From the NCBI RefSeq assembly GCF_005145045.1, contig NZ_CP039691.1, positions 1 through 64,000 on the forward strand: DNA of 64,000 bases. The letters are read 5' to 3'. This document shows, in pieces, positions 1 through 64,000 of the stretch. The notes below the pieces were generated by a model. It saw only the letters and a program-made list of their open reading frames with translations. It was not told the origin of the DNA and ran no database searches. The stretch comes from Agrobacterium larrymoorei (GTDB lineage Bacteria > Pseudomonadota > Alphaproteobacteria > Rhizobiales > Rhizobiaceae). The position numbers and the translations under genes were made by a program. Position 1 is the first letter of the stretch. Each line of letters opens with the position of its first letter.

Positions 1-1572
1 ATGCAATTGAATTTGGCAATGGGCGCGGTGGCAAACGGGGACCGCGCACAGAAGGCTGTTGATGCAGTTTGCAATGATGCGGCGGGAGACAAACCGGACA
101 TGAAGCACGACGCGCTGTTTGAACGTTTTAGCGCGCGGCTCAAGGCTCAGGTTGGTCCAGAGGTTTACGCAAGCTGGTTTGCCCGGCTGAAACTCCATTC
201 GGTATCGAAGAGCGTCGTTCGCTTTACGGTTCCGACGACATTTCTGAAATCCTGGATCAACAACCGTTACATCGATCTCATCACGACGCTGGTGCAGAGC
301 GAAGATGCAGACGTGTTGAAGGTCGAAATCCTTGTTCGTTCGGCCAGCCGCCCGGTGCGTGCAGCGCAGACGGAAGAGCGCGTTCAACCGCAGCAGGACA
401 TGGGCATGAGCGCACAGCGCGCGAAGCCCTTCATTCCGCCGCAGCCCGTTGCTGCTTCCAGCCTTGCTGGCAGTGCCGCGGCATCCGCGCCAGCGCCGCG
501 CCATTCGGGTTCCGGCCCGCTTTTCGGCTCTCCGCTCGACATCCGCTTCACTTTCGATACCTTCGTTGAAGGGTCTTCGAACCGTGTTGCCCTGGCTGCC
601 GCCAAGACGATTGCGGAAGCCGGTGCCGGTGCCGTGCGCTTCAACCCGCTCTTCATTCATGCGGGTGTAGGCCTTGGCAAGACGCATCTTCTTCAGGCCA
701 TCGCGAATGCCGCCATCGACAGCCCGCGCAATCCGCGCGTGGTCTATCTGACGGCTGAATATTTCATGTGGCGTTTCGCCACCGCGATCCGCGACAATGA
801 TGCGCTGACGCTGAAGGATACGCTGCGCAATATCGATCTGCTGATCATCGACGATATGCAGTTCCTGCAGGGCAAGATGATCCAGCACGAATTCTGCCAT
901 CTCCTGAACATGCTGCTCGACAGCGCCAAGCAGGTCGTGGTTGCTGCGGACCGTGCGCCCTGGGAGCTGGAATCGCTCGATCCACGCGTTCGTTCGCGTC
1001 TTCAGGGCGGCATGGCCATCGAGATCGAAGGCCCGGATTACGAGATGCGTTACGAGATGCTGAAGCAGCGTATCGAAACCGCCCGTCAGGAAGATCCGTC
1101 TTTCGAAATCGCCGAAGACATCGTTTCGCATGTTGCGCGCAGCGTAACGGCAAGCGGTCGCGAATTGGAAGGCGCCTTCAACCAGCTGATCTTCCGCCGC
1201 TCCTTCGAGCCGAACCTGTCTGTCGAGCGTGTGGATGAGCTGCTGTCGCATCTCGTCGGCACGGGCGAAGCCAAGCGCGTGCGCATCGAGGACATCCAGC
1301 GTATCGTCGCGCGGCATTATAATGTCTCGCGTCAGGAACTGGTCTCCAACCGCCGTACCCGTGTCATCGTCAAGCCGCGCCAGGTTGCCATGTATCTCGC
1401 CAAGATGCTGACGCCGCGTTCCTTCCCGGAAATCGGACGCCGCTTCGGCGGTCGCGACCACACAACGGTCCTCCATGCCGTTCGCAAGATCGAAGAACTG
1501 ATCTCCGGCGACACGAAGCTCGGCCACGAGGTGGAACTTCTCAAGCGCCTGATCAACGAAAACAACGCGTAA
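1..1572 (+). CDS. dnaA: Chromosomal replication initiator protein DnaA
   Basis: DnaA is the AAA+ ATPase that binds DnaA boxes and opens the replication origin. The 523-residue product has the helicase/DiaA-interacting domain I at about residues 38-110, a variable linker, Walker A GVGLGKT at 222-228, Walker B LLIIDD near 280-285, and the C-terminal DNA-binding signature [11 protein letters not shown] near 484-494. Length fits rhizobial DnaA. The frame begins at base 1, so its ribosome binding site is outside the window. Met35 ([10 protein letters not shown]) begins the conserved domain and is an alternative start, so the first 34 residues are uncertain. No replication genes or DnaA-box cluster flank the 3' end; in alphaproteobacteria the origin is usually not beside dnaA. 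Identity is certain from the motifs. Confidence 0.97.
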
Positions 1573-1579
1573 GCACGCG

Positions 1580-1597
1580 GTCGGCCAGAAGGCCGAC
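1580..1597 (+). other. Hairpin just after the dnaA stop codon
   Basis: A perfect 7-bp stem (GTCGGCC / GGCCGAC) closes an AGAA tetraloop 8 bases after the dnaA stop. No T-tract follows, so by itself it is not an intrinsic terminator. It may stabilise the mRNA end ahead of the terminator at 1621. Confidence 0.4.
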
Positions 1598-1620
1598 TTG
1601 CCCGCGGACTTCAAAAATCA

Positions 1621-1653
1621 AAAAAGGGCGTTGTTAGAGACAGCGCCCTTTTT
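1621..1653 (+). terminator. Rho-independent terminator of dnaA
   Basis: AAAAAGGGCG at 1621-1630 pairs with CGCCCTTTTT at 1644-1653, leaving a 13-base loop. The GC core ends in T5, and the 5' A-tract makes it symmetric. It lies between dnaA and the convergent ArsR gene and could serve both. Confidence 0.85.
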
Positions 1654-1706
1654 GTTGTGGCATCGGCGTAGAACTGGCTTGAGGACGGCGCAGAAAGTTT
1701 GTTCGG

Positions 1707-2060
1707 TCAGGCGCCCTTGGTGCCTGACTCGACCTGCATCTCTTTTACGGATGCGTCTTTAGCGTTCTGCGCGCTTTCGCGGCGAAGCGGTCCGCCGATC
1801 GGACAAATTTCCTGGACAAAACCGGTCAGCGTGCTTGCAAGCGTATCCGGCATCTGCCGATAGTAGACATATTTTCCGCGCTTCTCAGACGCCACAAGCC
1901 CGGCATGCTCAAGCAATTGAAGATGCTGCGAAATAGACGGCTTCGACATATCGAAGCGTGCGGCTATATCCCCCGCATTCATCTCTTGATGGGCGACATA
2001 GGCCAGGATTTTTCGGCGTATGGGCGAAGACAGGGCTTCGAATATCAGCTGTATGGTCAT
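1707..2060 (-). CDS. ArsR-family (SdpR-like) winged-helix repressor
   Basis: A 117-residue small winged-helix repressor. The N-terminus (FEALSSPIRRKILAYV) matches the SdpR-like branch of ArsR regulators. The recognition helix lies in DMSKPSISQHLQLLEHAGLV (about residues 38-57), followed by the wing EKRGKYVYY. The ELCVCDL-type metal-binding cysteines of true arsenic and metal sensors are absent; the only cysteine is in the ICPIGGP tail, so metal sensing is unlikely. It starts at ATG 2060 and is divergent from the SRPBCC gene at 2160. The shared 99-bp spacer holds a perfect 14-bp inverted repeat, so autorepression plus control of the neighbour is the simplest model (inference). The signal is unknown. 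Confidence 0.85.
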   Translation of the reverse strand: MTIQLIFEALSSPIRRKILAYVAHQEMNAGDIAARFDMSKPSISQHLQLLEHAGLVASEKRGKYVYYRQMPDTLASTLTGFVQEICPIGGPLRRESAQNAKDASVKEMQVESGTKGA

Positions 2061-2078
2061 GATGCTTCATACCATTAA

Positions 2079-2136
2079 ACAATTAGGTAATCAATTAATT
2101 GTTGACAGACTTACATTTAGTCGATTACCTAATTGT
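2079..2136. promoter_or_regulatory. Operator dyad and divergent promoter of the ArsR/SRPBCC pair
   Basis: ACAATTAGGTAATC (2079-2092) is repeated perfectly inverted as GATTACCTAATTGT (2123-2136). A palindrome CAATTAATTG (2092-2101) sits next to the left arm. A canonical -35 TTGACA lies at 2102-2107, and the region 17 bases downstream (TTACCT, 2125-2130) falls inside the right arm, so bound repressor would cover the -10. A further inverted pair TGCTTCAT (2063-2070) / ATGAAGCA (2141-2148) flanks the site. The arrangement suits two repressor dimers between the divergent starts. Confidence 0.75.
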
Positions 2137-2159
2137 ATAAATGAAGCAAGGAGATCGGC

Positions 2160-2657
2160 ATGCACATTCGTTCCAGCTGGATTTTCGATTGCAGCCCAGA
2201 CGAGATATGGCCGCATTTTCTTCACGCCCGCATGGATGACAGACGCCCTCTCCTTTTCCGCTTCGGCATTCCCAAACCCATGAGCTGCAAGGTTCTGGAA
2301 GGTGAAGCAAAGGTCGGCAATACGCGCCAATGCACCACAGATCTTGGCACGATCAATCAGCGTATCCTGATCTGCGATGTGAACCGGAAATTACGTTACC
2401 GCATGCAGGAATCCACCGTCTGGTGCGGTGATTGGGTGGATGTGCTGGAGGACGAGTTCACACTCACTCCGCTTGATGGAAACCGGACGCGCGTCGAGCG
2501 AAAGACGGAATTTCGAAGCAAAGGTCGTTTTCGGTTGCTCAAGCAGCTTGGAATGTGGATCGCGCTCGTTCAGGCGCATCGTTACGCTTCTTCCAACTGG
2601 AAGCGACTGTCGATGACACGCAAGGCAAAAGGCGAACTCGAGGAAATCGCGGCATGA
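2160..2657 (+). CDS. SRPBCC (START/polyketide-cyclase fold) family protein
   Basis: A 165-residue protein starting MHIRSSWIFDCSPDEIWPHF. This opening strand and the helix after 'SPDEIW' are typical of SRPBCC hydrophobic-ligand-binding folds, and the end carries a long amphipathic helix (about 125-160). There is no signal peptide, so it should be cytoplasmic. The start is fixed by AAGGAG six bases upstream. Its stop overlaps the start of the next gene (ATGA), so the two are translationally coupled. ArsR-type regulators often pair with SRPBCC proteins, but the ligand and function here cannot be read from sequence. Confidence 0.75.
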   Translation: MHIRSSWIFDCSPDEIWPHFLHARMDDRRPLLFRFGIPKPMSCKVLEGEAKVGNTRQCTTDLGTINQRILICDVNRKLRYRMQESTVWCGDWVDVLEDEFTLTPLDGNRTRVERKTEFRSKGRFRLLKQLGMWIALVQAHRYASSNWKRLSMTRKAKGELEEIAA

Positions 2658-3160
2658 TGACCCCGTCCGTGTTTTTTCGTTGCGCCTATTGCGTCGAATT
2701 CATTGTTTTTGCTCTGCCGCTCTATCTGCTCGCTGCAGTTCTTGCGCCGGTTGGCGCATTCGCTGTGGCGCTGACACCGATAGCTTTGCCCGCCTACATG
2801 GTTACGGGTCTGATTGATCCGGAAACCTTGCCGGGCCTGTTTGGATCTGTAGCCTTCGTCCTGTTCGTCGTAGCCGCTTATTTCGCCTTGTGGCAGTTAG
2901 GAAGGTTGTCTCTCGTTTACGTCAAAAACGGATCGAAGGGTTTGGTGAGGCATCGTCGCGATCTTCGCATCGGGTTGCTCGTCGCCATCATTCCCATAGG
3001 CACTATGGGATTTCTTGCATGGGCCTTTACGATCGCCAGTGATGCCTTTGCTAATGGAGGCTTCATCTTCTGGCTGGGTCTACCGCCGATCATTCTCGCA
3101 GCACATCTCTGGCTCGCAACGCGATTTGCGCGGGACAACGGATCACTTACTGAAGAATAG
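2654..3160 (+). CDS. Hypothetical inner-membrane protein
   Basis: A 168-residue protein starting at ATG 2654, overlapping the upstream stop by four bases (ATGA). Several hydrophobic stretches suggest four or five membrane helices: about residues 12-32, 33-55, 65-85, 105-128 and 136-155. A basic cytoplasmic loop (RHRRDLR) separates the third from the fourth. The frame also stays open upstream (to about 2555), but that part overlaps the SRPBCC gene and has no ribosome binding site. I do not recognise the family. Its job is probably linked to the SRPBCC partner under the ArsR repressor. Confidence 0.65.
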   Translation: MMTPSVFFRCAYCVEFIVFALPLYLLAAVLAPVGAFAVALTPIALPAYMVTGLIDPETLPGLFGSVAFVLFVVAAYFALWQLGRLSLVYVKNGSKGLVRHRRDLRIGLLVAIIPIGTMGFLAWAFTIASDAFANGGFIFWLGLPPIILAAHLWLATRFARDNGSLTEE

Positions 3161-3162
3161 CA

Positions 3163-3196
3163 AAAGCCCGCTCCCATGGAGAGGGAAGCGGGCTTT
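3163..3196. terminator. Bidirectional terminator between the membrane-protein gene and upp
   Basis: AAAGCCCGCT (3163-3172) pairs with AGCGGGCTTT (3187-3196), and CCC/GGG pairs continue inside. The A-tract and T-tract make it usable from both strands, fitting the convergent genes on either side. Confidence 0.85.
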
Positions 3197-3223
3197 AGCA
3201 TACCGGAAATGTAAGAACAGCTG

Positions 3224-3853
3224 TTACTTCGTTCCGTACATACGGTCGCCAGCATCCCCGAGACCGGGCATAATGTAGCCCTGTTCGTTGAGATGGCTGT
3301 CGATGGAAGCCGTGTAGATCGGGACATCCGGGTGTGCTTCGTGAAAGTTCTTGATGCCTTCGGGTGCGGCCAGCAGGCAGAGGAAGCGGATGTTTTTTGC
3401 GCCGCGCTCTTTCAGTTTTTCCACGGCGGCGATGGAGGAGTTGCCGGTTGCCAGCATCGGATCCACGACGATGATCAGGCGGGCATCGAGGCTTTCCGGG
3501 GCCTTGAAGTAATATTCGACGGCTTCCAGCGTATCGTGATCGCGGTAGACGCCGATATGCGAGACGCGCGCGGACGGAACGAGTTCCAGCATGCCTTCCA
3601 GCAGGCCGTTACCGGCGCGAAGGATGGATGCGAAAACCAGCTTCTTGCCTTCCAGCACCGGTGCTTCGATGGTCTGCATCGGCGTTTCGATGGTCGACAT
3701 CGTCAGGTCTAGATCGCGCGTCACCTCATAGCAGAGCAGCGTGGAAATCTCGCGCAGAAGCCGGCGGAAGCTTGCCGTCGATGTTTCCTTCTTGCGCATG
3801 ATGGTGAGCTTGTGCTGCACGAGCGGGTGATTGATGACTGTGACGCCGTCCAT
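3224..3853 (-). CDS. upp: Uracil phosphoribosyltransferase
   Basis: Converts uracil and PRPP to UMP in pyrimidine salvage. The 209-residue length matches the family. The PRPP-binding motif [11 protein letters not shown] is at about residues 130-140, and the conserved uracil-binding end [11 protein letters not shown] closes the protein. ATG 3853 is preceded by AAGGAAAGG. It is the last gene of a deoB-add-upp run on the minus strand, 105 bp after add, linking nucleoside breakdown to base salvage. Confidence 0.96.
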
Positions 3854-3958
3854 GGAAACTGGCCTTTCCTTTTTCTTTGTATCGTTTTCTATTTGACCGA
3901 ATGGCAGGATTTCGCAAGACCGCAGAGGCGTTTTAAGCCGCAGTCTTGCATCTTGGTC

Positions 3959-4951
3959 TCAGGCTGACACTCGTGTCGATGCATCGAACCTTGCCAGAAG
4001 CGTCTGGCGGGTCACCTCATCCACGAATACTGCCTCGAGCGCCGTGCGTGTCATGGCATTGATTTCGGCATCGGTGAAGCCGAATGCATGGCGGGCAATC
4101 TCATATTCCTGCGCAAGCGAAGTGGCGAAGAAGGGTGGATCGTCCGAACTGATGCAGACGCGCACGCCCGCATCACGCAGGCGCTTCAGTGGATGGCTGT
4201 CGAAATCCGGGTAGACATTGAGCGCGATATTGGAGCCGGGGCAGACCTCCAGAACCGTGCCAAGCTCTGCAAGACGCTTGACGAGATCGGCATCCTCGAT
4301 GGCGCGCACGCCATGGCCGATACGCTGCGGCTTGACCAGATCCAGAGCGTCGGCAACGCTGAATGCGCCGCAGACTTCGCCTGCATGGATGGTCAGGCCA
4401 AGCCCCGCATCGCGGGCGATATCGAAGGCGCGCGCATAATCGGCCACGCGGCCCATGCGCTCTTCGCCTGCCATGTTGAAGCCGGTGATCAGCGGGTGTT
4501 TGACGCGGGCGGCATATTCCGCAGCAGCGATGACGCTTTCCGGGCCGAAATGCCGCTCGCCCGTGACGATGATGCGGGTTTCGATTCCGGTCTTTCCCCT
4601 GGCCCTCCGAATGCCCTCGGTGATGCCTGACAGATAGGCGTCGGCACCGAGGCCGATGCGGTCGCCGTGATCCGGCGAGATGATGAGCTCGCTGTAAATG
4701 GTGTTCTCGCCAGCCAGTTCGGTGAGGTAGGTCTCAGCCAGAAGCGCGTAGTCTTCTTCCGTCTTGAACACCTGCGCGACGTCATCATAGCAGCGGATGA
4801 ATTCGGCGAAATCGGTCCAGACGTAAGCGCCGTTACGCAGGAATTCGCTGGTATCGACATTGTATTTGCGCGCCTGTTCGAGCACGAGCGATGGCGGGGC
4901 TGCGCCTTCCAGATGGCAATGAATTTCCGCTTTCAGAAGATGAGACGTCAC
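3959..4951 (-). CDS. add: Adenosine (or adenine) deaminase
   Basis: Zinc-dependent purine deaminase of the amidohydrolase superfamily, 330 residues. It has the metal motif HCHLEG near the N-terminus (about residues 11-16), the HAGE catalytic motif near residue 190, the second-shell GHG, and SSDDPPFF near 269-276. The SSDDP form also occurs in adenine deaminases and related family members, so the exact substrate is uncertain; adenosine is the default for this operon. The start is GTG 4951, overlapping the deoB stop as GTGA, with AGGAG seven bases upstream inside deoB, so the pair is translationally coupled. Confidence 0.88.
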
Positions 4952-6168
4952 ATGAAACTCCTGCCATGTCGGCCAGTCGGTATGCTAAGATGGGCGGCAA
5001 TGCTCTCGCCGATATCGGCATAGGTCGAGCGGATGCCGATATTTCTTTCGCGGATGCCGGGGCCGAAGGCCATGATCGGCACGCGTTCTCGGGTGTGGTC
5101 CGTGCCCCGCCATGTCGGGTCGCAGCCGTGGTCGGCGGTCAGAAGCGCTATATCGCCGGGCTGCATCTTGCGGTGAATTTCCGGCAGGCGGGCATCGAAG
5201 GCTTCCAGCGCCGCTGCGTAACCGGCGACATCGCGGCGATGGCCGTAATTCATGTCGAAATCGACGAAATTGGTGAAAACCAGATCGCCGTTCAGCGCTT
5301 CGTCCATGGCCTCCAGCGTCGCATCCATCAGCGCATCGTTGCCATTGGCCTTGATGACGCGGGACACGCCCTGATGGGCATAGATATCACCGATCTTGCC
5401 GATGGCGAGCACCTTGCGGTCCATTTCCACAAGGCGGTCGAGAAGCGTCGGCTCTGGCGGAAGTACGGAGAAATCGCGTCGGTTACCGGTGCGGGTGAAG
5501 GTCGCTGCCGTCTCTCCGACGAAAGGCCGGGCAATGACGCGGCCAATATTGAGGGGATCGAGGATTTTGCGGACGACTTCACAGAGAGCGATAAGCCGTT
5601 CCAGACCGAAATGCGTCTCGTGGGCGGCGATCTGGAATACCGAGTCCGACGATGTGTAGCAGATGGGCTTGCCGCTGCTGATAAGTTCTTCACCGAAGCG
5701 GGCGATGATCTCGGTACCGGATGCATGGCAGTTGCCGAGAATGCCGGGGACATTCCCCTGCTCGCAGATGGCCTCAACCAGCTCCGGCGAAAACGCATCG
5801 CCTTCCGTTGAGAAATAACCCCAATCGAAGCGAACGGGCGTTCCGGCGATTTCCCAATGGCCGGACGGCGTGTCCTTGCCCTTGGAAATCTCGTTGGCGC
5901 AGCCATGCAGGCCATAAATGCGCTCTGGCGGGGGCATCCCCGCGGGCACATCGCCGCTTGCCAGTTCTGCGATCTTCAGCAGGCCCAGCGCCGACATGTT
6001 CGGAAGCTTCAGCGGGCCCGAGCGAAGTCCTTCTCTATCCGCCGCACCGGCTGCGCAGAATTCCGCGATATGGCCGAGCGTATTTGCGCCAAGATCACCG
6101 TAATGTTCGGCATCCGGTGCGCCGCCGACGCCGAAGGAATCGAGAACCAGAAGAAATGCGCGGGCCAT
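4948..6168 (-). CDS. deoB: Phosphopentomutase
   Basis: Interconverts ribose or deoxyribose 1-phosphate and 5-phosphate in nucleoside catabolism. The 406-residue alkaline-phosphatase-superfamily protein begins with the metal-binding [12 protein letters not shown] (about residues 8-19) and carries [18 protein letters not shown] near 325-345, which supplies the other Mn ligands. Length is normal. ATG 6168 is preceded by GGTGAG. It heads the deoB-add-upp cluster. The 114 bp upstream (6169-6282) holds no gene and presumably the operon promoter. Confidence 0.96.
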
Positions 6169-6282
6169 GTCTCACCACGAAAAACGCGGCACCATCGCCG
6201 CGATACAAAAGACTTGTATAAAACAACGGACACGAAAAGGTGAAACGCTTTATTGCGACAGCCTGAAGCCGGGCAGCGCTTC

Positions 6283-7050
6283 CTATTCCTCTTCAGCAGG
6301 ACGTCTGGGCGAATTGAGGTTGCGCGTTACGAACCAGCCCGCAGCAACCGTCATGGCCGCCAGAATGTACCATGTGATGGCGTAGGAAAGATGGTTGTTG
6401 GGGAAGGTGAGCATGGTCTTGCCGCCAATCGGGAGGCCGCCCGGGTTCGGCGTCGCATCCGCATCCACATAGAATGGTGCGATGTTGGACAGGCCCCTCA
6501 CCTCGGCGATTTGAGCAATGTTGCGGGAATACCAGCGATCATTCTGCGGATCGTTGGTGCGCAGGAACAGGCCGCCGGTTTCCGGTGCGCGCATCAGGCC
6601 GACGACGGTGACGATGCCCGGCACTTCTCCCTCTGCCCGGGTAGAAGGATCGCGCTTGTCGCTTGGCACGAAGCCGCGATTGACGATGACAAGCGAGCCA
6701 TCATCGCGCTGCAGCGGCGTCAGCACCCAGTAGCCCGGCCCCAGATCGGAGACGGTGTAGACCTGCACTTCATCCTGATGATGGAATGTGCCCGTTAGGC
6801 TCACCCGGCGATATTCATAGCTGGACGGGTCTTGCAACGATCCCCAATTAGATGGCGGCGGTGCCGAGACGGGCTCCGCATGGGCACGCTGCTCCACCTG
6901 TGCGATGAGGTCGAGCTTCCATGAAAGGCGCTTCACCTGCCATGTGCCGAGCGCCAGCAAAAACGCGGTGAGGACGACCGTCATCAGAATGACGACGATG
7001 GCTGCGGGGCGGATGCGCTTTTTCGGAGATGTCTGCATGTCAGTTTTCAC
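6283..7050 (-). CDS. SURF1-family oxidase assembly protein
   Basis: SURF1 proteins help assemble haem-copper oxidases in the cytoplasmic membrane. There is an N-terminal membrane helix (RIRPAAIVVILMTVVLTAF, just after the start) and a C-terminal one (YAITWYILAAMTVAAGWFV). Between them is a periplasmic domain with the conserved LGTWQVKRLSWK opening and the NRGFVP motif. I chose GTG 7050 (255 residues) because AGGA lies seven bases upstream. An ATG at 7080 in the same frame lies inside a strong hairpin and has no such site; ATG 7038 is also possible. It follows cyoABCD, which suggests an accessory role for that oxidase. Confidence 0.88.
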   Translation of the reverse strand: MKTDMQTSPKKRIRPAAIVVILMTVVLTAFLLALGTWQVKRLSWKLDLIAQVEQRAHAEPVSAPPPSNWGSLQDPSSYEYRRVSLTGTFHHQDEVQVYTVSDLGPGYWVLTPLQRDDGSLVIVNRGFVPSDKRDPSTRAEGEVPGIVTVVGLMRAPETGGLFLRTNDPQNDRWYSRNIAQIAEVRGLSNIAPFYVDADATPNPGGLPIGGKTMLTFPNNHLSYAITWYILAAMTVAAGWFVTRNLNSPRRPAEEE

Positions 7051-7069
7051 GGGAGCGTCCTGCTCAACA

Positions 7070-7109
7070 AATAACCCCATGAATCCGCTCTCCGATTCAT
7101 GGGGTTATT
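7070..7109 (-). terminator. Perfect 16-bp hairpin between cyoD and the SURF1 gene
   Basis: AATAACCCCATGAATC (7070-7085) and its exact complement (7094-7109) enclose an 8-base loop. On the transcribed minus strand the stem ends in TTATTTGTT, so it reads as an intrinsic terminator or attenuator of the cyo operon. It contains the first possible ATG of the SURF1 frame, which supports a later start for that gene. Confidence 0.75.
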
Positions 7110-7127
7110 GGTCTTTTCGGAGGACAT

Positions 7128-7150
7128 GTCCGCGCCTTTAAAGCGCGGAC
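7128..7150 (-). other. Hairpin in the cyoD 3' untranslated region
   Basis: GTCCGCGC (7128-7135) pairs with GCGCGGAC (7143-7150) around a CTTTAAA loop, 26 bases after the cyoD stop. No T-tract follows on the minus strand, so it is more likely an mRNA-stabilising structure than the terminator. Confidence 0.5.
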
Positions 7151-7176
7151 TTTGATAGGGCTGACCTTATGAGGGA

Positions 7177-7590
7177 TCAGGGCAGATTCTTCATCTGCTC
7201 CATCGTCATGGTCGGCATCATGTTCTTGTTCATGTTGTACATGACCCAGAGCGAACCGACGAGCGTGATCATGACCACCACGAGGGTAAAGAGCAGCGAC
7301 ATGAAGGTCCAGCCGCCCTGCGACTTGGTGTTCATGTGCAGGAAGTAGATCATGTGCACGAAGACCTGGATGACACCGAAGACCATGATGACGATGACGG
7401 TGGTGGTGCGATCCTGAAGCACGTCACCCATGACCAGCCAGAATGGAATGGCCGTCAGGATGACCGACAGGATGAAGCCGATCATGTAGCTCTTGAAGGA
7501 ACCGTGATCCTCACCGCTATCGTGGTGGTGATCGTTGTGACCATGGCCGTGGCCATGATCGTGATCATGTGTGTGTGCGTTCGAAGCCAT
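7177..7590 (-). CDS. cyoD: Cytochrome o ubiquinol oxidase subunit IV, with His-rich N-terminus
   Basis: Subunit IV of the cytochrome bo-type quinol oxidase, 137 residues with three membrane helices (about 35-55, 63-85 and 97-120). The family motif SYMIGFILSVILTAIPFW begins the first helix. The start is ATG 7590, sharing one base with the cyoC stop (TAATG); an earlier in-frame Met at 7671 would overlap cyoC and is rejected. Residues 4-25 are extraordinarily histidine-rich (HTHDHDHGHGHGH and then NDHHH). The E. coli subunit has only a few N-terminal histidines. The tail could bind copper or another metal (inference). Confidence 0.93.
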   Translation of the reverse strand: MASNAHTHDHDHGHGHGHNDHHHDSGEDHGSFKSYMIGFILSVILTAIPFWLVMGDVLQDRTTTVIVIMVFGVIQVFVHMIYFLHMNTKSQGGWTFMSLLFTLVVVMITLVGSLWVMYNMNKNMMPTMTMEQMKNLP

Positions 7591-8216
7591 TACAGAACTC
7601 CAACCAGATAGACGAACGAGAAGACGCCGATCCAGATGACGTCGAGGAAGTGCCAGAACATGGACAGGCATGTCAGGCGGCGCATGTTTTCCGCATGCAG
7701 GCCAAACTTCTTGACCTGAACCATCAGCGTCACGAGCCAGATCACACCGAAGGTGACGTGCAGACCGTGGGTGCCGACCAGCGCGAAGAAGGCCGAAAGG
7801 AAGGCCGAGCGCTGCGGACCCGCGCCCTCTTCGATCAGGTGATGAAACTCGTAGAGTTCCAGCCCGAGGAAGGCGAGGCCGAAGATGCCGGTGATGGCGA
7901 GCCAGAGAAGTGTCGAATTGACCTTCTTCTTCTGCGCCTCCAGCATGGCAAAGCCATAGGTGATGGAGGAGAACAGCAGGAAGCCGGTGTTGATGGCAAC
8001 CAGCTTCAGATCGAAAAGGTCCGCGCCGGAAGGACCGGCCGCATAGCTGCGGCCGACGACGGCGTATGTTGCAAAGAGCGTTGCGAAGATCAGGCAGTCG
8101 CTCATGAGGTACAGCCAGAAACCGAGCGAGGTGCCGTTTTCCGGGTGGTGGTCTTCCTTCAGGTAGAAGACCGGCTTTTCCGCGTTATCGGCGGTGTGTG
8201 CAGATGCTTGAGCCAT
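7590..8216 (-). CDS. cyoC: Cytochrome o ubiquinol oxidase subunit III
   Basis: Membrane subunit III of the haem-copper quinol oxidase, 208 residues with five predicted helices. It carries the family motifs LGFWLYLMSDCLIFATLFA and the GTHGLHVTFG / FWHFLDVIWIGVFSFVYL segment at the end. It starts at ATG 8216, four bases after the cyoB stop, and is followed by cyoD through a one-base overlap, so translation is coupled across the operon. Confidence 0.96.
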   Translation of the reverse strand: MAQASAHTADNAEKPVFYLKEDHHPENGTSLGFWLYLMSDCLIFATLFATYAVVGRSYAAGPSGADLFDLKLVAINTGFLLFSSITYGFAMLEAQKKKVNSTLLWLAITGIFGLAFLGLELYEFHHLIEEGAGPQRSAFLSAFFALVGTHGLHVTFGVIWLVTLMVQVKKFGLHAENMRRLTCLSMFWHFLDVIWIGVFSFVYLVGVL

Positions 8217-8220
8217 TCGT

Positions 8221-10224
8221 TTAAGCCTGATTTGCCAGCAGCTTCGTGCGGACTGCTTCGACTTCCGTTACATCCGATGCCGGAATGTAATAGTCGCGAT
8301 TGTAGTTGAAGGTATGCGCAATCGAGACCACGATGATCGCGAGCATGCTGAGGGCTGCAAGCCACCAGATGTGCCATACCAGACCGAAACCGAGAACGAC
8401 GCTGATGGCGCTGATGATGACGCCCGTGCCGGTGTTCTTCGGCATATGGATCGGGATGAAGCCCTCCAGCGGACGCTCTGCGCCGCGCTTCTTCATGTCC
8501 GCCCATGCATCGACATCATGCACGACAGGCGTGAAGGCGAAGTTGTAGGCAGGCGGCGGAGAAGACGTGGACCATTCCAGCGTGCGACCGTGGAAGGGAT
8601 CGCCGGTGACGTCACGCAGCTCTTCGCGCTTGAAGAAGCTGACGACGAGCGAGATGAGGAAGGACGCGATACCCAGCGCAATCAGGAACGCACCGAAGGC
8701 TGCGATCACGAACCAGATCTGCAACGACGTGTCTTCGAACTGGCTGAGGCGGCGTGTGACGCCCATCAGGCCAAGCACGTAGAGCGGCACGAAGGCGACG
8801 TAGAAGCCGATGAACCAGAACCAGAAGGACAGCTTGCCCCAGAACGGATCGAGACGGTAACCGAAGGCCTTCGGGAACCAGTAGACGATACCGGCCAGAA
8901 CACCGAAGACGACGCCGCCGATGATCGTGTTATGGAAGTGCGCGATCAGGAACAGCGAGTTGTGCAGCACGAAGTCTGCCGGAGGAACGGCGAGCAGAAC
9001 GCCCGTCATGCCGCCGATGACGAAGGTGATCATGAAGCCGACCGTCCAAAGCATCGGGACATCGAACTTGATGCGGCCCTTATACATGGTGAACAGCCAG
9101 TTGAAGATCTTCGCGCCCGTCGGGATCGAGATGATCATGGTGGTGATGCCGAAGAAGGCGTTGACGCTGGCGCCCGAACCCATGGTGAAGAAGTGGTGCA
9201 GCCAGACGACATAGGCGAGGATGGTGATGACCGCGGTCGCGTAAACCATCGACGTGTAGCCGAACAAGCGCTTCTGGGAGAAGGTTGCGACGATTTCGGA
9301 GAAGATACCGAAAGCAGGCAGAACCAGAATATACACTTCCGGGTGGCCCCAGATCCAGATGAGGTTGACGTACATCATCGGGTTGCCGCCGAGGTCGTTG
9401 GTGAAGAAGTTCGTACCAACGTAGCGGTCAAGCGTCAGAAGTGCGAGCGTACCGGTCAGGATAGGGAAGGATGCCACGATCAGGATGTTGGAACACAGCG
9501 AGGTCCAGACGAAGATCGGCAGGCGCATCATGGTCATGCCCGGTGCGCGCATCTTGATGATGGTGACGATCAGGTTGATACCCGACAATGTCGTTCCCAC
9601 ACCGGCGATCTGCAGACCCCAAATGTAATAATCGACACCCACACTCGGACTTCCCTGAATGCCCGACAGCGGCGGATAGGCCAGCCAGCCGGTCTGGGCG
9701 TATTCACCGATGAACAGCGAGATCATGGTGATCACGGCACCGGCGGTCGTCATCCAGAAGGAGAAGTTGTTGAGGAACGGGAAGGAAACGTCACGCGCGC
9801 CGATCTGGAGCGGTACGACGTAGTTCATCAGACCGGTGATCATCGGCATGGCCATGAAGAAGATCATGATGACGCCGTGGGCCGTGAAAATCTGGTCGTA
9901 ATGGTGCGGGTTGAGATAACCTTCCGAACCGCCGGAGGAAATCGCCTGCTGGAGACGCATCATGATGGCGTCGGCAAAGCCGCGCAGCAGCATGACGAGC
10001 GCCAGGATGATGTACATGATACCGATCTTCTTGTGATCGATGGATGTAAACCATTCCTTCCAGAGATACCCCCAGAGACGGAAATAGGTGATCAGCCCGA
10101 GTACGGCGGCACCGCCGAAAGCCACCCCGATGAAGGTGACAATAAGGATGGGCTCATGGATTGGGATGGATTCCCACGTCAGCTTCCCTAGCAGGAACGA
10201 CGTTTGATCGGTGGTGGCGACCAT
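8221..10224 (-). CDS. cyoB: Cytochrome o ubiquinol oxidase subunit I
   Basis: Catalytic subunit of the proton-pumping bo3-type quinol oxidase, 667 residues with about 15 membrane helices, carrying low-spin haem and the haem-Cu(B) centre. Visible motifs are [13 protein letters not shown] near the start, [17 protein letters not shown] (Cu(B) His and cross-linked Tyr), [10 protein letters not shown] (Cu(B) His pair), and [18 protein letters not shown] (haem His ligands). I chose ATG 10224 because GAAGAGG lies just upstream on the minus strand; the frame also opens at 10242 without such a site. It sits between cyoA and cyoC. It receives electrons from ubiquinol, not cytochrome c. Confidence 0.97.
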
Positions 10225-10287
10225 TTTAGCCTCTTCAATCAAATCAGAGAGCGGCGCGAAAGCGCGCCGCGGATAATCGGTTTCGTC

Positions 10288-11388
10288 TTAGCCGGCGCTA
10301 CCGGTGGCAGGTGCGGTTTCAGCCTTGATCTGCGGCAGGGCAGCAGGCTCGAATGTCTGGCCTTCGATGGCAGCAGGCAGAGACTGTGGGCCGGATGCCA
10401 CGCCATAAGGCGCAAGCGGCGTGCAGACCACGGAGTTCAGTGCCTTGGCGATATCGATGCCCTCCTTGCCGCCGCCGCCATTGGCGTCGATATGCATCAT
10501 GTCACGCATGCAGAGCTTGTTCGGCTCGACGCAGCGGTTGAGAATCGCATCGTAGAGTTCCGGATCGACATTGGCGAAATACTGCACCGGCTCGCGCTCG
10601 GAAGGTTTGGCGAAGTCCAGATATTCCATGCGACCGAAAGGCTTGCCGCCCTCCTTGGCCTTGGCGACCCACTGGTCGAAGCCTTCCTGGCTCATGCCCT
10701 GGAACTTGAAGCGCATGTGCGAGAAGCCCGGGCCGGAGAAGTTTGCCGAGAAGCCATCATAGGTGCCTTCACGGTTGATGACGGCGTGAAGCTTGGTCTG
10801 CATGCCGCCCATGGCATAGATCTGGCCAGCCAGCGCCGGAACGAAAAAGGAGTTCATTGCCGTCGTGCCGGTGATCTTGAAGTTGATCGGCGTATCGACG
10901 GGTGCTGCGAACTCATTGACGCTGCCGATGCCCAGTTCCGGGTAGAAGAACAGCCACTTCCAGTCCATCGCGACAACTTCGACCGTCAGCGGCTTGTGCT
11001 GCTCGGTCACTTCGCGGGATTCATCGATGCGGTCGAGCGGGCGATAGGGATCGAGGCGGTGCGTCGAAATCCAGGTCACCGTGCCGAGCATGAGGATGAT
11101 GGCAACCGGAGCCGACCAGATGACCATTTCCAGACGCGTCGAGTGATGCCACTCGGGATCGTAATCGGTAGACTTCGCAGACTCACGATACTTCCAGGCA
11201 AAGAAGATCGTCAGCGCGATGACCGGAACGATGATCAGAAGCATCAGAACGGTAGCGGTGATGATGAGGTCGGCCTGCTGGCGGGCAACGTCGCCCGATG
11301 GGTTCATGACGACGAGGTTACAGCCGCTGAGCAGCAGCAACGACGACAGGCCCAGGAGGGCCGTGGATATTTTCTTGATCGTGCGCAC
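10288..11388 (-). CDS. cyoA: Cytochrome o ubiquinol oxidase subunit II (lipoprotein)
   Basis: Quinol-oxidase subunit II, 366 residues from GTG 11388. The N-terminus is a lipoprotein signal (ALLGLSSLLLLSGC, lipobox LLSGC), followed by two membrane helices and a periplasmic cupredoxin domain (WKWLFFYPELGIG, TAMNSFFVPALAGQIYAMGGM). The Cu(A) ligands of cytochrome c oxidases are missing, as expected for a quinol oxidase. The same frame stays open far upstream to 12540, but that part is antisense to the MFS gene and not plausible. The GTG lacks a strong Shine-Dalgarno, yet is the only start that keeps an intact signal. First gene of the cyo operon. Confidence 0.92.
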   Translation of the reverse strand: MRTIKKISTALLGLSSLLLLSGCNLVVMNPSGDVARQQADLIITATVLMLLIIVPVIALTIFFAWKYRESAKSTDYDPEWHHSTRLEMVIWSAPVAIILMLGTVTWISTHRLDPYRPLDRIDESREVTEQHKPLTVEVVAMDWKWLFFYPELGIGSVNEFAAPVDTPINFKITGTTAMNSFFVPALAGQIYAMGGMQTKLHAVINREGTYDGFSANFSGPGFSHMRFKFQGMSQEGFDQWVAKAKEGGKPFGRMEYLDFAKPSEREPVQYFANVDPELYDAILNRCVEPNKLCMRDMMHIDANGGGGKEGIDIAKALNSVVCTPLAPYGVASGPQSLPAAIEGQTFEPAALPQIKAETAPATGSAG

Positions 11389-11682
11389 GTTCTTGAACTC
11401 GATTATTTCGATATGTCTCGGGAGTAGTTGCCAAATGTCATTTAATAAATGCGTAATTTTGTCGCGGTGCAGCGTTTTTTCGCACTGCAACAAGGATGGC
11501 TTTAAACCCGTCGAGACGGCAAGTGGTGGGATTATCTCAAAGTCCCGCCAATCGGCAAGCCCTTTCAAGTAAATCCGTTTGACGACCCCTATGGGCTGTG
11601 TGACAATCCGCCGCATGTGACGCAACGGAAGAGGAGCCGTTTGCGTTACGAAAATGGTTCGCCATACGCAGGAGGGCATATT
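11389..11682. promoter_or_regulatory. Divergent intergenic region between cyoA and the MFS gene
   Basis: These 294 bases hold no convincing gene. On the plus strand TTGACG (11579-11584) and GACAAT (11602-11607), 17 bases apart, form a likely promoter for the transporter. The cyoA-proximal part is AT-richer and should carry the cyo promoter, but I could not fix a clear -35/-10 there. I see no clear FNR-type box. Confidence 0.5.
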
Positions 11683-13005
11683 ATGAGCTATACCGATACG
11701 GCCAGATTTGATGGGCCGAGCACTGCAGACGTCGGCAAAAAGGCAGTTCCGGTCGATCCGGATCGCATCACCATTGCCGTCATTCTTGCTCGAATGACTG
11801 AATTTTTCGACTTTTTCGTCTACGCAATCGCCTCCGTCCTCGTCTTCCCATATGTCTTCTTCTCCTATGCGGACCCGCTGACGGCCACACTTTATTCCTT
11901 CGCCGTATTTTCCCTCGCCTTCATCGCGCGACCCATCGGCTCCCTCCTTTTCCTCCAGATCGACCGCAGGTTCGGTCGCGCCGTGAAATTGACGGCGGCA
12001 CTGTTCACACTCTGTGGCTCCACGATGGCGATCAGCTTCCTGCCGTCCTATTCGGATGCAGGCATGATCGCGCCTCTGCTGCTGGCGCTTTTCCGCATCG
12101 GTCAGGGCGTTGGCCTCGGTGGCGCCTGGGACGGTCTCGTTTCGCTGCTGGCGATGAATGCACCGGAAAAGCAGCGTGGCTGGTACGCCATGATGCCGCA
12201 GATCGGCGCCGCCATGGGCTTTGGCCTTGCCAGCGCTTTCTTCATCATCTTCGTAACCCAGCTGTCCAATCCGGAATTCCTGGCCTGGGGCTGGCGCTTC
12301 CCGTTCTTCGTTGCGCTTGCGCTCAATGTACTGGCTCTCTTTGCCCGCCTGCGCATGATCGTGACGCCGGAATTCCAGACCATGCTGGAGCAGCATGAGC
12401 TTGAGCCGAAGCCGATGTTCGAGATGCTGCGCAGCCAGTCGCGCGTCGTCATCACAGGCGCCTTCGTGCCGCTGGCCAGCTTCGCGCTCTTCCATCTCGT
12501 CACCGTCTTTCCGATCAGCTGGGTAGTTCTGCACACGCAACAGCGCCTGTCGGACTTCCTGTTCGTCCAGTTCATCAGCGCCATTATCGGCGGCGGCATG
12601 ATCGTCGTCTCCGGCGCGCTGGCCGACCGTATCGGTCGTCGCAAGCTGCTGGGGATTGCAGCGGCCCTCATCGGTATATTCAGCTTCATTGCACCCATCC
12701 TGATGGCGTCAGGCGATATCGGGCGATATCTCTTCGTGCTGATCGGCTTCTCGCTGCTGGGCCTGTCTTTCGGTCAGGCCGGTGGCGCGCTGGCATCGCG
12801 CTTCAGCCGTGAATACCGCTACACCGGTGCATCATTGACCTCGGATATCTCCTGGCTGATCGGTGCGGGCTTTGCGCCGCTCGTCGCGCTTGGTTTCTCG
12901 TCCAAGTTCGGTCTCTTCGCCGTTGGGCTTTATCTGCTCTCCGGCGCGGTCTGCACCATCGTTGCGCTGTATTTCAGCCGCACGCTGGACATGCCGTCCG
13001 AATAA
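11683..13005 (+). CDS. MFS transporter, metabolite:H+ symporter type
   Basis: A 440-residue major facilitator with about 12 membrane helices. The N-terminal TEFFDFFVYAIAS segment and the loop SLLFLQIDRRFGRAVKL after helix 2 match the MHS (metabolite:proton symporter) family that includes citrate, ketoglutarate and shikimate carriers. The second-half loop ALADRIGRRKLLG is the matching motif. ATG 11683 has AGGAGGG upstream; the longer frame from 11617 lacks a site. Substrate cannot be told. It is divergent from cyoA and followed by its own terminator, so it is probably monocistronic. Confidence 0.87.
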   Translation: MSYTDTARFDGPSTADVGKKAVPVDPDRITIAVILARMTEFFDFFVYAIASVLVFPYVFFSYADPLTATLYSFAVFSLAFIARPIGSLLFLQIDRRFGRAVKLTAALFTLCGSTMAISFLPSYSDAGMIAPLLLALFRIGQGVGLGGAWDGLVSLLAMNAPEKQRGWYAMMPQIGAAMGFGLASAFFIIFVTQLSNPEFLAWGWRFPFFVALALNVLALFARLRMIVTPEFQTMLEQHELEPKPMFEMLRSQSRVVITGAFVPLASFALFHLVTVFPISWVVLHTQQRLSDFLFVQFISAIIGGGMIVVSGALADRIGRRKLLGIAAALIGIFSFIAPILMASGDIGRYLFVLIGFSLLGLSFGQAGGALASRFSREYRYTGASLTSDISWLIGAGFAPLVALGFSSKFGLFAVGLYLLSGAVCTIVALYFSRTLDMPSE

Positions 13006-13023
13006 GAAACCTCTTAAGCATAT

Positions 13024-13057
13024 AAGCCGCGGGGCCTGATCGGCTTCGCGGCTTTTT
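13024..13057 (+). terminator. Terminator after the MFS gene
   Basis: AAGCCGCG (13024-13031) pairs with CGCGGCTT (13047-13054), followed by further T residues to 13057. The loop itself can pair (GGCC / GGCT). It lies between convergent genes. Confidence 0.82.
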
Positions 13058-13076
13058 AATGCGCGGCTTCTTTATG

Positions 13077-13670
13077 TCAGCAGTTGGTGCACTTGATCGC
13101 ATCCGCTTCACGCTTGGCGAAGTAATAGTCTCGACCGATGGTGATGGAAGACAGGTTCGATGACAGCGTCGGCATGAACATCAGGAGATCGTGCGGGATA
13201 GAGAGCTCCGCGTGGACGAGAAACCCGTTCGCCACCAGCAGATTCTGCGGGATCGCGGCAGCCGAGCCGATTGCGTAGGGCTTTCCGTCGTTCTGGTCCC
13301 ATGACCACGCAATCGTCGCCTTTTTGTTGGCGTCGATCTGAATGCCGCTGATCTTCAGCTTCAGGCCAGTCGTTGCATAAGGGACGAAGGTTGCGGCAGC
13401 GACATCTCTCATCGTGCCCAGATAGGCCTTGTCGACGCTCGCCTGCTGCGCAACGAGGTCGGCAATCGATCCCGCTGCCCGCGTGGCACGCTTGTAGACG
13501 CTGAAGCCCACCGTCAGTTCGAAAGAGGTTATGTAGAGCGACAAAAGGATCGGAAAGATGATCGCAAATTCAATCGCGCCCACACCCCTGCGATCCCGGG
13601 CGAAGCGGCGCAGCAGGCCCCCTGCCCCGTTCCATGACACTTTAGGCTTCACCGTCATCCTCTTCCTCAT
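13077..13670 (-). CDS. TadE/TadG-family pilus assembly-like protein
   Basis: A 197-residue protein with a basic N-terminus and a single membrane helix in the TadE-like pattern: DRRGVGAIEFAIIFPILLSLYI (about residues 26-47). The Glu in GAIEFA is the residue that in TadE/TadF pseudopilins follows the prepilin-peptidase cleavage point. The rest is a predicted extracytoplasmic domain ending with paired cysteines (KCTNC). ATG 13670 overlaps the upstream TadE-like stop by four bases. In Rhizobiaceae the main tad/ctp pilus operon is elsewhere; this pair stands alone here. Confidence 0.8.
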   Translation of the reverse strand: MRKRMTVKPKVSWNGAGGLLRRFARDRRGVGAIEFAIIFPILLSLYITSFELTVGFSVYKRATRAAGSIADLVAQQASVDKAYLGTMRDVAAATFVPYATTGLKLKISGIQIDANKKATIAWSWDQNDGKPYAIGSAAAIPQNLLVANGFLVHAELSIPHDLLMFMPTLSSNLSSITIGRDYYFAKREADAIKCTNC

Positions 13671-14251
13671 TGATAGGCCTCGTTGCGGTAGGCGTCGGTT
13701 GCAACGATGAGGAAATGGGACGGCATACTACCATCCGCAGGACGGATTTTCGTCAAATAGGGCCGGACGAGATCGGTGATGACCTGCCAGCGATAATAGA
13801 CGCGGAGCATATTGATCGTGCTTGGGCCGCCGGGCGTGAAGCCGAAGGTGGAGGTGTTCAGGTCGTAATATTCGCCGATTGGGATCAGCGGTATCGTCGT
13901 CGGGATCGCCGCGAAGGTGTCGAACTTGCGCAGATCGATATAAAGCTTGGTTGGCTTCTTGATCTCGTCTTCCGTGCAGGTGATCATGATGGAGACTTCG
14001 GCGCAGAAGCTTTTTCGGAAGTCTTCCGGCGTTACAGTGCTGGCAATCTGTCCGGTGCGCAATTTGCGCGCCATCGTATCGGTGGCATTCGTCACCAGCT
14101 GTTCGCCGAGAAGGGCTATGAATGTTTCGATGATGGCGAAGACGACGAGAAAATAGGGAATGGCCAGCAGCGCGAATTCGATTGCGGCCGTGCCGTCGCG
14201 CGAACGCAGCAGTTTGCCGGGCAATGCTTTTCTCAAAAACGGCAGTCGCAT
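13667..14251 (-). CDS. TadE-family pseudopilin-like protein
   Basis: A 194-residue protein with the hallmark SRDGTAAIEFALLAIPYFLVVFAIIETF (Glu at the processed-pilin-like position, about residue 25), a single helix and an extracytoplasmic domain containing FCAEVSIMITC, which could form a disulfide. The start ATG 14251 keeps the N-terminus short and basic, as expected; the frame extends upstream to 14356 but with no pilin-like sequence. It is first in a two-gene unit with the TadG-like gene (ATGA overlap). A role in Tad-type pilus or surface assembly is inferred from family only. Confidence 0.8.
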   Translation of the reverse strand: MRLPFLRKALPGKLLRSRDGTAAIEFALLAIPYFLVVFAIIETFIALLGEQLVTNATDTMARKLRTGQIASTVTPEDFRKSFCAEVSIMITCTEDEIKKPTKLYIDLRKFDTFAAIPTTIPLIPIGEYYDLNTSTFGFTPGGPSTINMLRVYYRWQVITDLVRPYLTKIRPADGSMPSHFLIVATDAYRNEAYQ

Positions 14252-14427
14252 GGCGCTTTTTCTATCTTCATGATGGGAAGCATTGAGCCCGAAAGCGTAA
14301 CGGCAACGATTATTATGGTGGCTTTCTTTATATTTCCTTGCTGCAACATGTTGCATTAGGAGGATCGTGCCATTATCGCTCGAATGCGACGGACATCATA
14401 CGAATGACCGTAGAAATAATATAAATA

Positions 14428-14456
14428 TTGCCATAGATGCATCTTTGCTGGATATT
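14428..14456 (+). promoter_or_regulatory. Possible promoter of the GntR-family gene
   Basis: TTGCCA (14428-14433) and GATATT (14451-14456) are separated by 17 bases in the AT-rich stretch between the divergent TadE-like and GntR genes. The match is moderate and not proven. Confidence 0.4.
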
Positions 14457-14516
14457 CGTGTACAGTGATTGCAACCCTATTGATCTCATTCGCTCAATTT
14501 CGCCGGGAGTAATTTT

Positions 14517-15272
14517 TTGACCAATGTAAACGATACCGCCGAAGGCAATGTGAAAGAGAGCCCTGTCGGCTCCCGCTCAGGTGTTTCATTGGTAACCCAG
14601 ACGGCGGATGCCCTGCGGCAATCCATTCTTGCCGGCCAGTACAAGCCAGGGGACAAGCTGCCGAGCGAGGCCGGGCTGACGGACCTCTACAAGGTCAGCC
14701 GAACCGTGGTGCGCGAGGCGATTGCAGCGCTGCGGGCAGACAAGCTGGTCGAGGCGCGTCATGGGGCGGGCATTTTCGTGCTGGCGCTGCCTACGCAACA
14801 GCCGCAGCCTTTTCAGGATGTCGATCACGACCGCATTTCCTCCATCATCGAATTGCTGGAACTGCGTGCCGCAGTCGAGACGGAAGCTGCGGAGCTTGCC
14901 GCCGTGCGCCGCTCGCCCGCGCAGGAAGAGGCCATCATGCGCCGGCTGGCCGCCGTTCAGGATTGCATCCAGAACGGTAAGCCGACTGCCGAAGCTGATT
15001 TCCAGCTGCATCTCTCCATAGCCGACGCCACCAACAATCCGCGTTTCCGCGAATTTCTGGAGGTCATGGGGCAGAATGTCATTCCGCGCGCGGCACTGCG
15101 CGCAACTCAAACCGAGACGACTGCGGCTTCCTATCTCCAGCAGCTTCAGGATGAGCATGATCGCATCGTTCGCGCCATTTCCGATGGAGATGCCGCGGCA
15201 GCGCGGGAAGCCATGCGCCAGCACCTGAAGGGCAGCCAGCAGAGATACCGCGCCATGCTGCGCCGCGGCTGA
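14517..15272 (+). CDS. GntR/FadR-family transcriptional regulator
   Basis: A 251-residue regulator. A GntR winged helix spans about residues 25-95 (DALRQSILAGQYKPGDKLPSE, then VSRTVVREAIAALRADKLVE, the recognition helix). A C-terminal all-helical FCD ligand domain (about 110-240) holds the typical metal or ligand histidines (FQLHLSIADATNN, DEHDRIVRAI). The start is TTG 14517 with GGGAG upstream. The next gene, 103 bp downstream on the same strand, is a galactarolactone-isomerase homologue. FadR-type regulators of hexuronate and aldarate pathways are common, so a sugar-acid ligand is plausible (inference). Confidence 0.88.
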   Translation: MTNVNDTAEGNVKESPVGSRSGVSLVTQTADALRQSILAGQYKPGDKLPSEAGLTDLYKVSRTVVREAIAALRADKLVEARHGAGIFVLALPTQQPQPFQDVDHDRISSIIELLELRAAVETEAAELAAVRRSPAQEEAIMRRLAAVQDCIQNGKPTAEADFQLHLSIADATNNPRFREFLEVMGQNVIPRAALRATQTETTAASYLQQLQDEHDRIVRAISDGDAAAAREAMRQHLKGSQQRYRAMLRRG

Positions 15273-15375
15273 CCGTCATTCCCATCATCTGGCACCCATA
15301 GCGGCGCCCAAGAACGCGCTGAGGAGGCGCGTTCGATCAGGCCTTCGTAACGATGGAGGCAACCGGAGAAGGCTC

Positions 15376-16242
15376 ATGACCATCAACAGAACATTCGAAG
15401 GCAGACAGCCGAAATTCACGCTGCCAAAAGGTGCCATCGACACCCAGATGCATATGTATCTGCCGGGCTTTCCGGGACAGGCAGGCGGACCGCCCGTGCC
15501 CGAGGGTACGCCTGGCCCTGACGAATATCGACGTCTGATGAAATGGCTCGGCATAGAGCGCGTCGTCATCACGCAGGGCAACGCCCATCAGCGCGACAAC
15601 GGCAACCTCATTGCCTGCCTGCGCGAAATGGGCTCCGTTGCCAAGGGTGTTGCCGTCGTGACGCGCGATACGCCTCTGGATGAGATACAGGAACTGATCG
15701 ATGTCGGCGTCGTCGGCGCGCGGATCATGGATCTTCCAGGTGGTGCCGTTAATCTCAGCCACCTGGAAGAGGTGGACAGCCTTTCGCAAGAGCTTGGCTG
15801 GAGCGTGGCCGTTCAGTTCGATGGCTCGCATATTCTCAATCACGAGGCCCGGCTCTCGGCGATAAAGAGCCGCTGGATCTTCGACCATCACGGCAAGTTC
15901 TTTGCCGGTGTTACGCCGGATAGCCCGCAGATCGGCGCGCTGAAGCGCCTGATAGACAAGGGCAATTGCTGGTTCAAATTTGCAGGCTGCTACGAGTCCA
16001 GCCGGTCCGGCGGGCCGGAATTCGAGGATATCGCCGCGATTGCGCGGGTCATTGGGGAATACGCGCCAGAACGGATCATCTGGGGCACCAACTGGCCGCA
16101 CAACAACGCCAAGACGACGGAAGACTATCCTGACGATGCCGATCTTCTCGACACCGTTCTGTCCTGGCTGCCGTCCGATGCGGCGCGCAGACAGGCTCTC
16201 GTCACCAATCCCGAAAAACTCTTCGGCTTCGATCCGGTATGA
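15376..16242 (+). CDS. gli: D-galactarolactone isomerase-type amidohydrolase
   Basis: A 288-residue TIM-barrel protein of the amidohydrolase-2 group. Its layout (AIDTQMHMYLPG at about residues 20-31, ITQGNAHQRDNGN near 70-80, RIMDLPGGAVNLS near 120, FDHHGKFF near 172, WGTNWPHN near 236) closely follows Agrobacterium galactaro-delta-lactone isomerase, which acts in D-galacturonate oxidation. The usual HxH metal motif is QxH here, in keeping with that metal-independent isomerase. The other genes of the pathway (uronate dehydrogenase, cycloisomerase) are not next to it; only the FadR-type regulator is. Another lactone or dicarboxylate hydrolase of the same fold remains possible. Confidence 0.78.
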   Translation: MTINRTFEGRQPKFTLPKGAIDTQMHMYLPGFPGQAGGPPVPEGTPGPDEYRRLMKWLGIERVVITQGNAHQRDNGNLIACLREMGSVAKGVAVVTRDTPLDEIQELIDVGVVGARIMDLPGGAVNLSHLEEVDSLSQELGWSVAVQFDGSHILNHEARLSAIKSRWIFDHHGKFFAGVTPDSPQIGALKRLIDKGNCWFKFAGCYESSRSGGPEFEDIAAIARVIGEYAPERIIWGTNWPHNNAKTTEDYPDDADLLDTVLSWLPSDAARRQALVTNPEKLFGFDPV

Positions 16243-16251
16243 TTGAAACGA

Positions 16252-16278
16252 AAAAAGCCCGGCAGTGCCGGGCTTTTT
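16252..16278. terminator. Bidirectional terminator between the isomerase gene and fabI
   Basis: AAAAAGCCCGGC (16252-16263) pairs perfectly with GCCGGGCTTTTT (16267-16278) around a three-base loop. It serves the convergent genes on both strands. Confidence 0.92.
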
Positions 16279-16297
16279 GAATATGCAGCGAGGCCGA

Positions 16298-17104
16298 TTA
16301 CTCGGCGTCGGCCTTGTAAAGCTCTTCCAGCGTCGGGATCGACGTGATGTTGAAGCCGCAATCGACGTAGTGGCACTCGCCCGTCACGCCTCTGGAGAGG
16401 TTCGACAGGAGGTAAAGCGCCGATCCGCCGATATCGTCGATATCCGCCGTGCGGCGAAGCGGAGAGTTCTTCTGGTTCCAGGCAAAGATCGCGCGGGCAT
16501 CGGAAATACCGGCGCCTGCAAGCGTGCGGACAGGGCCTGCCGAGATGGCGTTGACGCGAATGCCCTTCGGGCCGTAATCCGCAGCGAGATAGCGCACGGA
16601 GGCTTCCAGAGCAGCCTTGGCCACACCCATTACGTTGTAGTTCGGGATGACGCGCTGGGAACCATTATAGGTCAGCGTCAGCATGGAGCCGCCATCCGTC
16701 ATCATGCTTGCGGCGCGCTTTGCAATCTCGGTGAAGGAGAAGCAGGAGATCACCATGGTACGGCTGAAGTTTTCACGCGTCGTATCGGCGTAAAGGCCTT
16801 TCAGCTCGTTCTTGTCGGAGAAGCCGATGGCGTGAACGACGAAGTCGATCGAGCCCCAGCGCTCACGCAGGGTTTCGAACAGGGCGTCGACGGACGCAAT
16901 GTCCTCGACATCGCAAGGCACGATGAAATCCGAACCGACTTCGGCTGCCAGCGGCTTGACGCGCTTGCCCAGCGCTTCGCCCTGATAGGTGAAGGCGAGT
17001 TCCGCGCCCTGTGCGGCCAGCGCCTTGGAAATGCCCCAGGCGATAGAGTGATTGTTTGCGACGCCCATGATGAGGCCGCGTTTACCCTGCATGATGCCGT
17101 TCAT
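16298..17104 (-). CDS. fabI: Enoyl-[acyl-carrier-protein] reductase (NADH)
   Basis: Last step of each fatty-acid elongation cycle. It is a 268-residue short-chain dehydrogenase-like protein with the variant nucleotide motif GVANNHSIAWGI (about residues 13-24), the catalytic segment LTLTYNGSQRVIPNYNVMGVAKAALE (active Tyr and Lys), and the FabI-type ending. The longer frame from 17110 begins with TTG; ATG 17104 is preferred and lies six bases after the fabB stop. Final gene of the fabA-fabB-fabI operon. Because the operon makes unsaturated as well as saturated chains, this copy probably serves the FabA-dependent branch. Confidence 0.93.
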   Translation of the reverse strand: MNGIMQGKRGLIMGVANNHSIAWGISKALAAQGAELAFTYQGEALGKRVKPLAAEVGSDFIVPCDVEDIASVDALFETLRERWGSIDFVVHAIGFSDKNELKGLYADTTRENFSRTMVISCFSFTEIAKRAASMMTDGGSMLTLTYNGSQRVIPNYNVMGVAKAALEASVRYLAADYGPKGIRVNAISAGPVRTLAGAGISDARAIFAWNQKNSPLRRTADIDDIGGSALYLLSNLSRGVTGECHYVDCGFNITSIPTLEELYKADAE

Positions 17105-17110
17105 GGGCAA

Positions 17111-18334
17111 TTATCCGTTATAGCGCTGGAAGACGAGCGTAGCGTTGGTGCCGCCGAAGCCGAACGAGTTGGAAAGAATGGTGTCGATCTTGGCGTTGTC
17201 GATGCGTTTGCGAACGATGTTCACGCCTTCGAATTCCGGATCGAGCGTTTCGATATGCGCGCTTTCGCCGATGAAGCGTTCCTGCATCATCAACAGGCCG
17301 TAAATCGATTCCTGCACACCGGCTGCGCCGAGCGAGTGGCCCGTCAGCGACTTGGTGGACTGGATGTGCGGCGTATTCGCACCGAAAACTTCGCGGATCG
17401 CGCCGATTTCCTTGCTGTCGCCGACCGGCGTGGAGGTGCCGTGGGTATTGACGTAGTCGATCTCGCCCTTAACGGTGGAGAGCGCCTGACGCATGCAGCG
17501 GATCGCGCCTTCGCCGGATGGGGCGACCATGTCGTAGCCATCGGACGTTGCGCCGTAACCGACGATTTCGGCGTAGATTTTCGCGCCGCGTGCCTTGGCA
17601 TGCTCCAGTTCTTCCAGAACCAGGACGCCTGCACCACCGGCGATAACAAAGCCATCGCGGTTGACGTCATAGGCGCGGGACGCGACGGATGGCGTTTCAT
17701 TATACTTGGAAGACATGGCGCCCATGGCGTCGAACAGGTTCGACATGGACCAGTCGAGATCTTCGTGACCGCCAGCGAACATGATGTCCTGCTTGCCCCA
17801 CTGGATCATTTCCGCAGCATTGCCGATGCAGTGCGCAGAGGTAGAGCAGGCGGACGAGATGGAGTAGTTGACGCCGTGGATCTTGAACCAGGTGGCAAGC
17901 GTGGCGGATGCGGTGGAGGACATCGCCTTCGGCACGGCAAACGGGCCGATGCGCTTCGGGCTGTTGTTCTTCAGCGTGATGTCGGAGGCTTCGACGATGG
18001 TACGGGTGGACGGACCGCCCGAGCCCATGATGATGCCGGTGCGCTCATTGCCGCTAATATCGCCTTCTTCCAGACCGGAATCCGCGATTGCCTGCTTCAT
18101 GGCAACGTGGTTCCACGCGCCGCCCTGGCTTAAGAAACGCATGGCGCGACGGTCGACCAGTTCGGTCGGGTCGAGCGAAGGCTTGCCCCAAACCTGGCAC
18201 TTGAAGCCATGTTCGGCGAAATCCGGGGAGAATGAAATGCCGGACTTTGCGTCTCTCAGGGAAGCGGTGACTTCGCCAGCATCGCTGCCGATCGATGAAA
18301 CGATACCGAGGCCGGTGACTACAACTCTTCTCAT
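17111..18334 (-). CDS. fabB: 3-oxoacyl-[acyl-carrier-protein] synthase I
   Basis: Condensing enzyme that elongates the cis-3-decenoyl chain made by FabA. The 407-residue thiolase-fold protein begins [15 protein letters not shown] and carries the catalytic Cys in [12 protein letters not shown] (about 163), and the two active-site histidines in [10 protein letters not shown] and [13 protein letters not shown] 18334 is used since AAAGG lies upstream; the frame stays open to 18388 with no motif. It lies between fabA (54 bp gap) and fabI, the standard rhizobial order. Confidence 0.96.
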
Positions 18335-18388
18335 GAAGTTGACCTTTTCTTTGCTTGCCGCTGAACGGAAAAACCGTCCTGCCTTCAA

Positions 18389-18910
18389 TCAGGCTTCAGC
18401 GGCCTTTTCCTTCGACAGACCGACGCGCAGGTCCGTCGCCTGATAAATGGTTTCGCCATCGGCCTTCAGCCAGCCATCTGCTGTGCCGAGAACGAGACGG
18501 CCGCGCATGACGCGCTTGAAATCGATACCGTATTGCAGAAGCTTCGTCTCCGGGCGAACCATGCCCTTGAACTTCACTTCGCCAGTGGAAAGGGCCATGC
18601 CACGACCGGGCTCACCCAGCCAGCCGAGGAAGAAGCCCGTCAGCTGCCACATGCCATCGAGACCGAGGCAGCCAGGCATGATAGGGTTACCCTGGAAGTG
18701 GCAGGGGAAGTACCAGTCGTCCGGCTTCACATCATATTCAGCGCGGATGAAGCCCTTGTCGAACTCGCCGCCGGTTTCGGAAATTTCGGTGATGCGATGG
18801 ACCATCAGCATAGGAGGCAGAGGAAGCTGTGCATTGCCCGGGCCGAACAGTTCGCCACGACCGCATGCCAGAATTTCCTCGTAATTGTAGCTCGATTGCC
18901 TCGTTGCCAT
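18389..18910 (-). CDS. fabA: 3-hydroxydecanoyl-ACP dehydratase/isomerase
   Basis: Introduces the double bond of unsaturated fatty acids by dehydrating and isomerising the C10 intermediate. The 173-residue hot-dog-fold protein has the active-site His in [23 protein letters not shown] (about residues 68-90, with the catalytic Asp of GLDGMW). ATG 18910 is preceded by GGAAG. First gene of fabABI, and divergent from irr across a 303-bp gap, the arrangement known from Agrobacterium, Rhizobium and Brucella. Confidence 0.97.
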
Positions 18911-19213
18911 AGTGCTTCCGTTTCCCGTCTATTCGTGTTTGTCGACTTCTGTAGAGCAAGTTAGGCTCAAAATGAAGCGCCGCAAGGGCAGCATTCGACT
19001 TCGAGCCTCCGCCCACCGCCGAAGTCCCGTCCTTAACATGGCGCCCGCATACAGTAAGCGTAAGGATGGAACCAGAGGAAATTTGCAAAAACCCCTGTTT
19101 TGCAGCCAATTGGCAAGCAATGGCACCCCGAGAACTATTGAAAGACCCGTCCTTAAAAGATATATGCATCCTCAACAGCTATTTTTTATAACAGTTCTCA
19201 GGAACCGCGCCCG
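18911..19213. promoter_or_regulatory. Divergent fabA / irr control region
   Basis: A 303-base gene-free spacer. For irr, TTGAAA (19138-19143) and TATATG (19161-19166) are 17 bases apart and form a good promoter. The 11-mer CCCGTCCTTAA occurs twice in direct orientation, at 19026-19036 and 19146-19156, exactly 120 bases apart; the second copy lies inside the irr promoter spacer. An inverted repeat TGCAAAA / TTTTGCA (19084-19090 / 19098-19104) sits between them. fabA promoter elements could not be fixed. Confidence 0.55.
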
Positions 19214-19633
19214 ATGGCATTTGACGCCACTTTGGACATTGGAACAAGGCTTCGCCGCTTCGGTTTGCGCCCTACGCGCCAACGTATTGCGCTGGGCGAC
19301 CTGTTGTTTGCCAAGGGCGACCGCCATCTGACGGTTGAAGAACTGCACGATGAAGCCGTGACTGCCGGTGTGCCGGTGTCGCTGGCGACGGTCTATAATA
19401 CGCTGCACCAGTTTACCGAAGCGGGCTTGATCCGCGTTCTGGCCGTCGAGGGTGCCAAGACCTATTTCGACACCAATGTCTCCGACCACCATCACTTTTT
19501 CGTGGAAGGTGAGAACGAGGTTCTGGATATTCCGCTGAACAATCTGGAAATCGGCAATCTGCCGGAGCCCCCCGAAGGCATGGAAATTGCCCATGTCGAC
19601 GTGGTGATCCGCCTGCGCCGAAAGCGCCGCTGA
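19214..19633 (+). CDS. irr: Iron response regulator Irr (Fur family)
   Basis: Irr accumulates when iron and haem are low and represses iron-using pathways in Rhizobiales. The 139-residue Fur-fold protein has the DNA-binding helix VSLATVYNTLHQFTEAGLI (about 55-73) and the three-histidine haem/metal site DHHHFF at 91-96. The N-terminal haem regulatory motif (GCPWH) of Bradyrhizobium Irr is absent, as in Rhizobium and Agrobacterium. ATG 19214 has AGGAA nine bases upstream. Context (divergent fabA) confirms the call over Fur, Mur or Zur. Confidence 0.95.
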   Translation: MAFDATLDIGTRLRRFGLRPTRQRIALGDLLFAKGDRHLTVEELHDEAVTAGVPVSLATVYNTLHQFTEAGLIRVLAVEGAKTYFDTNVSDHHHFFVEGENEVLDIPLNNLEIGNLPEPPEGMEIAHVDVVIRLRRKRR

Positions 19634-19654
19634 TTAAAAAACGCCAGAACATGC

Positions 19655-19679
19655 AAAGGCACCGTGAGGTGCCTTTTTT
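19655..19679 (+). terminator. Terminator after irr
   Basis: AAAGGCACC (19655-19663) and GGTGCCTTT (19668-19676) close a GTGA tetraloop and run into T6. It also serves the convergent membrane-protein gene. Confidence 0.88.
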
Positions 19680-19687
19680 GTTGGTGT

Positions 19688-20323
19688 TCACATGACGTCT
19701 TCCGGCGGCCTGCCGGGACGGGCGCGGTAGGGTGGAAACGTCCAGCCGAAGATCAGCGCGCCGCTTCTGATGCCGAATGCCGTCAGCACACCAGCGCCGG
19801 ATGCGATGAAGAGTGGCGCTCCGATGAAATGGACGCCGGTAAAGACGCAGGCGCCTGCCAGCGCGCAGCTGATATAGACTTCAGGTCGCAGAAGAACCGA
19901 TGGCTCTCCAGCCAGAATGTCACGCAGCACGCCGCCGAATGTTGCCGTCAATGTTCCAGTAACGATGGCAACGGTTGGCGAACCTGTTGCCGCGAGGCCT
20001 TTAGCGGCACCCATGACGCTATAGGCAGCAAGACCGATGGCATCGAGCCAGATGAGCAGCCGATATCGGGATTCTAGCAGATGCGCGGTGAAATAGACGA
20101 GAATGGCAATACCGACGCAGACGAGAATGTAAGTGGGGTTCACCACCCAAAAGACCGGTGAGCGGCCTAAAACCAGATCGCGCAGCGTACCGCCACCGAT
20201 ACCGGTTACGGCTGCGAAGAACAGAAAGCCGATGAAATCGAGCTGCTTGCGAGACGCGGCAAGCGCACCCGTTGCGGCAAAGACCGCAACGCCCGCATAA
20301 TCGAGAAAAGCCAGAAGTGTCAT
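19688..20323 (-). CDS. TRIC / UPF0126-family membrane channel protein
   Basis: A 211-residue membrane protein with seven hydrophobic segments and the internal duplication of this family: GIGGGTLRDLVLGRSPVFW in the first half and ATFGGVLRDILAGEPSVLL in the second. The GG-x-LRD repeats define the prokaryotic TRIC (trimeric intracellular cation channel) family. The start is ATG 20323, with GAGGGGAG well placed upstream; the longer frame to 20410 has no site. A cation channel role is family knowledge; nothing here tells the ion or physiological use. Confidence 0.85.
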   Translation of the reverse strand: MTLLAFLDYAGVAVFAATGALAASRKQLDFIGFLFFAAVTGIGGGTLRDLVLGRSPVFWVVNPTYILVCVGIAILVYFTAHLLESRYRLLIWLDAIGLAAYSVMGAAKGLAATGSPTVAIVTGTLTATFGGVLRDILAGEPSVLLRPEVYISCALAGACVFTGVHFIGAPLFIASGAGVLTAFGIRSGALIFGWTFPPYRARPGRPPEDVM

Positions 20324-20417
20324 TTGTGCGCTCCCCTCAAATTTCGGCCAGCGGGTCAGTGTCACGCAAGGAGGGCGGGTTAGGATTACCGCCAACCATG
20401 CTTTCCGCATCCATAGA

Positions 20418-20460
20418 GCAATTCCAGCAAAAGTGGGAATAGCTTTTACGTAAGGATAAC
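20418..20460 (+). repeat. Dispersed intergenic repeat, copy A
   Basis: The sequence around GCAATTCCAGCAAAAGTGGG, continuing through CTTTTACGTAAGGATAAC, is closely related to stretches at 22711-22757 (other strand) and 54808-54853. The shared core is TTCCAGCAAAAGTG followed by a TTTT(A/G)CGT block. It lies upstream of the exported-protein gene. Confidence 0.75.
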
Positions 20461-20524
20461 GGAATGAAAGACGCCAGATCGATTTCGCCTGCGATGAGCG
20501 AAAGCGCAGACAAAGGAAAATGCC

Positions 20525-20998
20525 GTGAAACGCCTTCTCTCAGCAATGCTTTACGCGCTCGTGCTCGTTGCCATGCCGGTGATGGCGCTTGCCCAGCAGG
20601 AGCTGGTGAGCGACCCTGAAATCTACGAGAAGGATTTCTTTCGCAAGGAATGCAAGGTGGTCGAGTTCGGGCCGGAGTTTCTAACGCGGCTGGATATCAA
20701 CAATGACGGGCTTGTCGATGCCGTGACCAATCGCAGCGCGCTGACCTGCGACGGCCAGAAAAGCAGCAGCTGCAACGACGATGGTTGCCCCTATAATTTC
20801 TATGTGCAGGTGAAAGAGGGCGGCTATCTGCTGATCGCAACCGCGACGATCTATAGCTATGATTTCGTCCAGCGCTTCGGCAACATGGTCTTTGTTTTGA
20901 AGATGCACCCGCGCTACTGCGACCGGACGGACAGCGTGCCTTGCGAGATGACGGTTCGTGTTCGCGGAACGAAGTTCGTCACGATTTCGCGCAAGTAA
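20525..20998 (+). CDS. Exported cysteine-containing protein of unknown function
   Basis: A 157-residue protein with a clear Sec signal (KRLLSAMLYALVLVAMPVMALAQ, cleavage after ALA near residue 23). The mature part has six cysteines (one each in RKECK, LTCDG, SSCND, DGCPY, RYCDR and VPCEM), enough for three disulfides in the periplasm. DINNDGLVD at about residues 58-66 has the D-x-N-x-DG-xxD spacing of a calcium-binding loop. The start is GTG 20525 with AAAGGA upstream. I do not recognise the family. It is convergent with the DUF1275 gene. Confidence 0.75.
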   Translation: MKRLLSAMLYALVLVAMPVMALAQQELVSDPEIYEKDFFRKECKVVEFGPEFLTRLDINNDGLVDAVTNRSALTCDGQKSSSCNDDGCPYNFYVQVKEGGYLLIATATIYSYDFVQRFGNMVFVLKMHPRYCDRTDSVPCEMTVRVRGTKFVTISRK

Positions 20999-21010
20999 GG
21001 CGCGGCCCGA

Positions 21011-21727
21011 TCAGTTCTCCGCACCCATGCGCTTGATGGCAACGCGCTGATTATAGCGGCTCCGCAGGGAACGCGGCATCAGCATGCTTGCAAGCGCAAC
21101 GGCAAAAACCAGCAGACTGACGACGAGAAGTGCTACCTCCGCAAAGGTGCTGGCAAGAACCGCACCGCACAGAGCGCCTGCCACCATACCAAGCCATGGA
21201 ACGAGCTGGATGGTCCAGTCCAGCTTTCGCTCCCCCAGAATGAAGCGACCGATACCGCGACCAAAACGCGAGAGCGCGCCGGTCACATAGGTCAGGCCGA
21301 TGGGTAGACCTTCGATATGCTCCACCGCAGCATTGATCATGCCCATGGCGAAGACGGCGAGATAGAAAGCGCTAAGGTCCATGCCGCGCGTCTGCAACAG
21401 AGCGGCGAGTGCAAGAGTAAGACTGACAGAGCATAATACGGTGAAAATTCGCCGCTCTGAGCGATGCGCGATCACGATGCCCGCAGCATTGCCGCCAACG
21501 AAGGCGATGATGGCGAGAAGCAGTTTGATCGCATGCCCGTAATCGCCTGCTTCGAGCGAGAGTGCAGCCCGCGTGGTATTTCCGGTCATGAAGGACACGA
21601 AATCGCCCGACATGATCAGCCCCACCGCATCCGTCATTCCGGCGACGAAGGATATCGCGCCGACAAGGGCAATTCCCATGCCGGTGCGTCTGGCCTTGAT
21701 GAGATTGCGGCGTCGTAGTCTGGTCAT
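21011..21727 (-). CDS. DUF1275 (YoaK-like) membrane protein
   Basis: A 238-residue protein with about six membrane helices. The N-terminal SFVAGMTDAVGLIMSGDFVSFMTGNTTR pattern (about residues 25-52) and the mid-region GMINAAVEHIEGLPIGLTYVTGAL are hallmarks of DUF1275. Function is unknown for the family. ATG 21727 gives a short basic N-terminus; GTG 21781 in the same frame adds 18 residues, and neither has a strong ribosome binding site, so the start is uncertain. Divergent from gluconokinase. Confidence 0.8.
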   Translation of the reverse strand: MTRLRRRNLIKARRTGMGIALVGAISFVAGMTDAVGLIMSGDFVSFMTGNTTRAALSLEAGDYGHAIKLLLAIIAFVGGNAAGIVIAHRSERRIFTVLCSVSLTLALAALLQTRGMDLSAFYLAVFAMGMINAAVEHIEGLPIGLTYVTGALSRFGRGIGRFILGERKLDWTIQLVPWLGMVAGALCGAVLASTFAEVALLVVSLLVFAVALASMLMPRSLRSRYNQRVAIKRMGAEN

Positions 21728-21912
21728 GATGAGCAGCCGTGAAAGAACGCGGATATGGTCCGACTCAAAGATCGGCTTCACCCAATTTTAGGCATGTCTC
21801 ACCCTCACTGACAATTATCCCCCAAAGGATCGCGCCTCTTCAAAGACAAAAATCATTTGCATCATCGGCCCTTGCTGCTAGGCAAAAACAGCAACAGCTT
21901 GAAGAGGTTTTC

Positions 21913-22416
21913 GTGAAGCAGGCAATCATCGTGATGGGAGTGAGCGGCTGCGGCAAGTCCACCGTTGGAGCTGAACTTGCGGAGAAGCTAGGCATTCCTT
22001 TTCAGGAAGGCGACAGGCTTCACCCGAAGGCCAATGTCGAGAAAATGAGCGCGGGCATACCGCTGACCGATGACGACCGTTGGCCATGGCTCGATCTTGT
22101 TGGCGCGGAACTGCGCGAGGGATATGAGGCGGGCGGCATCGTGATTTCCTGCTCGGCCCTGAAGAAGTCCTACCGCGACCGGCTGCGCACTGCCTGTGGC
22201 GGGCCGCTGGCGTTCGTCTTTCTGGAAGGCAGCGTTGAGCTGTTGACCGAGCGCATGGGTGCGCGCAAAGGCCATTTCATGCCGCTTTCGCTTCTGAAAA
22301 CGCAGCTCGATACGCTGGAGGTGCCGACAGGCGAGCCGGGCGTCGTTACCGTTAACATCGACGCAACGCCGGATGAGATCGTGGAAAACGCGCTGAGGGG
22401 TTTGAAGGCGCTATAG
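21913..22416 (+). CDS. gntK: Gluconokinase
   Basis: Phosphorylates gluconate to 6-phosphogluconate. The 167-residue P-loop kinase has Walker A MGVSGCGKST (about 8-17), the gluconate-binding DRLHPKANVEKMSAGIPLTDDDRWPWL segment (about 33-59), and the SCSALKKSYRDRLR motif near 81-94. The GTG start at 21913 is supported by GAAGAGG five bases upstream; the frame extends to 21739 but overlaps the neighbouring promoter. No permease or Entner-Doudoroff genes adjoin it. Confidence 0.93.
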   Translation: MKQAIIVMGVSGCGKSTVGAELAEKLGIPFQEGDRLHPKANVEKMSAGIPLTDDDRWPWLDLVGAELREGYEAGGIVISCSALKKSYRDRLRTACGGPLAFVFLEGSVELLTERMGARKGHFMPLSLLKTQLDTLEVPTGEPGVVTVNIDATPDEIVENALRGLKAL

Positions 22417-22421
22417 CGTTT

Positions 22422-22698
22422 CCGTGGTTATTAGAAACGCAGTACACGACACAATGCTTTTTAAATGCTGCGGTTTCCTTCCCCTCATTCCTGTCCTTGT
22501 GACAGGAATCCAGCCAGCCCAAGTCCTTGGGCTGAAAGACTCTTACCGTCGCGCAGACGCGCGTCGGCTGGATTCCTGTGACAGGCACAGGAATGAGGGG
22601 AAGAGGAAACACCCAAAAACTCAAGCAAACCTTGAGGTCGCCGTGACGGGACAGCGAATTGTCGTGTACTGTATATTGGAAACGCGGAAACGCTCTAT
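22422..22698. repeat. Composite nested inverted-repeat element
   Basis: Outer arms: 22422-22453 (containing AGCGTTTCC and CAGTACACGACA) are inverted at about 22659-22698. Inner arms: about 22475-22515 and 22566-22607, sharing TTCCCCTCATTCCTGT and CAGGAATCCAGCC in opposite orientation. Each inner arm also folds on itself (ATTCCTGT / ACAGGAAT), and a third small hairpin AGCCCAAG / CTTGGGCT lies at 22516-22533. There is no coding frame. The ATTCCTGT-CACAGGAATCCAGC type is, from memory, a repeat common in rhizobial spacers. Confidence 0.8.
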
Positions 22699-22710
22699 CT
22701 GTTTGTTTTA

Positions 22711-22757
22711 GCATTGTTCGGACGTAAAACCACTTCCCACTTTTGCTGGAAATGCTT
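22711..22757 (-). repeat. Dispersed intergenic repeat, copy B
   Basis: Read on the minus strand: GCATTTCCAGCAAAAGTGGG, then AAGTGGTTTTACGTCCGAACAATGC. It matches copies at 20418-20460 and 54808-54853. On its 3' side on that strand it continues through TAAAACAAACAGATAGAG into the outer arm of the nested repeat, so the two elements abut. It ends at the 3' end of the PuuB-type gene. Confidence 0.78.
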
Positions 22758-24058
22758 CATAGGCCGAGCCGATCCCGCAGCCCGTACCACCATGCCCCCA
22801 GCATGGTGAGCGGCACGCGGAAGGTCTTGCCGCCGGGGAAGGGAAAATTCGGCAGTGAAGACCAGACATCGAAACGTCCGGCCTGCCCGGCCACCACTTC
22901 CGCCAGAATGCGGCCCAGCAACTGGGTCGTGGTCACGCCATGGCCGCTATCGCCGTGGGAGAAGTAGATGTTCTCCGACAGCCTGCCCATATGCGGAATG
23001 CGCGTGAGGGTGAGCGCGAAATTGCCGCTCCAGGCGAAGTCGATCTTCACATCCTTCAACTGCGGAAAGGTCTTCAGCATATTGGGCCGGATGACGCCGG
23101 TCAGATCGGCGGGATCGCTGCCGCCATAGCCGATACCGCCGCCATAAAGCAGGCGGTTGTCGGAGGTGCGCCGATAATAATCCAGAATGTAATTGGCATC
23201 CTCGACGCAGTAATTGGCCGGAAGCAGGCTCTCGATCAGGCCCGCATCGAGCGGTTCCGTCGCCATGACCTGGCTGGATACGGGCATCATGCGGTCACCG
23301 ATCTGCGGCAGAAGCTTGCCGAGATAGGCATTGCCGCAGACCAGCACATATTTTGCCGAAACCTTGCCATGCGCCGTTCTGACGGTTGGATTGACACCCT
23401 GCTCCACCGCGATAACGCGCGAGTTTTCGAAGATGCGCCCACCGAGTTTCTCCAGCGCAGCCGCCTCACCCAGCACGTAATTCAGCGGGTGGATATGGCC
23501 GCCCAAACGGTCGATCATGCCGCCTGCATAGCGGTCGGACTTCACGTATTTCCCGACCTCGGCCTTCGACACCATCTCGAGACCAGTATGGCCGTGCTTT
23601 TCCCAGTTAGTTTTGTTGGCTTCCATCTCCTTGATCTGCTTCGGTGTGAAAGCCGCGAAGAAGCCACCATTCACCAAATCGCAATCGATGCCGTATTTCG
23701 CCACGCGGTCGCGGATGATCTGGCCGCCCTCAAGCGACATCTCACCGAGTTTCACCGCCTTGTCGTGGCCGTAACGACCGGCGATGGTTTCGAGATCGCG
23801 GCTATAACCGTTGACGATCTGTCCGCCATTGCGGCCCGATGCGCCAAAGCCGATGCGGGTGCCTTCAAGTACGATGACGGAAAAGCCCTTTTCCGCCAGT
23901 TCGAGGGCCGCAGACATGCCGGTAAAGCCAGCGCCGATCACGCAGATATCCGCATGCATCTCGCCCTCAAGCGTTGGACGAACGCTCTTGTCATTGGCGG
24001 AGGCTGCGTACCACGAGGTTGTGTGACCGGGATTTGGAAGCGCCGTTACGTGAGCCAT
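22757..24058 (-). CDS. puuB: FAD-dependent oxidase, gamma-glutamylputrescine oxidoreductase type
   Basis: A 433-residue flavoprotein of the DAO family, with the dinucleotide motif DICVIGAGFTGMSAALELAEKG (about residues 37-58), FGASGRNGGQIVNGYS typical of PuuB/OrdL proteins, and a C-terminal SGNFALTLTRIPHMGRL / SHGDSGHGVTTTQLLG segment. PuuB oxidises gamma-glutamylputrescine in putrescine breakdown. The start ATG 24058 is two bases after the stop of the glutamine-synthetase-like PuuA gene, so they form one unit. Closely related proteins act on other amines, so the substrate is inferred from the partner. Confidence 0.83.
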   Translation of the reverse strand: MAHVTALPNPGHTTSWYAASANDKSVRPTLEGEMHADICVIGAGFTGMSAALELAEKGFSVIVLEGTRIGFGASGRNGGQIVNGYSRDLETIAGRYGHDKAVKLGEMSLEGGQIIRDRVAKYGIDCDLVNGGFFAAFTPKQIKEMEANKTNWEKHGHTGLEMVSKAEVGKYVKSDRYAGGMIDRLGGHIHPLNYVLGEAAALEKLGGRIFENSRVIAVEQGVNPTVRTAHGKVSAKYVLVCGNAYLGKLLPQIGDRMMPVSSQVMATEPLDAGLIESLLPANYCVEDANYILDYYRRTSDNRLLYGGGIGYGGSDPADLTGVIRPNMLKTFPQLKDVKIDFAWSGNFALTLTRIPHMGRLSENIYFSHGDSGHGVTTTQLLGRILAEVVAGQAGRFDVWSSLPNFPFPGGKTFRVPLTMLGAWWYGLRDRLGL

Positions 24059-24060
24059 TT

Positions 24061-25422
24061 TTACACCGTCCTGATATAGGCGTCATATTCGACATCGGTG
24101 ACGCGCAGTGAAAACTCGGAAATTTCCTGCTGCTTGCAGGCAGCGTAAAGCGTTCTGTAGCGCTGCCCGAGCGTGGCATAGGCAAAGCTCGACCTTGCAA
24201 AGCGCTGGACGGCATAATCCCAGTTGGTCGGCAGCGGCTCGTGGTTGATCGCGTGGCTATCGCCCGCAATCGCGCCGCCCGGCTGGCGCTTTTCCCGCAT
24301 GCCGGTGAGCGCGGCATTGAGGATCATGGCAAGCACGAGATAGGGGTTGGTATCGGCACCGGCCACGCGGTGTTCGATACGGGTTGCCGGTTTGCTGGCC
24401 GTGATGACGCGCACCGCAGCGGAGCGGTTGTCGATGCCCCAGGAGGCATATGTCGGCGCATGTTCGCTGGGCCGCAGACGGCGGTAGGAGTTTGCATGCG
24501 GTGCAAACACGGCCATGCTCTCCCCCATATTTTCCAGAAGTCCGCCGACCGAATGCATCAGCGCTTCGGAAGGCCCGTTTTCGCCCGCGTAGATATTGTT
24601 GCCATCCCGGTCCAGAACCGAGAAATGAACATGCATTCCGTTGCCCGCCTGCACGCCATAGGGCTTGGCCATGAAGGTGGCATCGAAGCCGTGCTTGCGC
24701 GCCACGCCCTTGACGATACGTTTTAGGAACACGGCGAAATCCGCCGCCTGAAGCGTATCCGGCACATGATTGAGATTGATCTCATATTGCCCCGGACCAT
24801 TTTCCCGAAGCGTGGTATCGGCTGGCACGTTCTGCGCCCGGCAGGCGGTTGCGATATCGTGGAAGACCTCCTCGAAATCCTGAAGTTCGGAAATGGAAAG
24901 CACCTGCGTCTGGCCCGTATGCCAGCGCCCTTCGCGGCTGTTCGGCGGACGCACCGGATCGAGCGCCGAACGAACGGGGTCGATGAGGTAAAATTCAAGC
25001 TCCGTTGCGACGACCGGCGTCAGACCGCGTTTGGTAAAGCCGTTGAGAACCTGCGACAGAACATGTCTCGGATCGCCAAAGAAGCCGGGGCCATCCGGTT
25101 CCTTCATTGCCAGCAGCACTTGAGCAGTGGGGCGCCCGAGCCAGGTGACGCGTGAGAGCGTGCCGGGCACGGCAAAGCAGAGACCGTCCGGATCGCCTGT
25201 GCCTTCGGCAAGACCCGCGGCGTTCACGTCCCTGCCCCATATGTCGAGCGCATAGACCGAGCGTGGCACGGCCATGCCTTTTTCCAGAACGTCGAGCGCG
25301 CGCTCGCGCGGAATCCATTTGCCGCGCGGCACGCCGTTTACGTCTATGACGAAGGCTTCGAGGATTTCAATGTCGGGGTTCTGTTCGAAAAATGTCTTTG
25401 CGTAGTCTATATCTGCCATCAT
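24061..25422 (-). CDS. puuA: Glutamine-synthetase-family ligase, gamma-glutamylputrescine synthetase type
   Basis: A 453-residue member of the glutamine synthetase fold that likely joins glutamate to putrescine or a similar amine. Recognisable are EAFVIDVNGVPRGKWIP at the N-terminus (PuuA/GlnT type), ENGPGQYEINLNH (metal site), AGNGMHVHFSVLD (catalytic His loop) and SYRRLRPSEHAPTYASWGIDNRSAAVR. The adenylylation motif of true GlnA is not seen. It starts at ATG 25422 and is directly followed by the PuuB-type oxidase. Together with the DadA-like enzyme upstream it forms an amine or amino-acid catabolic cluster. Confidence 0.86.
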   Translation of the reverse strand: MMADIDYAKTFFEQNPDIEILEAFVIDVNGVPRGKWIPRERALDVLEKGMAVPRSVYALDIWGRDVNAAGLAEGTGDPDGLCFAVPGTLSRVTWLGRPTAQVLLAMKEPDGPGFFGDPRHVLSQVLNGFTKRGLTPVVATELEFYLIDPVRSALDPVRPPNSREGRWHTGQTQVLSISELQDFEEVFHDIATACRAQNVPADTTLRENGPGQYEINLNHVPDTLQAADFAVFLKRIVKGVARKHGFDATFMAKPYGVQAGNGMHVHFSVLDRDGNNIYAGENGPSEALMHSVGGLLENMGESMAVFAPHANSYRRLRPSEHAPTYASWGIDNRSAAVRVITASKPATRIEHRVAGADTNPYLVLAMILNAALTGMREKRQPGGAIAGDSHAINHEPLPTNWDYAVQRFARSSFAYATLGQRYRTLYAACKQQEISEFSLRVTDVEYDAYIRTV

Positions 25423-25600
25423 TCACCAGTGGGTCGTTGCTTTCTCATCATGCCGCAAATATCGGCGCTAACGAAAGTCGTCCTGCTGCTGATAGATCAG
25501 ATATCGCGCCGTCACCGTGACATCACGCGCCTTGCGCGTCCCTCTCTTGCAACCGCATGTTACGTGCGCTTTTGCAAGATGACCAGAGCGTTTCGTCTTT

Positions 25601-26848
25601 TTACGGATTGAAGCGCTCCGGGCTGTAAGGCTGGATGGGAATGACGGATGTTTCGCCAAGCATGGCTTCCGCAACCACGCGTCCGGTGATTGGCCCAAGG
25701 GTCAAGCCATGGTGAGCGTGGCCGAAAGTGAACCAGAGGTTCCTGTGGCGCGGCGCCTTGCCGATGATCGGCATCATGTCCGGCGTGCAGGGGCGAGAGC
25801 CCATCCATGGTTCCGCATCCAGCCTGCCGCCGAGTGGGAAGACCGTGCGGGCGACCCGCTCTGCCCTGAACAGCTGGACCGGAGATTTCGGCGCATCGCG
25901 ATCGGCAAACTCCGCGCCGGTCGTCAGGCGGATGCCCTTCTTCATCGGCGCGAGGAAATAGCCGCGATCCGCGTCGATAAGCCAGTGGTTGAGTTTCGTG
26001 CCCTCCTGCGGTGCATAATGCATGTGGTAGCCGCGCTTGACGCCCATCAGAAAGCGATAGCCAAGTTTCGTCGTTACCACATCTGCCCAGGGGCCGAGTG
26101 CGATAACTGCGCTTTCCGCCTCTACCGGCCCATCCTGCGTCATTACTTTCCAGCCGGAAGATGTCTGCGACAGCGTCGATGCATCGCCTCTGATAAAGGT
26201 GCCGCCGAGGCTTTCGAACAGACGCAGATAGGCCATGGTCAGCCCGTGCGGATCGAGCACCGACCATGGGTCGTTCCACTTTAGGCCACCGACGAAATCG
26301 TGTGAGATGTGGGGCTCCGCCTCTGCCAGCTGCTGTCTGTCCAACTTCGTGTAGGAGATGCCGTAATCGCGCGCGATACGTTCAGCAAAGGCGAAATCTG
26401 CGTCGCGCCGCGCCTCGGTTCTATAGGCTTCCATCCAGCCATTCTTGACGATGAGATCGCTGGCTTTCGCCTCATTGATCAGAGTGCTGTGTTCGGACAC
26501 GGAATGTTCGATGAGGGGCGCATAGGAGCGTGAAATCGCGGCATGTCGCGAGGGTGTGGAGTGATACCAGTAACGCGCCAGAAAGGGCGCGATTTTCGGC
26601 AATGCGCTCTTGTGGTAATGCGTGTCGATGCGATTGTTCAGCGAATATCGCGCCAGAACGCTGACATCCTGCGGAAATCCATAGGGAACGACGCCCTCAC
26701 GCTGGATGAGACCGGCATTGCCGAAAGAGGTTTCCTCGCCCGGCCCGCGACGATCCAGAAGCACGACCGACTTTCCGCGTCTCGCCAGTTGCAGAGCCAC
26801 CGAGACCCCGATGATCCCGGCACCCAATACGATCACATCCGCTGCCAT
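25601..26848 (-). CDS. FAD-dependent D-amino-acid dehydrogenase-like oxidoreductase
   Basis: A 415-residue DadA/DAO-type flavoprotein. The FAD motif VIVLGAGIIGVSVALQLARRG begins at about residue 5 and ESFGNAG-like ETSFGNAGLIQ follows. The C-terminal FTFGHAHHGLTLGPITGRVVAE segment closes the FAD site. ATG 26848 is supported by GGAAGAAGG upstream; the frame opens at 26896 without a site. It lies 178 bp before puuA on the same strand, so it may share its regulation. D-amino acid deamination is the default call, but other secondary amines (for example a proline derivative) are possible. Confidence 0.78.
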   Translation of the reverse strand: MAADVIVLGAGIIGVSVALQLARRGKSVVLLDRRGPGEETSFGNAGLIQREGVVPYGFPQDVSVLARYSLNNRIDTHYHKSALPKIAPFLARYWYHSTPSRHAAISRSYAPLIEHSVSEHSTLINEAKASDLIVKNGWMEAYRTEARRDADFAFAERIARDYGISYTKLDRQQLAEAEPHISHDFVGGLKWNDPWSVLDPHGLTMAYLRLFESLGGTFIRGDASTLSQTSSGWKVMTQDGPVEAESAVIALGPWADVVTTKLGYRFLMGVKRGYHMHYAPQEGTKLNHWLIDADRGYFLAPMKKGIRLTTGAEFADRDAPKSPVQLFRAERVARTVFPLGGRLDAEPWMGSRPCTPDMMPIIGKAPRHRNLWFTFGHAHHGLTLGPITGRVVAEAMLGETSVIPIQPYSPERFNP

Positions 26849-26944
26849 ATGCCTTCTTCCTTCGCACGTCACGCGACGCTTGAAGAAAGATGGCAATAGG
26901 CCCGAGAGAACGCAACAGCAAAACCGAAAAGTCTCGCGTGAAGA

Positions 26945-28573
26945 CTACTCGCTGACGGCGCCGGTTTTCACCGCCTCGATATTGAAGGCTGCCGCCATCA
27001 GCGCCCTCGTATAATCTTCCTTCGGCGCTTCGAAGATGGTCTTTGCCGGGCCGCTTTCAACGATCTTGCCGTGGCGCATGACGATCACCTCATTGGCGAG
27101 CGCCTTGACCACTTTGAGGTCGTGGCTGATGAAGAGATAGGCCAGATCATGCTTGGCTTGCAGATGCCTCAGGAGGTCTACCACCTGCGCCTGCACGCTC
27201 ATGTCCAGCGCCGAGGTCGGTTCATCCAGCATGACGAAGCGGGGTTTCAGCACCATGGCGCGGGCGATTGCGATGCGCTGCCGCTGACCGCCAGAGAACT
27301 CGTGCGGGTAGCGCCAGCGGGTGGCGGGATCGAGCCCGACTTCCTCCAGCGCCTGCGCAACACGTCTATCGCGTTCATCGAAGGATAGGGATTTTTCGTG
27401 CACCTTAAGACCTTCGGCAATGATTTCACCAACCGACATGCGCGGGCTGAGCGAGCCGTAAGGGTCCTGAAACACCATTTGCAGCCTGTTACGAAGCGGC
27501 ATCATCATCGCATATGAATAGCTATCGATGGATTGGCCTATGAAGCTGATGCGGCCCTTGGACGAGATTAGTCGCGAAAGCGCGAGCCCAAGCGTCGTCT
27601 TGCCGGAACCGGATTCACCCACAACGCCAACCGTCTGCCCGGCGCGGAGCGTGATATCGATGCCATCGACGGCCTTGACGTGATCCACCACCTTGCGCAT
27701 CAGCCCGGCCTTGATCGGGAACCAGACCTTGATCTCGTCTCCCTGCATCACAATGGGCTTCCGATCATCGGCAGCCGGCGGCTCACCCTTCGGTTCTGCG
27801 GCGAGAAGGTGGCGAGTATAGGCGTGTTGCGGGTTGCTGAAGACCTGCTCAACCGTGCCCGTTTCCACGATCTTGCCCTTGGTCATGACGCAGACGCGGT
27901 CTGCAAATTTGCGCACGATGCCGAGATCATGGGTGATGAACAGCATGGACATACGATGCTGGTTCTTCAGCGCGCCGAGAAGCTCGAGGATCTGCGCCTG
28001 AACCGTGACGTCCAGTGCGGTCGTCGGTTCGTCGGCAATCAGAAGCTTAGGGCGGTTGGCGAGCGCCATGGCGATCATCACGCGCTGACGCTGGCCGCCG
28101 GAAAGCTCGTGCGGATAGGCCTTGAGGCGCTTTTCAGGTTCGCGAATGCCGACCTGATTGAGAAGTTCGAGGATGCGCTTGCGAGCCTCGGCACCGGTAA
28201 TCGCCTGATGAAGCTCCAATATCTCACCAATCTGCCGCTCGATGCTATGCAGCGGGTTAAGCGAGGTCATCGGCTCCTGAAAGATCATGGTGATATCGTT
28301 GCCGCGCACGGCGCGAAGCTCGCGCACCGATGCATGCAGCAAGTCCTTGCCTTCAAAGAGTATCTGGCCGGAGGGATGGCTTGCGGCAGGATAAGGCAAG
28401 AGTTTGAGAATGGAGTTGGCCGAGACCGATTTCCCCGAGCCGGACTCCCCCACCAACGCCAGGATTTCACCGGGCATGATGTCGAATGAGACATGGTCGA
28501 CAGCGAGGCTTTCCTTACCGCCCTGATGGAAGGCAACCGATAGATCGCTGACGGAGAGAAGGGGGCCAGTCAT
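26945..28573 (-). CDS. yejF: Peptide ABC transporter, fused double ATP-binding protein (YejF)
   Basis: A 542-residue protein with two complete ABC cassettes, as in YejF. The first has Walker A GESGSGKS near residue 41 and signature [15 protein letters not shown] near 160. The second has Walker A GESGSGKTT near 322 and signature FSGGQRQRIAIARAM near 430, with a linker near 270-290. It powers the YejABE importer for oligopeptides and peptide antibiotics; in Sinorhizobium YejABEF relates to uptake of and tolerance to host NCR peptides. Unusually, it does not follow yejE: its ATG overlaps the stop of a PIN-domain toxin gene by four bases (ATGA). Confidence 0.93.
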   Translation of the reverse strand: MTGPLLSVSDLSVAFHQGGKESLAVDHVSFDIMPGEILALVGESGSGKSVSANSILKLLPYPAASHPSGQILFEGKDLLHASVRELRAVRGNDITMIFQEPMTSLNPLHSIERQIGEILELHQAITGAEARKRILELLNQVGIREPEKRLKAYPHELSGGQRQRVMIAMALANRPKLLIADEPTTALDVTVQAQILELLGALKNQHRMSMLFITHDLGIVRKFADRVCVMTKGKIVETGTVEQVFSNPQHAYTRHLLAAEPKGEPPAADDRKPIVMQGDEIKVWFPIKAGLMRKVVDHVKAVDGIDITLRAGQTVGVVGESGSGKTTLGLALSRLISSKGRISFIGQSIDSYSYAMMMPLRNRLQMVFQDPYGSLSPRMSVGEIIAEGLKVHEKSLSFDERDRRVAQALEEVGLDPATRWRYPHEFSGGQRQRIAIARAMVLKPRFVMLDEPTSALDMSVQAQVVDLLRHLQAKHDLAYLFISHDLKVVKALANEVIVMRHGKIVESGPAKTIFEAPKEDYTRALMAAAFNIEAVKTGAVSE

Positions 28574-29070
28574 GCAGATAGGCTTTCGATAACACGCTTT
28601 AGCGTTTCGGAATCAGGCCGAATAATTTGTAGAGGTCTCGCATGTTTAACGACACCGTATCTTGTGTGGATCAGCGTATATTCTCCGCGAATCCCAAGAT
28701 CGTTGGTGAGAAAATGCGAACAACTTAGTCCTATCGCAGTGGACACGTGAATTGCATCCGGCAACTTTAAGGAGGGATACTGCGCTCGCAAAACCGCAGC
28801 ATAGTGTAAAATCGGCATTTCAACAGGAACGACCTTAAGCCAATCGCTCGACAATATCAGTCTCTGATATTGATCTATTAATTGATCGTTCTGGTCTTTG
28901 TAAGGTTTGACCACGAGCTCGGAAAAGGTCAGCTCGCTCGTTACAAATACAGGCGCTCTAAAGCTATCTACTAGAAAGAGGCTTGGAAGCAGCTCTCTCG
29001 TGGTCTCTTCACCCTCCATTGCCGTAATAAAAATGTTCGTATCGATGTAGACTTTTTCAATGCCGATCAT
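28570..29070 (-). CDS. vapC: PIN-domain ribonuclease toxin, VapC-like
   Basis: A 166-residue PIN-domain protein. The acidic active-site residues are all visible: Asp10 (VYIDTNIF), Glu51 (ELTFSELVV), Asp105 (LKLPDAIHVSTA) and Asp124 (FLTNDLGI). VapC toxins cut RNA when the antitoxin is lost. ATG 29070 shares one base with the antitoxin stop (TGATG), and its stop overlaps yejF (ATGA), so all three are translationally chained. The four acidic residues are intact, so it is probably active. Composition is AT-richer than the flanking transporter genes (23 and 25 G+C of 60 in two sampled lines), suggesting acquisition. Confidence 0.88.
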   Translation of the reverse strand: MIGIEKVYIDTNIFITAMEGEETTRELLPSLFLVDSFRAPVFVTSELTFSELVVKPYKDQNDQLIDQYQRLILSSDWLKVVPVEMPILHYAAVLRAQYPSLKLPDAIHVSTAIGLSCSHFLTNDLGIRGEYTLIHTRYGVVKHARPLQIIRPDSETLKRVIESLSA

Positions 29071-29363
29071 CAATCTTCCCACTCATCGCGAAGTTCGCGA
29101 ATACGGGCGACCGCCTCTTCTACTGGTACACGTCGTATATTGGTTTTTCTGTATTCAGCCATCGCGTCAATGGCTTCTCTCGCGGTCATCGACCTAGGAC
29201 GCGCATCCATCTCCGCGGCAAATCCTGAGAGCGTATCGTCATACAAAGGAGGAATATCCTCGACTTCCACGACAACCCGAACGGTGGCTTGCTCGTCAAG
29301 CCCCTCTCTGAGATCCTGAGGCAATTTGCTTGCAGGATAGTGTTCTCTAACCACCTTGTTCAT
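29070..29363 (-). CDS. Putative antitoxin partner of the PIN toxin
   Basis: A 97-residue acidic protein directly upstream of the toxin, ending in TGATG overlap. It lacks a recognisable AbrB, ribbon-helix-helix, Phd or HTH DNA-binding motif. The N-terminal half (PASKLPQDLREGLDEQATVRVVVEV) looks strand-rich, and the C-terminal half (residues 58-95, with EAVARIRELRDEWED) is helical and charged, as expected for a toxin-binding tail. Antitoxin function rests on position, size and overlap, not on a recognised family. GGATG lies upstream of ATG 29363. A 64-bp spacer separates it from yejE and could hold a promoter. Confidence 0.68.
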   Translation of the reverse strand: MNKVVREHYPASKLPQDLREGLDEQATVRVVVEVEDIPPLYDDTLSGFAAEMDARPRSMTAREAIDAMAEYRKTNIRRVPVEEAVARIRELRDEWED

Positions 29364-29427
29364 GTCTATTCATCCATTGTCAATATTCACGACTTTACTA
29401 CACAACCATTCAAAACACGACACTTCA

Positions 29428-30570
29428 TCACCGGAACGTCTTGCGCGGATCGAATGCATCGCGCACCGCTTCGCCGACGAAAATCAAGAGCGAAAGCATG
29501 ATCGACATGGTGAAGAAAGCTGTCAGCCCCAGCCATGGCGCCTGAAGATTGTTCTTGCCCTGCGCGATCATCTCACCCAGCGATGGTGAGCCCGGTGGCA
29601 TGCCGAAGCCGAGGAAGTCCAGCGAGGTCAGCGTCGTAATCGAGCCCGACAGGATGAAGGGCAGGAAAGTCAGCGTCGCCACCATGGCGTTTGGCAGCAG
29701 ATGCCGGAACATGATCGTGCCGTTGCCGACGCCGAGTGCGCGGGCTGCATTCACATATTCGAAATTTCGCGCCCGCAGGAATTCCGCGCGCACGACGCCT
29801 ACGAAGCCCACCCATGAGAACAGCAGCATGATGCCGAGCAGCACGAAGAAGCCAGGCGGCATGATGGCGGCAATGATCAGCAGGATATAAAGCACCGGCA
29901 TCGACGACCAGATTTCGATGAAACGCTGCATCAAAAGGTCCGTCCAGCCACCGAAATAGCCTTGAACGGCACCGGCGGTGACGCCAACGAGAGCAGAGGC
30001 GACGGTGAGCGCGAGGCCGAACAAAACGGAAATTCGGAAGCCGTAGATGATGCGCGACGCGACATCGCGCGCCTGATTATCCGTGCCCAGCCAGTTGAGA
30101 TTGCCAAGCGTGCAACCGGGGTCGACAGCGCCTTGCGGATAGCCCGAGCAACGCTCCTCGCGGTCCATTAGCCAGAAGGGCGGCGTGGGAGCTGAGTGCG
30201 GAATGTTGGAGTTCACCGTCTGATAGGAATAACGGATTGGCGGCCAGATCATCCAGCCATTTGCGTTGATCTCATCCTGAATGAAAGAGGATTTGTAATC
30301 GGTCTGGGCCAGAAAGCCACCAAACTTTTCTTCCGGGTAATCCACCAAGACAGGCACCAGAAGCTCGCCCTTGTATGAGGCGAGGATCGGCTTGTCGTTT
30401 GCCAGAAACTCTGCTCCGAGGCTGAGGCCGAAGAGCACGAGGAAAAGCCAGAACGACCAGTAGCCACGGCGATTGGCCTTGAAATTCTGCCAGCGACGAA
30501 TGCTCGTCGGCGAAAACCATGGCCGCTTTTGCGGCTGAGCCGCATCGTTAGAAGGTGCGGATACGCTCAT
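29428..30570 (-). CDS. yejE: Peptide ABC transporter permease (YejE)
   Basis: A 380-residue permease with a single N-terminal helix (about 35-55), a large periplasmic region, then five helices carrying the binding-protein-dependent permease EAA loop (NAARALGVGNGTIMFRHLLPNA). YejE-type features are the long insert before NWLGTDNQARDVASRIIYGFR and the ending GEAVRDAFDPRKTFR. The start ATG 30570 shares one base with the yejB stop (TGATG); the GTG three bases earlier is less likely. It is the partner permease of YejB. Confidence 0.93.
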   Translation of the reverse strand: MSVSAPSNDAAQPQKRPWFSPTSIRRWQNFKANRRGYWSFWLFLVLFGLSLGAEFLANDKPILASYKGELLVPVLVDYPEEKFGGFLAQTDYKSSFIQDEINANGWMIWPPIRYSYQTVNSNIPHSAPTPPFWLMDREERCSGYPQGAVDPGCTLGNLNWLGTDNQARDVASRIIYGFRISVLFGLALTVASALVGVTAGAVQGYFGGWTDLLMQRFIEIWSSMPVLYILLIIAAIMPPGFFVLLGIMLLFSWVGFVGVVRAEFLRARNFEYVNAARALGVGNGTIMFRHLLPNAMVATLTFLPFILSGSITTLTSLDFLGFGMPPGSPSLGEMIAQGKNNLQAPWLGLTAFFTMSIMLSLLIFVGEAVRDAFDPRKTFR

Positions 30571-31661
30571 CACACGTCCCTCCGCTCAAAGTCGATGCGC
30601 GGATCGATCCATGTGTAAATCAGGTCGGATATGAGGCTGACGACAAGGCCCATCAGCGAGAAGATGAACAGCGTTCCAAACACGATGGGGTAATCACGAT
30701 TGACGACGGAGAGATAGCCGAGGCGGCCAAGTCCATCGAGCGAGAAGATGTTTTCGATCAGCAGCGATCCCGTGAAGAAGGCGGAGATGAACGCGCCCGG
30801 AAAACCGGCGATCACAATCAGCATCGCATTGCGGAAGACATGGCCGTAAAGCACCTTGCGTTCCGACAGGCCTTTGGCGCGGGCCGTCACCACATATTGC
30901 TTCTTGATCTCATCGATGAAGGAGTTTTTCGTCAGGAGCGTCGTGGTGGCGAATGCTGAGAGAACAAGTGCTGTCAGCGGCAGAGCCAGATGCCAGAAAT
31001 AGTCGATGATCTTCTGCCACCATGTCAGCTCGGCAAAATTATCCGAGGTCAGACCGCGCAGCGGGAACCAGTCCAAGAACGAGCCGCCTGCGAAGAGCAC
31101 GATCAGCAGGATACCGAAAAGGAAGCTTGGCACCGCATAGCCGACAATGATGATGCCGGATGTCCAGACATCGAATTTCGACCCGTCTTCCGTCGCCTTC
31201 TTGATGCCGAGCGGAATGGAGATGGCGTAGGAGATGATGAGAATCCAGAAGCCCAGCGAAATCGACACGGGCATCTTGTCGATGATGAGGTCGATGACCG
31301 AGGAATTGCGGAAGAAGCTGTCGCCGAAATCGAAGCGGATATAATTCCACATCATGTCGAGGAAGCGCGTCAAAGGCGGTTTGTCGAAACCGAACTGCTT
31401 TTCGAGCTTGGCGATGAGTTCCGGATCGAGCCCCTGCGCACCGCGATATTTCGAGCCGCTTTCATCGAGCCCCCCACCGCCCATGAGATCGCCACCACCG
31501 GAGAGACGGTCGGCCGCGCTGTCGCCCGAGCCGGAAAGCTGGGCAACCACCTGCTCCACCGGGCCGCCCGGCGCAAACTGGATGACGAGGAAGGAAATGC
31601 CCATGATGCCGATGATGGTCGGGATCATAAGGGCCAGACGCCGCAGAATATAGGCTCCCAT
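30570..31661 (-). CDS. yejB: Peptide ABC transporter permease (YejB)
   Basis: A 363-residue permease. It begins with a typical DppB/YejB membrane start ([28 protein letters not shown]), has a Gly/Ser-rich periplasmic insert at about 48-80 ([19 protein letters not shown]), then five helices and the EAA-like loop [25 protein letters not shown] 31661 has GAGG seven bases upstream; the frame to 31730 is ignored. It lies 145 bp after yejA and is coupled to yejE. Confidence 0.93.
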
Positions 31662-31806
31662 CAGATGCCTCGTTCCGCGCAGCCAAATTCGGCTTTGGTC
31701 CTTAACGTCAAACCGTTTCCTTTCCCGCAAATCGCCGACGCGATCTGTTCGATGATTCGTAATTGCCCATGTGAATCAAGGCTTGGCTTATAAAGCAAGA
31801 CCCGCC

Positions 31807-33651
31807 TCATTTTGCCGCGCTGGCGGACCACCATGCATCGGGGAACGCAACGCCGTAATAGGGCAAGTCTTTCGGCCGAACGATGGTGTTCCAATAGGCT
31901 ATTGCCAATTCTCCGCGATAGAACTGCGGAATGACATAATTGTTTGCTAGCAACACACGATCAAGGGCGCGCGCTGCCGCAACCTGCTCTTCCCGGTTCG
32001 GCGCATAGATCACTTTTCTGACTAGCGCATCAACTGCCGGATTTTTTATGCCTGCCAAATTGCTCGAACCCTGCTTGTCGGCAGCGTTTGATCCCCAGTA
32101 ATCGGCCTGTTCATTTCCGGGATTAGGAAGAGTTGCCCAAAGTTTTATCGTCATATCGAAATCGAAACTGCGTTGACGGTTGGTATATTGCGAAGCGTCG
32201 ACGGTTCGAATGGTAGCATTGACTCCGATCTTTTTCAGATTCTGGACAAAGGGCAAGATGGTGCGTTCCATACCAGTCGAGTCGATCAAAAACTCGATGT
32301 CCAGTTGCTGGCCCGTCTGCACGTTGATCAACTTGTTGCCACGCAATTCATAGCCCGCTTCCTTCATCAACTTGACAGCTTCGCGCAGATTGTCACGAAA
32401 TCTCCCTGGATCACCGGCAACAGGATTTCGATATTCGGTTGTAAACACTTCCGGTGGAACCTGGTCCTTAAGCTCCTGCAGCAACTCCAGCTCCCGTCCT
32501 TCGGGGAGACCGGATGATGCAAGCTCACTGCCCATGAAGAAGCTATTGATCCGTTGAAACTGACCATAAGCGAGCGTTTTGTTGAGATCCTCAAAATCGA
32601 AAGCGAGGTTCAATGCCTTGCGAAGTTTAGGATTTTGGAATTTTTCGCGCCTGAGATTGGGTACGAATGCCTGCATAACGCCAACAGAGCGATAAATGTT
32701 TGGCAGCTCTTCTTTTTTGACACGCCCATCTTTGACGGCTGGAAAATCATAACCAGTTACCCACCGGCTGGAGGATGCCTCTCTTCGGAAGTCTACGGTG
32801 CCGGATTTGAACGCTTGGAACTCTACATCCTGATCTGCAAAAAACGTGTAATTGATCGTTTTGAAATTATGCTGGCCGATATTGACGTTGATATCCTTGC
32901 CCCAATAGTCATCACGCAATTCATATGTAATGGCAGAGCCTGGCGTAACCGACACGATTTTGTATGGACCTGAACCGACGACTGGTTCCAACGTGCCTCG
33001 TGAGATGTCCCGTGGTTTATTGTCAGGCCCGTTCGCCTCCCACCAGTGCTTAGGCAAAATAGGGAGCTGCCCAACGACTTGCGGAAGTTCGCGATTATTC
33101 TTTTCCTCGAAAGTAAACGTTACTTCACGATCCCCAGTCTTTTCGGCCTTTGTGACGTGGGTGAAGGTTATGGACATCGAAGGATTAAGTTCTTTGGCCT
33201 TGTCGAAGCTAAAAACGACATCTTCCGGCGTGACGGGTTGTCCATCCGAAAATTTTGCTTCCTTGCGCAGACGAAATGTCGCTTTGGAAATATCGTCCGG
33301 ATAACTAACAGCCTCGGCCAATAGACCATACGATGCAGAAAGCTCTTCTTCTGCGGATTTCATCAGAGTTTCGAAAACTAAAGTTAGCCCTTGCGCCATT
33401 TCGCCTTTAGCAAGGACAGGATTAAGAGTGTCGAATGTTCCTTCTGCGGACATCCTGAGCGTGCCGCCCTTCGGCGCATTCGGATTGACATAATCAAAGC
33501 GCTCGAAACCGTTGGGATGCTTCAGCTCTCCAACCGTTGCGATGCCGACGCGCCATTGTCCTTCATCCTGCGCGCGGGCGCTGATCGGAGAGACCAGAAG
33601 CGAAGCCGTCATCGCGAGGATAAGACCGGTTTTTGCGCTTGCCAAAGCCAT
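31807..33651 (-). CDS. yejA: Peptide ABC transporter substrate-binding protein (YejA)
   Basis: A 614-residue periplasmic solute-binding protein of family 5, with Sec signal LILAMTASLLVSPISARAQ (cleavage near residue 27) and the SBP_bac_5 signatures FDYVNPNAPKGGTLRMSAEGTFD and ATFRLRKEAKFSDGQPVTPEDVVFSFD. It delivers peptides to YejB/YejE. It is clearly AT-richer than the rest of the operon: three sampled 60-base lines (32641-, 32701-, 32821-) have 28, 27 and 23 G+C, against 37 in a line of mepA (34201-). This may mean the binding-protein gene was replaced or diverged by transfer. First gene of the operon. Confidence 0.93.
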   Translation of the reverse strand: MALASAKTGLILAMTASLLVSPISARAQDEGQWRVGIATVGELKHPNGFERFDYVNPNAPKGGTLRMSAEGTFDTLNPVLAKGEMAQGLTLVFETLMKSAEEELSASYGLLAEAVSYPDDISKATFRLRKEAKFSDGQPVTPEDVVFSFDKAKELNPSMSITFTHVTKAEKTGDREVTFTFEEKNNRELPQVVGQLPILPKHWWEANGPDNKPRDISRGTLEPVVGSGPYKIVSVTPGSAITYELRDDYWGKDINVNIGQHNFKTINYTFFADQDVEFQAFKSGTVDFRREASSSRWVTGYDFPAVKDGRVKKEELPNIYRSVGVMQAFVPNLRREKFQNPKLRKALNLAFDFEDLNKTLAYGQFQRINSFFMGSELASSGLPEGRELELLQELKDQVPPEVFTTEYRNPVAGDPGRFRDNLREAVKLMKEAGYELRGNKLINVQTGQQLDIEFLIDSTGMERTILPFVQNLKKIGVNATIRTVDASQYTNRQRSFDFDMTIKLWATLPNPGNEQADYWGSNAADKQGSSNLAGIKNPAVDALVRKVIYAPNREEQVAAARALDRVLLANNYVIPQFYRGELAIAYWNTIVRPKDLPYYGVAFPDAWWSASAAK

Positions 33652-33819
33652 GGGCTAACATTCCTTTTCTTTATTAGTTGCTGCGCAGCATAAGGCAAAG
33701 ATTGTCAAAAAATAGAGGCTCGGGCTCACAAGCGGTTTATTGCAAACATGCTTTCACCAAAATCCCGTTCCAGCGTAATATGGCTGACAAGAATCAACGG
33801 GATTGCAGGCGGCGGACGT

Positions 33820-34869
33820 ATGAAAAAGCAGACAATGGCGGTGCGGAAGTTCTCGCTCCTGGCACTCTCGGTCATTTCGATGGTGGGTGCCGATCTGGCT
33901 CCTGCACTCGCGGAAGATCTTCCGGCAAAGCAGGTCTTCGGCCATATCGACCTCCCTTCTGCCGGGCCATCGGTCTCCTATGGCTCTTATGCCAAAGGCT
34001 GCCAGTCGGGTGCGGTCGCTCTTCCGACTGAGGGTCAGGGCTTTCAGGCCATGCGGCTTTCCCGCAATCGCCGCTGGGGACAGCCGCAGCTCGTGTCCTT
34101 CATCGAGCGCTTTGCGCAGGATGCCCAGAAGATCGGTTGGCCGGGTCTGTTGATCGGCGATATCTCGCAGCCGCGTGGCGGGCCGATGTTGAACGGTCAC
34201 GCGTCGCACCAGATCGGCCTGGATGTGGATATCTGGTGGCGCAAGATGCCGGACCACATCATGAGCGCGCAGGAACGTGAGGATACGCCCTTCATCTCCA
34301 TGCTCGACAAGAGCAAGTTCCTGACTGTCGATGACCGCAAGTGGTCTGCGCTGAACGCAAAACTGGTGATGATGGCGGCGAGCTATCCGCAGGTCGAACG
34401 CGTCTTCGTCAACCCGGCCATCAAGCAGAAGCTTTGCCAGAGCTGGACGGGCGACCGCACCAATCTTGGCAAAATCCGCCCGATCTATGGACATGATGAA
34501 CACTTCCATGTGCGCCTCGAATGCCCGCCCGGTGCAACGAACTGCAAGCCGCAGGCCGCTGTCGGCGCAGGCGATGGCTGCGACAAGTCGCTGGCATGGT
34601 GGTTCACGAAGGAACCTTGGGCAGCACCGAAAAAAGATCCAAACGCCAAACCACCAAAGCCGCCGCGGCCCATGATGGTGTCCGACCTGCCGAAAGCCTG
34701 CGCGGCTGTCGCTTCAGCGCCCGCTGCCAGAGGTGGTGCTGCGGTTCGCCAGAATGCCTATGTTCCAGCGGCGGTGGAGGCACCGGCGGCTGTCGCCCCG
34801 TCAACATCAGGCGGTCCGATGCCGCCTGCCGATGTTCCGCTGCCTTCTTCCCGCCCATCGCTGAACTGA
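33820..34869 (+). CDS. mepA: Penicillin-insensitive murein endopeptidase
   Basis: Periplasmic LAS-type peptidase that cuts D-Ala-meso-DAP cross-links in peptidoglycan. The 349-residue protein has a signal peptide (LLALSVISMVGADLAPALA), the substrate region RNRRWGQPQLVSFIE, and the zinc motif HASHQIGLDVDIWW (His and Asp ligands, about 127-140), with the third ligand in HDEHFHVRLEC near 225-236. The C-terminal 80 residues are Pro/Ala-rich and low-complexity, longer than E. coli MepA. ATG 33820 was chosen to start the signal; the upstream frame to 33748 adds no motif. Confidence 0.93.
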   Translation: MKKQTMAVRKFSLLALSVISMVGADLAPALAEDLPAKQVFGHIDLPSAGPSVSYGSYAKGCQSGAVALPTEGQGFQAMRLSRNRRWGQPQLVSFIERFAQDAQKIGWPGLLIGDISQPRGGPMLNGHASHQIGLDVDIWWRKMPDHIMSAQEREDTPFISMLDKSKFLTVDDRKWSALNAKLVMMAASYPQVERVFVNPAIKQKLCQSWTGDRTNLGKIRPIYGHDEHFHVRLECPPGATNCKPQAAVGAGDGCDKSLAWWFTKEPWAAPKKDPNAKPPKPPRPMMVSDLPKACAAVASAPAARGGAAVRQNAYVPAAVEAPAAVAPSTSGGPMPPADVPLPSSRPSLN

Positions 34870-34878
34870 TGTCGATCA

Positions 34879-34900
34879 GGCCCGCTTTTCAAAGCGGGCT
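34879..34900 (+). terminator. Weak terminator-like hairpin after mepA
   Basis: GCCCGCTTT and AAAGCGGGC (34880-34899) form a strong stem, but only a short TTAG follows, so termination may be partial. Confidence 0.55.
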
Positions 34901-34954
34901 TAGTTGCTGTAGAAGGCTTCAAATCGATTTAAACTGGCTGGGTTGGGCATATCA

Positions 34955-35338
34955 ATGGATAGCAAACGCTGCATCGCGCTGATTGCGCATGATCAGAAAA
35001 AGGATGACATGGCGGATTTTGCCCGCCAGCATCAAAATGCTCTATCGGCTTTTCGCATCGTCGCAACCGGCACCACCGGAGGCCGCGTGCAGGATGCCTG
35101 CCCTGACCTCAATGTCATCCGTCTCAAGAGCGGCCCGCTTGGCGGCGACCAGCAGATCGGTGCGATGATTGCGACGGGCGATGTCGATATGCTGGTTTTC
35201 TTCGTCGATCCTCTGACATCCATGCCGCATGATGTTGATGTGAAAGCCTTGACACGGCTTGCCACCGTCTACGACATTCCGATGGCCCTCAACCGCGCGA
35301 CGGCGGAGCGGCTGATCGACTTCAACGTGAATGGATAA
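34955..35338 (+). CDS. mgsA: Methylglyoxal synthase
   Basis: Converts dihydroxyacetone phosphate to methylglyoxal, a bypass of lower glycolysis. The 127-residue protein shows the family motifs [14 protein letters not shown] (His), [10 protein letters not shown] (phosphate loop), [15 protein letters not shown] (catalytic Asp) and [20 protein letters not shown] use ATG 34955; TTG 34943 is also in frame. Neither has a good ribosome binding site. Followed 58 bp later by glk, a plausible pairing that controls hexose phosphate flux. Confidence 0.94.
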
Positions 35339-35396
35339 GGCCTGGCTTTTTGCCACTGGCGAAATCTTCAGAAACAGACCGCTATCAGGAGCAGGA

Positions 35397-36413
35397 ATGC
35401 CCAATCAGAACGATCATCTTTCCTTTCCGATCCTCATTGGCGATATCGGCGGCACCAATGCCCGTTTCTGTATCCTTTTGGACGCCGATAGCGAACCGAC
35501 GCAATTGACCACGGTCAAGACCGCCGAGTACCCCTCCATCGACGATGCGATCCAGACTGCCGTTCTCAACAACACATCCGTCAAGCCCGTTTCGACCCTG
35601 CTTGCGGTCGCGGGTCCTATCGAGTCCGACGAGATACCGCTGACCAATTGCCACTGGGTCGTCAAACCGAAGGATATGCTCGCCAATCTCGGCTTGAGCG
35701 ATGTGATCGTCATCAATGATTTCGAGGCGCAGGCGCTTGCCATTGCAGCCCTTGGCGATGACAACCGCGAACGGATCGGCCCCGAGCGAGCCTACATGAT
35801 GGCATCGCGCGTCGTGCTTGGACCGGGCACGGGCCTCGGGGTCGCGGGTCTCGTATATGCGCGCAACATGTGGTTTCCTGTTCCCGGCGAAGGCGGACAT
35901 GTCGATATCGGTCCCAGAAGCGCGCGGGATTATCAGGTCTTTCCGCATCTCGAAGCCATCGAGGGACGTATCGCGGGCGAACAGATTTTGTGCGGGCGCG
36001 GTCTCGTCAATCTCTACCGTGCCATTTGCACCACGGATGGCATAAGCCCAGCCTATTCCGATCCTGCCGATATTACCGCCAACGGACTGAGTGGCGCAAA
36101 CGCTCAGGCGCAGGAAACTCTATCCCTGTTCAGCACCTATCTCGGCCGCATAGCAGGCGATATGGCACTGATTTTCATGGCCCGGGGCGGTGTTTATCTG
36201 GCCGGCGGAATTTCGCAGAAGATCATACCGGCTCTCAAACTGCCGGAGTTCCGTGCCGCCTTCGAAGACAAGGCGCCGCACAAGGCACTCATGGCCTCAA
36301 TCCCCACCTATGTCGTGACCCATCCGCAGGCAGCTTTGGCAGGCCTTTCCACCTATGCAAGATCGCCATCGAATTTCGGTGTGACGCTTGATGGGCGGCG
36401 CTGGCAGAGGTGA
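35397..36413 (+). CDS. glk: Glucokinase
   Basis: Phosphorylates glucose to glucose 6-phosphate. The 338-residue Glk-type (not ROK) kinase has [15 protein letters not shown] (phosphate-1 loop) at about 12-26, the [10 protein letters not shown] catalytic-Asp region near 105, [12 protein letters not shown] near 143, [15 protein letters not shown] near 162 and the adenosine motif [16 protein letters not shown] 35397 is fixed by AGGAGCAGGA. It is followed 84 bp later by an ABC exporter gene. Confidence 0.95.
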
Positions 36414-36497
36414 TTGGAACTTCAGGCTGGTCAAAACCTGCCCAGATGGATATAGACGCCGGTTGAAAAGGCGGCACTGCCGCCAAACCGACAAAAG

Positions 36498-38294
36498 GTG
36501 GATGAGCGATTGAAAACCGCCAAGTCACGGCATCCTGTGGATACCGATACGATTACCGCAGTCCTGAAGCGCGTTTTTGCAGAAAATGCGCGTGATCATA
36601 TCAAGGGATATGCATTTGCAATTTTCTGCCTGCTGACCGTTGCAGGAACCACGGCCTTTACCGCCTGGATCATGGATTCGATCATCAACGAAGCTTTCGT
36701 CAATCGACGGGCCGATTTGGTCTGGATCATCTGTGGCTCCATATTCGCGGCCTTCTTCATTCGTGGCCTCGCAACCTACGGGCAGTCTGTCGCGCTCTCC
36801 AAGATCGGCAACAATATCGTCGCCCGTTACCAGAAGCGGCTCTATTCTCACCTGATGACGCTCTCGGTTGGCTTCCTGACTGAATCCCGGTCCGCTCATC
36901 TCGCCGCACAAATAAGCCAGAACATCGGCGGCATTCGCGATGTTATGAATATGACGGTGACGTCTGTTTCGCGTGACTTGTTAACGTTCATCGCGCTCGT
37001 CATCGTCATGATCGTTAAGGACCCGGTTCTTTCTACGATTATCGTCTTCATCGTACCGCCGCTGGTCATAGGACTACGCTACATTTCCAAGCGGCTCCGC
37101 CAAGCGACGCGAGATGCAGTCATTATAAATAGCCGTGTGTTGGGCGCTATGCAGGAAACTCTTCAGGGAATTTCCATCGTCAAAGCCTTCACCATGGAAA
37201 AGCCACTGGAAGGCCGTGTCTTCAAAACCATCGCTAGTGCCGAAGCTCGCGCCAATCGCATTGCGCGCCTGTCCGAACGGACAGCACCGCTGACGGAAAC
37301 TATTGCGGGCTTGGCGGTTTCAGGTGTGCTGGCTTACGCAGCCTACAGAGCGATCTACGACAACGTGCCACCGGGCGCTTTCTTCGCCTTCGTAACCGCG
37401 CTTCTGCTGGCATACGATCCTGCTCGCCGCCTTGCACGCTTGCAGGTGTCGCTGGAACGTGCGGTCGTCAACGCACGCATGATCTATGAAATCCTCGACA
37501 TGGAGCCGGTACAGCGTGAAAAGCCTAATGCACCTGACCTGAACGTGTCCAACGCCACCGTCGAATTGAAGGACGTCCTCTTCTCCTACAAAGACACGAA
37601 CCAAATCCTGAAGGGTGTCAGCTTCGTTGCGGAAGGCGGCAAGACCACGGCGCTGGTTGGGCCATCCGGCGCCGGTAAGTCCACCATCATCAATCTCATA
37701 CCGCGTTTTTACGACCCGACCGGCGGCGAAATCCTGATCGACGGGCAAAATATTGCGGATGTTACGACGCGATCCGTGCGGTTGAATCTGGCTTATGTTT
37801 CGCAGCAGCCCTATCTCTTCGAAGGCACCATCCGTGACAATATTCGCTATGGCCGCCCGGAAGCGACGGATGCCGAAATCGAAGAAGCGGCAAGGCTCGC
37901 CTTTGCCCATGACTTCATTCTCGCGCAGCCGCAGGGCTATGATACGCCCGTCGGTGAAAACGGCATGACGCTTTCCGGTGGCCAGCGCCAGCGCCTGTCC
38001 ATCGCCCGCGCGCTGGTCCGCAACGCGCCGATCCTTCTTCTGGATGAGGCGACCTCCGCGCTCGATACGGAATCGGAAGCGGTCGTCCAGAAGGCGCTCG
38101 ATACCGCCATGACTGGCAGAACGGTTATCGTGATCGCGCATCGTCTCTCCACTGTGGTCAAGGCTGACAAGATTATCGTGATGAACGAGGGCATGGTTGT
38201 CGAAGAAGGCACGCACGAGACGCTTGCACGACAGGAAGACGGCCTTTACGCTCGTCTCAACACTCTTCAGGCGACCGGCGTTCGGGGTCTTTAA
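36498..38294 (+). CDS. ABC exporter (fused transmembrane and ATPase domains, MsbA-like)
   Basis: A 598-residue half-transporter. Six membrane helices lie in about residues 35-325. The nucleotide-binding domain has Walker [10 protein letters not shown] near 389, the Q-loop in [17 protein letters not shown], signature [15 protein letters not shown] near 494, Walker [13 protein letters not shown] and the H-loop AHRLST. The fold resembles MsbA/lipid-A or beta-glucan exporters of rhizobia, but the cargo cannot be told. The start is GTG 36498, where the only ribosome binding site is the overlapping AAAAGG; TTG 36510 is an alternative. It sits between glk and dapB. Confidence 0.85.
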
Positions 38295-38311
38295 GCATTA
38301 CAGGTGACGGC

Positions 38312-39139
38312 ATGAGCGGCAATGACATGAAACTGGTGGTGGTCGGCGCTGCAGGCCGCATGGGGCAGACCCTGATCCGCCTCATTCACGAGACACCGGG
38401 TGTTACGCTTCATGCCGCCATCGAGCGCGAAGGATCGCCTTTCATCGGACGCGACGCGGGTGAAATCGCGGGTCTGGGCACGAACGGAATTCCGGTGACG
38501 AGCGATGCTCTGGAAGCCTTCGTCAACGCCGAAGGTGTGATCGATTTCACCTCTCCAGCAGGCAGCGTCGCATTTTCCGGGCTCGCTGCACAGGCCCGCA
38601 TTGTCCACGTCATCGGCACCACCGGATGCTCGGTCGGAGACGAAGAGAAATTCAAGGCTGCGGCACGCCATGCCCGCGTGGTGAAATCCGGCAATATGAG
38701 CCTTGGTGTGAACCTGCTCAGCGTGCTGACACGACAGGCGGCCAAGGCGCTCGGGCCGCAGCAATGGGATATCGAGGTGCTGGAAATGCACCACAAGCAT
38801 AAGGTCGACGCGCCCTCGGGCACCGCTCTTCTGCTCGGCGAGGCAGCGGCACTGGGTCGCGGCATCGACCTTGCTGCGCAGTCCGTGCGTGTTCGCGATG
38901 GGCATACCGGCGCGCGCGAAGCGGGAACCATCGGCTTCGCAACGCTTCGCGGCGGCTCGGTGGTGGGCGATCATTCGGTTATCTTTGCAGGCGAAGGCGA
39001 GCAGATCACCTTCTCGCACCATGCGGCAGATCGCACCATTTTCGGGCGCGGTGCCATTGCGGCAGCACTTTGGGCATTCGATAAGAAGCCCGGCTTCTAT
39101 TCCATGCTGGACGTTCTCGGTCTGGCCGATAATTCATAA
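38312..39139 (+). CDS. dapB: 4-hydroxy-tetrahydrodipicolinate reductase
   Basis: Lysine and diaminopimelate biosynthesis. The 275-residue protein has the nucleotide motif [11 protein letters not shown] (about 9-19), the substrate motif [20 protein letters not shown] near 155-174 (catalytic HH and K), and the ending [17 protein letters not shown] 38312 has AGGTGACGG upstream, 17 bases after the exporter stop. Confidence 0.96.
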
Positions 39140-39159
39140 TCAACCCGGAGAGTATTTTA

Positions 39160-39795
39160 ATGAGCGGAACCCTCGTCCTCGTTCGTCATGGCCAAAGTGA
39201 CTGGAACCTCAAGAACCTCTTCACCGGCTGGCGCGATCCGGACCTGACCGACCTCGGTGTTCAGGAAGCCAATGCAGGCGGCAAGGCGCTGGCGGAATAC
39301 GGCATCAAGTTCGATGTTGCCTATACGTCTTCCCTCATCCGCGCGCAGAAGACCTGCCAGATCGTGTTAGACAATGTCGGCCAGTCCGGTCTCGAAACCA
39401 TTCGGGACGAGGCTTTGAACGAGCGCGACTATGGCGATCTTTCCGGTCTCAACAAGGACGATGCCCGACAGAAGTGGGGTGAGGAGCAGGTTCACATCTG
39501 GCGCCGCTCCTACGACATTCCGCCACCCGGTGGCGAAAGCCTGCGCGACACGGGCGCTCGCGTCTGGCCTTATTATCTGACCGAAATTCTGCCTCGCGTG
39601 TTGCGCGGCGAAAAGGTTCTGGTCGCAGCGCACGGCAATTCCCTTCGCTCGCTCGTCATGGTTCTGGACAAGCTGAGCAAGGAGGAAATCCTCAAGCTCA
39701 ACCTCGCGACCGGCGTACCGATGGTCTACAAGCTGAAGGCGGACTCCACGGTCGCCTCCAAGGATGTTCTGGGCGATATGTCCGGCGCACATTGA
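39160..39795 (+). CDS. gpmA: 2,3-bisphosphoglycerate-dependent phosphoglycerate mutase
   Basis: Interconverts 3- and 2-phosphoglycerate. The 211-residue histidine-phosphatase-fold protein shows [12 protein letters not shown] (phospho-His, about residues 5-16), [22 protein letters not shown] and [12 protein letters not shown] (second His). Length is the short alphaproteobacterial form. GGAGAG precedes ATG 39160. It lies 20 bases after dapB, probably the same transcript, and is closed by a strong terminator. Confidence 0.95.
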
Positions 39796-39804
39796 TCCTC
39801 TTCT

Positions 39805-39840
39805 CGGGCCTCTGGACATATTCAGGGGCCCGAATTTTTT
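39805..39840 (+). terminator. Terminator after gpmA
   Basis: CGGGCC(TCTG) at 39805-39814 pairs with (CAG)GGGCCCG ending at 39832, followed by AA and T6. Confidence 0.88.
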
Positions 39841-39878
39841 CAGGCTCCTAGAGCGCTTCTCTCCCTAGATAAAGTGTC

Positions 39879-40868
39879 ATGAAATTCAGCATTCAGCAGG
39901 CCGAAGACCTCGTTTCCTCCATTTTCGAAAAGAATGGCGTTTTGCCGGAAAGCGCTCGCTCCGTTGCCAGAGCGCTCGTTGCGGCTGAGGCTTGCGGCCA
40001 GGGCGGCCATGGCTTCAGACGGATACCGGTGTACATTGCGCAGCTGCGCGTCGGTAAGGTCAATGGCAATGCCAAGCCTTCGGCATCGCGCGTCAAGCCC
40101 GCAGTTCTGTCCATCGATGCCGATCTCGGATATGCTTACCCGGCTATCGACCTTGCGGTGGAGCTGCTACCAGCCATTGCGCGCGAACAGGGTATCGGCC
40201 TTGCGGTCATCGGTCGCTCGCATCATGCCGGTGTGATGGCGCTGACGGTGGAACGCTTTGCGGAGCAGGGTCTGGTCTCCTTCATGGTAGCGAATGCACC
40301 CGCATCCATGGCACCCTGGGGCGGCATCAAGCCGCTTTACGGAACGAACCCGATTGCCTTTGCAGCACCGATTGAAGGTGCCGACCCGCTGGTTATCGAT
40401 CTCGCGCTGTCGAAGGTCGCACGCGGCAAGATCATGGCTGCCCGGCAAAAGGGCGAAAACATTCCGGGTGACTGGGCGCTCGATGCTGAGGGACGCCCAA
40501 CGACCGATCCGAACGAAGCGATCAATGGCACCATGGTCCCTGCTGGCGAAGCCAAGGGGGCAGCGCTTGCTCTGATGGTCGAGATCATGGCCGCAGGTCT
40601 GACGGGCGGCAATTTTGCCTTTCAGGCGTCATCCCTGTTGGACGACACCGGCACCGCACCCTCTCTCGGCCATACGATCATCGCGATTGATCCAGTGATT
40701 GCCGGAGATCATGTTCTGGCGCAAAGGCTGGCGCTGATGGCAGGAGAAATCGAGGCGCAGGAAAGCGCCCGTCTTCCCGGACGACGCAGCCAGGGTATTC
40801 GCAAACACGCAATCGAAAACGGCATCGTCATCGAAGACGATATCTTGCGTCAGATCGAAGCGCTCTGA
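39879..40868 (+). CDS. Ldh-family (malate/L-lactate/ureidoglycolate-type) NAD(P) oxidoreductase
   Basis: A 329-residue member of the LDH2/MDH2 family, which is unrelated to classical malate dehydrogenases. Family marks are EACGQGGHGFRRIPVYI near 41-57, VIGRSHHAGVMAL (catalytic His, near 108-120), PWGGIKPLYGTNPIAFAAP near 145-163, and KGAALALMVEIMAAGLTGG. The reaction (delta-1-piperideine-2-carboxylate, lactate, malate or ureidoglycolate) cannot be assigned. ATG 39879 has no clear ribosome binding site. It has no obvious pathway partner; it converges with frcR. Confidence 0.84.
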   Translation: MKFSIQQAEDLVSSIFEKNGVLPESARSVARALVAAEACGQGGHGFRRIPVYIAQLRVGKVNGNAKPSASRVKPAVLSIDADLGYAYPAIDLAVELLPAIAREQGIGLAVIGRSHHAGVMALTVERFAEQGLVSFMVANAPASMAPWGGIKPLYGTNPIAFAAPIEGADPLVIDLALSKVARGKIMAARQKGENIPGDWALDAEGRPTTDPNEAINGTMVPAGEAKGAALALMVEIMAAGLTGGNFAFQASSLLDDTGTAPSLGHTIIAIDPVIAGDHVLAQRLALMAGEIEAQESARLPGRRSQGIRKHAIENGIVIEDDILRQIEAL

Positions 40869-40886
40869 CGCCACGGGACGATAATC

Positions 40887-42119
40887 TTAGACCGATGTTT
40901 CCTTGAACAGGACGTTCTGGTCCAGAAGATAACGTGAAAACAACGGAAGGCTGGCCGCGCCAATGGCGCGGGCCTGGCTTCCCACCGCGCCTTCCGTGAT
41001 GTCTGGAACGGATACGCCTTGCAGATCGTGCAACATCAGCGCCTCGCGCGTTGCCTGCACGATGCGTGAACGCACCCAATCCGGAAAACCGCCATCGATG
41101 ATGACCGTGGCGAAATCGATGATCGATGCTGCGGCAATAACCGCCTGAGCAAGTGCGGCAGCCGTGTTGCGAATCCAGACTTCCAGTGGCTCACCGAAAT
41201 CGATCCATTCGTCCGGCGAGAACCACAGTGGCTTCGGATCGATCTCTTTTTCGCGAAGCATGTCTTCCAGCACGAAGATCGAGGCGATCTTCAGCAACTG
41301 CACTGTCTTGCCATCCCGTCCCTGCACCGGCAGAGGTCCGATTGCGCCTGCCGCACCCGTACGCCCGGAAAACAGTGCCGAGTTCAGAACCACGCCGCCG
41401 CCTATGAAGGAGCCGATGAAGATATAGAGAAAATCGGGATATGCCTGCCCATTGCCGAAAACGAGTTCCGCGCCGCAGGCGCTGGTGGCATCGTTCTGTA
41501 GAAAGACCGGATAATCGACCACATCGGCAATTTCCTGACGCAGATCGACATGGCGCCAGCTGTCCATTTCCCGTTGGGGAGCGCCAACTTCCTTGGCCCA
41601 ACTCCAGAGTTCGAATGGCGCGGCGATGCCGACGCCTGCCACTCTCTGGCGCTGTTCGTCCGTCAACCTCGATTCCAGCTCCGCAATGCCTTCGGTGACG
41701 AAAGGTAATATCCATTCGGGCATGGGATAGGGATAAGTATTCCTCAGCTGCATACGGATGCGTCCGACGAAATCCATAAGAACCAGATCGACGCTACGAC
41801 GACCGATCTTGATGCCGAAGGAATAGACCGAATCAGGATTGAGCCGCATCGGCGTCGATGGCTGGCCGACTTTTCCGCGCAGCAACTCGCCACGAACGAG
41901 CAGTCCATCCTTTTCGAGGGAGCGCATGATGACGGAGACCGTTTGGGCGGAAAGGCCGCTGCGGCGGGCAATTTCTGCTTTCGAGAGGCCGTTGTGCCTT
42001 CTCACCAGAGAAAGGACAAGCCGTTCGTTATAAGCGCGGACACGCACCTGATTGGCGCCGCCGCTAATATCCGAACTGCCTGCTGGCAGCTGCTGTAATG
42101 GCTCTAACGAGCGCGACAT
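40887..42119 (-). CDS. frcR: ROK-family transcriptional regulator of the frc operon
   Basis: A 410-residue NagC/XylR-type repressor. The winged helix (HNGLSKAEIARRSGLSAQTVSVIMRSLEKDGLL) spans about residues 42-74; the ROK sugar-binding domain follows. The usual zinc motif CxCGxxGC and the GE-x-GH signature are replaced (SGRTGAAGAIGPLPVQG), so this is a zinc-free ROK protein. ATG 42119 is fixed by AGGGAGG. It is divergent from frcB, the arrangement seen for frcR-frcBCAK in Sinorhizobium, so it is presumed to control that operon in response to a sugar. Confidence 0.83.
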   Translation of the reverse strand: MSRSLEPLQQLPAGSSDISGGANQVRVRAYNERLVLSLVRRHNGLSKAEIARRSGLSAQTVSVIMRSLEKDGLLVRGELLRGKVGQPSTPMRLNPDSVYSFGIKIGRRSVDLVLMDFVGRIRMQLRNTYPYPMPEWILPFVTEGIAELESRLTDEQRQRVAGVGIAAPFELWSWAKEVGAPQREMDSWRHVDLRQEIADVVDYPVFLQNDATSACGAELVFGNGQAYPDFLYIFIGSFIGGGVVLNSALFSGRTGAAGAIGPLPVQGRDGKTVQLLKIASIFVLEDMLREKEIDPKPLWFSPDEWIDFGEPLEVWIRNTAAALAQAVIAAASIIDFATVIIDGGFPDWVRSRIVQATREALMLHDLQGVSVPDITEGAVGSQARAIGAASLPLFSRYLLDQNVLFKETSV

Positions 42120-42242
42120 GTCATGACCTCCCTGCCCGCGCACTCCTTAGCAAACGGACATTATTCCACAAGCTCTCGCAAGCCGCCGTGGTCTCCTCCC
42201 CGGCAAATTCCTCATCCGAGCCGTCGCGAAGAATGACACATC

Positions 42243-42276
42243 GAATTAATAATTCAATTGGATTTATTTATTGACA
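42243..42276 (+). promoter_or_regulatory. Likely frcR operator and frcB promoter region
   Basis: A perfect odd-length palindrome GAATTAATAATTC (42243-42255) precedes a canonical -35 TTGACA (42271-42276) in the 268-bp gap between the divergent frcR and frcB genes. The -10 is weak (TTCCAT about 42294). The position suggests binding by the ROK regulator. Confidence 0.55.
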
Positions 42277-42387
42277 GCGCCGGTTTTTGATGTTTCCATT
42301 CGCCCCAGTAGCGCCCGATCTCGGAGGAAAGGGGCTGCAGCGCAGCCTGAAGACAAGGCTGTTCTCGTCATCACTGGGAGGATCATA

Positions 42388-43410
42388 ATGAAGACCACTG
42401 TTTCCGCCTTTTTGGGCGCACTTGCGCTTGGCGTTTCTTTCGCTTCCGTTGCATCGGCAGCCGATACGTCGGTGTGCCTGATCACCAAGACGGACACCAA
42501 CCCCTTCTTCGTCAAGATGAAGGAAGGCGCGACCGCAAAGGCAAAAGAACTCGGCGTCACGCTGAAGTCCTACGCAGGCAAGATCGACGGCGATTCTGAA
42601 AGCCAGGTTGCCGCAATCGAAACCTGCATTGCCGACGGCGCCAAGGGTATCCTCATCACCGCATCCGACACCAAGGGCATCGTTCCCGCTGTGAAGAAGG
42701 CACGCGATGCAGGCCTTCTGGTCATCGCGCTCGACACGCCGCTCGAGCCAGTCGATGCCGCCGACTCCACTTTCGCGACCGACAACCTTCTGGCTGGTGA
42801 ACTTATCGGCAAATGGGCAGCGGGCACGCTGGGCGACAAGGCCAAAGACGCGAAAATCGCCTTCCTGAACCTCACGCCTTCCCAGCCATCGGTTGACGTG
42901 CTGCGCAACCAGGGCTTCATGAAGGGCTTCGGCATCGACGTGAAGGACATCAACAAGATCGGCGACGAAACCGATCCGCGCATCGTCGGCAACGACGTGA
43001 CCAACGGCAACGAAGAAGGTGGCCGTACTGCGATGGAAAACCTTCTCCAGAAGGACCCGACCATCAACGTCGTCCACACCATCAACGAACCTGCAGCTGC
43101 CGGTGCCTATGAAGCGCTGAAGGCCGTCGGCCGCGAGAAGGACGTGCTGATCGTGTCCGTCGACGGCGGTTGCCCGGGCGTCAAGAACGTAGCTGAAGGC
43201 GTGATCGGCGCGACATCCCAGCAGTATCCGCTGCTGATGGCATCGCTTGGCGTCGAAGCCGTCAAGAAGTTTGCCGACACCGGCGAAAAGCCGAAGCCGA
43301 CCGCTGGCAAGAACTTCTTCGACACCGGCGTCAAGCTCGTTACCGACAAGCCGGTCAAGGGCGTCGAATCCATCGACACCAAGGAAGGCCTCGCCAAGTG
43401 CTGGGGCTGA
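42388..43410 (+). CDS. frcB: Fructose ABC transporter substrate-binding protein
   Basis: A 340-residue periplasmic binding protein of the ribose/xylose type (Peripla_BP_4). Signal peptide: [24 protein letters not shown] (cleavage about residue 24). Motifs are [46 protein letters not shown] and [12 protein letters not shown]. FrcB of Sinorhizobium binds fructose, ribose and mannose. ATG 42388 follows GGGAGGATCAT. A 113-base gap with a hairpin separates it from frcC, typical for making extra binding protein. Confidence 0.9.
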
Positions 43411-43458
43411 TCCGGTAACGGATCCGGCGCGATAATTCTAAACGCGCCTGGCGTTCCC

Positions 43459-43490
43459 TTCGGTGCCGCTGCCCTCGCGGCGGCATCGAA
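43459..43490 (+). other. Intercistronic mRNA hairpin between frcB and frcC
   Basis: TTCGGTGCCGC (43459-43469) pairs with GCGGCATCGAA (43480-43490) in an 11-bp stem with one G-T wobble and a ten-base loop, 48 bases after the frcB stop. There is no T-tract. Such structures after binding-protein genes protect the upstream mRNA and give higher binding-protein output (known for maltose and similar operons; inferred here). Confidence 0.6.
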
Positions 43491-43523
43491 CCATAAGAAC
43501 AACGATGATCGGGAGGATTATCG

Positions 43524-44606
43524 ATGAGCGATCAGCCGGTACGGGCTAAGCCTCACAATGAATATGAGACCGTTCTTTCGGGTAGCTCGACGCAGGTCGC
43601 GTCCTTCGATACCCACGACAAGACGCCTCTCGAAAAATTCCAGCATTTCCTGCATTCCAGCCCTGCAGCGGTTCCGCTGATCGTTCTGGTGCTGTCGCTG
43701 ATCATCTTCGGCCTGCTGCTTGGTGGCAAGTTCTTTTCCGCCTTCTCGCTGACGCTGATCCTGCAGCAGGTCGCCATCGTCGGTATCGTGGGTGCGGCGC
43801 AATCGCTGGTCATCCTGACTGCGGGTATCGATCTTTCCGTCGGCGCGATCATGGTGCTGTCTTCCGTCGTGATGGGCCAGTTCACCTTCCGCTATGGCTT
43901 GCCCCCTACCCTTTCCATTCTCTGCGGCTTTGCCGTTGGCGCGCTCTGTGGCTTCATCAATGGCGTGCTCGTCTCGCGCATGAAGCTGCCGCCCTTCATC
44001 GTTACGCTTGGCATGTGGCAGATCGTTCTTGCCTCGAACTTCCTCTATTCCGCCAACGAAACCATCCGTTCGCAGGATATCGCCCAGCAGGCACCTTTGC
44101 TCCAGTTCTTCGGAGAAAGTGTTCGTCTCGGCAGCGCGGTCTTCACCTATGGCGTCATTGCCATGGGCCTTCTCGTGGCGCTTCTCTGGTACGTGCTGAA
44201 CCGCACGGCATGGGGACGCCATGTCTATGCCGTGGGTGACGACCCCGAAGCGGCTGAGCTTGCGGGCGTCAACGTCAAGCGAATGCTGATTGCGGTCTAT
44301 ACGCTCTCCGGCATCATCTGCGCCCTTGCGGGCTGGGCCCTGATCGGACGTATCGGTTCCGTTTCGCCAACTGCCGGGCAGTTCGCCAATATCGAATCCA
44401 TCACCGCCGTCGTGATCGGTGGCCTCTCGCTCTTCGGCGGTCGCGGCTCCATTCTCGGCATGTTGTTCGGCGCGTTGATCGTCGGTGTCTTCTCGCTTGG
44501 ACTTCGCCTCATCGGAACCGATCCTCAATGGACCTATCTGCTCATCGGCGTGCTGATCATTACCGCCGTAGCAATCGATCAATGGATCAGAAAGGTAGCA
44601 GGCTGA
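43524..44606 (+). CDS. frcC: Fructose ABC transporter permease
   Basis: A 360-residue RbsC-like permease with eight to ten membrane helices, starting after a hydrophilic N-terminus of about 50 residues. Family marks are SLVILTAGIDLSVGAIMVLS, MKLPPFIVTLGMW, YAVGDDPEAAELAGVNVKR and GGLSLFGGRGSILGMLFGALIVG. GGGAGGATT precedes ATG 43524. Its stop shares one base with the frcA start (TGATG). Confidence 0.92.
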   Translation: MSDQPVRAKPHNEYETVLSGSSTQVASFDTHDKTPLEKFQHFLHSSPAAVPLIVLVLSLIIFGLLLGGKFFSAFSLTLILQQVAIVGIVGAAQSLVILTAGIDLSVGAIMVLSSVVMGQFTFRYGLPPTLSILCGFAVGALCGFINGVLVSRMKLPPFIVTLGMWQIVLASNFLYSANETIRSQDIAQQAPLLQFFGESVRLGSAVFTYGVIAMGLLVALLWYVLNRTAWGRHVYAVGDDPEAAELAGVNVKRMLIAVYTLSGIICALAGWALIGRIGSVSPTAGQFANIESITAVVIGGLSLFGGRGSILGMLFGALIVGVFSLGLRLIGTDPQWTYLLIGVLIITAVAIDQWIRKVAG

Positions 44607-45388
44607 TGGCACAGAACCCCATTCTCACCGCGCGCGGTCTCGTCAAGCGCTACGGTCGCGTCACTGCCCTCGATCATGCCGATTTCGATCTCTACCCCGG
44701 CGAAATCCTCGCCGTCATCGGAGACAATGGCGCGGGCAAATCCTCGCTGATCAAGGCGATTTCCGGCGCGATCTCTCCCGATGAGGGCGAGATCCAGCTG
44801 GAAGGCCAGACGGTCAATTTCCGCTCGCCCATCGAAGCCCGCAAGGCGGGTATCGAAACGGTGTACCAGAACCTTGCTTTGTCACCTGCGCTTTCGATTG
44901 CGGACAACATGTTCCTCGGTCGCGAGATTCGCAAGCCAGGCATCCGGGGCAGCCTGTTCCGCGCACTCGACCGTCCTGCGATGGAAAAGTTTGCTCGCGA
45001 CAAGCTTTCCGAACTCGGCCTGATGACGATCCAGAACATCAATCAGGCAGTGGAAACACTGTCGGGCGGTCAGCGCCAGGGCGTTGCCGTGGCCCGCGCT
45101 GCGGCCTTCGGCTCCAAGGTGGTGATCCTCGACGAACCGACAGCGGCACTTGGCGTCAAGGAAAGCCGCCGCGTGCTGGAACTCATTCAGGACGTCCGTT
45201 CCAGAGGTCTGCCGATCGTTCTGATTTCGCACAACATGCCGCATGTCTTCGAAGTGGCGGATCGCATCCACATCCACCGTCTTGGCAAGCGTCTCTGCGT
45301 CATCAATCCGAAGGACTACACCATGTCGGATGCCGTGGCCTTCATGACCGGCGCAAAGGAAGCCCCAAGAGAGGTTCTTGCGGCATGA
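44606..45388 (+). CDS. frcA: Fructose ABC transporter ATP-binding protein
   Basis: A 260-residue single ABC cassette, unlike the duplicated RbsA type. Walker A is GDNGAGKSS near 38, signature LSGGQRQGVAVARAA near 148, and Walker B VVILDEPTAALG. FrcA in Sinorhizobium is likewise a single domain. ATG 44606 overlaps the frcC stop by one base, and the frcK start overlaps the frcA stop by four (ATGA). Confidence 0.92.
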   Translation: MAQNPILTARGLVKRYGRVTALDHADFDLYPGEILAVIGDNGAGKSSLIKAISGAISPDEGEIQLEGQTVNFRSPIEARKAGIETVYQNLALSPALSIADNMFLGREIRKPGIRGSLFRALDRPAMEKFARDKLSELGLMTIQNINQAVETLSGGQRQGVAVARAAAFGSKVVILDEPTAALGVKESRRVLELIQDVRSRGLPIVLISHNMPHVFEVADRIHIHRLGKRLCVINPKDYTMSDAVAFMTGAKEAPREVLAA

Positions 45389-46014
45389 CGACCACGCTTG
45401 CGGCGCTGACGGATGATATCCTGAGACGGGCCGCTCAATCGAAGCGTTTCATTCTTGCCATTGCCGGCCCTCCCGGGGCCGGCAAGTCCACGCTCGCAGA
45501 TGCGTTGCGTGATAGCCTCATCTCGCGTGGAGAACTGGCCGAAGTCCTTCCCATGGATGGATTTCACATGGACAATGGCATCCTCGAAAGCCGAGGCCTG
45601 CGTCCACGAAAAGGCGCACCGGAAACCTTCGACGTTCGCGGTTTCATCGATATCGTCAAAGCCGTTCGACAGGCCGACGAAGAGGTGCTGGTGCCGGTTT
45701 TCGACCGGTCCCGCGAAATTGCCATTGCGTCGGCCCGCGCCATCTCGCCCAATACCCGCTTTATTTTGGCGGAAGGCAACTATCTGCTTCTGGACGAGTC
45801 CCCCTGGGACCGGTTGAGAGATAGCTTCGACATGTCGATTTTCGTCGGACCTTCCTACGAGGTTCTCGAACAGCGTCTGCGTGACCGCTGGATCGGTTAT
45901 GGGCTTGACGAGGCCGCGATACAGGCGAAGCTCTACGAGAACGACCTTCCCAACGGGAAGCGGGTGGTAGAACATTCGCGTGCCGCCGATATCAGCATCG
46001 ATATCTGGAGTTGA
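45385..46014 (+). CDS. frcK: FrcK-type P-loop kinase
   Basis: A 209-residue uridine-kinase-like P-loop protein. Walker A is AIAGPPGAGKSTLADAL near 26-42; the lid and acceptor region has VLPMDGFHMDN and RKGAPETFDVRGF. The last gene of frcBCAK. In Sinorhizobium frcK encodes a kinase-like protein that is not needed for fructose transport itself; its substrate is unsettled. It converges with the hydrolase gene with only nine bases between. Confidence 0.88.
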   Translation: MTTTLAALTDDILRRAAQSKRFILAIAGPPGAGKSTLADALRDSLISRGELAEVLPMDGFHMDNGILESRGLRPRKGAPETFDVRGFIDIVKAVRQADEEVLVPVFDRSREIAIASARAISPNTRFILAEGNYLLLDESPWDRLRDSFDMSIFVGPSYEVLEQRLRDRWIGYGLDEAAIQAKLYENDLPNGKRVVEHSRAADISIDIWS

Positions 46015-46023
46015 TGCGGACCG

Positions 46024-47133
46024 TCAGTTTGGGTTGACGACCTTGCTTGCCAGACGGAACGGGCTGGAGATGGTGGCACCGACCGCATCGAAGACGAACG
46101 CACCCGCCCGACCGAGATCATTCGAACCGCCGCGACGCTTCTCATCCAGCTTTGGCAGGAGTGCCGCAAGATTGGCGTAGCGGTCGTGGTTCAGCCCATC
46201 GGTGGAATCCAGTTCCGAAATATCGACCAGTTGAACGCCTGCCTTCTCAGCGGCTTTGCTGATTTCGGGGTCGGTCACATCGAGTGCGCCGAGACGGCTT
46301 CGCTCTCCGCCAAGGAAGGACGATGCCATCAGCGCCCGATCGTCCTTTGAGACCAGAACGGTAAGCGGCGGATCGAGACGCCCGACGACTTCGATCTGCT
46401 TGCGGAAGACATCCGTATCGATATCGGGCGCTGCAAGCACCACCTGCAGCTTGGCAATCACGTCGTTTCGGCCTTCGAGGCGCAACTGTCTCAGAGCTTC
46501 CATGACCAGCCAGCCGCCCATGCTGTGCCCGAAGACGATGATGTTCTTGCGCGGCGACTTTCGGGCGAGATCGGTCAGAACCTGCGCCAGCGCATCGCGG
46601 GAATAGGTAGCAGATTCCTTGTCGGCAACATATCCGGTGACATCGGCAAGCGACGGCCAGGAAAAGACCAGCGGGACGCCATTGATATCTGCATCCGCTG
46701 CCATCTGCGTCGCCCGAAACAGCGCCTCCTGATAGCTGTAATTGTAACCGTGCACGAAAAGGCCGACATCCTTGCCGGATTTCAGGATGTTGCCGAGATC
46801 GTCGTTGAACGCGTTTCTGGACAGCATCGCCTGCCGTGTCACCACAAAATCCGTCGCGGCATCCGGCTTCCCGCTTGCCCATTCAATCTTGCCCTTCTTG
46901 TGGTCAGACGGAATGGAGATATCGAAGCGGGCATAGTTGGGCGCTTCGGCCCTTCCGGCTCCAAAGGCCAGCGTCTTGCCTTCCTTCTGCTCGCGCGTGC
47001 TGACGACAAAGGCTTCAATCGTCTTCGTTCCTGTCTTTCTGGTATTGACGGCCTGAAGCACATCCGCCCCTGGCCGGGTGGCGCAGGAATTCAGCAACGA
47101 CAAAGCGAGGAACAGTGGAAAAAGCTTACGCAT
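46024..47133 (-). CDS. Alpha/beta-hydrolase-fold lipoprotein (DUF900-type)
   Basis: A 369-residue protein with a lipoprotein signal (LFPLFLALSLLNSCATRP, lipobox LLNSC near residue 17). The hydrolase core is of DUF900 type: LFVHGYNYSYQEALFRATQMA, SWPSLADVTGYVADKESA, and the nucleophile elbow IVFGHSMGGWLVMEALR (Ser near 206); an acid (PDIDTDVF) and a His (DGLNHDRYANL) follow. The membrane anchor and serine triad suggest a surface or periplasmic esterase; substrate unknown. It is divergent from recF. Confidence 0.85.
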   Translation of the reverse strand: MRKLFPLFLALSLLNSCATRPGADVLQAVNTRKTGTKTIEAFVVSTREQKEGKTLAFGAGRAEAPNYARFDISIPSDHKKGKIEWASGKPDAATDFVVTRQAMLSRNAFNDDLGNILKSGKDVGLFVHGYNYSYQEALFRATQMAADADINGVPLVFSWPSLADVTGYVADKESATYSRDALAQVLTDLARKSPRKNIIVFGHSMGGWLVMEALRQLRLEGRNDVIAKLQVVLAAPDIDTDVFRKQIEVVGRLDPPLTVLVSKDDRALMASSFLGGERSRLGALDVTDPEISKAAEKAGVQLVDISELDSTDGLNHDRYANLAALLPKLDEKRRGGSNDLGRAGAFVFDAVGATISSPFRLASKVVNPN

Positions 47134-47339
47134 GGACTATATCCGACAGGTGGGAGCAGCATGGATAGCGACTAATTTGGCGGCTGGCAACGAAATCGAC
47201 GCTGACGTAAACGGAAGCTTCTTTGCCTCAACAGGTAGTCGCTGAAATGGCAGGCAAATCCCGTTCCCACATGTGAAAGTTCGTTTCGATTTGCGGCTCG
47301 ATGCTGTAGGTCGTAAGGCATGACGATTCTGGAAGTGGC

Positions 47340-48467
47340 ATGACAGCCAAGGTTTCTCTTTCCCGCCTCAAACTTACGGATTTCCGCAATTACGCGGAGG
47401 CATCTTTGCGGCTGGATGCGCGGCATGTGGTGCTGACGGGAGACAATGGTTCCGGCAAGACGAACCTTCTGGAAGCCGTTTCCTTTCTCTCCCCCGGGCG
47501 GGGGCTGCGGCGCGCCGTCCTGTCCGACGTCACCCGCGTCGGTGCGGAACATGCAGGTTTTTCCATCTTCGCCGATGTCATCGGCATGGATGGCGAGGTT
47601 GCGATTGGGACGGGCATCGATGGCGATGCGGAATCTCCCGCCCGCCGCCTGCGGCTGAACGGTACGCCCGTCAAATCCGTCGATGAGTTGACCGATCATC
47701 TGCGCGTTTTGTGGCTGACACCGTCCATGGATGGTCTTTTTACCGGATCATCCTCGGATCGCCGCCGCTTTCTCGACCGTCTCGTTTTGTCGCTCGATCC
47801 CTCCCACGGGCGGCGTGCGAGCGATTTCGACAAGGCCATGCGCCAGCGCAACCGGCTTCTTTCGGATGGCCGCTTCGATCCGGTCTGGCTGGACGGTATC
47901 GAAAAGCAGATGGCCGAGCTCGGCATCGCCATGGCAGTCGCCCGCCACGAAATGCTTGGCCTGCTGCGCGCTTTGATCGAAAGCAGGTCGGACGATACCA
48001 GCTTTCCGAAAGCATCGCTCACCCTCTCCGGCTTTTTCGATGGCCAGTTTCATCGCCCCGCCGTCGATCTGGAGGACGAGTATCTCGCCACGCTTCGCGA
48101 CACCCGTTACCGCGACGCGGGCGCCGGGCGCACGCTGGATGGGCCGCATCGCGCCGATCTTTTCGTGCGCCATGCGGAGAAGGACATGGATGCGGCGCGC
48201 TGCTCCACCGGCGAACAGAAGGCCCTGCTCGTCGGTCTCGTGCTGGCGCATGCGCAGCTGACTGCCAATATGACCGGTTACGCACCGATCCTGCTTCTGG
48301 ACGAGATCGCCGCGCATCTGGATGAAGGCCGACGCGCTGCGCTGTTTGATCTCATCCATGCGCTGGGCAGTCAGAGTTTCATGACAGGCACGGATGCTTC
48401 GATGTTTTCGGCGCTTGAAGATCGCGCGCAGTTTTTTACCGTGTCCCATGGCAGCGTGTTGGGATAG
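47340..48467 (+). CDS. recF: DNA replication and repair protein RecF
   Basis: RecF loads RecA at gapped DNA with RecO/RecR. The 375-residue SMC-like ATPase shows SRLKLTDFRNYAEASLRLD, Walker A TGDNGSGKTNLLEAVSFLSPGRG near 36-57, the signature region STGEQKALLVGLVLAHA near 281-297, and Walker B PILLLDEIAAHLDEGRR. ATG 47340 is preceded by GGAAGTGG. Upstream, ATG 47320 begins a seven-codon frame whose TGA overlaps the recF start, which may be chance. recF is not next to dnaA here, which sits over 47 kb away. Confidence 0.95.
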   Translation: MTAKVSLSRLKLTDFRNYAEASLRLDARHVVLTGDNGSGKTNLLEAVSFLSPGRGLRRAVLSDVTRVGAEHAGFSIFADVIGMDGEVAIGTGIDGDAESPARRLRLNGTPVKSVDELTDHLRVLWLTPSMDGLFTGSSSDRRRFLDRLVLSLDPSHGRRASDFDKAMRQRNRLLSDGRFDPVWLDGIEKQMAELGIAMAVARHEMLGLLRALIESRSDDTSFPKASLTLSGFFDGQFHRPAVDLEDEYLATLRDTRYRDAGAGRTLDGPHRADLFVRHAEKDMDAARCSTGEQKALLVGLVLAHAQLTANMTGYAPILLLDEIAAHLDEGRRAALFDLIHALGSQSFMTGTDASMFSALEDRAQFFTVSHGSVLG

Positions 48468-48498
48468 GCTTCACCTGCAATAAGCCGGAGATCGTCTC

Positions 48499-49260
48499 GT
48501 GGAAGCACTGAGCCCCGAAGAAATCGAGCGTTACAAGCGCCATATCCTGTTGCCCGAAATCGGCGGCATCGGCCAGCAGCGGCTGAAAGCGGCCAAGGTT
48601 CTGGTCATCGGTGCCGGCGGGCTGGGTGCTCCGGTCCTCTATTATCTTGCAGCCGCAGGCGTCGGCACGCTGGGCATTATCGATGATGACATCGTCTCCC
48701 TGTCCAACCTCCAGAGACAGGTGATCCACGACACCGGAACGATTGGCGAGCAGAAGACCGAGAGTGCGAGGCGCACCATTTTACGGCTCAACCCGCATGT
48801 TCGCACCATCCATTTCGAGGAGCGTTTTTCGCTTGTCTGGGCGCATGACCACCTGAAATCCTTCGATCTCGTCATCGATGGATCGGACAATTTCGATACG
48901 CGCTATGCCGCTGCGGATGCCGCCGAGACAGCGCGCGTACCACTGGTGACGGGAGCGGTGGGACGCTTCGATGGCTCGGTGACCGTGCTGAAGCCTTATG
49001 AGAATGGGCCGGATGGCAATCTGCTGCCCCGCTATCGCGATCTCTTTCCCGCCCCACCGCCCGAAGGCCTCATTCCCTCCTGCGCCGAAACCGGTATCGT
49101 CGGTGCACTGACGGGCGTCATCGGCACGACCATGGCGATGGAAGCGATCAAGCTGATCACCGAGACCGGCGAACCGCTGGTCGGACGACTGCTTCTTTAC
49201 GATGCGCTTGCTGCCCGCTTCGAAACTGTTCGCTACAAGAGACGCCGGGAAAAAGCATGA
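48499..49260 (+). CDS. moeB: MoeB/ThiF/HesA-type adenylyltransferase (E1-like), zinc cysteines absent
   Basis: A 253-residue E1-like enzyme that would adenylate a ubiquitin-like sulfur carrier C-terminus (MoaD or ThiS). It has YKRHILLPEIGGIGQQRLKAAKVLVIGAGGLGAP (about 11-44), the DDD-x-V-x-LSNLQRQ segment, the R/D catalytic residues and the SCAETGIVGALTGVIG region. The two CxxC zinc pairs of E. coli MoeB are missing: the first reads PRYRDLF where E. coli has cysteines, and the end (YKRRREKA) has none. GTG start at 48499 with GGAG upstream. It overlaps the next gene by four bases. Confidence 0.84.
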   Translation: MEALSPEEIERYKRHILLPEIGGIGQQRLKAAKVLVIGAGGLGAPVLYYLAAAGVGTLGIIDDDIVSLSNLQRQVIHDTGTIGEQKTESARRTILRLNPHVRTIHFEERFSLVWAHDHLKSFDLVIDGSDNFDTRYAAADAAETARVPLVTGAVGRFDGSVTVLKPYENGPDGNLLPRYRDLFPAPPPEGLIPSCAETGIVGALTGVIGTTMAMEAIKLITETGEPLVGRLLLYDALAARFETVRYKRRREKA

Positions 49261-49730
49261 CAGAGATTGTTCGAATTGACGAAAGCTTCGACCGGACGAA
49301 CGAACTGCTGGCGCTCATCATGTCGTCCTTCGCCTATATGGATGGCGTGATCGACCCGCCCTCATCCGCGCATCGTTTGACGCCGGATAGTTTGCGCCAG
49401 AAAATCAAGGATGAAATTGCCTTCGTTGCGTTCGATGAGACCGAGATGCTCGGCTGCATTTTCTGCAAGCCGGAAGCCGCGTCTCTTTATGTCGGGAAGC
49501 TTGCCGTTTCGCCCGGCGCACAAGGTCGCGGCATCGGTCGTGCCATGCTCAAGGCGGCTGAAGAAACGGCACATCAGCTTGGCGTTCCCAGCCTGCGCCT
49601 GGAAACGCGCATCGAACTTATCGGCAATCACCGGCAGTTCACGTCCTGGGGCTTCGTGAAAACTGCCGAAAATGCGCATGCGGGGTTTGACCGAACGACC
49701 TCCATCGAAATGATGAAGCGGCTCGCCTGA
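49257..49730 (+). CDS. GNAT-family N-acetyltransferase
   Basis: A 157-residue acetyltransferase fold. The acetyl-CoA loop is VSPGAQGRGIGRAMLKAAEETA (about 83-104), and GKLAVSPG precedes it in the typical beta-4 strand. Its acceptor is unknown. ATG 49257 overlaps the MoeB-like stop (ATGA), so the two are translationally coupled, which hints at but does not prove a shared function. Confidence 0.83.
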   Translation: MTEIVRIDESFDRTNELLALIMSSFAYMDGVIDPPSSAHRLTPDSLRQKIKDEIAFVAFDETEMLGCIFCKPEAASLYVGKLAVSPGAQGRGIGRAMLKAAEETAHQLGVPSLRLETRIELIGNHRQFTSWGFVKTAENAHAGFDRTTSIEMMKRLA

Positions 49731-49737
49731 TACTTGA

Positions 49738-50742
49738 TCAGGCGCGGCCCGGCAGCACGCGGTTCGGCGGCCTGTGGCCGTCATAGAAAGCGCGGATGTT
49801 GATGATGACCTTGTCACCCATATCGATCCGGCCCTCGATAGTGGCCGAGCTCATATGCGGCAGCAGAACCACCCTGCCCTCTTTCGCCAGCTTGATGAGC
49901 TTCGGATTGACGGCGGGTTCGTTCTCATAAACGTCCAGACCGGCCCCGGCAATCTTGCCGCTTTGCAGGCAGCGAATGAGCGCCGCCTCATCGATAATAT
50001 CGCCACGCGCCGTGTTGACGATGTAGCTCGTCGGCTGCATCAGCGCCAAATGGCGTGCCGAAATCAGGTGGTAGGTCGCAGGTGTCGAGGGGCAATTGAC
50101 CGAGACGATATCGACGCGCGCGAGCATCTGGTCGAGACTGTCCCAATAGGTCGCTTCCAGCTCCGCTTCCGTTGCCGGGTTGACGCGCTTGCGGTTGTGA
50201 TAGTGGATCGACAGCCCGAAAGCCTTGGCGCGGCGGGCAACTGCGGTGCCGATGCGGCCCATGCCGACGATGCCGATCCGCTTACCCGAAAGACGCCGGC
50301 CCAGCATCCAGGTGGGCGACCAGCCACGCCAGTCTTCTGCGCCATTGGCCAGCACGCGCGTTCCTTCGACCAGACGCCGCGGCACGGCAAGTACCAACGC
50401 CATGGTCATATCCGCGCTGTCTTCGGTCAGAACATTCGGCGTATTGGTGACAGTGATGCCCTTGCGCGCAGCCGCGTCCACATCGATGTGGTCTATGCCG
50501 TTGGAGAAACCGGCAATCAATTTCAGTTGAGGACCGGCCTGATCGATCATCGCTGCTGTGATGCGGTCCGTCACGGTCGGGACAAGAACGTCCACACGCT
50601 GCATCGCCGCCACAAGCTCTGCTTCCGAGCGCGGCTTATCCTCGATGTTCAGTTCGGCCTCGAACAATTCACGCATGCGGGTTTCAACGACATCCGGCAA
50701 TTTGCGGGTCAAATAGACGGTCGGTCTCTTTTTATTCGTCAT
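49738..50742 (-). CDS. D-isomer-specific 2-hydroxyacid dehydrogenase (glyoxylate/hydroxypyruvate reductase type)
   Basis: A 334-residue NAD(P)-dependent dehydrogenase. The nucleotide motif GKRIGIVGMGRIGTAVARRAKAFG is at about 148-171 (GxGxxG), with NTARGDIIDEAAL, GAGLDVYENEPAVN and LLPHMSSATIEGR (catalytic His; the motif's Arg and Glu also visible). Probably reduces glyoxylate or hydroxypyruvate to glycolate or glycerate, or the reverse. ATG 50742 lacks a strong ribosome binding site. It stands between the GNAT gene and the SH3 gene with no operon. Confidence 0.86.
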   Translation of the reverse strand: MTNKKRPTVYLTRKLPDVVETRMRELFEAELNIEDKPRSEAELVAAMQRVDVLVPTVTDRITAAMIDQAGPQLKLIAGFSNGIDHIDVDAAARKGITVTNTPNVLTEDSADMTMALVLAVPRRLVEGTRVLANGAEDWRGWSPTWMLGRRLSGKRIGIVGMGRIGTAVARRAKAFGLSIHYHNRKRVNPATEAELEATYWDSLDQMLARVDIVSVNCPSTPATYHLISARHLALMQPTSYIVNTARGDIIDEAALIRCLQSGKIAGAGLDVYENEPAVNPKLIKLAKEGRVVLLPHMSSATIEGRIDMGDKVIINIRAFYDGHRPPNRVLPGRA

Positions 50743-50921
50743 TGTCAGCAGGCACCGTGTTCAGAGGTCGTTAACCAAAAAGAGCGATAATTTCTCATCA
50801 AGGGCGTTTCTACCAGACCCACCGGCGAAGACAAACAAATCTCGCAGTTGCCGTCGCCGGTTTTGGACATGGTGGCCCGATTGTCATCTTATTGCTAGAA
50901 CGCAAGGAAACGGAAACCGGC

Positions 50922-51458
50922 ATGCGTAGCATTGTTTCTATTGTTTGCATTGCATTGTCGCTGGGTTTTCTCGATGCCGCAAGCACGCCCGTCATGGCGC
51001 AGGGCGCGGCCAAGGGCGCAAGCGGCCTGCCGCTGCCGCGTTTCGTCAGCCTGAAATCCCGACGCGTCAATATGCGCATTGGCCCCAGCACGGATTATGC
51101 CGTGTCCTGGATGTATATGAAGTCCGGCATGCCGGTGGAAATCATTCAGGAATACGAAAACTGGCGCCGCATCCGCGATGCCGATGGCACCGAGGGCTGG
51201 GTGAACCAGGCGCTGCTTTCCGGCGAACGAACCGCCGTTGCCGCTCCATGGATGCGCGGCAAGGGCAAGGACGTTTATGTGAACATGCGCCGCGAGCCGC
51301 AATCCGGTGCCGGTGTCGTTGCCAAGCTGGAGCCCGGCGTGCAGATCCGCATCGGGGAATGCAATGGCGACTGGTGCAAGGCGGAAGCCAGCCAGGTGTC
51401 TGGCTGGGTATCTCAGGGCGAAATCTGGGGCGCTTACCCGGGAGAGGCTTTCAAGTAA
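50922..51458 (+). CDS. Exported bacterial SH3-domain protein
   Basis: A 178-residue protein with a signal peptide (RSIVSIVCIALSLGFLDAASTPVMAQG, cleavage about residue 27) and two tandem SH3-like repeats: LKSRRVNMRIGPSTDYAVSWMY...GWVN (about 45-98) and GKDVYVNMRREPQSGAGVVAKLE...GWVSQGEIWG (about 115-172). Each has the RxGPS / RREP beta-turn and a GWV ending. Such domains usually bind peptidoglycan or metals in the periplasm. The frame opens at 50892 (TTG), but ATG 50922 starts the signal. No catalytic domain is attached. Confidence 0.86.
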   Translation: MRSIVSIVCIALSLGFLDAASTPVMAQGAAKGASGLPLPRFVSLKSRRVNMRIGPSTDYAVSWMYMKSGMPVEIIQEYENWRRIRDADGTEGWVNQALLSGERTAVAAPWMRGKGKDVYVNMRREPQSGAGVVAKLEPGVQIRIGECNGDWCKAEASQVSGWVSQGEIWGAYPGEAFK

Positions 51459-51467
51459 GCAAGGTCT

Positions 51468-52460
51468 TCAGAGAAGACCGTGCTTCTCGGCCAGCGCCTT
51501 CAGTGATGACATTGGGCGTGGGCCGATCTGCTGGATGACGGCTGCTGCCGCAAGGCATCCGAGCTTGCCGCTGTCTTCCAGCGAACGACCCTGCGTGTAG
51601 CCGAAGAGGAAGCCGGAAGCGAAGAGATCGCCCGCGCCGGTCGTATCCACGACATCGTGCACCGGATAGGCATCCACCTTCACGCGTTCGGTTCCGCGCA
51701 CGATGACGGCACCGTCTTCGCTCATCGTCACAGCCGCGATCTTGCAATCCTCGGCGATTTTCGTCAGCGCCAGATCGAAATCTTCGGTCTCGTAAAGCGA
51801 CAATGCTTCCTGCTTGTTGGCGAAAACGATATCGACCGTGCCGGAGCGCATCAGGTCCAGAAACTCATCGCGATAGCGGCCGACGCAGAAGCTGTCGGAG
51901 AGCGTCATGGAAACTTCGCGACCGTTTTCGTGGGCGATGCGCGCGCAATCGCGGATCGCGTCCTTGGCGCGTGGCGGGTCCCAAAGATAGCCTTCGAAAT
52001 AGGTGACCTTCGACTCTGCGACCACTTCCGGCTCGACATCTTCCGGGCCGAGCTCCACGCAGGCGCCGAGATAGGTGTTCATAGAGCGTTCGCCGTCCTC
52101 GGTCACGAAGATCATGGAACGGGCGGTTGGCGGAAAGGTGCCTTCAGGCTTGGTTTCGAAATGGACGCCCTGCGCGCGGATATCGTGCTGGAAGATTTCT
52201 CCCAGTTGGTCTTCCGCAACCTTGCCGAAATAGGCAGCACTTGCGCCAAAATTGGCGATGCCGGCTGCCGTGTTGCCGGCGCTGCCGCCAGAGGCTTCGA
52301 GTGCCGGGCCCATCAGCGAATAAAGCAGTTCGGCGCGCTCGGCATCGATCAGGTTCATCGCGCCCTTGGTAATGGCGTTATCATTGAGAAATTTGTCGTC
52401 GCAGCGGGAAATGATGTCCACGATGGCGTTGCCAACGGTGAGTACGTCGAATTTTGTCAT
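51468..52460 (-). CDS. PfkB-family adenosine kinase
   Basis: A 330-residue ribokinase-fold protein. It starts KFDVLTVGNAIVDIISRCDD, has GGSAGNTAAGIANFGASAAYFGKVA near 57-81 (first PfkB signature region), and ends with DVVDTTGAGDLFASGFLFGYTQG near 273-295 (catalytic Asp, second signature). Rhizobial homologues are usually called adenosine kinase. Other ribosyl or nucleoside substrates are possible. ATG 52460 has AGAGG upstream. It converges with the SH3 gene nine bases away. Confidence 0.88.
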   Translation of the reverse strand: MTKFDVLTVGNAIVDIISRCDDKFLNDNAITKGAMNLIDAERAELLYSLMGPALEASGGSAGNTAAGIANFGASAAYFGKVAEDQLGEIFQHDIRAQGVHFETKPEGTFPPTARSMIFVTEDGERSMNTYLGACVELGPEDVEPEVVAESKVTYFEGYLWDPPRAKDAIRDCARIAHENGREVSMTLSDSFCVGRYRDEFLDLMRSGTVDIVFANKQEALSLYETEDFDLALTKIAEDCKIAAVTMSEDGAVIVRGTERVKVDAYPVHDVVDTTGAGDLFASGFLFGYTQGRSLEDSGKLGCLAAAAVIQQIGPRPMSSLKALAEKHGLL

Positions 52461-52618
52461 GAGCCTCTTGTCCGAACCGCATCGACGGATGCGTTATCCG
52501 GAACTTGGTCTTAAAGATTTCTGCCGACAATAAAAGAGAAAAGGCGAAGGCGCCCTGAGACTTCCGGTTGTCCGGCCTCATTTTACGTCATCTGGCCGTC
52601 ATGAAAGGCTGCTATACA

Positions 52619-52683
52619 GTAACTGTCTCGACACGGATGTACTGGCGAGGCACCGGGCTAAGCGGGGTTGATCCCCGCTTTTT
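52619..52683 (+). ncRNA. Candidate small transcript or attenuated leader
   Basis: A -10-like CTATACA (52612-52618) is followed about 40 bases later by a textbook terminator: AAGCGGGG (52660-52667) and CCCCGCTT (52673-52680) around TTGAT, then T5. A transcript of about 60 nucleotides would end there, 116 bases before the next gene. The matching -35 is weak. It could equally be a transcription attenuator for the AEC transporter. I do not recognise a known sRNA family. Confidence 0.4.
52660..52683 (+). terminator. Intrinsic terminator upstream of the AEC transporter gene
   Basis: An eight-base-pair stem AAGCGGGG / CCCCGCTT with a TTGAT loop and T5 tail. It is on the plus strand, but no plus-strand protein gene ends just before it, so it must end an untranslated transcript. 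Confidence 0.8.
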
Positions 52684-52799
52684 CCTTTTCTGGGCCATGC
52701 CAGACCTGTGCACTGTCAGAATAAAAGCGGTTTCGTGCCCCTGCTCTTTCCTGTACATGATGAGGACCTTCCGCATAGCCGCCTCGAAAGTCCTGCCTG

Positions 52800-53744
52800 A
52801 TGTATGCTGTTGCCGCCAATGTCGCTCCGATCTTCATTCTCATTCTGATCGGATGGCTGACGGTAAAGGCGAAGCTCTTCAAGGCGGATGCCAGCGATAT
52901 TCTCAGTGACTTCGTGTTCAAGATTGCGGTGCCCGCGCTGATTTTTCGCACGCTTGCTACCGCCGATTTCCACGGCGCATCTCCGTTCAAACTCTGGATC
53001 ACCTATTTTACGGGAGTGACCATCACCTGGACCCTCGGCCAGATGGTGACGAAGCATGTCTTTAAACAGGATTTGCGCGTCGCGGTGATTGCAGGGATAT
53101 CGTCGTCCTTCGCGAATAACATCTTTATCGGCCTGCCGCTTGTTGGCCGTTCCGTCGGCAATGACGGCATTGTCGCCATCTCCATCCTCCTCGTCATCCA
53201 CCTGCCGATCATGATGATTGCCGGTACGGTGCTGATGGAAGATGCAACCCATAAAGTCATCGGTGGGGAGAAGCGCAGCGCGCTGGCTGTGCTGAAGCAG
53301 GTTGGCAGAAACCTTGCCACGAACCCGCTGGTGATCGCGCTCCTGCTGGGCTTGAGCTTCAATATGATCGGTTCGCCCATGCCGGGCGTCATGGCGACGG
53401 TGATCGATCAGATTGCCAGTATGGCCGGGCCTGCGGCGCTGATTTCGCTCGGCATGGCGCTGACGAAATATCCGATCCGCGGCAATCTGCGGATCGCGGT
53501 GACCATGACCACCTTCAAGCTGCTTCTGATGCCAGCCTGCGTCTGGCTCACCGCGCATCTGTTGGGCCTCAGCCCGGCATGGACAGCAGCATTGGTGCTG
53601 ACATCCTGCGTCCCGACGGGCATCAATTCCTGGCTGCTTGCCAACCGCTTCGGCATAGGCCACAGCATCGCGGCATCCACGATCAGCATCTCGACGCTTT
53701 TCGGCGTGCTGTCGGTTTCGCTCTGGGCCTGGTTGTTAAGCTGA
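52800..53744 (+). CDS. AEC-family auxin efflux / malonate-type transporter
   Basis: A 314-residue membrane protein with about ten helices. Family marks are ANVAPIFILILIGWLTVKAKLF at the start, SDFVFKIAVPALIFRTLA, AGISSSFANNIFIGLPLV and the second-half VLTSCVPTGINSWLLANRFG. AEC carriers export malonate, auxin and other organic acids in bacteria; the substrate here is unknown. ATG 52800 has only a weak GAAAG upstream. Confidence 0.88.
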   Translation: MYAVAANVAPIFILILIGWLTVKAKLFKADASDILSDFVFKIAVPALIFRTLATADFHGASPFKLWITYFTGVTITWTLGQMVTKHVFKQDLRVAVIAGISSSFANNIFIGLPLVGRSVGNDGIVAISILLVIHLPIMMIAGTVLMEDATHKVIGGEKRSALAVLKQVGRNLATNPLVIALLLGLSFNMIGSPMPGVMATVIDQIASMAGPAALISLGMALTKYPIRGNLRIAVTMTTFKLLLMPACVWLTAHLLGLSPAWTAALVLTSCVPTGINSWLLANRFGIGHSIAASTISISTLFGVLSVSLWAWLLS

Positions 53745-53771
53745 GGCCGCATTCGCGGCCCCAACTGATAA

Positions 53772-54791
53772 CTATTTCTGCGCGCTCAAAACCTTAAAGC
53801 GGGCATTGCGGCACACTTCTTCGCTCTTGCGGAATTCGCTGGCAAGGATCGGCTCATAGGGCAGGCCACGATTGGCGACCATCAGCAGCTTGCCGCCGCT
53901 GCGCAATGCGCCCGCAGCCGTCTTGATCATCGCTTGACCCAGTGCCGGTTCAGCCGCCTGTCCGCCTGCATGGAAGGGCGGGTTCATGATGATGAGATCG
54001 TATTTTTCCTTTGGCGGCTCAGCCACCAGATCCTGCCAGAAGAAGCGGGCCGTCAGGCGGGGATTGTTCTCCAGCAGGTTGTTCTTGGCAAATTCCAGCG
54101 CATTCCAATCCGCTTCGAACAGATCGATGCGGGCTGTGCGCGGCGACTTCTCGGCCAGCATGACCGAGAGATAGCCCCAACCAGCACCGAAATCGGCCGC
54201 ATTGCCATCGAACTCCGTCGGCAGGCGGGAAACGAGCAGTTCCGAGCCATCATCGACGCGATCATGCGAGAACATGCCGGGCATGGCGGTAAAGCGGTTT
54301 TCGATGGTGACCGGCTTCTGCTCCAGCTTCGAAATCGCAGCAGAAGCATCCTCCGGCTTCGTGAACCAGAGTGCGACGCCATGATATTTCGGTGTGGATT
54401 CGGCCTCGATCCCCAGCTTGGCCAGCGTCTTGCGCAACGTGACGATGCCGTCTTCCTTGGAACCGGCAGCAACGATGAGCCCACCCGCCTTTACGCGCTT
54501 CAAGGCTTCCGCCATGCGGTTCTCGTTTTCGCCACGGTGCTTGCCGCAGAGAACGAAAGCCGCGTCGTAATCTTCGCCGGAAATCTCTGGCGTAACCTCA
54601 GCGCCAGAAGCCTGGAGGGCGCGGTAAAGCGGACGCAGATTTTGAACCGCGACGATTTCGGCGTCGAAGCCTTCCAGCCGGGGCGCGCCTGCTTCTGCGC
54701 CCAGAAACAACACGCGCTCGCCAGCTTTCGGCGCTTCCAGCATGTTTGCAGCGAAGGGGTGGAACAGGGTTTTGATAGCGTCACGGCTCAT
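53772..54791 (-). CDS. rsmC: RsmC-like class I SAM-dependent rRNA methyltransferase
   Basis: A 339-residue methyltransferase in the two-domain RsmC/RlmG layout: a degenerate N-terminal half (residues 1-150) and a C-terminal Rossmann domain with NAADFGAGWGYLSVMLAEKS (SAM motif, about 190-209) and the catalytic LIIMNPPFHAGGQ (NPPF, about 258-270). NPPF marks base N-methyltransferases, consistent with 16S rRNA guanine modification. ATG 54791 has AAGGA seven bases further upstream; the frame to 54989 is ignored. It follows pnp on the same strand, with a terminator between. Confidence 0.85.
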   Translation of the reverse strand: MSRDAIKTLFHPFAANMLEAPKAGERVLFLGAEAGAPRLEGFDAEIVAVQNLRPLYRALQASGAEVTPEISGEDYDAAFVLCGKHRGENENRMAEALKRVKAGGLIVAAGSKEDGIVTLRKTLAKLGIEAESTPKYHGVALWFTKPEDASAAISKLEQKPVTIENRFTAMPGMFSHDRVDDGSELLVSRLPTEFDGNAADFGAGWGYLSVMLAEKSPRTARIDLFEADWNALEFAKNNLLENNPRLTARFFWQDLVAEPPKEKYDLIIMNPPFHAGGQAAEPALGQAMIKTAAGALRSGGKLLMVANRGLPYEPILASEFRKSEEVCRNARFKVLSAQK

Positions 54792-54807
54792 AGGAGCATC
54801 CTTAAGT

Positions 54808-54853
54808 GCATTTCCAGCAAAAGTGTGAAGCGGTTTTGCGTGCGGATAATGCG
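54808..54853 (+). repeat. Dispersed intergenic repeat, copy C
   Basis: GCATTTCCAGCAAAAGTGTG, then AAGCGGTTTTGCGTGCGGATAATGCG, followed by TTAGAACAAATAG. It is closely related to copies at 20418-20460 and 22711-22757 (reverse). It lies in the 127-bp gap between pnp and the rsmC-like gene. Confidence 0.78.
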
Positions 54854-54862
54854 TTAGAACAA

Positions 54863-54894
54863 ATAGAAAAAAGGCGCGGGCAGAACCCGCGCCT
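54863..54894 (-). terminator. Terminator of pnp
   Basis: On the minus strand AGGCGCGGG / CCCGCGCCT with loop TTCTG is followed by T6 (stem 54872-54894; T-tract in the 54866-54871 A-run of the plus strand). It begins 24 bases after the pnp stop. Confidence 0.9.
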
Positions 54895-54918
54895 CGATTA
54901 TGAGAAAGCGGTACCGCC

Positions 54919-57063
54919 TTATTCGGCGGCAGCGTCGCCTTCGCTCTTCTTTTCAGCAACGACTTCCTTGCCGGTTGCCTGGTCGACAACCTTCATGGAG
55001 AGGCGAACCTTGCCGCGCTCATCGAAGCCCATCAGCTTGACCCAAACCTTGTCGCCTTCCTTGACGACGTCGGAGGTCTTGGCAACGCGCTCGGAAGCCA
55101 GCTGCGAGATGTGAACGAGGCCGTCACGTGCGCCGAAGAAGTTGACGAATGCGCCGAAGTCTGCGGTCTTGACGACCGTGCCTTCGTAGATCTGGCCAAC
55201 TTCCGGCTCTGCCACGATGGAGTGGATCCACTTGCGGGCCGCTTCGATTTCCTTGCCGGAAGAGGAAGCGATCTTGACGGTGCCGTCGTCTTCGATGTTG
55301 ATCTTCGCGCCGGTCTTTTCGACGATTTCGCGAATGACCTTACCGCCGGAGCCGATGACTTCACGGATCTTGTCGACCGGAATGTTCATGACTTCGATAC
55401 GCGGTGCGAATTCGCCGAGCTGGCCGCGGCTCTCGGTGATGGCATTGGCCATTTCGCCGAGAATGTGCGTGCGACCGCCCTGAGCCTGCTCCAGAGCAAC
55501 CTTCATGATCTCTTCGGTGATACCGGCGATCTTGATGTCCATCTGCAGCGAGGTGATGCCGTCTGCCGTACCGGCAACCTTGAAGTCCATGTCGCCGAGG
55601 TGATCTTCGTCACCGAGAATATCGGAGAGAACCGCGAAACGGTCGCCTTCGAGAATCAGGCCCATGGCGATACCGGCAACCGGCTTTGCCAGAGGAACGC
55701 CTGCATCCATCAGAGCGAGCGAGGTGCCGCAAACGGTTGCCATGGAGGACGAACCGTTGGACTCGGTGATTTCCGAGACGACGCGCAGCGTGTAGGGGAA
55801 CTGCTCGGCAGATGGCAGCATTGGGCGGATTGCGCGCCATGCCAGCTTGCCGTGGCCGATTTCGCGACGGCCTGGGGAGCCCATGCGGCCCGTTTCACCG
55901 ACCGAGTAGGGCGGGAAGTTGTAATGCAGCAGGAAGCGTTCCTTGTACATGCCGGTCAGGCTGTCGACATACTGCTCGTCTTCGCCAGTGCCGAGTGTGG
56001 CAACAACGATGGCCTGGGTTTCGCCGCGCGTGAAGAGCGCCGAACCATGCGTGCGTGGCAGAAGGCCGACTTCCGAGATGATCGGACGAACCGTGGAGAG
56101 ATCGCGACCGTCGATACGGCTCTTGGTGTCGAGAATGTTCCAGCGAACGATCTTCGCCTGAAGGTGCTTGAAGACAGCGCCGATTTCTTCGGGCGTGTAC
56201 TTGGCTTCGCCTTCTTCCGGCAGGAAGTGCGCCTTGACCTTCGCCTTTACGGCGTCGACGGCGTTGTAGCGGGCAGCCTTTTCGGTGATCTTGTAGGCAT
56301 CACGCAGTTCTGCTTCGGCAAGGCCGAGCATTTCGTTTTCGAGAGCGGAGAAATCTTCCGGTTCGAATTCGCGCGGCTCCTTGGCGGCGACTTCAGCGAG
56401 TTTGATGATCGCGTCGATAACCGGCTGGAAGCCCTTGTGGCCGAACATGACGGCGCCGAGCATGATCTCTTCGTTGAGTTCCTTGGCTTCGGACTCGACC
56501 ATCAGAACGGCGTCCTGCGTACCGGCAACGACGAGGTCGAGAACGGACTCGTCCATCTCGTCGAGATGCGGGTTGAGAACATATTCGCCGTTGATGTAGC
56601 CGACGCGCGCGCCGCCGACCGGGCCCATGAAGGGAACGCCGGAAAGCGTCAGCGCTGCGGAAGCGGCAACCATCGACAGAACGTCCGGGTTGTTTTCCAG
56701 ATCGTGCTGGATAACCGTGACGACGACCTGCGTGTCGTTCTTGTAGCCTTCAGGGAAGAGCGGGCGGATCGGGCGGTCGATCAGGCGGGAAACGAGCGTT
56801 TCGTTTTCGCTTGGACGGCCTTCGCGCTTGAAGTAGCCGCCTGGGATCTTACCGGCAGCGTAGGTCTTTTCCTGATAGTTGACCGTCAGCGGGAAGAAGT
56901 CCTGGCCCGGCTTCGGAGACTTTGCGGAAACGACGGTTGCGAGAACCATCGTCTCGCCATAGGTGGCGATGACGGCGCCGTCAGCCTGACGGGCAACCTT
57001 GCCCGTTTCCAGCTTCAGCGGGCGGCCTGCCCATTCGATTTCCACGGAATGTTGATTGAACAT
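54919..57063 (-). CDS. pnp: Polyribonucleotide nucleotidyltransferase (PNPase)
   Basis: A phosphate-dependent 3' to 5' exoribonuclease and degradosome component. The 714-residue protein has two RNase PH domains (starting [30 protein letters not shown] and in the second half [17 protein letters not shown]), a KH domain near 555-615 ([24 protein letters not shown]), and an S1 domain near 620-690 ([31 protein letters not shown]). The frame continues to 57192, but ATG 57063 has AAGGA upstream and starts the conserved region. It follows rpsO; the 246-bp leader carries folded RNA. Confidence 0.97.
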
Positions 57064-57213
57064 ATCTTGTCCTTCTTGTCGCCGCGCTTTTTGAAAAGAG
57101 CGGCTGCGAACCAAATCACGGGCAAGACAGCGGGAGGCTTTTAAAAGAGCGCCACCGTGTTCGGTGACAAGCGTCCTGCAATCCTGCCCCATGACAGGTC
57201 ATCGGTTGGTTCA

Positions 57214-57262
57214 GACGGCTCCGGCCCATCCGGCCCGTCTTCGTTTTCCGGCATGGTGCCGG
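57214..57262 (-). promoter_or_regulatory. Structured RNA leader of pnp
   Basis: Two hairpins in the rpsO-pnp gap: the imperfect stem GACGGGCCGG / CCGGAGCCGTC on the minus strand (57214-57239), and the perfect CCGGCA / TGCCGG (57248-57262). In E. coli the pnp leader is cut by RNase III and then autoregulated by PNPase; this leader has the right position and length for the same control (inference). Confidence 0.5.
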
Positions 57263-57265
57263 ATG

Positions 57266-57304
57266 AAAAACCGACGGGCACCTTCAAGAGGTGGCCCGCC
57301 GGTC
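57266..57304 (-). terminator. Terminator of rpsO
   Basis: On the minus strand ACCGGCGGGCCAC pairs with GTGCCCGTCGGT (nine-base loop) and continues into T5, directly after the rpsO stop. Read-through may still feed pnp. Confidence 0.88.
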
Positions 57305-57309
57305 AGGTT

Positions 57310-57579
57310 TTAGCGGCGAATGCCCAAGGCGCCGATCAGCTTCGTGTAACGGGCGTCGTCCTTCTTCTTCAGATAGTCGAGAAGCGAACGGCGGCTGGAA
57401 ACCAGCGTCAGAAGGCCACGACGAGAGTGGTTGTCCTTCTTGTGGCCCTTGAAGTGTTCGGTCAGGTTGTTGATCCGCTCGGTCAGGATTGCGACCTGAA
57501 CTTCAGGCGAACCGGTGTCGCCTTCCTTCGTTGCATATTCCTTGATGAGGGCGGCTTTGCGCTCTGCAGTAATCGACAT
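57310..57579 (-). CDS. rpsO: 30S ribosomal protein S15
   Basis: An 89-residue primary rRNA-binding protein, normal length. Recognisable are [36 protein letters not shown] (about 22-57) and [18 protein letters not shown] 57579 is followed by the [14 protein letters not shown] start. It lies between truB and pnp, the usual order in alphaproteobacteria. Confidence 0.97.
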
Positions 57580-57705
57580 CGTGATATCCTTTCTATTTTA
57601 AGGAAAACGGGACGCCACGTGCCGGGATGTCGTCCAGCACTGGCCATTCAATAGCAAAGGCAACGCCTAGCTGGCGGTGCCTATAAACCATTCCGGGTGC
57701 AAATG

Positions 57706-57732
57706 AAAGAGGCTTAGCTCTTCGCCTCTTTT
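57706..57732 (-). terminator. Hairpin terminator after truB
   Basis: AAAGAGGC (57706-57713) pairs with GCCTCTTT (57724-57731). On the minus strand GCCTCTTTCATTTG follows. The T-tract is moderate, so it may be partial. Confidence 0.6.
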
Positions 57733-57740
57733 AACTGGTT

Positions 57741-58688
57741 TCAGCCGAAGACGCGCTTGGGACGGAACTCGCCCTGACCGATCTCGCCAATCGCGATCAG
57801 CCTGCCGCGCGCGGTAGCATAGGCTTCCGATTCCTGCGTCGGCGCATCGCGACCACGCAGCAGGATGGGATTGCCCATTTTCAGGCGATGCGCCTGATCA
57901 TCATTGATGATCAGATGCGGCAGTGAGGACAGGGCTTCGGACGTATCGATGAGGTAAGCGTCGAGAGCTGCGAGGCGCTCGTCGCGGTCTTCGATGGTTT
58001 CCAGTTCCGTCAGCTTTTCCAGCGGCACCATCACGTCTTCGGCAAAGGGCGCGACCATGGAGCGCCGCAACTCGGAAATGAAACCGTAGCAGCCGAGATC
58101 GCGACCCATGTCACGCGCCAGCGCACGAACATAGGTGCCCTTGCCGCATTCCACTTCGAAATGCGCGGTATTCTCATCCGGGCATGCCAGCAGCGTCAGG
58201 CGATGAACTTCGACTTCACGAGCGGGTATTTCAACGATCTCACCCTCGCGGGCCAGATCATAGGCGCGCTCACCGGCAATCTTGATGGCGGAAAACTGCG
58301 GCGGGATCTGGAGGATCGTGCCGGTATATTTCGACAAGAGATCACGGACATCCTGCTCGCTCGGACGGGTGTCGGAGGTGTTGAGGACCTCCCCTTCCAT
58401 ATCGTCCGTCGTGCGCTCTTCACCCCAGCTGACGGTGAACTCGTAAATCTTGCGACCGTCCATGACGTAAGGCACGGTCTTTGTGGCATCGCCGAGCGCA
58501 ATCGGCAGCATGCCGGAGGCGAGCGGATCGAGCGTTCCGGCGTGGCCTGCCTTCTGCGCGTTGAAAAGCCACTTGATCTTGGAAACGGCTTCGGTGGAGC
58601 CGAAGTCGAACGGCTTGTCGAGGATGAGCCAACCGGAAATCGGGCGGCCCTTGGGTTTGCGGTTCTGCTGTTTGCGTGGTTTGGACAT
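57741..58688 (-). CDS. truB: tRNA pseudouridine(55) synthase TruB
   Basis: Makes pseudouridine 55 in all tRNAs. The 315-residue protein has [22 protein letters not shown], the catalytic [24 protein letters not shown] (Asp in GTLDPLA, about 52-75) and [15 protein letters not shown] (about 185-199), plus a PUA-like C-terminal domain. A Lys/Arg-rich N-terminus ([14 protein letters not shown]) precedes the domain. ATG 58688 is three bases after the rbfA stop. Confidence 0.96.
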
Positions 58689-58691
58689 TCT

Positions 58692-59108
58692 TCAGTTCTG
58701 TTCGTCGTCTTTTTCGTTGGAAGGTCCGAGGTCGCGCTGCACTTCGGGAGAGCGCAGCAGGGCATCGATCTTCTTGTAATTGTCAAAGCTGGTATCGTCG
58801 CGGAAGCGAAGTTCAGGCACGTATTTGAACTGCTGCAAATGCGGACCCAGCCTGCCGCGCAGGTATTTGGCATGCCGGTTCAGCGCCGCGATCGTATCGG
58901 TGTGATCGGCAACGCCGAGTGGAGTCACATAGGCGGTGGCGATCTTCAGATCGGGAGACATGCGGACTTCCGAAATGGAAATGATTGTCTTCTCGATCAG
59001 GTCGTCACGCACTTCGCCGCGCTGGAGAATCTGGGTGATCGCAGCGCGCACCTGTTCACCAACGCGCAACATGCGTTGGGAGGGTGCGGATGATGTTGCT
59101 TTTGCCAT
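58692..59108 (-). CDS. rbfA: 30S ribosome-binding factor RbfA
   Basis: A small-subunit maturation factor of 138 residues, KH-like fold: [20 protein letters not shown] (about 12-31), [22 protein letters not shown], and the ending [25 protein letters not shown] 59108 is preceded by GAGGCAAG; the frame to 59174 is not used. The 173-bp gap to infB carries the infB terminator. Confidence 0.95.
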
Positions 59109-59226
59109 TGTTATTCTTGCCTCAGCATTATGGGAAACGGAATTGAGATGTCGCCCAAGCTTCTGGTTAAGCACCGTCTGGCTGAAGACCGCTAAAGCCG
59201 TCTTTTGCCGGGTACCCTTAAAATTC

Positions 59227-59255
59227 AGCGAGCGCCGGTAAAGCCAGCGCTCGCT
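59227..59255 (-). terminator. Terminator-like hairpin after infB
   Basis: AGCGAGCGC (59227-59235) and GCGCTCGCT (59247-59255) form a nine-base-pair stem. On the minus strand GAATTTTAAG follows. It may attenuate transcription into rbfA. Confidence 0.7.
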
Positions 59256-59281
59256 ACAATTCAGTCAATCAAGCAGAGCGC

Positions 59282-62011
59282 TTAGAGCGTTCTGGTAATA
59301 TGCTCCACGCGGAAGCACTCGATCGTGTCGCCTGCGCGAATGTCTTCGTAGTTTTCGAAGGCCATACCGCATTCCTGGCCGACCGGCACTTCATTGACTT
59401 CGTCCTTGAAGCGCTTGAGCGTCTTGAGCTTGCCTTCGTGGATGACGACGTTGTCGCGAACCAGACGAACGCCTGCACCACGTTCCACCTTGCCTTCGAC
59501 CACACGGCAACCGGCAACCTTGCCGACCTTGGTGATGTTGAAGACTTCGAGGATTTCGGCATTGCCGAGGAAGGTCTCGCGACGTTCCGGCGACAGGAGG
59601 CCAGACATCGCCGCCTTCACGTCATCCACCAGATCGTAGATGATGTTGTAGTAGCGGATTTCGATGCCAGCACGCTCGGACGCGGTGCGTGCCTGTGCAT
59701 TCGCACGGACGTTGAAGCCGATGATCGCGGCGTTGGATGCTTCTGCAAGAGAAATATCCGATTCCGTGATGGCGCCTGCGCCCGAATGAACGATGCGTGC
59801 GCGCACTTCGTCGGTGCCGAGCTTTTCGAGCGATGCGATGATCGCTTCGACGGAACCCTGCACGTCGGCCTTGATGACCAGCGGGAACTCCTTCATGCCG
59901 GAAGTCTGTAGCTGGCTCATCATCTGCTCGAGCGAACCGCGCTGGCCGGTCTGGCGGGCAACGGCCTTGTCACGGGCAAGACGCTGACGATACTCGGAAA
60001 TCTCGCGCGCACGGCTTTCGCTTTCGACAACCGCGAAACGGTCACCGGCAGACGGCGTACCGGACAGGCCGAGAATTTCGACCGGCATGGCTGGGCCCGC
60101 TTCCTTGACGTGCTCACCCTTGTCGTTGACCAGAGCGCGCACACGGCCCCACTGATCGCCAGCAACGATGATCTGACCCGGCTTCAGCGTACCCTTCTGG
60201 ACGAGAACGGTGGCAACCGCACCGCGACCACGGTCGAGCTCGGCTTCGATGACCGTGCCTTCCGCCGTACGGGTCGGGTCGGCCTTGAGGTCGAGGATTT
60301 CGGCCTGCAGCAGGATGGCTTCCAGCAGCTTGTCGAGACCCTGCTTCTTCTTGGCAGAGACTTCCACGTCCAGCACTTCACCGCCCATGGATTCCACGAA
60401 CACTTCGTGCTGGAGCAGTTGCTGGCGAACCTTTTCAGGGTTTGCCTCGTGCTTGTCGATCTTGTTGATCGCCACGATGATCGGAACACCGGCGGCCTTG
60501 GCATGGTTGATCGATTCGATCGTCTGCGGCATCACGCTGTCGTCAGCCGCAACCACCAGAATGGCGATGTCGGTTGCCTGCGCACCGCGGGCACGCATGG
60601 CCGTGAAGGCAGCGTGGCCGGGGGTGTCGATGAAGGTGATCTTCTGGCCGTTCTGCTCGACCTGATAAGCACCGATATGCTGGGTGATGCCACCGGCTTC
60701 ACCAGCAACGACGTTGGCCTGACGGATGGCGTCGAGCAGCGAGGTCTTGCCGTGGTCGACGTGACCCATGATGGTGACGACCGGCGGACGCGACTGCATT
60801 TCGCCTTCGACGTCGGCAATGTTGAAGATACCTTCTTCGACGTCCGATTCCGAAACGCGCTTGACGGTGTGGCCGAATTCGCCAGCGATCAGTTCAGCCA
60901 GATCGGCGTCGATGACGTCGCCCGGCTTCATCATCTGGCCTTCCTTCATCAGGTACTTGATGACGTCCACCGCACGCTCCGCCATGCGCTGCGACAGTTC
61001 CTGAATGGTGATGGTTTCCGGCAGGATGACTTCGCGCATGACTTTTTCGCGCGTTTCCTGCATCTGGCTGCGGCGGAATTTTTCCTGGCGGCGACGCATG
61101 GAGGCGAGCGAACGACCGCGTGGCGAACCTTCTTCATCGAGGTTCGACGTAACAGTCAGCTTGCCGCGACGACGCTCGTCTTCCGTCTTCAGACGGGCAG
61201 CAGGCTTGGCGGGCGCAGGTGCAACGACCTTGCCGCGAGCCGGCGCACTGGTACGACGTGCATTGCGATCGTCGTCATCGTCCTTATCGGTACGGCGAGC
61301 GCCTGGAACACCACGGCCCGGCATGTCTGGAGCCGGAGCAGCGGCGGCGGCTGGAGACGGACGTGGCGACTGCGGACGCACATCGCGACGCACCGGCTGA
61401 GCAGCCGTCGTCGTTGCCGGGCGTTCCGCTGGCTTTTCTTCCACCTTGGCAGGAGCTTCGCTTGCAGCTTTTGCTGCCGCGGCTTCTTCGGCGGCGCGAC
61501 GTGCTGCTTCTTCCTTCTCCGCGGCAATGCGCTGTTCTTCTTCGACCTTGCGGCGAGCCTCATCTTCGGCACGCTGCTTGGCTTCTACGATATCGCGAGC
61601 CTGGGCTTCAGCCAAAGCGCGGCGACGCGCATCCATTTCACCGGCAGAAAGGTCATGCAGAACGGCACCGCGAGGGCGCTCTGGCTGACGCTGCTGCGAA
61701 GATGGCTGCGAGCGCTGCTGATTGTTGTTCGGCTGATGAACGCGGGGTGCCGGTTGCTGCGGACGCGGCGCGGCTGGCGCAGCAACAGGTGCTGCAGGCC
61801 GGGGCTGCTGCGCAACAACAGGGGCTGGCGCCACATGCTTCTCGTCTTCAGGACGTATGGGGCGTCGCTTGCGTGTCTCCACGACAACTGCGTTGGTGCG
61901 ACCACGACCCATATCCTGACGCACCGTGCCCTGATTCAACCCGCCCGGCTTGAGGGTGAGCGTCTTCTTAGGCTGTGCGTTGAGTGTCTTGTCGTCGTTG
62001 TTATCGGTCAT
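59282..62011 (-). CDS. infB: Translation initiation factor IF-2
   Basis: A GTPase that brings initiator tRNA to the 30S subunit, 909 residues, normal for alphaproteobacteria. Residues 1-330 are a low-complexity linker rich in Ala, Pro, Glu and Arg (with a charged helix near 118-185). The IF2_N-like [30 protein letters not shown] precedes the G domain: [16 protein letters not shown] near 412-427, [15 protein letters not shown], and NKID. Domains II to IV and RKLFRKT-type ending [13 protein letters not shown] follow. ATG 62011 follows a 101-bp gap after the ylxR-like gene. Confidence 0.97.
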
Positions 62012-62112
62012 TCCGTTCCCGTTCCTTCAGACGAGAGCCGGATGACACCATCAGGCCCTGTCTTTCAATTGCTGCATCCGAACACGGAAACCGGTCTTGT
62101 CCGATAACCGCA

Positions 62113-62808
62113 TCATTGTCGTTCCGTTCGGGCAGCGCCAACTTCCGCTTCAGTTTTCTCGCCGTGGCGATACCGCTCAAGCATCTTTGCGCGCTTCACT
62201 ACACCCTCACCCGCCTGTCCCGCAAGCGCGCAGGCATGGATAAAAGCATTCTGGCCCATCAGTTCGTCCATTTCCGCTCCGGTGAAGAGCTTGAAGGACG
62301 GTATTTCCTTGTCGGTGCCCGTACCGAGCACCCAGGCCTTGCGGGCCTGATCCAGTTTGCGGACACCATCGGCTGCGGCATCGGTGGCGTGGAAGACGGC
62401 GAGCGCCTGTCCAGACCGGACAGCCGCATCCACCTTCATCGCGCCGCTGATGAACTGACCCGCCTTGCGCGCCATGTTCATCATGCCCGTCACCTGCTGC
62501 ACCATCAGCCGGTCCAGTATCTCCAGAAGATCCGGCCCTGCCTTGGCATCCGTTTTCAAGGCGCGCGCAAAGAGCTTCTTTGCGATTGCCTTTTCGACCA
62601 CGGCGCGCTCTGCGGTTACCCAGCAGCCGCGCCCCGGCAATTGGCGTTTCAGGTCCGGCACGACGGAGCCGTTCGGGCCTGCGACGAAGCGGATCAGCTC
62701 ATCCGGCGATCCGCTCTGCCGTGTCACAATGCACATACGCCCATTGGCGTTGCCTTCTGCCAAATCCTCGTCGGATTCGACCTCGGGCTCATGCGCCTGC
62801 GAAATCAT
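62113..62808 (-). CDS. YlxR/DUF448 and L7Ae-like RNA-binding protein
   Basis: A 231-residue two-domain protein. The N-terminal YlxR domain has CIVTRQSGSPDELIRFVAGPNGSVVPDLKRQLPGRGCWV (about 26-64). The C-terminal L7Ae/L30e-like domain is near 90-200 (LMVQQVTGMMNMARKAGQFISGAMKVDAAVRSG). This fusion is typical of alphaproteobacterial nusA-infB operons; the N-terminal cysteine pair position is CIV...GCW. ATG 62808 overlaps the nusA stop by four bases (ATGA), which fixes where full-length nusA should end. Confidence 0.9.
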   Translation of the reverse strand: MISQAHEPEVESDEDLAEGNANGRMCIVTRQSGSPDELIRFVAGPNGSVVPDLKRQLPGRGCWVTAERAVVEKAIAKKLFARALKTDAKAGPDLLEILDRLMVQQVTGMMNMARKAGQFISGAMKVDAAVRSGQALAVFHATDAAADGVRKLDQARKAWVLGTGTDKEIPSFKLFTGAEMDELMGQNAFIHACALAGQAGEGVVKRAKMLERYRHGEKTEAEVGAARTERQ

Positions 62809-63102
62809 TCCTCAACAGCGGTATCCGCCTCCTCGGTCGTATCCGCATCTTCCGCAGCCTGCTGTTCGGCAGCCAGTTCTTCCTCGGTGATCCAGCCAGC
62901 CAGAAGGCGGGCCTGAAGAACCATGTTCTCAGCTTCGACGCGCGAAACGTCGAGCTTGGAGAAGATGCCGTCGAACTTCTTCGTCTCGCCATCCTTGCGT
63001 TCGGTCCAGCCAACCAGATCGTCAGCCGCACAGCCTGCGAAGTCTTCAACCGACTTGATGCCGTCTTCACCGAGGGCAACCATCATCTGCGAGGTCAGAC
63101 CG
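62805..63102 (-). pseudogene. nusA: nusA C-terminal segment, out of frame with the main nusA frame
   Basis: This segment encodes the second acidic-repeat (helix-hairpin-helix) domain of Nus[21 protein letters not shown] and ADDLVGWTERKDGETKKF, then an acidic tail. It continues the NusA protein but is one frame away from the upstream part, which stops at TGA 63095. It ends at TGA 62805, overlapping the ylxR-like start as normal. Its frame begins inside the upstream ORF, at about 63102, where one base appears to be missing. As drawn it is not translated. Confidence 0.75.
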
Positions 63103-64000
63103 TCGTCTGGCGCAGCTCGTCAGCAACACCGAGTTCGCGACGCTTGGCATCCATTTCCGCTTCGACGCGGTCGAGATATTCCTTGGCGCGCGTCTGGATT
63201 TCAACAGCGGTGTCTTCATCGAAGCCATCGATGGACGAGATTTCGTCCAGCTCGACATAGGCGAGTTCCTCGACCTGCGCGAAGCCTTCCGATGCCAGAA
63301 CCTGGCCGACCATCTCGTCAACGTCCAGCGCTTCCATGAAGAGGTTGGTACGCTCGTTGAATTCCTTCTGACGACGCTCGGATTCTTCCTGTTCCGTCAT
63401 GATGTCGATGTCCCAGCCGGTCAGCTGCGAAGCGAGGCGGACGTTCTGACCGCGACGACCGATGGCAAGCGACAACTGCTCATCCGGCACCACCACTTCG
63501 ATACGCTCGGATTCTTCATCCAGAACGACCTTGGCCACTTCCGCAGGCTGCAGCGCGTTGACGATGAAGCTTGCAGGCTCCTGGCTCCACGGAATGATGT
63601 CGATCTTTTCGCCCTGAAGCTCGCCGACAACGGCCTGAACGCGCGAACCGCGCATACCGACGCAGGCGCCGACAGGATCGATGGAGGAATCGTTCGAAAT
63701 CACGGCGATCTTGGCGCGCGAACCCGGATCACGGGCAACCGACTTGATCTGGATGATGCCGTCGTAGATTTCCGGCACTTCCATGGTGAAGAGCTTGACC
63801 ATGAACTGCGGATGGGTACGCGAGAGGAAAATCTGCGGGCCGCGCTGTTCACGACGAACGTCGTAGACATAGGCGCGAACGCGGTCGCCGTAACGCAGGT
63901 TTTCACGCGGAATCATCTCGTCACGACGGATGATGCCTTCGCCACGACCGAGGTCAACGATAACGTTGCCATATTCGACGCGCTTGACCGTGCCGTTGAT
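63095..64000 (-). CDS. nusA: Transcription termination/antitermination protein NusA, 5' cut off by window, apparent frameshift near 3' end
   Basis: NusA binds RNA polymerase and controls pausing, termination and antitermination. The window holds the part from the S1 domain ([21 protein letters not shown], about 63935-64000), through two KH domains ([42 protein letters not shown]), to the first acidic repeat ([22 protein letters not shown]). The frame ends early at TGA 63095 after [14 protein letters not shown], where relatives continue as [18 protein letters not shown]. The missing segment is intact in another frame (62805-63102). Either the genome lost one base (a NusA without its last domain) or the sequence has an error. 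Confidence 0.88.

What the first reader, a model, noticed from the sequence alone, without database searches (positions are those of the whole stretch)
28570..29363. PIN-toxin/antitoxin pair embedded in the yejABEF peptide-importer operon
Between yejE and yejF, where these genes normally adjoin, there is a 97-residue antitoxin candidate and a 166-residue PIN toxin with all four acidic active-site residues (Asp10, Glu51, Asp105, Asp124). Antitoxin and toxin share TGATG, toxin and yejF share ATGA, so the ATPase gene of the importer is now translationally coupled to a toxin. The antitoxin has no DNA-binding motif that I recognise. The pair is AT-richer than the surrounding transporter genes except yejA. 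In Rhizobiaceae the importer handles antimicrobial and host peptides, so a toxin that depends on its transcription could tie importer retention to survival (inference).
Basis: partly seen in the sequence, partly recalled or inferred. Interest (0 to 1): 0.75.

Follow-up and report, generated by a model that had tools for sequence, protein, structure and literature searches.

The report
Toxin pair locked in peptide-importer operon
A pair of bacterial genes that looks like an RNA-cutting toxin and its antidote sits inside the genes of a peptide importer, and the relatives of the pair that were found in other bacteria sit almost always at that same spot, where whole toxin versions appear to be swapped.

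Summary
It is not a one-off. A profile of the 97-residue protein hit 50 of 397 genomes of the order, one copy each; 49 lie upstream of yejF, 48 between yejE and yejF. In 385 genomes of the class it gave only 3 marginal hits besides the window. A control VapC of the same genome shares a flanking gene in at most 5 of 30 loci, against 27 of 28 here. Within one genus, 10 of 12 pairs with YejF 93-97% identical have toxins only 37-46% identical; in 6 of the 12 the antitoxin keeps its N-terminus while its C-terminus and toxin differ, as a modular type II antitoxin would. Active-site residues are conserved and dN/dS is low. Six genomes keep a lone PIN gene. Best reading: a VapBC-like toxin-antitoxin cassette with an uncatalogued antitoxin, locked to one junction and exchanged as alleles. 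Toxicity and any functional tie to the importer are untested; structure prediction never ran.

The parts
29070..29363 (-). 97-aa antitoxin candidate, uncatalogued family; conserved N-terminal YPxxKLPxDLREG stretch, variable middle, conserved C-terminal VARIRELRDEW stretch
   Evidence: no Pfam or NCBIfam match over cut-off, no PHROGs match at 0.1; N- and C-terminal parts behave as separate modules in several relatives
28570..29070 (-). 166-aa PIN-domain nuclease (toxin candidate), VapC-like, Asp10/Glu51/Asp105/Asp124
   Evidence: PF01850 E 1.6e-12; no NCBIfam match; active-site columns kept in 56-57 of 57; family profile matches a VapC structure 7by2 at 5.1e-10
26945..28573 (-). yejF, importer ATPase, start codon overlaps the toxin stop (ATGA)
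29428..30573 (-). yejE, importer permease, upstream border of the cassette
29364..29427 (-). 64-bp gap between yejE stop and antitoxin start; no promoter above shuffle level found in this genome
30570..31664 (-). yejB, importer permease
31807..33651 (-). yejA, substrate-binding protein; low GC like the pair

Best explanation
The pair is a VapBC-like type II toxin-antitoxin cassette with its own antitoxin family, locked to the yejE-yejF junction of Hyphomicrobiales. The PIN protein is a metal-dependent RNase (inferred from family and active site). The C-terminal segment of the antitoxin binds and blocks it (inferred from co-exchange with the toxin in one genus). The N-terminal domain probably dimerises or binds DNA (inferred). 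Cassettes are gained, lost and replaced by homologous recombination through the conserved yejE and yejF flanks, so that different toxin versions occupy one socket (the sequence pattern is shown; the mechanism is inferred). Because the toxin stop overlaps the yejF start, YejF is translated downstream of the toxin (anatomy shown; coupling inferred). When antitoxin supply fails, the antitoxin would decay and the nuclease would arrest growth (general type II logic from established knowledge, not shown here).
For: Site lock: 10 of 10 genome-contig loci found by antitoxin sequence alone have the pair between yejE and yejF. The antitoxin profile A1 hit 50 of 397 order genomes; the own locus, 29 of 29 loci of the best hits and 19 of 20 weaker hits lie upstream of yejF. 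The toxin profile A4 at E<=1e-30 gives 29 hits in 150 genomes, 28 within 250 bp of yejF (partly circular, since A4 was built from loci at yejF). In this genome A4 matches one place, although 13 places match PF01850. Control VapC family: at most 5 of 30 loci share a flank gene, against 27 of 28. No antitoxin hits in plasmids (4 queries), phages (1) or viral contigs (1). Allele exchange: in one genus 10 of 12 locus pairs with YejF 93-97% identical have toxins 37-46% identical, and in three such pairs profiled nucleotide identity falls only across the cassette. Modularity: L093/L094 and L087/L096 have antitoxin N-terminus 88-94%, C-terminus 29%, toxin 43-44%; in that genus C-terminus correlates with toxin (Mantel 0.584, p 0.003). 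Constraint: dN/dS 0.082-0.226 (toxin) and 0.035-0.245 (antitoxin) in 8 comparisons.
Against: Six genomes of two genera carry a PIN gene with no antitoxin and no room for one, which a strict toxin-antitoxin reading does not predict. Toxicity and neutralisation are not tested. Over all 54 loci the toxin and antitoxin trees correlate only weakly (Mantel 0.088, p 0.05), while antitoxin and YejF correlate at 0.41, so co-exchange of the two genes is seen clearly only in one genus. In that genus the N-terminus correlates with the toxin too (0.635), where one member, L079, differs throughout. The antitoxin fold is unknown; its AbrB/MazE-like look is weak (hhalign probability 21%). One profile hit lies elsewhere with a related PIN beside it (L097).
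Confidence: 0.65

Rival explanations
1. Junction hotspot without functional link: the yejE-yejF junction simply tolerates insertions, and one toxin-antitoxin family became resident by history and flank recombination. The importer is irrelevant to what the pair does.
For: Other genes sit at the same junction in 7 of 37 enlarged junctions: a cation-efflux gene in 5 (one of them, L113, confirmed by Pfam; the others by eye), a GST-like gene in 1 (Pfam) and a VapB-type remnant in 1 (by eye). Afifella (L018) has a second, PF07704-type VapBC pair there. A review notes that locations of TA systems in E. coli chromosomes are conserved and that insertion loci are plastic (PMC7167474, passages).
Against: 28 of 37 enlarged junctions hold this one family: 20 with the antitoxin profile hit, 2 with a divergent pair, 6 with a lone PIN. 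In one genome where yejF lies apart from yejE, the pair lies with yejF (L099).
Confidence: 0.35
2. Importer addiction: loss or silencing of the importer genes starves the antitoxin and frees the toxin, so importer loss is punished. Importer loss could otherwise be favoured, because peptide antibiotics enter through it.
For: Toxin stop and yejF start overlap by 4 bases in 38 of 58 loci. In S. meliloti, loss of YejABEF together with BacA gives phazolicin resistance (PMC10128002, passages).
Against: A promoter-like extended -10 motif precedes the antitoxin in 26 of 59 loci, so the pair may not need the yej promoter there. 91 of 128 linked yejE-yejF junctions are shorter than 150 bp and so have no room for the pair. 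Lone PIN genes have no antitoxin to starve.
Confidence: 0.18
3. Cis-acting regulator: the PIN nuclease trims the yej transcript near the junction and tunes the ATPase relative to the permeases; the small protein is its regulator rather than an antitoxin.
For: Fixed position in the operon it would regulate; lone PIN genes of the same subfamily in six genomes; active site conserved.
Against: In one genus toxins diverge to about 40% identity while the flanking genes stay about 90% identical in DNA, which does not suit a nuclease whose target is that mRNA. One related pair occurs off-site (L097).
Confidence: 0.12

Closest known systems
VapBC type II toxin-antitoxin systems (PIN-domain toxin)
   Same: PIN protein with four acidic residues; small upstream gene overlapping it; family profile matches VapC structure 7by2
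   Different: Antitoxin belongs to no Pfam or NCBIfam family at cut-off; nearly one genomic position across an order, where a control VapC family of the same genome is scattered
E. coli toxin-antitoxin loci in fixed intercistronic positions (ccd between folA and apaH; yafNO behind dinB)
   Same: TA pair at a conserved chromosomal position, or in an operon with a host gene (PMC7167474, passages)
   Different: The passages seen speak of E. coli and Salmonella; here the link holds in at least 33 genera of an order (34 of 142 genera with hits, less the off-site one), and alleles appear to be replaced in place
VapC10 of Sinorhizobium meliloti (PMC10945364; search listing and start of abstract only)
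   Same: A PIN toxin of a Rhizobiaceae member
   Different: What I saw does not mention yej; I did not compare the sequences

Membership tests
VapBC type II toxin-antitoxin | PIN domain toxin with conserved acidic active site | tested here: met
   PF01850 over cut-off; D10, E51, D105, D124 columns in 57, 56, 57, 57 of 57
VapBC type II toxin-antitoxin | Small antitoxin gene directly upstream, close to or overlapping the toxin gene | tested here: met
   TGATG overlap in the window; spacing from -52 to +13 bases in relatives, with automatically chosen starts
VapBC type II toxin-antitoxin | Antitoxin of a known VapB family (such as RHH, AbrB/MazE, Phd, PSK) | tested here: not met
   No Pfam or NCBIfam family over cut-off for the window protein; among 53 members only scattered weak Pfam matches, best 4e-4. 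I therefore call it VapBC-like, with an uncatalogued antitoxin.
VapBC type II toxin-antitoxin | Modular antitoxin: separate N-terminal domain and toxin-binding C-terminus | tested here: inconclusive
   In 6 of 12 close locus pairs of one genus the N-terminus is kept (76-94%) while C-terminus (29-38%) and toxin (38-44%) differ; binding itself not tested
VapBC type II toxin-antitoxin | Toxin arrests growth and antitoxin neutralises it | not testable with these tools
   needs expression in a laboratory strain
VapBC type II toxin-antitoxin | Autoregulation of the operon by the antitoxin | not testable with these tools
   a promoter-like motif exists in 26 of 59 loci, not in the window; binding not tested
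AbrB/MazE-type antitoxin | Swapped-hairpin N-terminal domain | tested here: inconclusive
   hhalign of 53 antitoxins against 24 MazE-domain proteins: probability 21%, P 0.001; structure prediction never ran
Plasmid- or phage-borne addiction module | Relatives on plasmids or phages | tested here: not met
   no match for 4 antitoxins in 72,556 plasmid records, for 1 in 50,697 phage records; in IMG/VR 15 stretches matched a pattern of A1, none confirmed

The most novel reading that the evidence does not exclude
The yejE-yejF junction is a dedicated, specificity-switching nuclease socket. A constant antitoxin N-terminus anchors the locus, interchangeable toxin plus antitoxin-C-terminus cassettes are swapped in by recombination, and the nuclease acts as a guard on peptide uptake: translation-blocking peptides that enter through Yej deplete the antitoxin, free the RNase, stop growth and shut the importer's own expression.
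Probability: 0.15. Interest if true: 0.88.

Novelty: new variant of a known kind. Interest (0 to 1): 0.62.

Why it matters
Why chromosomal toxin-antitoxin pairs persist and how they move is an open question (the review PMC7167474 says, in passages seen, that the mechanism of their movement and integration is not known). Here one family holds nearly a single address across an order, with empty sites in relatives, allele differences with sharp borders, antitoxin N/C exchanges and toxin-only versions. That makes the tests concrete: which part gives specificity, whether the neighbour gene matters, and what happens when the antitoxin is absent. The host operon takes part in muropeptide import in Agrobacterium (PMC9790009, passages) and in phazolicin uptake in Sinorhizobium (PMC10128002, passages), so a functional tie would bear on wall recycling and peptide-antibiotic uptake.

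Tried and rejected
Structure prediction was asked for (antitoxin A3, toxin A4) and for A3 again; each time the machine was busy and no job ran. The AbrB/MazE idea therefore rests on one weak profile comparison. only waited. A search of solved structures with A3 gave nothing significant (best E 0.054).

Simple vertical inheritance with losses was considered: the toxin tree shares 8 of 51 splits with the YejF tree (Mantel 0.16, p 0.009, 54 loci), so there is some shared history but exchange is needed as well. A donor tract in the window's flanks was looked for and not found: yejE and yejF stay more like same-genus relatives than like L009 or L010 up to the junction. A sigma-70-type promoter in the window's own gap was not found. 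PADLOC gave only a partial PglZ match of the antitoxin (E 0.0029, 13.8 bits), which I take as chance.

Rows left out: A3 uses 52 of the 59 antitoxins listed plus the window; A4 uses 56 of the 63 toxins plus the window (redundant or poorly bounded rows dropped; the broken toxins of L051 and L056 left out; L055 and L075 repeat L018 and L099). The trees leave out L051, L056, L058, L073, the lone PINs, L110 and L111. In one search my yejF table held 137 of 144 genomes, because the listing was cut. In one search four of five lone-PIN comparisons had saturated dS and gave no ratio. The second control VapC (L002) hit only 5 of 297 genomes and was not used. Profile searches score only the best 13 or 14 candidates per genome for A1 and A3, so distant off-site relatives may be missed.
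Full report
WHAT IS THERE. The window's minus strand reads yejA, yejB, yejE, a 97-aa ORF, a 166-aa PIN protein, yejF. The details of the finding hold: coordinates, the TGATG and ATGA overlaps, the 64-bp gap, four acidic residues and lower GC. The genome is probably Agrobacterium larrymoorei: a 3,360-base stretch of its contig C3 is 100% identical to plasmid record NZ_CP072170.1; the order is Hyphomicrobiales.

CLOSE RELATIVES LACK IT. The antitoxin protein is found in 1 of 39 same-genus genomes, the window's own. I inspected 29 of the 38 other genomes' junctions; in 29 of 29 yejE is followed directly by yejF. In a yejB+yejE tree of 30 same-genus loci the window is nested inside the genus, sister to L021 with support 1.0, and its flanks stay genus-like up to the junction. 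A precise gain in this lineage is the simplest reading; loss in the others is not excluded.

THE FAMILY HAS NEARLY ONE ADDRESS. A search of genome contigs with the antitoxin alone gave 10 loci from several genera, and in 10 of 10 the pair lies between yejE and yejF (in L018 another pair comes first). A profile of these 11 antitoxins (A1) hit 50 of 397 genomes of the order, one hit each, in 34 of 142 genera. The own locus and 29 of 29 loci of the best hits have yejF downstream, 28 of the 29 also yejE within the stretch held. Of the 20 weaker hits, 19 lie between yejE and yejF; the exception (L097, E 3.7e-4) lies beside a gene that looks to me like chorismate synthase, with a related PIN. So 49 of 50 are upstream of yejF and 48 of 50 between yejE and yejF. 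In the remaining case (L099) the best yejE match lies on another contig, the next gene upstream looks by eye like an unrelated permease, and the pair lies with yejF. A broader profile (A3) hit the window and 3 marginal places (E 4.4e-6 to 9.0e-4) in 385 genomes of the class, at least five of which belong to the order; none of the 3 loci held shows yejF or the toxin.

THE TOXIN SIDE AGREES. The toxin profile (A4) in 150 order genomes gives 29 hits at E<=1e-30, 28 of them within 250 bp of yejF; the exception is the genome of L097. The other hits are at 6.6e-22 or weaker. This is partly circular, because A4 was built from toxins at yejF; the antitoxin searches started from sequence alone. In the window's genome A4 hits one place, although 13 places match PF01850.

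CONTROL. Another VapC of the same genome (L004) has relatives in 30 of 297 order genomes. Among 30 loci (29 plus its own) no flanking ORF is shared by more than 5, against 27 of 28 for the yej pair.

JUNCTION CENSUS. In 150 order genomes, 128 have yejE and yejF close together: 91 with a gap under 150 bp and 37 larger. Of the 37: 20 have the antitoxin profile hit (one of them, G066/L056, with a truncated toxin); 2 have a pair with a divergent antitoxin (L110; L111 with a different, longer N-terminus); 6 have a lone PIN gene in a gap of 435-453 bp, too small for an antitoxin as well (L102-L107); 5 have a cation-efflux gene (L113 confirmed by Pfam, four by eye); 1 has a GST-like gene; 1 has a VapB-type remnant (by eye); in 2 my queries found nothing. 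The lone PINs score 94-110 bits with the pair-toxin profile A2, so I place them in the same subfamily. Their genomes have no antitoxin hit.

ALLELES DIFFER IN PLACE. In one unnamed genus (g27, ten loci, 45 pairs) 12 pairs have YejF 92.8-96.8% identical; in 10 of these the toxins are only 37.3-45.8% identical (L079/L092 96.4 and 37.3; L082/L087 96.4 and 41.4; L093/L094 95.3 and 42.7), and in 2 they are 90.7 and 98.7%. In those three named pairs nucleotide identity is about 90% before the antitoxin, about 50% through most of the cassette, and about 90% again from yejF. Over 54 loci, toxin and YejF trees share 8 of 51 splits (Mantel 0.16, p 0.009), antitoxin and YejF correlate at 0.41, toxin and antitoxin only at 0.088 (p 0.05).

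THE ANTITOXIN LOOKS MODULAR. In L087/L096 its first 33 residues are 94% identical, the rest 29%, the toxins 44%; in L093/L094 88, 29 and 43; in 6 of the 12 close pairs the N-terminus is kept at 76-94% with C-terminus at 29-38%. Within g27 the C-terminal part correlates with the toxin (0.584, p 0.003) and the toxin does not correlate with YejF (-0.231). The N-terminal part also correlates with the toxin there (0.635); L079 differs throughout. Across all 54 loci N-terminus against toxin is not significant (0.046, p 0.155) and C-terminus against toxin is (0.191, p 0.0005). This is what a constant head with a toxin-specific tail would give; the head's fold is unproven.

BOTH GENES ARE UNDER CONSTRAINT. 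dN/dS is 0.082-0.226 (toxin) and 0.035-0.245 (antitoxin) in eight comparisons, not all independent, and 0.072 in the one lone-PIN comparison that was not saturated. Active-site columns are near-invariant. The pair's GC is below that of the rest of its locus in 47 of 58 loci (mean difference -0.037).

EXPRESSION. The toxin-yejF overlap is 4 bases in 38 of 58 loci; the yejE-antitoxin gap has median 26 bp among the 55 loci where it is under 200 bp. An extended -10 motif TGnTAnnnT lies within 60 nt upstream of the antitoxin in 26 of 59 loci, against a shuffle mean of 0.78 (maximum 4 in 200), a coding control mean of 0.59 (maximum 4 in 200), and 0 of 18 pair-less junctions of the window's genus (18 of the 29 loci were used). 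The loci are not independent: ten of the 26 are the ten g27 loci. The window lacks the motif. So the pair may have its own promoter in many hosts and carry yejF along; in the window this is undecided.

NOT SEEN ON THE USUAL CARRIERS. No hits in plasmids (4 antitoxin queries), phages (1) or viral contigs (1). This fits movement by chromosomal recombination, but that is inference.

KNOWN WORK. YejBEF with YepA takes up muropeptides in A. tumefaciens (PMC9790009, passages), and YejABEF takes up phazolicin in S. meliloti (PMC10128002, passages). TA insertion at conserved, plastic sites is described for E. coli (PMC7167474, passages). Searches of the held library: yejABEF with toxin-antitoxin gave 3 papers, none on this by title and start of abstract; yejE with vapC gave 0; a Hyphomicrobiales combination gave 0; VapBC with microcin C or transporter operon gave 5, none on this by title and start of abstract. 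Most subscription papers are not held, so this is no proof of novelty.

VERDICT. A VapBC-like toxin-antitoxin cassette with an uncatalogued antitoxin, locked to yejE-yejF in Hyphomicrobiales and exchanged as alleles. Shown: anatomy, distribution, site lock, exchange pattern in one genus, constraint. Inferred: RNase activity, neutralisation, recombination mechanism, coupling to YejF. Against: lone PIN genes, one off-site pair, weak overall toxin-antitoxin tree agreement, and no test of toxicity.

Noticed in passing
L102-L107 (between yejE and yejF): Six genomes of two genera have a PIN gene alone between yejE and yejF, with no room for an antitoxin and no antitoxin-profile hit elsewhere in those genomes.
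   Followed up: partly
L018:4267-4901 (Afifella marina): A second VapBC pair (PF07704 antitoxin plus PIN) sits at the same yejE-yejF junction beside the pair studied here; L101 keeps what looks like the tail of such an antitoxin, and L060 has an 883-bp gap there whose content I did not examine.
   Followed up: partly
L112-L116 and L109: Five genomes have a cation-efflux gene (L113 by Pfam, the rest by eye) and one a glutathione S-transferase-like gene at the yejE-yejF junction.
   Followed up: partly
L111:300-698: Pair whose antitoxin has a different, longer N-terminus (looks Cro/YdaS-like to me from recall; no Pfam hit at 0.01) joined to a C-terminal tail like the usual one (weak, 11.8 bits): a possible domain swap.
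   Followed up: partly
window 31807-33651: yejA has GC 0.50 against 0.57-0.59 for yejB, yejE and yejF, and its C-terminal part is about 70-85% identical to same-genus relatives where YejB is 92-99%.
   Followed up: no
L097:2531-3243: Off-site relative of the pair, beside a gene that looks like chorismate synthase, with a divergent antitoxin and a PIN that the A4 profile hits at 2.7e-31.
   Followed up: partly
L051 and L056: Pairs in which the toxin is broken (split between frames in L051, truncated in L056) while the antitoxin frame is open.
   Followed up: no
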